Positions 1-34,674 of a DNA stretch of 34,674 nt are shown here, one piece after another. The notes beneath the pieces are model-generated. The model searched no databases, was not told where the DNA came from, and was given only the letters and a program-made list of their open reading frames with translations. This DNA is from Candidatus Methylomirabilota bacterium. GTDB taxonomy: Bacteria; Methylomirabilota; Methylomirabilia; Methylomirabilales; CSP1-5. The first letter of the stretch is position 1; each line of letters opens with the position of its first letter. Made by a program: the position numbers and the translations under genes. The stretch spans positions 1 through 34,674 of the forward strand of contig JAPUFX010000041.1 in the NCBI GenBank assembly GCA_027293415.1, read 5' to 3'.

Positions 1-11
1 CTGTTGTCGGC

Positions 12-41
12 TTGTCAGGGGCGCTCACAATGTGATATGAA
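12..41 (+). promoter_or_regulatory. Possible sigma70-type promoter for rpsB
   Basis: TTGTCA at 12-17 resembles a -35 box and TATGAA at 36-41 a -10 box, with an 18-base spacer. The rpsB start lies about 120 bases downstream, leaving room for a 5' leader, which is common for rpsB because S2 often controls its own mRNA. The match is weak (5/6 and 4/6) and no leader fold was identified. The rest of 1-163 shows no gene. Confidence 0.3.
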
Positions 42-163
42 TGAATCTGTGTCGAGGTGGCAAATTCACACGCCCTCGGATCTTCCGGTCGGTGTTTGCT
101 ATAGGCAAAGGGCCTGGAAGAGGTGAAGAGGGCGGAGGTTAAACCAAAGCAGAGGAGACGAAT

Positions 164-967
164 ATGGCGGCTATTACCATGAAAGAGCTTTTGGAGGCGG
201 GGGTTCACTTCGGACACCAGACCAAGCGCTGGAACCCAAAGATGAGGCGGTATCTTTTTGGAGAGCGGAATGGCATTTACATCATTGATCTCCAAAAGAC
301 CATGCAAAAGTTTGAAGAGGCATACCAATTCCTCAAGGACGTATCTCAGCAGGGAGAATCCGTCCTCTTTGTCGGCACCAAACGCCAGGCGGCGGAAAGC
401 ATCAGGGAGGAGGCCGAGCGGAGTGGCACGTTTTACGTGAACCATCGCTGGCTCGGGGGAACCTTGACCAACTTCCAGACCATTCGTAAGAGCATCAACA
501 GACTTAAGCAGCTAGAGCAGATGCAAACGGATGGCACTTTCGAGAAACTGCCCAAAAAGGAGGCCATCCACCTCGGCCGCGAGATCGAAAAGTTGAACCG
601 GGCACTGGGGGGGATCAAGGACATGGATCGGTTACCGGGGGCGGTTGCGGTCGTCGATACGCGGCGGGAGCGGATCGCCGTCCGGGAGGCGCGACGCCTT
701 GGCATCCCGGTAGTGGCCTTGGTGGACACGAACTGCGATCCGGATGAGATTGATTATCCTATCCCGGGAAATGATGACGCCATCCGGGCATTGAAATTGA
801 TCACGTCTCGGTTGGCCGATGCGGTTCTGGAGGGGCGGGGGCCGCTCGACAGGGCACTGGAACAGGAGATGGCTGAGGAGGTCGAGGCGGCGGGTGAGAC
901 GGTGGAAGATGTGCTACCCGTGGCCGAGGTGGAAAAGGCAGAAGCACTGCAGGACGTCGATGGTTGA
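164..967 (+). CDS. rpsB: 30S ribosomal protein S2
   Basis: Structural protein of the small ribosomal subunit (uS2). The 267-aa product has the family's N-terminal block with [13 protein letters not shown] (about residues 17-29), the FVGTKRQA block, WLGGTLTNF and the [15 protein letters not shown] block near residue 185. Length fits bacterial S2 plus an acidic C-terminal tail (about residues 235-267, rich in Glu, Ala and Val). The start is supported by AGAGGAG about eight bases upstream. It is the first gene of the conserved rpsB-tsf-pyrH-frr order and is probably cotranscribed with tsf, whose start lies 58 bases downstream of the rpsB stop. Confidence 0.98.
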
Positions 968-1025
968 GGGTGACACGTCAGAGGGGAGCAGAGGATCTCG
1001 AAAACCAGATGGGGATGACGGAACG

Positions 1026-1637
1026 ATGACAGAGATTGCTGCCACACAAGTCAAAGAGCTCCGACTGGCAACCGGGGCCGGGATCATGGAGTGCAAGTCG
1101 GCGTTGGCAGACGCCCAGGGGGATATCGATCGAGCAGTATCCATCCTCCGGGAGCGAGGAATTGCGCGGGCAGCACGGAAGGCAGATCGGACTGCGGCCG
1201 AGGGATTGATTGTGTCTTACATACATCCGGGTGGCCGGATCGGGGTTCTCTTAGAGTTGAACTGCGAAAGCGATTTCGTGGCCAGGAACGAGCAATTTCA
1301 GGCCTTGGCCAAGGATCTAGCGATGCATGTGGCGGCCATGAATCCGCTCTACCTGCGGCGGGAGGAGGTCCCCGAAGCGGTCCTCGAAGAGGAGCGGCGG
1401 ATCTTGCGAGTCCAGACAGAGGGAAGCGGGAAGCCATCCAACGTGATCGAGCGCATCGTCCAGGGGCGGCTGGAGAAATTTTTTCTCGAGACCTGTCTGA
1501 TGGATCAATCGTTTGTGAAGGACCAGGATCGGACGGTTGAACAGGTCATCAAGGAAGCGATCAGCACCATTGGAGAAAATATCGTGGTGCGCCGCCTCTC
1601 CCGGTATCAGGTCGGGGACACGTCGAATACGTCTTGA
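1026..1637 (+). CDS. tsf: Elongation factor Ts
   Basis: Guanine-nucleotide exchange factor for EF-Tu. The start at ATG 1026 gives 203 aa beginning MTEIAATQVKELR; the reading frame stays open further upstream, but the homologous region begins here. The N-terminal UBA-like domain (residues about 5-45) contains TGAGIMECKSAL, and the core contains ELNCESDFVARN, the segment that contacts EF-Tu. At about 200 aa it is the short form of the family; the E. coli protein is about 283 aa and has a duplicated core. It lies 3' of rpsB, as in most bacteria, and is followed by a heptad-repeat hairpin before pyrH. Confidence 0.97.
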   Translation: MTEIAATQVKELRLATGAGIMECKSALADAQGDIDRAVSILRERGIARAARKADRTAAEGLIVSYIHPGGRIGVLLELNCESDFVARNEQFQALAKDLAMHVAAMNPLYLRREEVPEAVLEEERRILRVQTEGSGKPSNVIERIVQGRLEKFFLETCLMDQSFVKDQDRTVEQVIKEAISTIGENIVVRRLSRYQVGDTSNTS

Positions 1638-1651
1638 CCTTCGGAGGGTCC

Positions 1652-2461
<810 letters not shown>

Positions 2462-2464
2462 GTC

Positions 2465-3022
2465 ATGACGAACGATGTCCTGAACCGGGCAGAGGCGTCA
2501 ATGAGAAAAGGGGTGGAGGCCACGGTGCGGGAATTCTTGGGAGTTCGCACTGGGCGAGCCTCCACGGCCTTAGTACAAGGAATTACCGTCGATTATTATG
2601 GGACCCCGACCCCGCTGCAGCAGGTGGCGACTGTGGCCACTCCAGAAACTCGGCTCATCACCATTCAGCCCTGGGATCAAAGCTTGGTTCCAGCCATCGA
2701 AAAGGCGATTCTGAAGTCCGATCTAGGGATCACCCCCGCGAACGATGGTCGGATAATCCGAATTACTATTCCTCTCCTGACCGAGGAGCGGCGGAAGGAG
2801 TTGGTCCGAATCGTCCGGCGAATGACGGAAGAGGGACGGGTCGCGATCCGGAATATCCGTCGCGACGCCAACGAAAAACTCAAGTCCCTCGAGAAACAGA
2901 AACAGATCTCCGAGGATGACTTGAAGAAGGCGACCGACTCGGTCCAGAAACTGACCGACAAGTACATCAAGGAGATCGAGATGGCCTTGGCCAACAAGGA
3001 GAAGGAGATTCTTGAGTTCTGA
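2465..3022 (+). CDS. frr: Ribosome recycling factor
   Basis: Splits post-termination ribosomes together with EF-G. The 185-aa length is exactly that of the family. The sequence shows the RTGRAS block near residue 30, YYGTPTPLQQVA, the IRITIPLLTEERRKELV block and the long helical C-terminal part with KEKEILEF at the end. It starts 3 bases after the pyrH stop, in the usual pyrH-frr order. Confidence 0.97.
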   Translation: MTNDVLNRAEASMRKGVEATVREFLGVRTGRASTALVQGITVDYYGTPTPLQQVATVATPETRLITIQPWDQSLVPAIEKAILKSDLGITPANDGRIIRITIPLLTEERRKELVRIVRRMTEEGRVAIRNIRRDANEKLKSLEKQKQISEDDLKKATDSVQKLTDKYIKEIEMALANKEKEILEF

Positions 3023-3168
3023 CAGGCTTCCCGCGTCGGCCAGGCGTGGCTCTTGAAGACTGCTCGTCATCTTTCCATCTGGTGTCCTTTCTCTTCTCCC
3101 TTTCCCTGTACGCTCGATAGGTTCCCGTACCCCCGGTTGGCGAAGACGTCTCGTAAGAGGATTTGGTC
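3023..3168. other. frr-cdsA gap without a gene
   Basis: These 146 bases hold no credible ORF. In many bacteria uppS (undecaprenyl diphosphate synthase) sits between frr and cdsA; it is not here. The stretch has a pyrimidine-rich tract (about 3068-3110) and ends with GTAAGAGG, the likely ribosome binding site of cdsA. No convincing promoter or terminator was seen. Confidence 0.5.
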
Positions 3169-3966
3169 GTGCACGGCAGAAGACTCCTGAGCGCGCTGAT
3201 CCTCATTCCCCTCTTTTTCCTCGTCGTGGTCTACGGAGGAGAGGCGGGCTTTGCCCTGCTGATGATGGGGGGTGCAGGATTTGGGTTGTGGGAGTTCATC
3301 AGGTTGGTGGATCCTCTTCGCGGGGTCTGGCGGATCCTTCCCCTTTTGGGAGGACTGGGTTTGGTCGGGGCCACGTACGGGGGTGGGTTGGAGTGGCTCA
3401 GTATAGGCGTGACGTTTCTTCTACTGCTGCAGCTTTCCCTGTCCGTTATAGAGGCGGGGGAAATGGAGGCGAACCTGCGACGGGCGGCTCTCCGCTTTCT
3501 GGGCATGCTGTATGTCGCGGGTCCGCTGAGCCTCGCGGTGGCGTTGCGCGGAATGCCAGGCGGGGTGCAGTACATCCTTCTTGCGTGCGGCATTGTGTGG
3601 GTTGGAGATACAGGGGCTTATTACGCTGGGTCCACGCTGGGGCGCCATCCCTTGGCCCCGCGGGTGAGCCCTCACAAGTCTGTAGAAGGGAGTGTGGCCG
3701 GGCTGATCGCAAGCATGGGTACGGCCTGGATATTGGCCAGGGCTTTGGGAATGTCGTTGGGCCCCCTTCCGAGTCTCCTCTTCGGGGGGGTGATCGGCGC
3801 TGTAGGACAGATAGGAGATCTGGCAGAGTCCTTCATCAAACGGGCCCTCCAGGTGAAGGATACAGGTCGCCTCATTCCCGGTCACGGGGGGATGCTGGAT
3901 AGGATTGACAGCCTCCTCTTTGCCATCCCGGTCTTTTATCTCTGGGTCCGAATGGGATGGATCTAG
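3169..3966 (+). CDS. cdsA: Phosphatidate cytidylyltransferase
   Basis: Makes CDP-diacylglycerol from phosphatidate and CTP for phospholipid synthesis; polytopic inner-membrane enzyme. The CDP-cytidylyltransferase signature is clear near the C-terminus: SFIKRALQVKDTG followed by PGHGGMLDRIDS, with the KD, HGG and DRID residues of the active site. Several hydrophobic segments precede it. GTG 3169 is chosen because AGAGG lies eight bases upstream; TTG 3163 in the same frame is possible but only two bases from that site. About 265 aa, normal for the family. Confidence 0.93.
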   Translation: MHGRRLLSALILIPLFFLVVVYGGEAGFALLMMGGAGFGLWEFIRLVDPLRGVWRILPLLGGLGLVGATYGGGLEWLSIGVTFLLLLQLSLSVIEAGEMEANLRRAALRFLGMLYVAGPLSLAVALRGMPGGVQYILLACGIVWVGDTGAYYAGSTLGRHPLAPRVSPHKSVEGSVAGLIASMGTAWILARALGMSLGPLPSLLFGGVIGAVGQIGDLAESFIKRALQVKDTGRLIPGHGGMLDRIDSLLFAIPVFYLWVRMGWI

Positions 3967-4067
3967 AGAACCCGCAGCCGGAGATCAGCGGGTATGGGGA
4001 CGGGGTGCCTGGGTGACGCTAGATATTTGCCTACCTGGGGGAGGGAAAATGTCGGGGCCCGAGAGGA

Positions 4068-5627
4068 TTGATACGTAAGGTGAAAGGCACCCTGCTGTCG
4101 GGTTCGATGGTGTGGCGGGGAGGACTGGCGGTGCTGAGCGGCGTTCTTCTCGCCCTCAGTTTTCCCAGTTTCAATCTGGCACCTTTCGCCTTTGGAGCCC
4201 TTGTCCCGCTCTTGGTTGGGTTGGACGGGGTGCCTGCTCTCCAGGGAACTTACCTTGGGATCATCGCCGGGCTGGTCTGCTACCTCCTGAGTATCCCGTG
4301 GGTGGTTCACACGATGACCACATACGGGGGGCTCCCCCTTCCCCTCGGCTTTCTGCTCCTCATAGCCCTTTCGCTGTACCTTGCCCTCTACGTAGGCGTT
4401 TTTGCGTACGGAGTGACTCGGTTATCGGCCAGGGGTACTCTCGCCTATCTCGTAGGGGTGCCCGCCCTCTGGGTGGGTCTGGAATACGTGCGAACCTTCC
4501 TCCTCACCGGGTTTCCCTGGAATCTGTTGGGGTATTCCCAATACCAATACCTCTCGGTTATCCAGATCGCATCCATCACCGGTGTCTATGGGATCTCTTT
4601 TCTCCTTGTTCTCACCAATGCCGGCATGGCACTAGGCTGCCTCCTCTTTCGACGGGGATGGCGGCCCGTGTTGCTCCCCGTGGGAGGTGTGGGCGTTCTC
4701 CTTCTCGGGGTAGTTCTGTTCGGGATGGGACGAATGGTGTCGGCCGAAACGCGGCGGAGAGAGATCCGGGTCTCGGTCGTCCAGGGGAATATTGAACAAG
4801 GGGTCAAGTGGGACCTCGGATTCCAGAAGCGGACTGTCGACATCTATCGGCGTCTCAGCCGGGAGGCCGACAAGGAGGCCGATCTCATCGTCTGGCCCGA
4901 GACGGCCGTCCCCTTTTTCCTCCGCGAGAGAGGGTCCTTGCGTCAGCAGGTGCTCAAGGTGGCCGAGGAGGTCAGGTCTTATCTCCTTGTGGGGAGCCCG
5001 GATCGGACCCGTGGCCCGTCGCCCCGTCTGTACAACAGCGCCTTTCTCATCTCTCCAAGGGGGAAGATTGTGCAAAAATATGATAAAATCCATCTGGTCC
5101 CCTTTGGCGAATACGTCCCTTTGCAATCACTCCTCTTTTTCGTGGAGAAAATGGCCACAGGGATCGGGAATTTCAAGGCGGGACAGGACGTCACGGTCTT
5201 CGAAACTCCCCTGGGGCAATTCGGGGTTCTGATCTGCTTTGAAGCTATTTTTCCCGATCAGGTCCGGCGGTATGTCCTCAATGGCGCCAACTTCTTGGTG
5301 AATATCACGAATGACGCCTGGTTCGGCGACTCTGCTGCGCCATATCAGCACCTGAGTATGGCGACCCTGCGGGCGGTGGAGAACAGGGTCTATCTCGTCC
5401 GGGCTGCGAATACGGGGATCTCTGCTCTGATTGCGCCGACCGGCCGGATCTTGCAGCAGTCAGATCTTTTTGTCGAGGCCGTGCTTTCCGGGACGGTCAC
5501 TCCCGGAACGGCCAAAACCTTCTACACCAGGTACGGTGATCTGTTTGCCTGGGCGTGTAGTTTGATCAGCGTTTTGCTCCTGGCCACGAGGGGAAGGAGA
5601 GGGCGCAGCGAAGGAGGGAAACCATGA
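4068..5627 (+). CDS. lnt: Apolipoprotein N-acyltransferase
   Basis: Adds the third acyl chain to lipoproteins at the inner membrane, the last step before Lol-dependent sorting. The 519-aa product has an N-terminal block of transmembrane helices (about residues 10-225) and a periplasmic nitrilase-like domain. The catalytic triad is visible: Glu278 in VWPETAVPF, Lys340 in YDKIHLVPFGEY and Cys390 in LICFEAIFPD. A last hydrophobic helix lies at about 490-510. The start is TTG 4068 or, equally possible, GTG 4080 in the same frame; neither has a strong ribosome binding site. The stop overlaps the prfB start (ATGA), suggesting translational coupling. Confidence 0.94.
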   Translation: MIRKVKGTLLSGSMVWRGGLAVLSGVLLALSFPSFNLAPFAFGALVPLLVGLDGVPALQGTYLGIIAGLVCYLLSIPWVVHTMTTYGGLPLPLGFLLLIALSLYLALYVGVFAYGVTRLSARGTLAYLVGVPALWVGLEYVRTFLLTGFPWNLLGYSQYQYLSVIQIASITGVYGISFLLVLTNAGMALGCLLFRRGWRPVLLPVGGVGVLLLGVVLFGMGRMVSAETRRREIRVSVVQGNIEQGVKWDLGFQKRTVDIYRRLSREADKEADLIVWPETAVPFFLRERGSLRQQVLKVAEEVRSYLLVGSPDRTRGPSPRLYNSAFLISPRGKIVQKYDKIHLVPFGEYVPLQSLLFFVEKMATGIGNFKAGQDVTVFETPLGQFGVLICFEAIFPDQVRRYVLNGANFLVNITNDAWFGDSAAPYQHLSMATLRAVENRVYLVRAANTGISALIAPTGRILQQSDLFVEAVLSGTVTPGTAKTFYTRYGDLFAWACSLISVLLLATRGRRGRSEGGKP

Positions 5628-6731
5628 CAACAGATCTCGGAAAAAGGCTCGAGGCCCTGGGGGCGAAATTAGGAAACCTTGGGGGCTATCTTTGACCTGC
5701 CGGAGAAGGCAAAGCGGACCGGACAGCTAGAGCAAGCCGCCCAGCACCCTGACTTCTGGAAGGAGTCCGATCGAGCCCAACGTGTGCTGAAGGAGCTCGG
5801 AAATCTGAAGGAACAACTTACGCTCCACGCTGCCTTCCGTACCGAGATAGAGGACCAGCGGACACTCCTCGAACTGGCCCGGGAGGCTGAGGACGAAGAG
5901 ACGCTGCGGGAGGTCGACCGGACGGTCAAAACGTTAGAGCAACGGATCGGCGATCTGGAAATTCGTGTTGCCCTCTCGGAGCCCCACGATCGGGGCAATG
6001 CCATTCTCTCGATCAATCCGGGGGCTGGTGGAACCGAGTCTCAGGATTGGGCGCAGATGCTTCTTCGGATGTACCTTCGCTGGTGCGAGGGGAAAGGATT
6101 CAAGACGCAGGTCCTCGATCTGCAGCCGGGGGAGGAGGCGGGGATCAAGGGGGCGGTCGTTTCCGTAGTCGGTGCCTATGCCTATGGATACCTCAAGGCA
6201 GAGGTCGGGGTGCATCGATTGGTCCGGATTTCCCCCTTTGATGCCAGTCGCCGCCGGCACACCTCCTTTGCCTCGGTCGCCGTGCTACCAGAGGTTGAAG
6301 AGGTAGAGGTCGACATCAATGAGAAGGACTTGAGGATCGATACATTCCGGGCGAGCGGTCATGGTGGGCAGCATGTGAATGTGACCGACTCGGCCGTTCG
6401 CATTACCCACGTCCCGACCGGGACGGTGGTCTCCTGCCAGAACGAGCGTTCCCAGCACAAGAATAGGGCCCTCGCCATGAAAGTGCTCCGATCCCGGCTC
6501 TACGAGCATTTCCGGGAGAAGCGAGAGAAGGAAATGCAGGCCCTGGCCGGTGAAAAGAAAGAGATCGCGTGGGGTTCTCAGATCCGGTCCTATGTCCTCG
6601 CGCCGTATCAGCTGGTCAAGGACCATCGAACAGGGGTGGAGACCGGCAATGTGGAAGCGGTGCTGAATGGAGGAATCGACCAGTTGGTGGACGCCTATCT
6701 CTTTCATGCCGCTCGCCGCGCCTCATCTTGA
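5624..6731 (+). CDS. prfB: Peptide chain release factor 2 (programmed +1 frameshift)
   Basis: Releases finished peptides at UGA and UAA. The gene is in two frames: 23 codons from ATG 5624 to CTT 5690-5692, an in-frame TGA at 5693-5695, then the main frame from GAC 5694. This is the classical RF2 autoregulatory site, so it is a working gene, not a pseudogene; the joined product is 368 aa. The main frame has the SPF tripeptide that reads the stop codon (in RISPFDASRRRH) and GGQ in SGHGGQHVNVTDSAVR. The start overlaps the lnt stop by 4 bases, with AGGAGG just upstream. Because RF2 competes for UGA, its control matters in a genome that also uses UGA for selenocysteine. Confidence 0.97.
5681..5696 (+). 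promoter_or_regulatory. RF2 programmed frameshift site
   Basis: GGGGG at 5681-5685 acts as an internal Shine-Dalgarno-like stimulator, followed by CTATCTTTGAC. The slippery CTT codon is at 5690-5692 and the UGA at 5693-5695, followed by C, the weakest stop context. This matches the known E. coli prfB site except for one extra base between the G-run and TAT. When RF2 is scarce the ribosome slips +1 and reads GAC. Confidence 0.95.
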
Positions 6732-6793
6732 CAGATGTGAATATTCTCCTTTAAGATCGATCAGATACTATCAGGAAAATAAAGGGGACGGGA

Positions 6794-8311
6794 GTGGAGG
6801 AGATCAATCAACTGATTCGGGAACGGCGGCGAAAGCTCGAGGAGCTCCGGCGAATCGGGATCGACCCGTACGGCTCTCGGTGGGAGGTCAATGCGCTGGC
6901 GGGTGAGCTCCAGCAGCGCTATCGAGAGACACCGGCCACTGTTTTAGAGACGGAGCCGGTTTCGGTGAGCCTCGCCGGTCGGGTGATGAGCTTGCGCGAC
7001 CACGGCAAGGCCACCTTTGCCCATCTCCGAGATCGGTCCGGCCAGATTCAGATTTACCTCCGCAAGGACGTGTTAGGGGCGGAGACGTACCAGCTCCTCA
7101 AGCTGACAGATATCGGCGACTTGCTGGGGGTCACGGGTCACCTCTTTCGCACCCAAACCGGCGAACTTTCCGTATGGGTCCAAGGGTTTCGTATCTTGAC
7201 CAAGTCCCTGTGGCCGTTGCCGGAAAAGTGGCATGGGCTCGTCGACGTCGAAACCCGGTACCGCCAGCGATATCTCGACCTTGTGGCAAACCCTGAGGCA
7301 GCGATGATCTTTACCCGTCGGTCCCAGATTATTCGTGAAATTCGCGACTTTTTTGACCAGCGAGGGTTTCTGGAGGTTGAAACTCCCATGATGCAAGGCG
7401 TGGCGGGGGGTGCGGCAGCTCGGCCATTCAAGACCTACCACAATGCGTTAGGCATCGACTTGTATTTGAGAATTGCTCCTGAGCTGTACTTGAAGCGGCT
7501 TCTGGTGGGCGGGCTGGACCGCGTGTACGAAATTAATCGCAATTTCCGAAACGAAGGGGTCGATACCCGGCATAATCCCGAGTTTACGATGCTGGAATTT
7601 TACCAGGCCTATGCCGATTACCGCGATCTGATGGCCCTGACGGAAGAAATGGTGCCTCATCTCTGTCGGACGATCCTCGGAACCGAGCAGTTGACCTACC
7701 AAGGAGAGCGGATCAATTTGTCCCCCCCCTGGCCCCGCTTGGCGGTTGCGGAAGCCCTGAGGAAGGTAGGCGGAGTTCAGGAGGAAGACCTGGGAGATAT
7801 TGAGAGGGTTCGAGCCGTGGCCGGGCATCGAGGTATTCAGGTCAAGGCGGAGTGGGGGTGGGGGAAGCTGCTCGACGAGTTGATGGCGCACCTGGTCGAG
7901 CCCCACCTCATTCAGCCGACGTTCCTCGTGGACTTTCCTCTCGAGCTTTCCCCGCTGGCCAAGCAGAAACCGGACGATCCTCGCCTTGCGGAACGGTTCG
8001 AGCTCTTTGTGGCCGGGATGGAACTCGTGAACGCCTATACCGAGCTGAATGACCCCCAGGAGCAACGCCGGCGCTTTCAAGAACAGCTCCAGGAAAGAGA
8101 ACGAGGGGATGAGGAAGCGCACCGGATGGACGAGGATTTTGTGCGGGCTTTGGAGTATGGGATGCCGCCGGCTGCCGGGGAAGGGATTGGGATAGACCGT
8201 CTGGTCATGCTCTTCACCGACTCGCCCTCTATCCGAGATGTCATTCTGTTTCCGCAGCTCCGCCCCAAAGGAGAGGGTATTGGCCCCCCTGGGAGTAGCG
8301 ATGTCGTATGA
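6794..8311 (+). CDS. lysS: Lysyl-tRNA synthetase, class II
   Basis: Charges tRNA-Lys. The 505-aa product has an N-terminal OB-fold anticodon-binding domain (about residues 55-165; VSLAGRVMSLRDHGKATFAHLRD) and a class II catalytic core. Motif 1 is around FLEVETPMMQ, motif 2 is FRNEGVDTRHNPEFTMLEF and motif 3 is GIGIDRLVMLFTDSPSIRDV near the C-terminus. Start is GTG 6794 with AAAGGGG upstream. The 3' end overlaps lolC by 11 bases, so the two are probably translated from one message. Confidence 0.97.
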   Translation: MEEINQLIRERRRKLEELRRIGIDPYGSRWEVNALAGELQQRYRETPATVLETEPVSVSLAGRVMSLRDHGKATFAHLRDRSGQIQIYLRKDVLGAETYQLLKLTDIGDLLGVTGHLFRTQTGELSVWVQGFRILTKSLWPLPEKWHGLVDVETRYRQRYLDLVANPEAAMIFTRRSQIIREIRDFFDQRGFLEVETPMMQGVAGGAAARPFKTYHNALGIDLYLRIAPELYLKRLLVGGLDRVYEINRNFRNEGVDTRHNPEFTMLEFYQAYADYRDLMALTEEMVPHLCRTILGTEQLTYQGERINLSPPWPRLAVAEALRKVGGVQEEDLGDIERVRAVAGHRGIQVKAEWGWGKLLDELMAHLVEPHLIQPTFLVDFPLELSPLAKQKPDDPRLAERFELFVAGMELVNAYTELNDPQEQRRRFQEQLQERERGDEEAHRMDEDFVRALEYGMPPAAGEGIGIDRLVMLFTDSPSIRDVILFPQLRPKGEGIGPPGSSDVV

Positions 8312-9548
8312 ATTCTTTATCGGGTTGAGGTACCTGAAATCGAAGCGGCGGCAGGCGCTTATCTCGCTCATCACGCTGATCTCGAGTGGCGGGATAGCGC
8401 TGGGTGTTATGGCCCTGATCGTCGTCATCTCGGTTATGAGCGGCTTTGAAAGAGATCTCCGGGACAAGATCCTCGGAACCAATGCGCACGTGGTCCTTCT
8501 CCGGTTCGGCGAGAAAGGGATAGCCGATGTCGATCGGCTCATCCCTCGGGTCGCGCAAATCCCGCATGCAGTGGGTGTAGCACCCTTTACCCTGCACCAG
8601 GTCATGCTCACCTCTCGTTTCGGGGTGATGGGAGCAGTGCTTCGGGGGGTCGATCCCGAACAGGAGAAGCGGGTCACCGACCTGGAACGGAACATGAAAG
8701 AGGGGAGCCTAGATGCCCTCAGACAAGTGTCCGAGGGGATCATCCTTGGCAAGGCCTTGGCAGCCGGTTTGGGGGTGAAGCTGGGGGATCCGGTCAATGT
8801 CGTCTCCCCTGTCGGGGGTGGGGTATCTCCTCTGGGGATGGCCCCCCGCGTCAAGCAGTTTACGCTGGTCGGGGTCTTCGAGGCGGGAATGTACGAGTAT
8901 GATGCGGGATTAGCCTATATCCCCATCCCGGCCGCCCAAGCTTTCTTTCGGATGGGTGATGCGGTAACCGGGGTCGGGATTAAGCTCGACGATATTTACC
9001 GAGCCCCGCAAGTGGCTGGCCATCTCCAGGAAGAGTTAGGATTCCCCTTCTTTACGAAGACGTGGATGGAAATGAACAAGAGCCTTTTCTCGGCATTGAA
9101 ACTCGAGAAAACGGTGATGTTTATCATCCTGGTGATGATCGTCCTCGTGGCGGCCTTTGGAATTGTGAGCACGCTGACCATGGTGGTGATGGAGAAAACC
9201 AGGGAGATCGCCGTCCTGAAATCGATGGGTGCCAGGGCAGCCGGCATCATGAAGATCTTCATGATCGAAGGGATTGTCATCGGGGCGGTGGGCACGTTCC
9301 TCGGCCTGCTGGGGGGGTTGGTCGTCACCGCCAATCTGGACGGGATCGTCAGGTTCGTCGAACGCGTCTTTGGAATTAACGCCTTCCCTCGAGACGTGTA
9401 TTTTCTGGATAAACTACCCCATCAGGTGAACACCCCGGATGTGGTGGCGGTGGTGATTGTGGCCCTCGTGATTAGTTTTCTGGCCACCCTGTATCCATCT
9501 TGGCAGGCCTCACGGCTGAACCCGGTGGAGGCACTCAGATATGAGTGA
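8301..9548 (+). CDS. lolC: Lipoprotein-releasing ABC transporter permease, LolC/LolE type
   Basis: Inner-membrane permease of the Lol system that extracts lipoproteins for delivery to the outer membrane. ATG 8301 (GGGAG upstream) gives 415 aa starting MSYEFFIGLRYLKSKRRQ. There is one N-terminal transmembrane helix (about residues 22-47), a large periplasmic domain, and three C-terminal helices with the FtsX/MacB-type MEKTREIAVLKSMGA coupling segment between them. Only one permease gene is present, so the complex is probably a LolC2D2 homodimer, or a LolE homologue lies elsewhere. It overlaps lysS by 11 bases and lolD by 8 bases. Confidence 0.92.
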   Translation: MSYEFFIGLRYLKSKRRQALISLITLISSGGIALGVMALIVVISVMSGFERDLRDKILGTNAHVVLLRFGEKGIADVDRLIPRVAQIPHAVGVAPFTLHQVMLTSRFGVMGAVLRGVDPEQEKRVTDLERNMKEGSLDALRQVSEGIILGKALAAGLGVKLGDPVNVVSPVGGGVSPLGMAPRVKQFTLVGVFEAGMYEYDAGLAYIPIPAAQAFFRMGDAVTGVGIKLDDIYRAPQVAGHLQEELGFPFFTKTWMEMNKSLFSALKLEKTVMFIILVMIVLVAAFGIVSTLTMVVMEKTREIAVLKSMGARAAGIMKIFMIEGIVIGAVGTFLGLLGGLVVTANLDGIVRFVERVFGINAFPRDVYFLDKLPHQVNTPDVVAVVIVALVISFLATLYPSWQASRLNPVEALRYE

Positions 9549-10242
9549 ATTCCTCCAGGTCCGAGATCTTCGTAAGTCCTTTCGGATGGGGGCCGAGGAG
9601 CTCCACATCCTGAAGGGGGTGAATCTCTCGGTCCGACGGGGGGAATTCCTCGCCATCGCGGGCCCGTCAGGGGTGGGAAAGAGTACGCTCCTTCATATCC
9701 TGGGAGGGCTGGACCGGCCCACGGCGGGTGAGGTATACTATGAGGGTGTCGAGATCTCCCGGTTGCCCGAAGGGGAACTGGCGGAGTTCCGGAACCAGAC
9801 GGTGGGCTTCGTCTTTCAGTTCCACCACCTCTTGCCGGAGTTCACGGCCTTAGAGAATACCATGATGCCGGCCCTAATCGGCCGGCAACCCTTGGTGAGA
9901 GCCCAGGAGGCAGCGAAAGGTATCCTCCAGCGGGTGGGACTGGCCGAGAGATTGGCACACCGGCCAGGCGAACTCTCCGGTGGTGAGCAGCAACGAGTTG
10001 CCATTGCGAGGGCGCTCGCGCTCTCCCCCGATGTGCTTCTTGCCGATGAACCCACCGGGAATCTGGACTCGAAGACGGGTGAGGCGATTTTTGACCTGCT
10101 TCGGGAACTCAATCAGGAACAGGGCCTCACGGTGGTTCTGGTGACCCATAATGAGTGGTTTGCGCGGAGGACAGACCGTCTGCTTCGGATGGCGGATGGT
10201 CAGCTCGGGGAAGTGGCAGTTACGCGTACAGGAGCTGAATAA
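9541..10242 (+). CDS. lolD: Lipoprotein-releasing ABC transporter ATPase
   Basis: ATP-hydrolysing subunit that powers lipoprotein release by the LolC-type permease encoded just upstream. The 233-aa product has Walker [10 protein letters not shown] (residues 41-49), Q-loop [18 protein letters not shown] signature [15 protein letters not shown], Walker [14 protein letters not shown] and the switch His in VTHN. The [10 protein letters not shown] wording is typical of LolD. The start codon lies inside the end of lolC, implying coupled translation. Confidence 0.95.
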
Positions 10243-10248
10243 TCTTCC

Positions 10249-10277
10249 TTGGTCTGGGTAAAGAAACCTGCTATACT
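10249..10277 (+). promoter_or_regulatory. Candidate sigma70 promoter for clpC
   Basis: TTGGTC at 10249-10254 and TATACT at 10272-10277 are separated by 17 bases. The -10 box matches the consensus at 5/6 positions. It lies directly after the lolD stop and about 20 bases before the clpC start at 10297, so clpC probably has its own promoter with a very short leader. No CtsR-type or CIRCE operator was recognised. Confidence 0.5.
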
Positions 10278-10296
10278 ACTCACAAAGGGGTCAATC

Positions 10297-12756
10297 ATGT
10301 TTGAGCGGTTTACGGAACGGGCACGGAAGGTAATCATCCTGGCTCGAGAAGAGGCGATCCGTCTCGGCCATAACTTTGTGGGGACGGAACACCTCCTCCT
10401 CGGCCTCGCCCGGGAGGGGGATGGCCTGGCCGTGGCGATCCTCAAGAAGCTCAACGTGACCCTCGCGACGCTGAAGAGCGAGGTGGAAAAGATTGTCTCT
10501 GTGGGCTCCGACGTGAGCCCTGCGGGTGAGATCCCCTTCACCCCCCAGGCCAAGAAGGTCCTCGAATACGCCATCTCCGAAGCCCGATCCATGGGGCACA
10601 ACTATATCGGTACGGAGCATCTCCTCCTGGGGCTCATCCGCGAAGGAGAGGGGATCGCTTCGTTGGTGCTGCGGGACGTTGGCGTGACGATCCCGGCAGC
10701 CAAAGCTCAGGCGCAAGAAATGTTAGGCGAGCAAGCCGACAAGGGGACGGGCACCCCGCGGACGCCCGCTCTTGACGAGTTTGGATTGGACCTGACCGGT
10801 ATGGCACGTCAGGGGAAGCTGGATCCGGTGATCGGTCGCCATGCAGAGATTGAACGGGTGGTTCAAATCCTGTCTCGGCGGACGAAGAATAACCCGGTTC
10901 TCATCGGCGAGGCCGGGGTTGGCAAGACGGCCATCGTCGAGGGATTGGCTCAGCAAATCGTCGCCTCCGATGTCCCCGAAACCTTGCTCCGGAAGCACGT
11001 GATCCAACTCGACCTCCCCGGGATGGTAGCGGGCACCAAATATCGGGGTCAGTTTGAGGAGCGGCTCAAGGCGGTCATCAAGGAGATCCAACAAGCAAGA
11101 AATGTCATCCTGTTCATTGACGAGCTGCATACTCTCGTGGGAGCCGGCGCAGCCGAGGGCGCCATCGATGCCTCCAACATGCTAAAACCCGCATTAGCCC
11201 GAGGAGAAATCCAGGTGATTGGGGCTACCACCATGGACGAGTACCGTAAGCATGTGGAAAAGGATCGGGCCCTGGAACGACGGTTCCAAACGATCTTTGT
11301 GGGGCAGCCCAGTGTGGACGAAACCATCCAGATCCTTCGAGAGATTAAGGATCGATACGAGACGCACCACTCTGCCATCATCACCGAAGAGGCGGTATCA
11401 GCAGCAGTGCGGCTCTCGCAGCGGTATATCGCGGACCGTTTCCTGCCGGATAAGGCTATCGATGTCATGGACGAAGCAGGCTCCCGGGCCCGCTTGAAGT
11501 CGCTTATGCTTCCCGACGACCTCCGGGGTATGGAGAACGAAGTCGAGAGCCTGAGGCAACAAAAGGAGGATGCCATACGGACGCAGGCTTTTGAGGTGGC
11601 TGCTCGCCTCAGAGATACAGAGCGAAAACTACGATCAGAACTTGAGGACAAAAGGAATAAATGGAAAGAATTTCGGTCGAATGAAAAGATCGTTGTGACC
11701 AATGAGGACATTGCCTACATCGTTTCCAAATGGACGGGCATTCCTCTCTACCAGATCGAAGAGGCAGAATCTCAAAAGCTTCTCCGGATGGAAGAAGAGC
11801 TGGGCAAACGCGTGGTGGGGCAGGAGGAGGCGATCCGGGCGGTGACGCGGGCGATTCGGCGATCTCGATCCGGCATCAAGAATCCCCGGCGACCAGTGGG
11901 ATCGTTCATCTTCCTGGGCCCGACGGGCGTCGGAAAAACGGAACTGGCAAAGGCCTTGGCGGAGTTCCTTTTTGGAACCGACGATGCCATCGTCCGCGTC
12001 GATATGTCAGAGTACATGGAGCGATTTTCCATCTCCCGGCTCATTGGGGCACCACCGGGCTACATCGGCTATGACGATAGCGGCCAGCTTACCGAAAAGG
12101 TGCGGCGTCGCCCATTCTCAGTCATCCTCCTCGACGAGATCGAAAAGGCGCACCCCGAGGTCTTCAATCTCCTCCTCCAAATCTTAGAGGATGGCCAGTT
12201 GACCGACAGCTATGGTCGCCAGGTGGACTTTAAGAACACGATCTTGATCATGACCAGCAATATTGGGGCACGGCAGATCGGCGTCCATGCTCCCATGGGC
12301 TTCACCAAGGGGGGTGAGGAGCACACGTACGGAAAGATGAAGGAGATAGTGCTCGGCGAATTGAAAAAAGCCTTCAACCCTGAGTTTATGAATCGGGTTG
12401 ATGAGGTGATCGTCTTTCACGCCCTGACGAGAGAGCACTTGGGGGAGATCGTCGACCTGATGCTCCAGCGACTCCAGTCCCAGCTGGGGGAAAAGCAGAT
12501 GACCTTGAAGGTCTCTGATGATGCCAAGGAGTTTCTAGTCAACAAAGGGTATGATCCCCAATTCGGGGCGAGACCTTTGCGCCGGGCCATCCAGCGCCAT
12601 GTGGAGGACCTGCTGGCTGAAGAGATGCTTCGAGGAACCTTTTCCGAAGGAAGTACCGTTCGTGTCAAGGCCGGGGTCGACCAGCTCGAGGCGGAGGAGG
12701 TAACCGAGCTTCATGGCACCCCGGACCAGACGCTTCCCATCGGTCAAACCAGCTGA
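10297..12756 (+). CDS. clpC: ATP-dependent Clp protease ATP-binding subunit ClpC
   Basis: Hsp100 unfoldase that feeds proteins to ClpP. The 819-aa product has two N-terminal Clp-N repeats (about residues 1-145, with the twin segments [14 protein letters not shown] and [14 protein letters not shown]), AAA module 1 with GEAGVGKTA and [13 protein letters not shown], a UvrB/UvrC-like M-domain (about 415-465) that marks ClpC rather than ClpA, and AAA module 2 with GPTGVGKTE and [15 protein letters not shown]. Start ATG 10297 has AAAGGGG upstream. It has its own candidate promoter and a strong terminator, so it looks like a single-gene unit. Confidence 0.96.
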
Positions 12757-12773
12757 TTGGCCACGTTACCACC

Positions 12774-12800
12774 AAAGGGCCCGAAAGGGCCCTTTTTTTT
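12774..12800 (+). terminator. Strong intrinsic terminator after clpC
   Basis: AAAGGGCCC (12774-12782), a GAAA tetraloop (12783-12786) and GGGCCCTTT form a perfect 9-bp stem followed by T residues to 12800. It ends the clpC transcript and separates the housekeeping block from the outer-membrane block. Confidence 0.93.
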
Positions 12801-12801
12801 G

Positions 12802-12832
12802 TTTACTTTCTGGTCTCTAAGTGTCATATTCT
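12802..12832 (+). promoter_or_regulatory. Possible promoter for the bamA operon
   Basis: TTTACT at 12802-12807 and CATATT at 12825-12830 (17-base spacer), or TATTCT at 12827-12832 (19-base spacer), lie just after the clpC terminator and about 70 bases before bamA. A new promoter is needed here because the terminator blocks read-through; the boxes themselves are only 4/6 matches. Confidence 0.4.
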
Positions 12833-12902
12833 AGGGCTGTTTATGTAACGCCTTTTTGATCCTGCATACTCATTTCTGTTCGACAGGAAAGGTAGCCCAA
12901 AG

Positions 12903-15191
12903 GTGGTGCGCACCCTGCGGACTATCTTGATTTTGGGTCCTGTCTTTTTCCTTGCCCTGAGATGTCCCACCATTGCTTGGGGCCAGCAAACACCTCTGAT
13001 CAAAGAGATCGACATTCGGGGGAATCGGCAGGTCGAGTCGGGTGCAATCCGGCAACGTATTCAGACCCGGGTGGGGGATCCTTTCTCACCCCCAAAAATC
13101 CGTGGAGATGTGGAACGCCTGTTCAAGATGGGATTCTTCGATGACGTTAAGGTAGAGGCGGAAGAATTGGAGGGGGGGTTGCGCCTCGTCTATATCGTCA
13201 AGGAGAAGCCCTCCGTCCGGGCCATTCGGATCGAAGGAGTCGGGGACATCGATGAAGACGACATTCTAAACCGTATTGACTTCGGGGAAGGAACGGTTTT
13301 CAATCCGCAGGCGGTCAGTCGGAATGCCGACAACATCCGAAGCCTGTACGAGGAAGAGGGGTTTTATACGGCCCAAGTGGTCGGGCGATTCGAAAAGGTC
13401 TCCGATACGGAGGTGGATGTCATCTTCGAAATCCAGCAGGGGCCCAAATTCTTCGTGAGGGACATCACGTTTGTGGGAAACGAGGGATTATCGGCCCGGA
13501 AGCTGCGCAAGATCTTGGCTACGAAGGAACGATTTTTCATTCCGTTTCTTCAGCCCGGGGTTCTCAAACGGTCGGACCTCAAGCAAGATGTAGCACGGAT
13601 CAAGGCATTTTCTCTCGATCAAGGGTATCTGCAGGTCAAGGTGGCCGAACCGGAGATTCACGTCGATAGCGAGGACCAACGTTTGGACATCGTGATTCGA
13701 ATCGCGGAGGGCTCCCGGTTTCGTGTGGGGAACGTACAGGTAGAGGGGAGCAAGATCTTTACCGTAGAAGAACTTCAGGCTGACCTGAAACTTCCCAAAC
13801 AAGAATTCTTTAGTCGAGATTTCCTCCGACAGGACATGGCGTTCCTGACCGGGAAATATGCCGAACTGGGGTACGTTTTTGCGGACATCGTTCCGGTCAC
13901 GCGGGTGCGGCCGGACGAGACGATTGTTGACGTGACCCTCGAGGTCACCGAAGGGATCAAGACGTTCGTGGAACGGATCGAGATCCGCGGCAATACGAAG
14001 ACTCGGGATAGAGTGATCCGAAGGTATGTACCGCTGGCCGAGGGGGATGTCTATAACGGCAAGCTCCTGCAGCAGGCGCGGGCGGCCCTCGGCGGACTCG
14101 GGTACTTTGAAGCGGTAGAGGTCAAGACAGCTCGCGGATCCGCCCCGGATCAGCTCGTGCTCACGATCGATGTAAAGGAGAAACCCACCGGACGGGTCGG
14201 CCTCGGGGGTGGCTTCAGTACCTCCGGGGGGGCCCTCGGGTCCGTCTTTTTGAGCGAGGATAACATTTTCGGGCTCGGGAAGCGGATGCGTATTTCCGCG
14301 ACGTTAGGCACCGTGACGAGTGCGCTGAATTTCACCTGGGATGATCCCTTCTTCCTGGATTCGGAATACTCGATGCACTTTGCTGTCTTCGACCGGATCT
14401 CCGACTTCGACGATTTTGAAGAGGACCGGTTGGGCGCCGAAATTAGATTCGGCCGTCGATTTCTCACGTATAATTCGGCCAGTCTCGGTTACCTATATGA
14501 GCGGGTCAAGATCACTGACGTCTCGCCCACTGCTTCGCAAGCTATTAAAGACGAAGAGGGAACGACAAACACCAGCTCCCTCAACTTCGGGGTGAACCGA
14601 GTCGTTCTCGACAATCCCGGCCGGCCGACACGGGGGTACCGGGCCGGCCTCCTCGGTGAGGTGGCGGGTGGATTCCTGGGAGCGGATACCGACTTTTACA
14701 AGGGCATTCTGAACGCCCAATATCACTACCCCCTGTGGAAAGAGTTCGAGGTCCTTGGAATGATTCGGGGGCGAGGCGGCTTTGTCAAAACCTTTGGGGA
14801 TACGGTCGAGGTTCCCCTCCAGGAACGGTTCTTTCTCGGCGGGTCCGGTTCCTTTCGCGGAAGTAAGTTCCGGGAGCTGAGCCCCAGAGCTCTGGACGGC
14901 ACCGGAGACCGGATCGGGGGCAATAAGTTTGCCCTCTTGACCGTCGAGGCGGAATTCCCCATTATCAAGACATTCGTAAACCTCTCGGGGGCGCTCTTCG
15001 CTGATGCCGCGAATGTCTTCCGCGAGGGCAAAAGTTTCGAATTCGACATGTTTTATGCATTTGGGGTTGGCGTCGGCGTGGTAACGCCCTTTGGCCCGGT
15101 CCGGGTTGATCTTGCATACAACCCCGATCCGACGGTCAAGAATGGGAACGAGGACTTCCTTTTCCATTTTAATGCGGGACGGGCCTTCTGA
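12903..15191 (+). CDS. bamA: Outer membrane protein assembly factor BamA
   Basis: Omp85-family insertase that folds beta-barrel proteins into the outer membrane. The 762-aa product begins with a signal peptide (MVRTLRTILILGPVFFLAL..., cleaved after about residue 30 near AWGQ). POTRA repeats follow to about residue 425, then a 16-strand-type barrel ends in phenylalanine (NAGRAF), as expected for an outer-membrane protein. The surface-antigen motif is visible as FFLGGSGSFRGSKFRELSP. Start is GTG 12903 or the adjacent GTG 12906, with AGGAAAGG about ten bases upstream. It is followed by skp/ompH, a common pairing. Confidence 0.96.
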   Translation: MVRTLRTILILGPVFFLALRCPTIAWGQQTPLIKEIDIRGNRQVESGAIRQRIQTRVGDPFSPPKIRGDVERLFKMGFFDDVKVEAEELEGGLRLVYIVKEKPSVRAIRIEGVGDIDEDDILNRIDFGEGTVFNPQAVSRNADNIRSLYEEEGFYTAQVVGRFEKVSDTEVDVIFEIQQGPKFFVRDITFVGNEGLSARKLRKILATKERFFIPFLQPGVLKRSDLKQDVARIKAFSLDQGYLQVKVAEPEIHVDSEDQRLDIVIRIAEGSRFRVGNVQVEGSKIFTVEELQADLKLPKQEFFSRDFLRQDMAFLTGKYAELGYVFADIVPVTRVRPDETIVDVTLEVTEGIKTFVERIEIRGNTKTRDRVIRRYVPLAEGDVYNGKLLQQARAALGGLGYFEAVEVKTARGSAPDQLVLTIDVKEKPTGRVGLGGGFSTSGGALGSVFLSEDNIFGLGKRMRISATLGTVTSALNFTWDDPFFLDSEYSMHFAVFDRISDFDDFEEDRLGAEIRFGRRFLTYNSASLGYLYERVKITDVSPTASQAIKDEEGTTNTSSLNFGVNRVVLDNPGRPTRGYRAGLLGEVAGGFLGADTDFYKGILNAQYHYPLWKEFEVLGMIRGRGGFVKTFGDTVEVPLQERFFLGGSGSFRGSKFRELSPRALDGTGDRIGGNKFALLTVEAEFPIIKTFVNLSGALFADAANVFREGKSFEFDMFYAFGVGVGVVTPFGPVRVDLAYNPDPTVKNGNEDFLFHFNAGRAF

Positions 15192-15218
15192 TTTCCGCAA
15201 AGGAGGAGACGGACCATC

Positions 15219-15761
15219 ATGAGACGAAGATTTCCACACGCACTGACGGGATTGGTGCTGGCTGGCGTTTTCGTGGGAGCCGGGGTGGTCCCGGTGAGGG
15301 CCCAAACGGTCAAGATCGGTTTTGTCGACCTCCAGAGAGTCTTGGTAGGGTCGAAGAGGGGGCAGGAAGTCCTGGCAAACCTACAGGCAAAAAAGGACGC
15401 GAAGCAGCGGGAGATCGAGGCCCAAGAAAAGGAGATTCGCCAGATGGAGGCGAATCTGCAGAAGCAACGTGATGCATTAACTGAGGACGCCAAGAAAGAT
15501 CGGGAGCGGGAGATTCGGGATCGCACGCGAGACCTACGTCGGGCGGTGGAGGACCTCAGTCGCTCTTTTACCGAGCGCGAACGAGATCTTCAACAGCGAT
15601 TAATTCAGGAGGTTGCCGTGGTGGTGCGGGCCTACGGCAAGGAAAAGGGCTATCTCCTGATCATGGAGAAGCGGTTAAGCGGGGTCATGTACGGCAGCGA
15701 AACGGTCGATCTGACCGACGAGATGATCGCTGCCTATGATGCCAGCGTCAGCAAGAAGTAG
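15219..15761 (+). CDS. skp: Periplasmic chaperone Skp/OmpH
   Basis: Jellyfish-shaped periplasmic chaperone that holds unfolded outer-membrane proteins on their way to BamA. The 180-aa product has a signal peptide cut near VRA-QT (about residue 30), the family N-terminus KIGFVDLQRVL, and a long charged coiled coil (about residues 50-130) rich in Lys, Glu, Gln and Arg. The ribosome binding site AGGAGGAG at 15201-15208 is strong. It follows bamA by 27 bases and is probably cotranscribed with it. Confidence 0.92.
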   Translation: MRRRFPHALTGLVLAGVFVGAGVVPVRAQTVKIGFVDLQRVLVGSKRGQEVLANLQAKKDAKQREIEAQEKEIRQMEANLQKQRDALTEDAKKDREREIRDRTRDLRRAVEDLSRSFTERERDLQQRLIQEVAVVVRAYGKEKGYLLIMEKRLSGVMYGSETVDLTDEMIAAYDASVSKK

Positions 15762-15919
15762 CTGGCTCGAGGAATCTCGGCGATCCGAAGACGTATCTTC
15801 GTGGCCATACACTCCCTTATTTCCTTGATTCTTAAGCTTCTTCATGATAAGAAGACACAGTTATACGGGCCCCTTAGGGTCTGGGCACCTCTGAACCATA
15901 CAGAGTCAGGGTAGAGGCG
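15762..15919. other. skp-fabZ gap with two small hairpins
   Basis: No ORF. Two perfect 6-bp hairpins are visible: CGAAGA/TCTTCG with loop CGTA (15786-15801) and CTTCTT/AAGAAG with loop CATGAT (15837-15854). Neither is followed by a clear T-tract. A TTGATT at 15825-15830 could be a -35 box, but no good -10 box is placed after it. lpxD, often found in this position, is absent. Confidence 0.45.
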
Positions 15920-16378
15920 ATGGGTGACGGTGGGATGGATATTCTCGAGATTCAAAAGCACATTCCTCACCGCCATCCATTTCTTCTGGTGGATCGAATC
16001 TTGGAAGTGGAGAAGGGCCACCGCATCGCGGGAATCAAGAATGTCACTATCAACGAGCCTTTTTTTGCTGGCCACTTTCCCGGGCGTCCTATCATGCCGG
16101 GAGTCCTCCTCATCGAAGGAATGGCGCAGGCGGGAGGGGTTCTCTGGAGCGTGACAATCGATGCGCTTCAGGGGGGCACACCTCAGTACATGTATTTTGC
16201 GGCTATCGATAAGGTCAAGTTCCGGCGGCCGGTCTATCCCGGTGACCAAGTCCGGTATGAGGTCAAGATGGTGAGTCTCAAGGGTCGATTCTGCAAGATG
16301 CGGGGTTCTGCCACCGTGGATGGCCAACTGGTAGTGGAAGCGGACCTTGTCGCGATGCGCGTGGAGCCCGACCAATGA
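15920..16378 (+). CDS. fabZ: 3-hydroxyacyl-ACP dehydratase FabZ
   Basis: Dehydrates 3-hydroxyacyl-ACP in fatty acid elongation, competing with LpxA for 3-hydroxyacyl-ACP. The 152-aa hotdog-fold protein shows [12 protein letters not shown] near the N-terminus, the catalytic His in [14 protein letters not shown] and the catalytic Glu 14 residues later in [11 protein letters not shown]. Start is ATG 15920; ATG 15935 ([13 protein letters not shown]) is equally good by homology. The stop overlaps the lpxA start (ATGA), so the two competing enzymes are translationally coupled. Confidence 0.95.
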
Positions 16379-17208
16379 GCACGGTGGCGGGGAAGAAGAG
16401 GCGCGGTCGTCCGGTAACTCGAGGGAGGGAATCGATTCGCCTTCATCCTACGGCGATCGTAGCCCCGACAGCCCAGCTTGGTGGGGGTGTGACCATTGGC
16501 CCCTTGGCGGTCATAGGGGAGCGGGTGTGCATCGGTGAGGGAACCACCATTGGGTCTCACGTGGTCATAGACGGATGGACAGAGATCGGTCGCGGGTGCC
16601 GAATCTTTCCCCATGCGGTTCTCGGTACGGAGCCACAGGATCTCAAGTTCCACGGAGAGAAAAGCCATCTTTTTGTTGGTGATCACACGGTCATCCGAGA
16701 GTTCGCGACAGTTAACCGGGGCACGGCAAGTGGTGGCGGGAAGACGGTAGTGGGCGATCACACGTTCATTATGGCGTATGCGCACGTCGCACATGATTGT
16801 TTTTTGGGTGACCACGTCATCCTTGCCAACGCTGCTACCCTGGGGGGCCACGTGACCATCGAGGATTACGCTATTGTGGGTGGCCTGTGCGGCGTACATC
16901 AGTTTTGCCGAATCGGCAAGTACGCGCTCGTCGGGGGCTGCTCCGCTGTCAATCAGGATATCCCTCCTTTCATCAAGGCCCAGGGAAACCGCCCCGAGCT
17001 GTATGGCCTCAACTCCGTGGGGCTGAAGCGTCACGACTTCTCGAAGGAAACCCTCCAAAAGTTGCGGCGGGCCTACCGCCTTCTCTTTCAGTCTGGTCTC
17101 AACACCTCAGACGGCATGGCGCGAGTGGAAGAGGAAGTCCGCGACTGTCCCGAAGTCACGTATCTCGTGCAATTCATCAAATTCTCCCAGCGGGGGATCA
17201 CACGATGA
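16375..17208 (+). CDS. lpxA: UDP-N-acetylglucosamine O-acyltransferase LpxA
   Basis: First enzyme of lipid A synthesis; transfers a 3-hydroxyacyl chain from ACP to UDP-GlcNAc. The 277-aa product is a left-handed beta-helix of hexapeptide repeats, starting after a basic N-terminal extension of about 22 residues (KKRRGRPVTRGR). The catalytic His lies in AHVAHDCFLGDHV; the C-terminal helical part contains GLNSVGLKRHDFS, typical of LpxA. It overlaps fabZ by 4 bases. The neighbouring Gfo/Idh gene raises the possibility that the substrate is an amino-sugar nucleotide (see that entry). Confidence 0.95.
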   Translation: MSTVAGKKRRGRPVTRGRESIRLHPTAIVAPTAQLGGGVTIGPLAVIGERVCIGEGTTIGSHVVIDGWTEIGRGCRIFPHAVLGTEPQDLKFHGEKSHLFVGDHTVIREFATVNRGTASGGGKTVVGDHTFIMAYAHVAHDCFLGDHVILANAATLGGHVTIEDYAIVGGLCGVHQFCRIGKYALVGGCSAVNQDIPPFIKAQGNRPELYGLNSVGLKRHDFSKETLQKLRRAYRLLFQSGLNTSDGMARVEEEVRDCPEVTYLVQFIKFSQRGITR

Positions 17209-17304
17209 GGTTACACGCAGCCACCAGCCAGCCACCCGTCAGGAAAGCACCCTTCTTACTGCTCTCCCTAATACTGCCGACCCTAATTTGCTGAGGCTCT
17301 GCGA

Positions 17305-18105
17305 GTGAAGCGGGTCGGGATTATCGCTGGTTCCGGGCCCCTCCCCATGATGGCCGCTCGTGAGGCCAAGGGATTAGGCTGGGAGGTGGTAGTCGTCGCC
17401 ATCCGGGAAGAGGCAGACCCTGCCGTGGAGGCGGTGGCGGACCGCATCCACTGGATTGGTGTGGGTCAATTGGGGGGGCTCATCCGTGCATTCAAGCGCG
17501 AGGGGGTGACCGAGGCGATCATGGTCGGTAAGGTTCGGATGAGCCACCTGTTCGCCCGTGCTCGCCCCGACGTCCGGGGGAGCCTTCTCCTCTTTCGCAT
17601 GAAGGACCGCCGGGGAGACACCATCATGGACGCGGTCGCCCAGGAGCTCGACCGGGAGGGGATTTCCCTGCTCGACTGTACCCGGTTTCTCACTCAAGTG
17701 TTGGTAGAGCCGGGGGTGCTAACCCGGAGAGCCCCGACAGCGCGGGAGTGGGACGACATCCGGTTCGGCCAAGAGGTTGCGCGAACCGTGGCCCAGTCCA
17801 AGATCGGGCAGACGGTCGTGGTGAAGAATGGCACGGTTCTCGCCGTGGAAGCCATTGAGGGGACCGACGCTGCAGTAAGGCGGGGGGCGGAGCTCGGAAG
17901 GGGAGGCGTGGTCGTTGTCAAGGTCTGCCGCCCGGATCACGATTTTCGTTTTGATGTGCCAGTAGTGGGGCCTGCCACCCTTGCAGTCCTGCGGGAGGTT
18001 GGAGGGACGGCTCTCGCGGTGGAAGCGAAACGGACCCTGCTCCTTGATCGCGAGGAAGCCCTTGCGCTCGCGGATGAGGCTGGCATTTCCGTTGTCGCGG
18101 ACTAG
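17305..18105 (+). CDS. lpxI: UDP-2,3-diacylglucosamine diphosphatase LpxI
   Basis: Cleaves UDP-2,3-diacylglucosamine to lipid X (and UMP) in lipid A synthesis; LpxI (DUF1009) replaces the unrelated LpxH of many gamma-proteobacteria. The 266-aa product begins KRVGIIAGSGPLPMMAAREA and contains the conserved DRRGDTIMDAVAQELDREGISLLDCT stretch (about residues 101-126) and the C-terminal FDVPVVGPATL segment. Start is GTG 17305 with TGAGG upstream. Its place between lpxA and lpxB fits the pathway order. Confidence 0.93.
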   Translation: MKRVGIIAGSGPLPMMAAREAKGLGWEVVVVAIREEADPAVEAVADRIHWIGVGQLGGLIRAFKREGVTEAIMVGKVRMSHLFARARPDVRGSLLLFRMKDRRGDTIMDAVAQELDREGISLLDCTRFLTQVLVEPGVLTRRAPTAREWDDIRFGQEVARTVAQSKIGQTVVVKNGTVLAVEAIEGTDAAVRRGAELGRGGVVVVKVCRPDHDFRFDVPVVGPATLAVLREVGGTALAVEAKRTLLLDREEALALADEAGISVVAD

Positions 18106-18174
18106 TCATCGGGTGTCGACTGACGAGCGATGACCCCAGGTATTTCCAATTTCGAATTTCGAAATTCGAATTTC
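18105..18174. repeat. Heptad-periodic repeats before the Gfo/Idh gene
   Basis: Two adjoining 7-base-period tracts. The first (18105-18134) starts with GTCATCG and ends with CGATGAC, a 7-bp inverted pair. The second (18148-18174) reads AATTTCG, AATTTCG, AAATTCG, AATTTC and contains a perfect 20-base palindrome at 18151-18170 (half-site TTCGAATTTC). The tract is much more AT-rich than its surroundings. It lies 15 bases before the next start codon. Unlike the other three loci it is a short hairpin plus a palindromic tract, not a pair of distant arms. Confidence 0.75.
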
Positions 18175-18189
18175 TGTGGCCGGTGAACC

Positions 18190-19137
18190 ATGGGTGGTGA
18201 ACGAAAAACACGGGTGGGTGTCATCGGGGTGGGGCATGTGGGGCAACACCACGCCCGGATCTACCGCGAACTTCCTGGGGTCGAGCTGGCCGGAATCGCC
18301 GATATCGATCCCGCAAGGCTTCAGGAGGTCAAGAGAGTTGCAGAAGCTCCCGTGTTTCAGGATTATCGGGAGCTTTTTGGCCACGTTGAGGCCGTCAGCC
18401 TTGCCGTCCCCACGCATCTGCACGCCCAAATCGCCCGTGAGTGTCTGGATCGAGGGGTCGACGTCCTCGTCGAGAAGCCCATGGCCCAGACCTTAGAGGA
18501 GGCAGAAGAGCTGACGGATCTGGCAAAGCGGCGCGGCCGGATTCTCCAGGTGGGTCACGTAGAGCGCTTCAACGGGGCCGTTCGGGCCCTTCACCGGATT
18601 GTCAAGACACCGGGGTTCATCGAGTGTCACCGCCTCAGCCCTTTCCCTCAGCGTGGCACCGACGTGGACGTGATTCTCGATCTCATGATCCACGACATCG
18701 ACATCATCCTAAGTTTGGTGAAGTCTCCCGTCAGTCAAGTGAACGCCGTCGGGGTGCCCGTCCTGACCGATCGGGTGGACATTTCCAACGCCCGGCTCGA
18801 ATTCGCCTCAGGGTGTGTGGCCAACGTGACCGCCAGCCGGGTGAGTATTGAGCGCCTCCGCAAGATCCGCATCTTTCAACCTGACACGTACATTTCTCTC
18901 GACTACGCTAGTCAAGAGATTACCCTCTTCCGTCGCCTGCCGCCAGACCTCGCGTCCCAGCCGCCCCAGCCTCCACAGATCGTCCGGGAGGAGGTGGTCG
19001 TAGAGAAGGAAGAACCCCTCCGCCTGCAGCTGATGAGCTTCTTGAGTTCCGTTCGGGAGCGCACGCGACCAGAGGTCTCGGGGGAGGAAGCGGTGGAAGC
19101 CCTCCGGGTCGCCTCCCAAATCCTCGCGAAGATATAA
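18190..19137 (+). CDS. Gfo/Idh/MocA-family oxidoreductase, possibly GnnA-like
   Basis: NAD(P)-dependent sugar dehydrogenase. The 315-aa product has an N-terminal Rossmann fold with VGVIGVGHVGQHHARIY (about residues 9-25), the family's EKPMA motif (residues about 97-101, Lys and Pro in the active site) and VGHVERFNGA in the substrate domain. It sits between lpxI and lpxB. In Acidithiobacillus and Leptospira a related enzyme, GnnA, oxidises UDP-GlcNAc at C3 so that GnnB can aminate it, giving amide-linked lipid A chains. No GnnB aminotransferase is in this window, so the GnnA role is inference from context. Confidence 0.8.
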   Translation: MGGERKTRVGVIGVGHVGQHHARIYRELPGVELAGIADIDPARLQEVKRVAEAPVFQDYRELFGHVEAVSLAVPTHLHAQIARECLDRGVDVLVEKPMAQTLEEAEELTDLAKRRGRILQVGHVERFNGAVRALHRIVKTPGFIECHRLSPFPQRGTDVDVILDLMIHDIDIILSLVKSPVSQVNAVGVPVLTDRVDISNARLEFASGCVANVTASRVSIERLRKIRIFQPDTYISLDYASQEITLFRRLPPDLASQPPQPPQIVREEVVVEKEEPLRLQLMSFLSSVRERTRPEVSGEEAVEALRVASQILAKI

Positions 19138-19143
19138 ACAGAT

Positions 19144-19231
19144 GTCCAAAGTCCCAAGTCCCAAGTCCGACGTCGTCAAAAACATAGAGGAGCCCCAGGC
19201 GGTTTTCGACTTTGGACGTTGGACCTTGGAC
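19144..19231. repeat. Heptad-periodic inverted repeat abutting the lpxB start
   Basis: The left arm (19144-19167) steps in sevens through AAGTCCC and AAGTCCC. The right arm (19208-19231) reads ACTTTGG, ACGTTGG, ACCTTGG, AC. The arms pair at 20 of 24 positions, with a loop of about 40 bases. The right arm ends one base before the lpxB ATG (19233), so the fold would cover the ribosome binding region of lpxB. Confidence 0.8.
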
Positions 19232-19232
19232 T

Positions 19233-20384
19233 ATGAATAAGAAGATCTTCATCGTTGCCGGCGAGGCCTCAGGGGATCTCCATGGAGCTGACCTGACACG
19301 GGCCCTCTGCAGCCTAGACCCCGAGGTCACCCTTGTGGGAATGGGAGGGGAGCGGATGCGGGAGGCGGGCGTCCATCTCCTGGTCGATGCTGGGGAGTTA
19401 GCCGCGGTGGGTCTCACCGAGGTCTTCTCTCGCCTTGCGGCGCTGGGACGGGCTTTTCGTAAGCTCCGGAGGGCCCTTGCGGTCCAACGTCCCGACCTTC
19501 TCCTCCTTATTGACTTCCCCGACTTCAACTTTTGGCTCGCTCGGTCCTCCCGGCGGATGGGGATTCCAATCCTCTACTATATTAGCCCTCAAGTCTGGGC
19601 CTGGCGCCGGGGACGGGTCCGGACGCTGAAAAGGCTGGTGGAGAAGGTCGTCGTTATATTTCCGTTTGAGGAAGCCCTCTATCGTGAGGCGGGAGTCCCC
19701 GTCGCTTTTGTCGGACACCCCATGCTGGACCGGCTCCGGGACGTCCCCACCAGAGAGGAAGCCCGCCGCCGACTGGGCTGCGGGGAGTTGGAACTCATCG
19801 TCGGCCTCCTTCCTGGGAGCCGGGAGGGGGAGATTATGCACCACCTTCCCGTGCTCAAAAGGGCAGTGGCCCAGATTGCCCAGGCAAAGCCCGACATCCG
19901 GTTTCTCCTCGCCGTGGCCAATTCTCTTCCCCCCTACCTCGTGGAAACGCTACTCGAGGGGAGCAATTCCCTCATTCGGCCTCTGTACGGACAGACCTAT
20001 CAGGTCATGCGGGCGGCGGATTTGCTGATCACCGCGTCAGGGACGGCAACACTCGAAGCAGGGCTCCTCGGAACCCCGATGATTATTGTCTACCAGGTCT
20101 CTCGGCTCACCTGGTGGGCCGGGAAGCTCTTGGTGGATGTTCCCTCCATCGGGATGGTAAACTTAGTTGCAGGAAGGCGGGTGGTCCCCGAGCTCATCCA
20201 GAATGATTTTACGCCAGAGCGGGTCGCCAGAATCGCCCTGGAGCTGCTGCACAGCCCCGAGGCCCTCGGTGCGATTCGTCAGGAACTGAATGAAGTTCGG
20301 GGAAGGCTAGGGGAGGAGGGGGCCTCTCTTCGTGCCGCCCGAGAGGTGCTGAAGACGCTCCAAGAGACGGAGGACAGGGGTTAG
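19233..20384 (+). CDS. lpxB: Lipid-A-disaccharide synthase
   Basis: Joins UDP-2,3-diacylglucosamine to lipid X to form the lipid A disaccharide; GT19 glycosyltransferase, membrane-associated. ATG 19233 gives 383 aa starting MNKKIFIVAGEASGDLHG, the exact family N-terminus. Other blocks are ISPQVWAWRRGRV, GHPMLD, GLLPGSREGEI and SGTATLEAGLLGTPMIIVYQ. There is no clear Shine-Dalgarno sequence: the bases upstream are the right arm of a heptad hairpin. msbA, often next in such clusters, is absent; the next gene follows after 2 bases. Confidence 0.96.
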   Translation: MNKKIFIVAGEASGDLHGADLTRALCSLDPEVTLVGMGGERMREAGVHLLVDAGELAAVGLTEVFSRLAALGRAFRKLRRALAVQRPDLLLLIDFPDFNFWLARSSRRMGIPILYYISPQVWAWRRGRVRTLKRLVEKVVVIFPFEEALYREAGVPVAFVGHPMLDRLRDVPTREEARRRLGCGELELIVGLLPGSREGEIMHHLPVLKRAVAQIAQAKPDIRFLLAVANSLPPYLVETLLEGSNSLIRPLYGQTYQVMRAADLLITASGTATLEAGLLGTPMIIVYQVSRLTWWAGKLLVDVPSIGMVNLVAGRRVVPELIQNDFTPERVARIALELLHSPEALGAIRQELNEVRGRLGEEGASLRAAREVLKTLQETEDRG

Positions 20385-20386
20385 CG

Positions 20387-21088
20387 GTGGGACGAGGCTG
20401 GAAGCGGTACCGGACGCATCCTGTTGTCCTAGGTGTGCTCACCAGGCTGGCGGCAGTTGTGATGCGTGGACTTTTCCGGTCCCTGCGGGTTGCCTATGTG
20501 GGGCGCGAGGTCCTTGACCGGCTCATTCAGGAGGAGGGGAAGCAAGTCCTCGTGGCCTTCTGGCACGGCCGGCTCCTCATGATGCCCTTTGGGCCCTTTG
20601 GCAATCCCCAGGTTCGCTGGAGCATTATGGTCAGTCGGCACGCGGATGGGGAATATATCAGTCGGGTGGCAGAACGCCTTGGCATTTACTCGGTTCGGGG
20701 ATCGGCCCGCCGGGGCGGTCCCTGGGCACTTTTGGGCATGATTCGGGCCTCCCGGAAGGGGTCTCACCTGGCCATTACACCCGACGGGCCCATCGGCCCC
20801 AGGGAACAGGTAAAGCCAGGGACCATCGAGCTCGCCCGTCTAGCCGGCACGCCGATCATCCCCGTTGCCTTTGCCGCTTCACGGGGGAAGTTCCTGCACA
20901 GCTGGGACCGGTTTCTGATTCCCTATCCTTTTGCACGTGGGGTCTTTGTCTGTGGAGAACCGGTCTTGGTATCACCCAAGGCCGGGTCCGACGAAGTGGA
21001 AAAGGCGCGGGCCGTCTTGGAAGAACACCTTCACCACATTACGGCGGTGGCGGATGCCTATTTTAAACAGCGGCAGTCAGCCATCTGA
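20387..21088 (+). CDS. DUF374-family lysophospholipid acyltransferase-like protein
   Basis: The 233-aa product belongs to the DUF374 family, related to LPLAT acyltransferases and often found beside lpxB, waaA and lpxK. Visible motifs are FWHGRLLMMPF (about residues 51-61), SRHADGEYISRVAERLG, the GSARRGG segment and ITPDGPIGP, the last being the conserved acyltransferase-like block. A short hydrophobic N-terminal stretch suggests membrane attachment. Its role is probably in lipid A or envelope lipid acylation, but the exact reaction of DUF374 is not established. Start is GTG 20387 with ACAGGGG upstream, 2 bases after the lpxB stop. Confidence 0.85.
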   Translation: MGRGWKRYRTHPVVLGVLTRLAAVVMRGLFRSLRVAYVGREVLDRLIQEEGKQVLVAFWHGRLLMMPFGPFGNPQVRWSIMVSRHADGEYISRVAERLGIYSVRGSARRGGPWALLGMIRASRKGSHLAITPDGPIGPREQVKPGTIELARLAGTPIIPVAFAASRGKFLHSWDRFLIPYPFARGVFVCGEPVLVSPKAGSDEVEKARAVLEEHLHHITAVADAYFKQRQSAI

Positions 21089-21147
21089 ATGAGATACGAA
21101 GAAGCAGTTTCCATGGTGACAGCCGACGATGACAGCGGATTGAACCG

Positions 21148-22425
21148 ATGAGAATCCTGTACAGCATCGGACTCTTCTTTGCCATGCTTCCCTACCTACC
21201 CCGCTACCTCCGCCGCATGGGTCGGAGCGGTCCATTCGGTCTCGGGCTCACGGAGCGGCTTGGCCGATACCCGGAGGCGCTCACCGGCCGGCTTCAGGGA
21301 AAGCATCCCCTCTGGCTGCATTCGGTCTCGGTCGGGGAGGCGGTCGTAGGGAGCATTCTGGTTTCAAGGCTCCTTGCGCGGCGTCCCGGACTTCCCATTC
21401 TTGTTTCGACCGTCACCCCGACAGGGCGAAAGGTGGCAGAGGAGCGGATTCCCCAAGCAGAAGCGTTCATCTACTGGCCCCTCGACTTCCCCGGATCGGT
21501 GAACCGGGCCCTCACGGCCGTCGCTCCCCGGCTTGTCCTGCTCACGGAGGGGGAGATTTGGCCAAACTTCCTTGACACCTGCCACCACCGACAGGTTCCG
21601 GTCTTGCTGGTCAATGGTCGGATTTCGCAGCGATCCCTCCGGGGCTATCAGTTCGTCAAGCCGCTATTCCGCCGGGTCTTGGATCAGATCTCCCTCTTCT
21701 GCATGCGAGGGGAGGTCGATGCTGAAAGGATCTTAGCGTTGGGAGCCGATCCTCAGCGAGTCGTCGTGACCGGGAACATCAAGTATGATGACGAAGATGG
21801 AAATAGCCACTTTCCTCCCCATCTTGACGCGGTTGTACGTCTCATGGACGGCCGACCCGTCTGGGTCGCAGGGAGTACCCACCGGGGGGAGGAAAGTATT
21901 ATCCTGCAAGCCTTTCGCCAGGTCAGGAGCGAAGTTCCCGATTCAGTGCTGGTGCTTGCGCCACGTCATCCGGAACGGGTTCCCGAAGTGGAGACGCTCC
22001 TCCGGGAGGCAGATTTTCCCTTTGTCCGCCGGACCCATCTCCCAGAAAATAGTTCCGCGCTTCCGCCGGTCATCCTGGTCGACACGATGGGAGAACTCGG
22101 TCACCTGTATGCCCTCGCCACGGTGGTCTTTGTTGGGGGAAGTCTGGTCCCGGTGGGTGGGCACAATATCCTCGAGCCCGCGAGATATCGGCGGCCCATT
22201 CTGTTTGGTCCCCACATGGATAATTTTGCAGAGGTGGCTGAAGCGTTCCTGGGAGAAGGAATGTCTCACCAGGTTCGTGACACCCGTGAGCTTGTCGCGC
22301 GGGTTGTTGAACTCTTTCGGGATACCGCTGCTGCGCGCGAGATGGGGGAAGCTGCCTATCGGGTGCTGGACAGGAACCGGGGGGCGGCAGAGCGAACCGT
22401 CACCCTGGTCGAAAGGTTTCTGTGA
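21148..22425 (+). CDS. waaA: 3-deoxy-D-manno-octulosonic acid (Kdo) transferase
   Basis: Adds Kdo to lipid IVA at the inner face of the inner membrane; GT30 family with a GT-B fold. The 425-aa product has an N-terminal membrane anchor (about residues 1-20), WLHSVSVGEAVV with the catalytic Glu, LTEGEIWPNFL, GNIKYD, VAGSTHRGEE, LAPRHPER and the donor-site block VGGSLVPVGGHNILEPA. Its stop overlaps the lpxK start (GTGA), indicating coupling. Confidence 0.95.
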   Translation: MRILYSIGLFFAMLPYLPRYLRRMGRSGPFGLGLTERLGRYPEALTGRLQGKHPLWLHSVSVGEAVVGSILVSRLLARRPGLPILVSTVTPTGRKVAEERIPQAEAFIYWPLDFPGSVNRALTAVAPRLVLLTEGEIWPNFLDTCHHRQVPVLLVNGRISQRSLRGYQFVKPLFRRVLDQISLFCMRGEVDAERILALGADPQRVVVTGNIKYDDEDGNSHFPPHLDAVVRLMDGRPVWVAGSTHRGEESIILQAFRQVRSEVPDSVLVLAPRHPERVPEVETLLREADFPFVRRTHLPENSSALPPVILVDTMGELGHLYALATVVFVGGSLVPVGGHNILEPARYRRPILFGPHMDNFAEVAEAFLGEGMSHQVRDTRELVARVVELFRDTAAAREMGEAAYRVLDRNRGAAERTVTLVERFL

Positions 22426-23513
22426 ATCCGGTCGTGTACCGACAATATCTTCGCTGGATCGCCGGTCACGGTCCCTTGGGCCGGCCGGTCCGGGGTGTTC
22501 TGCGTGTTGCTTCCTGGATCTACGGCGTCGGTGTGGTAGGACGCCTCGGCCTTTACCGCACGGGCCTCCTCAGGCGCGAGCGCCTTTCCGCTCGAATCAT
22601 TAGTATTGGAAATTTGACAGCCGGGGGGACTGGGAAGACCCCGTTTGTCATCTTTCTCGTACAGGAAGCCAGGTACCGAGGACTTCGGCCGGCAGTGGTG
22701 GTGAGGGGTTACGGAGGGAGGAAAGAGGGGAAGACGGTAGTTGTTTCAGGGGGGGATACGATTCGACTGGGCTATCCGGAGGTCGGAGATGAGGCGGTGC
22801 TCTTGGCGCGGAAACTTCCGGGGGTTCCCATTCTCATGGCCGCGGATCGCGTTGAGGGGTGCCAGGTGGCGATTCGCGAATTCGGGGCTCAAGTCATCAT
22901 GCTGGACGACGGCTTCCAGCATCTCCGGGTCGAGCGAGACCTCGATATCCTTCTCCTCGACCAAGAAAATCCCTTCGGGTACGGTTATCTTCTACCTCGA
23001 GGGCTCTTGCGGGAGCCAGTGCGGGCCCTAGAGCGGGCAGATCTCGTAGTGGTGACGGCCGCTGGTGACGGGGGAGAACCTTTGGAATTTCCACGTGTGG
23101 TCCGCCCTGCTGGTTCGACGCCCGTGCTTCAAGCGGCATTTACCCCCACCGTCTTGACCAACACGAAGACCGGAGAGACAGTCGATGAGGAGGACCTCCG
23201 CCGCGAGCAAGTCATCGCCTTCTGTGGGATTGCGAACCCGCCGGCCTTTGAGCGGACCCTCCGGTCGCTCGGGATATTTCCCAAGCCTCACCTGATCTTC
23301 CCAGATCATCACCCGTATGATTCCTCGGATCTTTTGGAAATCGCGCAGCGGATGGAGGAGGTGGGGGCGAAGGTTGCCCTGACGACTGAAAAGGACGCCG
23401 TTCGCCTCGAAAAAATGTCCCCCCACTTTCCCATCGTTACTCTAGGGGTGAAACTCGTTCTCACTGTGGGGCACCCGGAGTTCAAGCAATGCTTGGATGC
23501 CTTGTTTCCTTAG
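22422..23513 (+). CDS. lpxK: Tetraacyldisaccharide 4'-kinase
   Basis: Phosphorylates the lipid A disaccharide at the 4' position to give lipid IVA; membrane-bound P-loop kinase. The 363-aa product has Walker A GNLTAGGTGKTPFVIFL (about residues 67-83), VVRGYGG and the catalytic DDGFQH motif. Start GTG 22422 overlaps the waaA stop by 4 bases. The enzyme works before WaaA in the pathway although the gene comes after it. It is followed at once by a GNRA-loop hairpin. Confidence 0.95.
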   Translation: MNPVVYRQYLRWIAGHGPLGRPVRGVLRVASWIYGVGVVGRLGLYRTGLLRRERLSARIISIGNLTAGGTGKTPFVIFLVQEARYRGLRPAVVVRGYGGRKEGKTVVVSGGDTIRLGYPEVGDEAVLLARKLPGVPILMAADRVEGCQVAIREFGAQVIMLDDGFQHLRVERDLDILLLDQENPFGYGYLLPRGLLREPVRALERADLVVVTAAGDGGEPLEFPRVVRPAGSTPVLQAAFTPTVLTNTKTGETVDEEDLRREQVIAFCGIANPPAFERTLRSLGIFPKPHLIFPDHHPYDSSDLLEIAQRMEEVGAKVALTTEKDAVRLEKMSPHFPIVTLGVKLVLTVGHPEFKQCLDALFP

Positions 23514-23531
23514 CAAGACCGCGAGGTCTTG
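23514..23531 (+). other. Perfect hairpin with GCGA tetraloop after lpxK
   Basis: CAAGACC (23514-23520), GCGA loop and GGTCTTG (23525-23531) begin immediately after the lpxK stop codon. A GNRA loop makes the stem stable, but no T-tract follows, so it may be an RNA-stability or attenuation element rather than a terminator. Confidence 0.6.
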
Positions 23532-23563
23532 GCTGACTACTGATACATTTACATGTAAAAGCC

Positions 23564-24643
23564 ATGAAGGTCATCGAGCGAAAGGTGCTTGATCCGGCTC
23601 AGGTCCACCGTATTCTGATCCGGGGTGTGAACTGGGTCGGGGACGCGGTGATGACCACGCCCGCCATCGCCGGGATTCGGAAGACGTTTCCCACTGCAAA
23701 GATCTCTCTTTTGGTGAAGCCGTGGGTTGCAGGGGTCTTTGAAGGGAGCCCGCACATTGACGAGATCCTCCTCTACGACCAGGAAGGCCGTCATGCAGGA
23801 TTGTCCGGATTGCTGCGCCTGGCCCACGAGCTTCGGAACTACCGGTTTGACGTGGCCATCTTGCTTCAGAATGCTTTTGAGGCAGCTCTTCTCACATCCC
23901 TGGCCCGAATCCCCCACCGGGTTGGCTATAAAACCCAGGGAAGAGGCTTTCTCCTCACCAAGGCGGTGCTCCCGGATCATTCGACGAGAGCGCTTCATCA
24001 CGTGGAGTATTACCAGACTCTCCTGAGGGTATCCGGCTGGCGAGAGGGACAGCAGCCGCCGATACTATACCTCAGCAGTGGGGCAGAAGAGAGGGCACAG
24101 GCTCTTCTGGGGGAGGAGGGAGTGCGCTCGGAAGAATCCCTCGTTGCCTTTAGTCCGGGCTCCACCTATGGCTCTGCCAAGTGTTGGCCGGCGGATCGGT
24201 ATGCGGCCCTTGCCGATCACCTGATCGAAGGCCTGGGGGTGAGGATACTACTGACCGGGACTCAGGCCGATGGAGTGGTGGCGAGGGATGTTCGAACCCT
24301 GGCCCGTCATGGGGAGCGCATCATCGATCTCACTGGTCGAACGAATATTCAACTCCTGGCGGCTGTCCTCAAACGCTGCGCCGTATATGTAACAAATGAT
24401 ACTGGGGCAATGCACATCGGGGCGGCTGTCGGTATTCCTCTCGTCGCCATCTTTGGACCCACCGACCCGAGAACTACGTCCCCTGTGGGAAAGCACGTCT
24501 TGCTGAGACACCCGGTCCCGTGTAGCCCCTGCCTCCTCAGAGAATGTCCCATTGACCACCGGTGTATGACGAACATTTCCGTCGATCAATTAACGTCTTC
24601 AGTTATAAATAGTTATAGAGCAATAAATAAAGTTGTACATTAA
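23564..24643 (+). CDS. waaF: ADP-heptose:LPS heptosyltransferase II
   Basis: Adds the second heptose to the LPS inner core; GT9 family. The 359-aa product shows RGVNWVGDAVMTTPAIAGIRK (about residues 22-42), FSPGSTYGSAKCWP, LTGTQAD, DLTGRTNIQLLAAVLKRC and the donor-site segment VTNDTGAMHIGAAVGIPLVAIFGPTDPRTTSP. A Cys cluster near the C-terminus (CSPCLLRECPIDHRCM) is common in bacterial WaaF. The last about 60 bases are unusually AT-rich. It overlaps the start of the next gene if TTG 24633 is used. Confidence 0.93.
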   Translation: MKVIERKVLDPAQVHRILIRGVNWVGDAVMTTPAIAGIRKTFPTAKISLLVKPWVAGVFEGSPHIDEILLYDQEGRHAGLSGLLRLAHELRNYRFDVAILLQNAFEAALLTSLARIPHRVGYKTQGRGFLLTKAVLPDHSTRALHHVEYYQTLLRVSGWREGQQPPILYLSSGAEERAQALLGEEGVRSEESLVAFSPGSTYGSAKCWPADRYAALADHLIEGLGVRILLTGTQADGVVARDVRTLARHGERIIDLTGRTNIQLLAAVLKRCAVYVTNDTGAMHIGAAVGIPLVAIFGPTDPRTTSPVGKHVLLRHPVPCSPCLLRECPIDHRCMTNISVDQLTSSVINSYRAINKVVH

Positions 24644-25229
24644 AGATTCGATCGAGGTGAAAGGCTCACCGGCGATCTTTCTGGACCGGGACGGGACCAT
24701 TAACGAAGACCCAGGGTATCTCACCCATCCCTCCGAGCTCCGCCTTCTTCCAGGTGTCGGGGAGGCGCTCCGACTGCTTCAAGAGCAGGGCTTCCGTCTG
24801 GTGATAGTGAGCAATCAGTCGGGAGTTGCCCGGGGGTTTTTGACAGAATCGATGTTAGAGGAGATTCAAAGAAGTCTTGATACCCTTCTCAAAGGTGAGG
24901 GGGTAACGCTGAGTGGAACATATTACTGCCCCCATCACCCAGAGGGTGCTCCCCCCTACCGGCAGGCATGCGAATGCCGAAAGCCAAAAGGGGGGTTGGT
25001 AGAGCGGGCCGCGAGGGAGCATGGGCTTGATTTGAACCGTTCCTATGTGGTCGGGGATCAGCACATCGATTTCGAACTCGCGCGTGAGATGGGGATGCCG
25101 GCCATCCTTGTCCTCACCGGAAAGGGGCGGCTCAGCCTGGCGTCGGGAGAGATTGAGCCAGATTACATCGCTCCTGACCTTACAGCCGCAGCCAGATGGA
25201 TTCTCCAGAGGCACTCCACTGTTGGGTGA
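24633..25229 (+). CDS. gmhB: D-glycero-beta-D-manno-heptose 1,7-bisphosphate 7-phosphatase
   Basis: HAD-family phosphatase of ADP-heptose synthesis, supplying the substrate of WaaF. The 198-aa product has the nucleophile motif FLDRDGTIN (Asp18 and Asp20), IVSNQSGVARG with the motif II Ser, the GmhB zinc site C-P-H-H with a later CEC (YYCPHHPEG and QACECRKPKGG), and VGDQHIDFELA. Start could be TTG 24633, overlapping waaF, or GTG 24657; neither has a strong ribosome binding site. The stop codon lies at the beginning of a heptad-repeat element. Confidence 0.92.
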   Translation: MYIKDSIEVKGSPAIFLDRDGTINEDPGYLTHPSELRLLPGVGEALRLLQEQGFRLVIVSNQSGVARGFLTESMLEEIQRSLDTLLKGEGVTLSGTYYCPHHPEGAPPYRQACECRKPKGGLVERAAREHGLDLNRSYVVGDQHIDFELAREMGMPAILVLTGKGRLSLASGEIEPDYIAPDLTAAARWILQRHSTVG

Positions 25230-25330
25230 CCGACCACCGACGTCCGATGACCGACCAAGCATGGATCGGGCATCTGTCATCGGACAGCGGTCATCGGTGA
25301 TCTGTCGTCGGTGTACGGTCATCGGTCAAC
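25226..25330. repeat. Heptad-periodic inverted repeat between gmhB and memo
   Basis: The left arm (25226-25255) steps through TGACCGA, CCACCGA, CGTCCGA, TGACCGA. The right arm (about 25276-25328) steps through TCATCGG, ACAGCGG, TCATCGG, TGATCTG, TCGTCGG, TGTACGG, TCATCGG. The arms are complementary in several registers, for example CCGATGACC with GGTCATCGG. The right arm ends just before the GAGGTGA ribosome binding site of the next gene. It is the longest of the four such elements in the window. Confidence 0.8.
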
Positions 25331-25340
25331 GAGGTGAAGA

Positions 25341-26144
25341 ATGATTAGGCAGGCAGCCGTTGCAGGCATGTTTTATCCGGGCGGGACCAAAGCACTCCGC
25401 CGTGAGGTGGAGGATCTACTCCCGACGGGGGAAGAACTGGTTGAGGGAGTGGGGGTCGTGGTCCCTCATGCCGGCTACCTTTACTCTGGCAGGGTCGCCG
25501 GAGCAGTCTACGCCCGGGTACACCCTCCCGAGGCCTGTGTCATTGTTGGCCCCAACCATAGCGGACTGGGGGCCGGGGCGGCTGTCATGACCTCTGGGAC
25601 TTGGGAGACGCCTCTGGGGGAGGAAGCGATCGATACTGAGCTCGCTCGCGCCATCCTGGATCGATCCCGGGTCCTGGAGGAGGATGATCGAGCCCATCGG
25701 AAAGAGCACTCGATCGAAGTCCAACTACCGTTTCTTCAGCTCCTGTTCCCTAAAGTGCCATTTGTCCCCATCTGTCTTTTCAGCCATGAATATGGCGTGT
25801 GCCATGATGTGGGTGAGGCCATGGGGGGGGCGATCCAGGCTTCAGGGAAACGTGTACTCCTGATTGCCAGCACCGACATGAGCCATTACGTTTCGCAGGA
25901 GATGGCCGAGAGAAAAGATCGAATAGCCATCGAAGCCATCGTGAATCTGGACCCCGAACGGCTGCACACCACGGTCCTCCGCGAGCGAATCAGCATGTGC
26001 GGCTTTCACCCGACCACCGCCATGTTGATTGCTGCTAAGGCGCTGGGTGGAACCCGGGCCGAGCTGATTCGCTACGCCACGTCCGGGGATGTCACCAAGG
26101 ACTACAACTCCGTGGTCGGCTATGCCGGCCTGATCATAGACTAG
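25341..26144 (+). CDS. Memo-family protein (AmmeMemoRadiSam system protein B type)
   Basis: The 267-aa product is a full-length Memo homologue, a fold related to LigB-type dioxygenases. It begins IRQAAVAGMFYPG, as the family does. The residues matching the metal-site His, His and Cys of human MEMO1 are present: His43 in PHAGYLYSG, His73 in GPNHSGLG and Cys220 in MCGFHPTTAM. The biochemical role in bacteria is not settled; many homologues accompany AMMECR1 and radical-SAM partners, neither of which is in this window. GAGGTGA is a good ribosome binding site. Its last 75 bases are echoed at 31059-31133, beyond the Grd genes. Confidence 0.9.
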   Translation: MIRQAAVAGMFYPGGTKALRREVEDLLPTGEELVEGVGVVVPHAGYLYSGRVAGAVYARVHPPEACVIVGPNHSGLGAGAAVMTSGTWETPLGEEAIDTELARAILDRSRVLEEDDRAHRKEHSIEVQLPFLQLLFPKVPFVPICLFSHEYGVCHDVGEAMGGAIQASGKRVLLIASTDMSHYVSQEMAERKDRIAIEAIVNLDPERLHTTVLRERISMCGFHPTTAMLIAAKALGGTRAELIRYATSGDVTKDYNSVVGYAGLIID

Positions 26145-26177
26145 GGCCCAGTCTTGTTTTTTCCGAGGAGAAAGCCC

Positions 26178-26207
26178 TTGACACGCCGCCCGTGTCCCGC
26201 ATAGCTT
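26178..26207 (+). promoter_or_regulatory. Candidate promoter for the grd operon
   Basis: A perfect -35 box TTGACA (26178-26183) is followed after 16-18 bases by CATAGC or TAGCTT (26200-26207), a poor -10 box. It lies 34 bases after the memo stop and would give a leader of about 190 bases before grdC. The -35 box is the best in the window; the weak -10 suggests an activated promoter. Confidence 0.45.
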
Positions 26208-26399
26208 GAACGCAGCGAAAAAAGGGGATATGCCGATACCCCCCAATCTATTGAAATGTGGGGAGGTACTCGATGAAGACGCCCGGTCGGTCTCTGCCCC
26301 CGGGTGTTTGCTTTTTGCAGGGTACTCTGTGGTTGCAACCTTCGCCGATTCGTGCCGGGGCGAGGCTCGGGAACGGGCTTTGCCATGAAGGAGGAGTCA
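26208..26399 (+). other. Possible structured 5' leader of grdC
   Basis: No convincing gene. GGGG at 26224-26227 can pair with the C-run at 26239-26244, and the same C-run can instead pair with GGGG at 26260-26263, so two folds compete. Further self-complementary parts are CCCGG 26282-26286 with CCGGG 26300-26304, and GGTTGCAACC at 26331-26340. It does not match the glycine riboswitch core as I know it. The ribosome binding site GGAGGAG (26390-26396) serves grdC. Confidence 0.35.
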
Positions 26400-27846
26400 A
26401 TGCGATTTCCTGTTATTAAAGGGGTCGCCTGCATCCTCGCGCATGTTCCTGACCTGGTCCCTTATGGATCGAAACCCCTCCGAGAGATCCGGAACGCCCC
26501 GAAGTTGCTCGTGGAAGTGAAGCGACACTTGAGAACCTACGGTGAGGCGGTCGAGTACCCCCCCCCAAGCCTTTATCGGCAACCTCCTCCCGGACGACCT
26601 CTGGAACTTCCAACAACCCTGGTATACGCACGTGCTTCACCAGGCACCCCGCTCTGGTCCCTATGGGGAGATCATGCCGGAGGACCAGTTCTACGGCCTG
26701 CTGAAAGCGGCCGATCGGTTCAACCTGGTGCATCTTGAAAAGGGGTTCATGGAGGAGGTGCGTGAGAAACTCCAGGCTCATCCACTTTCGCCCCAAGAGG
26801 ATGTGAATAGCCTGACAGGAGGGATACCTCTCCCGGAGATTGAATCGAGGGTCCGACGGGAAGAAGCCATTTCCCTCCGTGTCGGGGAAAGGATCGTTGG
26901 TTGTGTACTGAGGGATCACGAGGAGGATGAAACCCTGACAGCCGCAATCCTCCTAGAGAACCTGGCGTGCAAGGCGACGGGGGTCCTCGCTCTTCGCCAC
27001 CTGCTTCGCCCGCTTGCTGACGAAGCAAGCGTTTCCCCCCAGGAGATCGATTACATTATCGGAAGTTCAGAAGAGGCGGTCGGAGACCGCTACCAACGGG
27101 GCGGGGGGAGTCTAGGCAAGGCGATTGGGGAGATGGCCGGCCTCATCAAGGCCTCGGGGGCCGATGTGAAGGCCTTCTGTACTTCCCCCATGCATGCGGT
27201 GATCCTCGCGGGGGCCCTTGTCCAGGCCGGGATCTTCAGGAACGTCGCAGTGGTGGCGGGGGGCTCACTCCCCAAATTGGGGATGAAGTTCAAAGCCCAT
27301 CTCAAGAAAGAGATGCCGGTTCTGGAAGATGTGCTGGGGGGAGTCGCCGTCATTGTGGGAACCGATGACAGGAGGAACCCCATTATCAGGACCGATGCTG
27401 TAGGCATGCACGATATTGGCACAGGCACTTCCCAGCAAGCCCTCACCGAGGCTCTTGTTCTGAAGCCGTTGGAGAAGCTCGGGCGGCGGCTGACCGATGT
27501 GGCCAAGTACGCGACCGAGATGCATAACCCCGAGATTACCGTCCCGGCCGGAAGCGGCAACGTTCCCCACACCAACTATCGGATGATTGCTGCCTTAGCT
27601 GCCCTCCGGGGGGAGATTGGTCAGGAGGAGATGGAGCTTTTCGTCCGACGCCATGGGATGCCTGGCTATGCCCCCACGCAGGGTCACATCGCATCGGCAA
27701 TCTGCTTCCTCGGGCAGGCTCGAGATGGGTTGCGGACGAGAAAACTGAGGTGCGCCATGTTTCTCGCCAAGGGAAGCCTCTTTCTGGGGAGGATGACGGA
27801 GATGCCCGATGGGGTCTCCTTCCTCCTCGAACCGAATCCGGCTTAA
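26400..27846 (+). CDS. grdC: Glycine/sarcosine/betaine reductase protein C subunit GrdC (one-base frameshift)
   Basis: In clostridia, protein C takes the acetyl group from selenoprotein A and, with GrdD, releases acetyl phosphate; GrdC is related to FabH-type thiolase-fold enzymes. The start ATG 26400 with GGAGGAG gives MRFPVIKGVACILAHVPDL, matching GrdC N-termini. The frame breaks in a run of nine C (26558-26566): removing one C joins VEYPP to QAFIGNLLPDDLW and on through IVGCVLRDHE, QRGGGSLGKAIGE, FCTSPMHAVI, PTQGHIASA and AKGSLFLGRMTEMPDGVS, about 481 aa in all. Everything else is intact, so a sequencing or assembly error, or slippage of the C-run, is likelier than long-term decay. No grdD follows. 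Confidence 0.85.
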
Positions 27847-27876
27847 GTGTGTTTGACTGGGAAAGGAGGCGATAGA

Positions 27877-28350
27877 ATGGTTCTGAGGGGAAAGAAGGCA
27901 ATCGTCATTGGAGAGCGAGACGGCATTCCTGCCCCTGCCATACGTGAGTGCCTGACGGGTGCTGGTGTCGATGTCATCTACGCCGCCACTGAATGCTTCG
28001 TTTGAACGGCGGCCGGGGCCATGGACTTGGAGAACCAGGGGCGCATTAAGGAGCTTGCCGAGCGGAACGAGAAGCGCGACTTGGTGGTCGTCTTGGGAGC
28101 TTCTGACCCGGAGAGCGTCAAGCTCATCGCCGAGACGGTGACCCTGGGCGATCCAAGCTATGCCGGTGCCCTGGGAGGGGTCCAGTTAGGACTCCCCGTG
28201 TATCACATCCTCGAACCTGAGGTGAAGGAGCAGGTCAATCGTGAGGTCTATCAGCAGCAGGTGGGAATGATGGAGATGGTGCTCGACGTCCCTAAGCTTA
28301 TTGAGCCCCTCAGGAAGATCCGTGAGCAGGTGACGGACGTGGGTGTGTGA
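27877..28350 (+). CDS. grdA: Glycine/sarcosine/betaine reductase selenoprotein A (Sec43)
   Basis: Small redox selenoprotein shared by all Grd systems; it carries the carboxymethyl-selenoether from protein B to protein C and is reduced by thioredoxin. Read with the UGA at 28003-28005 as selenocysteine, the 157-aa product starts [20 protein letters not shown] and contains the diagnostic ECFVU then [11 protein letters not shown], the CxxU redox pair. The C-terminal part [19 protein letters not shown] and GMMEMVLDV also fits the family. Length and Sec position (43) agree with clostridial GrdA. AAAGGAGG upstream is a strong ribosome binding site. A standard gene caller would begin at ATG 28021 and lose the active site. 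Confidence 0.96.
28018..28042 (+). promoter_or_regulatory. Candidate SECIS hairpin in grdA
   Basis: Just after the UGA, GCC (28018-28020) can pair with GGC (28040-28042), and CTTGG (28026-28030) with CCAGG (28035-28039, one G-U), with a five-base bulge on the 5' side and the loop AGAA. The loop starts 26 bases after the UGA, within the range for bacterial SECIS elements. The fold was judged by eye. Confidence 0.4.
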
Positions 28351-28409
28351 GGGGCGGAAGCAGGAGACGCAAGGTTGCAGCAAGAAGACCAGGGAAGGGG
28401 GTCAAAGCG

Positions 28410-29684
28410 GTGAAGCTGGAGTTAGGAATATGTCTCATCAGGGATATGCGGTTCGCGGACACCACCCGCATCAGTGATCACGTCCTCTGTGTGAACAAGA
28501 AGGAGCTCGCAGCACTCCTCCTCGCCGATCGCCGTCTCGGCAGTCTGGAGTTGGAGATTGTCCGTCCCAATGAACGGGAACGAGTTATCCACGTTCTCGA
28601 TGTGATCGAGCCGCGGATCAAGGTTGAGGGGCCTGGAGCGATCTTCCCGGGGATGATCGGCAAACTTGAGCGGGTGGGGGAGGGGCGGAGTCATGTGCTC
28701 AAAGGGGTCACGGTGGTGGAAACCGGGCAAATCCCGGGGGTCCCGGAGGCGCTTTTGGATATGACCGGCCCTGCGGCAGAGTTGGTCCCCTTTGGCCGGA
28801 CCTGTAACCTTGTTCTTATCCCTCAGTTTGCCGAGGGGCTGGAGCGTGTGGAATGTGCGAACGCCATGAAGATGGCGGGGCTGAAGGCCGCAGTCTATCT
28901 GGCCGAAGCGAGCAGGGATCTTCAGCCTGATCACATCGAGATCTATGACCTCCCCCCGCTGCCCGACCTGGATGAAGGGATGAAAGGTCTGCCACGGATC
29001 GCCTATATCTACCAGCTCCAATCGCAAGCCGACCTTTGTGAGCCATTTGTATACGGGGATAACGCCAGGAAGCTGTTACCCACGCTGCTTCATCCGAACG
29101 AGTTGATGGACGGGGCCATCGTCAGCGGCAACTACGAAATGCCCCCCTGCTTCAAGAACGTCACATATACCCACCAGAACAACCCTATTATGCATACGCT
29201 CTATCTCCGCCACAAACGAGACCTCTGCTTTGTCGGGGTGATCGTGATGAACGAGCATCCGACGCTTCATGAGAAGGAGCGATCGGCAGTCATGGCCGCG
29301 AAGCTGGCCAAGGATATCCTGGGGGCCGATGGGGTTATCATCACGAAGGAAGGGGGAGGGCACGCTGATACTGATCTCATGCTCAACTGCCAACGGTGTG
29401 AAGAAGCAGGGGTAAAGACGGTTCTTGTGGTGGATGAGCCGGCTGGTCCGGACGGGACGGCTCCACCTCTTTCTGATGCCTCCTCAGATCGGGCGGATGC
29501 CTTCGTCAGCACGGGGAACAGCAACGAGTCGATTGAGCTTCCCGCGGTGGAACGGGTGATAGGTGGTAAGGCCTTGGCAGGGCTGAACGATCCGCCACAG
29601 GGGGCTTTGAGGGTACCAGTGATGATGATTCCCTCTGCAACCAGCCAGGTTGGCTTTACGAGGCTCACGACAGTGGAGGTATAA
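28410..29684 (+). CDS. grdE: Glycine reductase protein B proprotein GrdE (Tyr at the usual cleavage Cys)
   Basis: In clostridia GrdE is cut into two subunits, the new N-terminal Cys becoming a pyruvoyl group that binds the amine substrate. GTG 28410 (AGGGAAGGGGG upstream) gives 424 aa, close to the usual about 428. Matching blocks are VIEPRIKVEGPGAIFPG, SHVLKGVTVVETG, IAYIYQLQSQ, PTLLHPNELMDGAIVSGN, NPIMHTLYLRH and DGVIITKEGGGHADTDLM. The residue after SGN is Tyr242 (TAC 29133-29135) where the clostridial enzyme has the processed Cys, so pyruvoyl formation is doubtful. The substrate (glycine, sarcosine, betaine or other) cannot be decided from sequence alone. An in-frame GTG at 28347 is a less likely start. 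Confidence 0.92.
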   Translation: MKLELGICLIRDMRFADTTRISDHVLCVNKKELAALLLADRRLGSLELEIVRPNERERVIHVLDVIEPRIKVEGPGAIFPGMIGKLERVGEGRSHVLKGVTVVETGQIPGVPEALLDMTGPAAELVPFGRTCNLVLIPQFAEGLERVECANAMKMAGLKAAVYLAEASRDLQPDHIEIYDLPPLPDLDEGMKGLPRIAYIYQLQSQADLCEPFVYGDNARKLLPTLLHPNELMDGAIVSGNYEMPPCFKNVTYTHQNNPIMHTLYLRHKRDLCFVGVIVMNEHPTLHEKERSAVMAAKLAKDILGADGVIITKEGGGHADTDLMLNCQRCEEAGVKTVLVVDEPAGPDGTAPPLSDASSDRADAFVSTGNSNESIELPAVERVIGGKALAGLNDPPQGALRVPVMMIPSATSQVGFTRLTTVEV

Positions 29685-29688
29685 CATA

Positions 29689-31000
29689 ATGGAGAATCTG
29701 AGGATTGTTCATTTCATGAATCAATTCTTCGGAGGGATTGGCGGGGAGGAGATGGCTCACGTTCCGCCTCAATCCGGAAAGGGCCCAATTGGGCCTGGAG
29801 CGGTGCTTCAGGAGGTCTTGGGAAAGCAGGGGCAGGTTGTAGGGAACGGTAATCTGTGGCGATAACTACTTTGCTGAAGATATGGAAAAGGCGGCCCATG
29901 AGGTTCTTCGCCTTATCGAATCCTACCAGCCCGATCTCCTCGTCGCCGGTCCGGCCTTTAACGCGGGCCGCTACGGCCCGGCCTGCGGCAAGGTCTGCCA
30001 CGTGGTACAGGAACAACTTGGGATTCCTGCGGTCACCGGCCTGTACCAGGAGAATCCCGGGGTGGACCTCTTCCGGCGGAGCACATATATCGTCAAGACG
30101 GCGAATAGTGCCCAGGGGATGCGCGAGGCGATGACAAACATGGTAAAGCTGGCTCTGAAGCTTCATGCTAGGGAGCAGCTGGGGACCCCGGAGGAGGAGG
30201 GGCTCATCTCAAGAGGTGTGAAGAAGAACCGCATCGCCGAGCATCTTGCCTCGGAGCGGGCGGTGGATCTCCTTCTCAAAAAGATCAAAGGGGAGCCCTA
30301 CCGGTCCGAGATGCGGCTGCCCAGATTCGAGAAGGTTCCTCCGGCCCCGCCGGTTGAAGAGCTTTCGAAGGCCCTCATCGCCATCGTCGTCGAGGGGGGA
30401 CTGGTGCCGCCTGATAACCCCGATCGGATCGAGTCAGCTCGGGCCACGCGTTACGCCAAGTATCCGATCGCGGGTAAAGATACCCTCACGCAGGGCGAGT
30501 TTGCTCCCGTAAGCGGCGGCTTCGAAAAGGCATTTGGGGCCCAGAACCCGAACCGGCTTTGCCCGGTGGATGTTCTCCGAGAGCTGGAGAGGGAAAAACG
30601 CATCGGCACGCTCTACGACTACTTCTACACGACGACCGGCTTCGCCACGAGCTTGGCGAGCGCCAAGCAGATGGGGGAGGGGATCGCGAAAGAGGTCAAG
30701 GAAGCCCAGGTCGATGCGGTCCTCCTTGTCTCCACGTGAGGGACGGGCACGCGCTGCGGGGCAGTGCTCACGCGAGAGCTGGAGCGAGCCGGGATTCCCA
30801 CCGTGCAGCTTTGTACGATTACCTCCATTGCGACTACGGTCGGGGCGAATCGTATCGTCCCGGCCAATGGGATCCCGTATCCGCTCGGCGATCCCAGTTT
30901 GCCTCCAGCAAAAGAGAGGCAGTTACGGCGGGCATTGGTCGAGAAGGCCCTCGAGGCCCTCTGTGCTCGGGTGGAGGGACAAGAGATCTTTACAACGTAG
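29689..31000 (+). CDS. grdB: Glycine reductase protein B selenoprotein GrdB (Sec350; one-base frameshift)
   Basis: Selenoprotein subunit of the substrate-specific protein B; its Sec attacks the substrate to form the carboxymethyl-selenoether. ATG 29689 (GTGGAGGT upstream) starts MENLRIVHFMNQFFGGIGGEE. One extra base near 29842-29846 shifts the frame; removing it restores GTVICGDNYFAED and the rest, including LVAGPAFNAGRYGPACG and GLYQENPGVDLFR. The UGA at 30737-30739 lies in VSTUGTGTRCGAV and is read as Sec350; after it come TVGANRIVP and PLGDPSLPPAKERQLRR up to TAG 30998-31000. Corrected length is 436 aa, the length of clostridial GrdB, and Sec350 is the expected position. Standard calling would split it into three pieces. 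Confidence 0.92.
30745..30769 (+). promoter_or_regulatory. Candidate SECIS hairpin in grdB
   Basis: GGGCAC (30745-30750) pairs with GTGCTC (30764-30769, one G-U); a GCGC bulge lies on the 5' side; TGC (30755-30757) pairs with GCA (30761-30763) around a GGG loop. The G-rich apical loop sits 19-21 bases after the UGA, close to the geometry of the E. coli fdhF element. Confidence 0.5.
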
Positions 31001-31058
31001 GGGCAACAAGTTATCCAAAGACAACAATGATCCAAGACCACACTTGACCCGATGCGAT

Positions 31059-31133
31059 CGCTACGCGGCGTCGGGGGATGTCATCAAAGACTACACCTCC
31101 GTGGTCGGCTATGCCGGCTTCATCATTCAATAG
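31059..31133 (+). pseudogene. Remnant of a second Memo-family gene (3' end only)
   Basis: These 75 bases encode RYAASGDVIKDYTSVVGYAG then FIIQ and a stop. They match the last 75 bases of the intact Memo gene (26070-26144) at 64 of 75 positions, 19 of 24 residues. Upstream of 31059 the resemblance ends, and no Memo start lies nearby. It is either the tail of a degraded paralogue or a scar of recombination that placed the grd genes here. Confidence 0.8.
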
Positions 31134-31245
31134 CCACGAATCTTGCAAGTAGGAGCGTACTGGTTGCAGTATCGCTGGTCGCTGCACTATTATCCTTCAC
31201 AGTAGTCCTCGTGGTCATTACTTCACTGTCAAAAAAGGTTGAAAA

Positions 31246-32721
31246 ATGAGATCGTACCTGAAAAGACTGCTATTCGTCTTATGTGGTGGATTGATGATCG
31301 TCGTCTCTGTAGTGTTGATAAAGACATTACGCTTTACTTCTCGGCAGCTAGAGGTCGATCCGCAGCCGCGGGTGGCGATTAATGGAGAAAAAATCGCCGA
31401 ATACCTGTCAAACGCTATCCAGTTCAGGACCATCTCATATGGGGATACGGGACAATTTGATGGCAAGGAATTCTCAAGCTTCCATCGATATCTCGAACAG
31501 AGGTTTCCCAAGGTTCATTCCACGCTCATTAAGGAAGTTGTGGGAGGGTACAGTCTTCTCTATACGTGGAAAGGCCAAACAGGGGGTACGAAGCCGATTC
31601 TCCTCATGGGTCATATGGACGTCGTACCTGTCGAACCTGGCACGGAAGACAATTGGACCCATCCCCCTTTTGGGGGGCGTATCGCCAGTGGCTACATTTG
31701 GGGCAGAGGGGCCATGGATGATAAGGTTAGCGTTCTGGGTATGCTTGAAGCCGTAGAAATGCTGCTGACAGAAGGATTCCATCCCTCTCGCACAGTGTAC
31801 CTTGCCTTTGGCCACGATGAAGAGGTCGGGGGAGCAATGGGAGCTGCCAAGATTGCCAGCCTTTTGCGTTCCAGAGGGGTCGAATTAGAGTACATTCTCG
31901 ACGAGGGGGGTGCCATCACTCACGGAATATTGCCGGGGGTTTCCGCTCCCGTTGCTCTGGTAGGGATCGCCGAGAAGGGCTATGTGAGTGTCGAGCTCGC
32001 AGTGCAGAGTAAAGGAGGGCACTCCTCCATGCCCCCAAAGCATACTGCGATTGGCATCCTCAGTACTGCCGTACATAATCTCGAGCGCAATCAGTTCCCA
32101 GCAGAAATCAGAGGGGCAACGGGAAAACTGTTCGAGTATGTGGGGCCAGAAATGCCCTTTCCCGAAAGGATGGTATTTGCCAACCTCTGGCTTTTTGGGT
32201 GGCTGGTCGAGCGCCAGCTTGTGGCATCGTCTTGGACAAACGCTCTGGTCCGGACCACCACGGCAGCGACGATGTTTGAGAGTGGGGTCAAAGAGAATGT
32301 ATTGCCGACAAAGGCAAAGGCGGTGATCAATTTTCGCATTCTTCCTGGCGAGAGTGTTCAGAGTGTGATCGATCATGTCCGCAAGACGATTGGAGATGCA
32401 CGGGTCAAGATTACACCCGTGAAGAAAGTGCTGAGTGAACCGTCTGCCGTATCGGTCCCGGAGTCATCCAGCTTTGAAAATCTTCATCGGACAATTCGGC
32501 AGATTTTTCCGGATGCCATAGTCGCTCCCTGGCTTGTTGTCGGAGCGACGGACTCCAGACATTACGCAAAGCTAAGCGGCAATATATACCGGTTTGTTCC
32601 AATAAGGATGGATCCTGGTGATACACGTCGATTTCATGGGACCGATGAGCGTATTTCAGTTGACAACTACGAGAACTGCGTCAGATTCTTTATGCAACTC
32701 ATCCGTAATTCCCATTCGTAG
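31246..32721 (+). CDS. M20-family metallopeptidase (PM20D1-like), membrane-anchored
   Basis: Zinc-dependent amidohydrolase/carboxypeptidase. The 491-aa product has an N-terminal membrane anchor or signal (about residues 5-26). Metal-site residues are visible: His123 in MGHMDVVPV, Asp158 in GAMDDK, Glu-Glu in GHDEEVGG (the general base and a ligand) and a late His in RFHGTDERIS. The lid domain includes GGHSSMPP. Overall wording is closest to PM20D1-type carboxypeptidases, which act on N-acyl amino acids and short peptides; the true substrate is unknown. The ribosome binding site is weak (AAGG). Base composition is clearly lower in GC than the flanking genes, hinting at transfer. Confidence 0.9.
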   Translation: MRSYLKRLLFVLCGGLMIVVSVVLIKTLRFTSRQLEVDPQPRVAINGEKIAEYLSNAIQFRTISYGDTGQFDGKEFSSFHRYLEQRFPKVHSTLIKEVVGGYSLLYTWKGQTGGTKPILLMGHMDVVPVEPGTEDNWTHPPFGGRIASGYIWGRGAMDDKVSVLGMLEAVEMLLTEGFHPSRTVYLAFGHDEEVGGAMGAAKIASLLRSRGVELEYILDEGGAITHGILPGVSAPVALVGIAEKGYVSVELAVQSKGGHSSMPPKHTAIGILSTAVHNLERNQFPAEIRGATGKLFEYVGPEMPFPERMVFANLWLFGWLVERQLVASSWTNALVRTTTAATMFESGVKENVLPTKAKAVINFRILPGESVQSVIDHVRKTIGDARVKITPVKKVLSEPSAVSVPESSSFENLHRTIRQIFPDAIVAPWLVVGATDSRHYAKLSGNIYRFVPIRMDPGDTRRFHGTDERISVDNYENCVRFFMQLIRNSHS

Positions 32722-32998
32722 TCCATTTGCTCTGCATTGTGACTGTCCGTGATTCCATCTAAAGGTTCGGTGAGGAATCTTGCCTGCTGATAGCGCACAT
32801 ACGAAGAGCAATCACGAAGCGTTGCCATACTGGGTGAGACTCATCCAAGACGGCTTTGTCGTTTGGCGCCGCCGCCCGCCGGGAGATCAGGAGGCATGAA
32901 CGTTGGTGTCCGATCTTGCACTCCAAGGATGCGTCTGTTACCCTCATGTTTCGGTTTCTTGCCCCCAGAACCTCAAGCTGTAGAGGTGTGAGAACATC
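32722..32998. other. Gap before the beta-propeller gene
   Basis: 277 bases with no supported gene on either strand. The large minus-strand ORF that crosses it (32759-33721) is a shadow of the beta-propeller gene. No clear promoter or terminator was seen. Confidence 0.4.
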
Positions 32999-33994
32999 AT
33001 GCGTTATGTCCGTGGCAGCGTCACCGTGGGCCTCATCATGGTAATCGCAGGATCGGCTTGGGCTGGCGGCTCGAACTACGGCATCACGCCAGGTGCAAGA
33101 CCGGAGATCGAAGGGCGGATCTCCGAGTGGAAGGTGCCCACGCCGATGTTCGCCCGCGATCCCGCCCCCGGGCCAGACGGCATGATCTACATCACCGTCA
33201 TGTACGCGAACAAAATTGCGCGGTTTGACCCTCTCACGGAGACATTCACAGAGTGGGAACTGCCCGCACGAGCGAGGCCCCACGGCCTCCTCGTGGATTG
33301 GGACGGCCAGGTCTGGTATACGGGGAACGGCAATGGCACGATTGGCCAGCTGGATCCAACCACGGGAAGGGTGGTCGAGCACAAGGTGCCTTCCGGTGGC
33401 GACCCGCACACGCTGGTTATCGATGAATGGGGCATCATTTGGTTCACGGAGCAGCACGGGAATCGGATCGGCCGGCTGGACACCCGTACCGGGATGATGA
33501 CCGAGTTCGAAGCCTCTGGGCGCCCCTATGGGCTTGCTCTTGATAAGGCGGGCAATGTCTGGTTCTGCGAACTTGGCGCCGGCAAGCTGGGTAAGCTGGA
33601 TCCGAAGACGGGCACGATCACTGAAGTGGTCCTTGGGAAAGGCTGGGCGCCGCGCCGCATGGCCGCATCGCCCGACGGTTCGCTCTGGGTCACGCTCTTC
33701 GGCAAGGGTTCCCTGCTCCACTTCGACCCCGTTGCCGAAAAACTCCTTAAAGAGTACCCATTACCGGCCGGGCGCAGCGGAGGCCCCTACGCCGTGACGG
33801 TGGACGGAGCCGGCATGGTTTGGGCCAACGAGTTCTACAGCAATACCGTTGTGCGATTGGACCCAACTACGGGCAGGATCCGGGTCTTTACATTGCCATC
33901 GAGAGGTCTCGGCATCCGCAAAATGGTTGTGGACGCCGAGGGAAGACTCTGGTACATGGGCAGCCATAATGGTCATCTCGGCGTCATCGAGTAG
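32999..33994 (+). CDS. Secreted Vgb-like beta-propeller (streptogramin lyase family)
   Basis: The 331-aa product starts with a signal peptide (MRYVRGSVTVGLIMVIAGSAWA, cut before GG at about residue 23), so it acts in the periplasm or outside. The rest is a row of about seven repeats of roughly 40 residues, each with a pattern like GxVWYTG-NGTIGQLDPTTGRV or GNVWFCEL-GKLGKLDPKTGTI, the blades of a propeller. It resembles virginiamycin B lyase, but this large family includes many proteins without that activity; antibiotic inactivation should not be assumed. GAGGTG upstream is a distant ribosome binding site. The next gene, also for a secreted protein, starts 43 bases later. Confidence 0.85.
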   Translation: MRYVRGSVTVGLIMVIAGSAWAGGSNYGITPGARPEIEGRISEWKVPTPMFARDPAPGPDGMIYITVMYANKIARFDPLTETFTEWELPARARPHGLLVDWDGQVWYTGNGNGTIGQLDPTTGRVVEHKVPSGGDPHTLVIDEWGIIWFTEQHGNRIGRLDTRTGMMTEFEASGRPYGLALDKAGNVWFCELGAGKLGKLDPKTGTITEVVLGKGWAPRRMAASPDGSLWVTLFGKGSLLHFDPVAEKLLKEYPLPAGRSGGPYAVTVDGAGMVWANEFYSNTVVRLDPTTGRIRVFTLPSRGLGIRKMVVDAEGRLWYMGSHNGHLGVIE

Positions 33995-34037
33995 GCGGCG
34001 AACAGCGGACAGAATCTTGGGTCGGGTGAGACCGGAC

Positions 34038-34454
34038 ATGGACGTTGCGCACAGGCAAAAAACGCAGCGCGCAGGAAAATTGATCCCGAAGATACTTGGG
34101 CTCGGGGTATTCCTGCTGTCGATGGGAAGAGTCTTACCTGCGACGGCCGGGGAAGCCGATGTCTTGGCTGTCGAGATTACGAAGAGTGCCAGCAGTCCCT
34201 ACATTTTCGTTGTGACCGTCCGTCACGAAGATGCAGGGTGGAATCACTATGCGGACCGCTGGGAAATCCTGAGCCCCGATGGCACGATTCTGGCGAAGCG
34301 GGTCCTCTTCCATCCGCACGTGGATGAGCAACCTTTTACGCGCTCGTTAAGGCTGTTAGCACTGCCCGAGGGTGTCCAGCGCGTGCGGGTTCGAGCCCAC
34401 GATAACGTCCATGGCTTTGGCGGTCTCGAGAAGGAGGTCATGGTTCCAGATTGA
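34038..34454 (+). CDS. Small secreted protein of unknown function
   Basis: ATG 34038 gives 138 aa; the frame is open further upstream over the propeller gene, but the signal peptide begins here. A basic start, a hydrophobic core (IPKILGLGVFLLSMG) and a likely cut near ATAG-EAD (about residue 38) give a mature protein of about 100 residues. It looks beta-rich and has three His-containing spots: RHEDAGWNHYAD, FHPHVDEQ and AHDNVHGFGG, so metal binding is possible. I do not recognise the family. It may be cotranscribed with the propeller gene. Confidence 0.7.
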   Translation: MDVAHRQKTQRAGKLIPKILGLGVFLLSMGRVLPATAGEADVLAVEITKSASSPYIFVVTVRHEDAGWNHYADRWEILSPDGTILAKRVLFHPHVDEQPFTRSLRLLALPEGVQRVRVRAHDNVHGFGGLEKEVMVPD

Positions 34455-34573
34455 CATGGTGCATACGGACACATTTTCGGATGACGTCAATACTTGTATT
34501 TATAAATGGTTACGGCATATTAATTAAAAGTATAGGGTATAGTCGTGTTCGTGCCACTTCATTCCGCGGTGGA

Positions 34574-34589
34574 GTCATGTGCACATGAC
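34574..34589. promoter_or_regulatory. Perfect 16-base palindrome, possible operator
   Basis: GTCATGTG directly followed by its reverse complement CACATGAC. It lies after an AT-rich stretch (about 34488-34550) that could hold a promoter for a gene beyond the window edge. 34455-34674 otherwise shows no gene. Confidence 0.45.
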
Positions 34590-34674
34590 CTATGGACGCC
34601 GAGCGCCCGCTCCTATTCGGCCTGCGATGAACCTCCTGCCATCTGAGTGCGGGTAAAGGGCCTGGATCCTTGCC

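Follow-up and report, generated by a model that had tools for sequence, protein, structure and literature searches.

A Grd-type selenoprotein cassette of Methylomirabilota that lacks GrdD and the pyruvoyl cysteine of component B

Grd systems, which gut clostridia use to reduce glycine, are understood to yield acetyl phosphate, and through it ATP, from glycine, sarcosine or betaine. The occurrence of four grd homologues in the genome of an uncultured environmental bacterium of the phylum Methylomirabilota raises the question of whether they encode such a route, or a variant that acts on another substrate and disposes of the product in another way. The DNA considered here, called the window, has a length of 34,674 nucleotides and makes up the entire contig C41 of a draft genome of 2.75 Mb (221 contigs, 96.5% complete). 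The favored reading, to which we assign a probability of roughly 55%, is that the window cassette encodes a selenoenzyme of the Grd type belonging to a subtype without GrdD, which would cleave its substrate reductively without a Schiff base and release the acyl group without GrdD.

The cassette extends from 26400 to 31000 and consists of grdC, grdA, grdE and grdB, in this order, close-packed and all on the plus strand; the identity and the order of the four genes, proposed in the original prediction, are borne out by the coordinates and by matches to the family models used on the window genes (Pfam and NCBIfam). The first gene, grdC (26400-27846), encodes the β-subunit of component C, a KAS III/thiolase-like protein, with a score of 592 bits for NF040746 (cut-off 450) and a further match to PF19364; its frame is broken in a run of nine Cs, and the in-frame 3′ part corresponds to 26542-27846. 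The second, grdA (27877-28350), encodes selenoprotein A (PF04723, 227 bits; NF040748, 232 bits with a cut-off of 130), a GrdA of the Grd-complex kind with its CxxU motif. Component B is represented by both its subunits: grdE (28410-29684, GTG start) encodes the α-subunit (PF09338, 482 bits), and grdB (29689-31000) the β-subunit, a selenoprotein with a UGA-coded selenocysteine (PF07355, 388 bits; TIGR01918, 487 bits with a cut-off of 65). Each of the four genes is preceded by a Shine-Dalgarno-like sequence, GGAGG before the ATG of grdC at 26400, AAGGAGG for grdA, and a weaker one ahead of grdE; no trx genes occur in the cassette. A Grd-type cassette in a diderm, arranged otherwise than in Firmicutes, is thus supported, and Grd systems beyond Firmicutes were already known (PMC9751293).

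Regarding selenocysteine (Sec), the positions first proposed, residue 43 of GrdA and residue 350 of GrdB, are right: the TGA at 28003-28005 lies in CFVU, that at 30737-30739 lies in STUGTGTRC (residue 350 after the removal of one base to correct the frame), and in the alignments both UGAs match Sec in every homologue compared. Every one of the phylum's 16 grdA genes contains exactly one in-frame TGA. The Sec insertion machinery was found in the same genome (selA, selB and selC), and selA occurs in 84 of the 95 phylum genomes, so that Sec decoding is general in the phylum. Hairpins fitting the bacterial SECIS pattern follow both UGAs, yet they are no better than those of shuffled sequence, and SECIS was dropped as an independent proof of Sec.

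As for the surroundings, the cassette is bordered on the left by a Memo-like gene of the AmmeMemoRadiSam B family (25341-26144, plus strand; PF01875, TIGR04336) and on the right by a gene for an M20 family peptidase (31246-32721, plus strand; PF01546). The last ∼85 bp of Memo are repeated at 31049-31133 on the plus strand; this second copy of the 3′ end aligns to 26059-26144, and a protein search recovers it too, with 79% identity over 24 aa. Among the seven genomes of the genus, grdA is present in that of the window only, and the sister genome G010 has an empty site, with Memo followed directly by M20. In a blastn comparison, G010 and the window share 97.8% DNA identity over 18262-26143, which are the 7.9 kb to the left up to the end of Memo (97% identical as a protein), and the match resumes at window position 31058; the empty site and the duplicated Memo 3′ end place the cassette and the scar of its insertion exactly at the 3′ end of Memo. 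The M20 gene has 83% DNA identity to G010, compared to 97.8% left of the cassette, and the value is back to 94.5% from 32864 on; this pattern would fit a joint import of the grd genes and M20, through recombination with DNA of a related donor. Composition was rejected as a sign of foreign origin, since the cassette resembles the rest of the genome. A contaminant contig of clostridial origin was likewise rejected on account of the empty site and of both flanks, the left 7.9 kb and the right one, which match the sister species. Of the neighbors that had been pointed out as notable, the LPS genes are incidental, because they are conserved with sister species that have no cassette. Further to the right, an open reading frame at 32759-33721 (minus strand) overlaps one at 32999-33994 (plus strand), and a family match exists for the latter only (virginiamycin B lyase-like, PF24684).

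The insertion could be read as a non-functional import, recently acquired and being lost, with the frameshifts and the divergent GrdB pocket as its decay; this appears unlikely. As assembled, grdC has a 1-bp frameshift in the C9 run at 26558-26566, where frame and homologue length fit C10, and grdB has another, with one extra G near 29842; given these, the window copy may be broken or mis-assembled, and the corrected lengths first taken to fit working proteins conceal both lesions. Two frameshifts in 4.4 kb are a mild excess, given that about 0-2 single-base frameshifts were counted in the ∼33 kb of coding sequence shared elsewhere with the sister genome; decay would also agree with sister genomes that lack the genes, and could explain, instead of a new substrate, the loss of the conserved motif histidine of GrdB, which among 65 sequences compared is absent from the window protein only and present in the other 64. 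Against decay, no further in-frame stops occur in the four cassette genes (∼4.4 kb), and the Sec codons, CxxU, the invariant residues of GrdC and the Shine-Dalgarno sequences are intact; moreover, the C9 run is longer than any other C/G run in the contig, so that slippage or an assembly error is likely there. Finally, the lack of GrdD, of a C-terminal GrdC tail and of the pyruvoyl Cys of GrdE, treated below, is found also in relatives with intact genes, and hence does not derive from decay of the window copy. In another member of the phylum (G063, L050:2989-4329), grdC is split into three pieces through frame changes.

The main result, which extends past the window, concerns component C. The absence of grdD, already seen in the original prediction, is confirmed, but it is phylum-wide instead of local and is paired with the loss of the GrdC tail: no GrdD exceeds the model cut-off in any of the 95 phylum genomes, including that of the window and all 16 with grdA. 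The same model gives 573-576 bits in two of two Clostridia taken as positive controls, and it finds GrdD over the cut-off in 31 of the 34 Firmicutes genomes selected because they carry grdB, besides one partial match at a contig end; comparison of 0/16 with 31/34 gives a Fisher p of about 2e-10, relatedness being ignored. A diverged GrdD could escape in any one draft genome, but hardly in all 16. Of the acetyl-phosphate-forming component C, composed of GrdC and GrdD, the window therefore has GrdC, while GrdD is absent from the genome and the phylum. In turn, the GrdC of the window and every readable phylum GrdC stop 12-20 residues past the sequence KGSLFLGRMT, whereas the five GrdD-linked GrdC compared (readable end, no fusion) run 45-49 residues past it with a helix-like tail; about 30 residues present in these five are thus missing. 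Both groups have one invariant Cys, found in FCTSPMHA in the window; in alignments it matches the region of the KAS III active site.

Some observations concern GrdC and GrdD outside the phylum. In the Firmicutes genome G244 (L160:877-3408), grdC and grdD are fused, the frame continuing through the KGSLFLGRMT end into GrdD, and the very long GrdD frame of G174 (953 aa) is possibly another fusion. Another Firmicutes genome, G107 (C20; L149 / L169), which is among the exceptions in the set of 34, has grdA, a divergent grdC, grdB and grdE, with no GrdD over the cut-off; it may be an independent GrdD-less system, in which case the state would not be confined to Methylomirabilota. One scan of viral contigs gave no GrdD-less GrdC beyond the phylum, a scan of contigs from named genomes with GrdE yielded two loci for component B, both clostridial, and a limited literature search found no description of a missing GrdD or GrdC tail.

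PlsX is a housekeeping protein and a distant homologue of GrdD. It is conceivable, though quite unlikely, that the cassette is an ordinary Grd system in which PlsX or Pta replaces GrdD for the formation of acetyl phosphate, with acetate kinase making ATP. Nearly all phylum genomes do have a weak match to the GrdD model (19-33 bits, profile positions ∼115-227), as expected for PlsX, and the window's genome has three acetate kinase genes; the same weak match occurs in half (7 of 14) of the control genomes, which have no Grd. Conversely, three genomes with grdA, namely that of the window, G027 and G052, have no weak GrdD-model match at all; each ackA adjoins a phosphoketolase-like gene, or is two genes from it, and is explained without Grd; and the loss of the GrdC tail speaks against a GrdD-like partner. 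The three acetate kinase genes are located in G000:C150, C2 and C219 (L166, L167 and L168, respectively), and in the other six genomes of the genus the sole match is one in the sister G010.

Turning to component B, in the known enzyme the pyruvoyl group activates the substrate, the selenolate of GrdB takes the carboxymethyl group, the Sec of GrdA carries it, and GrdC with GrdD converts it into acetyl phosphate (PMC9908766, PMC10298544); the pyruvoyl processing of GrdE and the formation of acetyl phosphate by GrdC and GrdD are both published (PMC9908766). The Cys of SGNC, present in the glycine and sarcosine types compared, would be the pyruvoyl precursor, judging from the published Cys-derived cofactor and the alignment; in the window it is replaced by Tyr (SGNYEMPPC), and it is missing in every phylum GrdE that is readable at that site. 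GrdE-type subunits without the GrdE cysteines are known for the betaine and fluoroacetate types, and farB has no CxxC (PMC10838667). The GrdB pocket differs as well: the glycine type has AHGGxD...TxGNxTxV and the sarcosine protein GrdF has IHGGYDR...TTGTGT (PMC9751293), while the window protein reads VSGGFEK ... TTTGFATS(L), with the glycine (AHGGYDP, TVGNGT), sarcosine (IHGGYDR, TTGTGT) and betaine (IHAGFDP, TVGTGTT) motifs all absent, and UxxGxxC in place of UxxCxxC. No substrate-specific model reaches its cut-off, the GrdB values being those of the in-frame part only: 459 of 602 bits for the glycine equivalog TIGR01917 (372 residues), 490 of 800 for the sarcosine model NF040794, 419 of 775 for the betaine GrdH equivalog NF040795, and, for GrdE, 208 against 675 for the FarE equivalog NF053623. 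No solved structure was matched by sequence for either GrdE or GrdB. That the cassette is a true glycine reductase working in the reductive glycine pathway, for which Methylomirabilota grdB transcripts were counted in wetland metatranscriptomes (PMC11784365), is very unlikely in view of the missing pyruvoyl Cys, AHGGYDP/TVGNGT motifs and GrdD, and of the glycine equivalog score of this in-frame part.

In the concatenated GrdB and GrdE tree, the window forms a lone deep branch outside the clade of the glycine, sarcosine and betaine types, and the component B proteins of other phylum members are placed on three further branches. With the missing pyruvoyl Cys and the absent pocket motifs, this position probably supports the idea, present from the start, of a variant with another substrate. 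For GrdC, the window and phylum sequences fall together in a single clade (bootstrap 81); for GrdA, the corresponding grouping is weakly supported (bootstrap 57). Relatives have the orders E-B-C-A, E-B-gap-C-A, B-E-C-A and C-A-B-E, with C directly ahead of A in nearly every readable cassette; the shared GrdC clade (less clearly that of GrdA) and the scattered B branches indicate that a common C-A core is joined to varying B modules, and in varying order, among relatives. Gene order was therefore rejected as a notable feature: the C-A-E-B arrangement, first taken as significant, means little, and what stays constant is the C-A pair. Compared with the window, the cassettes of the other 15 Methylomirabilota genomes share the GrdC grouping, C before A, and the lack of GrdD, of the tail and of the GrdE pyruvoyl Cys, but their component B comes from at least three other branches, their order is E-B-C-A, B-E-C-A or C-A-B-E, and some have additional genes. 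These are a DsbA-like thioredoxin-fold gene directly behind grdB (L045:3577-4206, L052:12417-13046) and, in one relative, an ABC transporter between B and C; the former could donate electrons instead of trxA, and the latter may supply substrate.

With respect to known systems, clostridial Grd (Peptoclostridium acidaminophilum, Acetoanaerobium) has homologous GrdA (CxxU), GrdB (Sec), GrdE and GrdC, and two UGA-coded selenoproteins per cluster; the window departs from it in having no GrdD, no GrdC tail, no pyruvoyl Cys, UxxGxxC instead of UxxCxxC, other pocket motifs, another gene order, and no trx genes in the cassette. The component B of betaine reductase (GrdH/GrdI, Enterococcus gilvus) similarly has no pyruvoyl Cys, with SGSF in GrdI where the window has SGNY; however, its pocket is IHAGFDP/ATVGTGTT against VSGGFEK/TTTGFATS, the betaine types are inside the clade from which the window is excluded, and E. 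gilvus has grdD. Fluoroacetate reductase (farEB, Cloacibacillus) shares with the window a B selenoprotein with no Cys after Sec and an E subunit devoid of the pyruvoyl Cys, and it is thought to use the grdA and component C of its host (PMC10838667); apart from the low FarE score, the window cassette differs from it in having neither a transporter nor a radical SAM gene.

The joint absence of the pyruvoyl Cys and of GrdD points to a substrate that is handled without a Schiff base and to an acyl exit other than acetyl phosphate. According to the favored GrdD-less reading, a substrate of the type X-CH2-COO−, or a close analogue, would bind component B (GrdB and GrdE), and the GrdB selenolate would attack the CH2 carbon directly and expel X, since an amine cannot be bound as a Schiff base when the pyruvoyl Cys is missing. 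As in the known enzyme, the Sec of GrdA would then take up the carboxymethyl group, which would next form an acyl thioester with the Cys of GrdC that is conserved and resembles an active-site residue. With neither GrdD nor the GrdC tail, no acetyl phosphate is expected from the complex; the acyl group would leave to another acceptor or by water, and our guess at the acceptor is CoA. The cassette itself would have arrived in one piece at the Memo 3′ end, its C-A core being one that relatives pair with other B modules. We know of no biochemistry for any GrdD-less complex.

Extension of this reading to the phylum is tentative: it is possible that Methylomirabilota harbor a Grd subtype with no acetyl-phosphate step, in which the acyl group goes from GrdC to CoA or biosynthesis and exchangeable B modules reduce substrates outside the glycine, sarcosine and betaine set, in hosts not known as amino-acid fermenters. 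The gene grdB is used as a marker for glycine reduction and the reductive glycine pathway, and Methylomirabilota are among its main wetland carriers (PMC11784365); if the phylum cassettes are devoid of GrdD and of the glycine-specific residues, this marker is misread in Methylomirabilota, and a selenoenzyme family becomes available for experiments on its substrates and acyl acceptor. With regard to the hosts, pmoA-type genes occur in 10 of the 15 members of one family of the same order as the genome of the window, one of these members being a single contig of 2.8 Mb; this distribution is one basis for placing the genome in Methylomirabilota (NC10).

A review mentions 63 predicted selenoprotein genes in one Methylomirabilota genome (PMC13188914), and the genome of the window has a second selenoprotein gene on another contig, G000:C30 (L003:1300-2139, minus strand), which encodes a PrdB-like protein with an in-frame TGA in TPTUGLCNQ; it scores 168 bits for TIGR04483, under the cut-off of 300, and genes for a metallophosphoesterase-like and a radical SAM protein are nearby.
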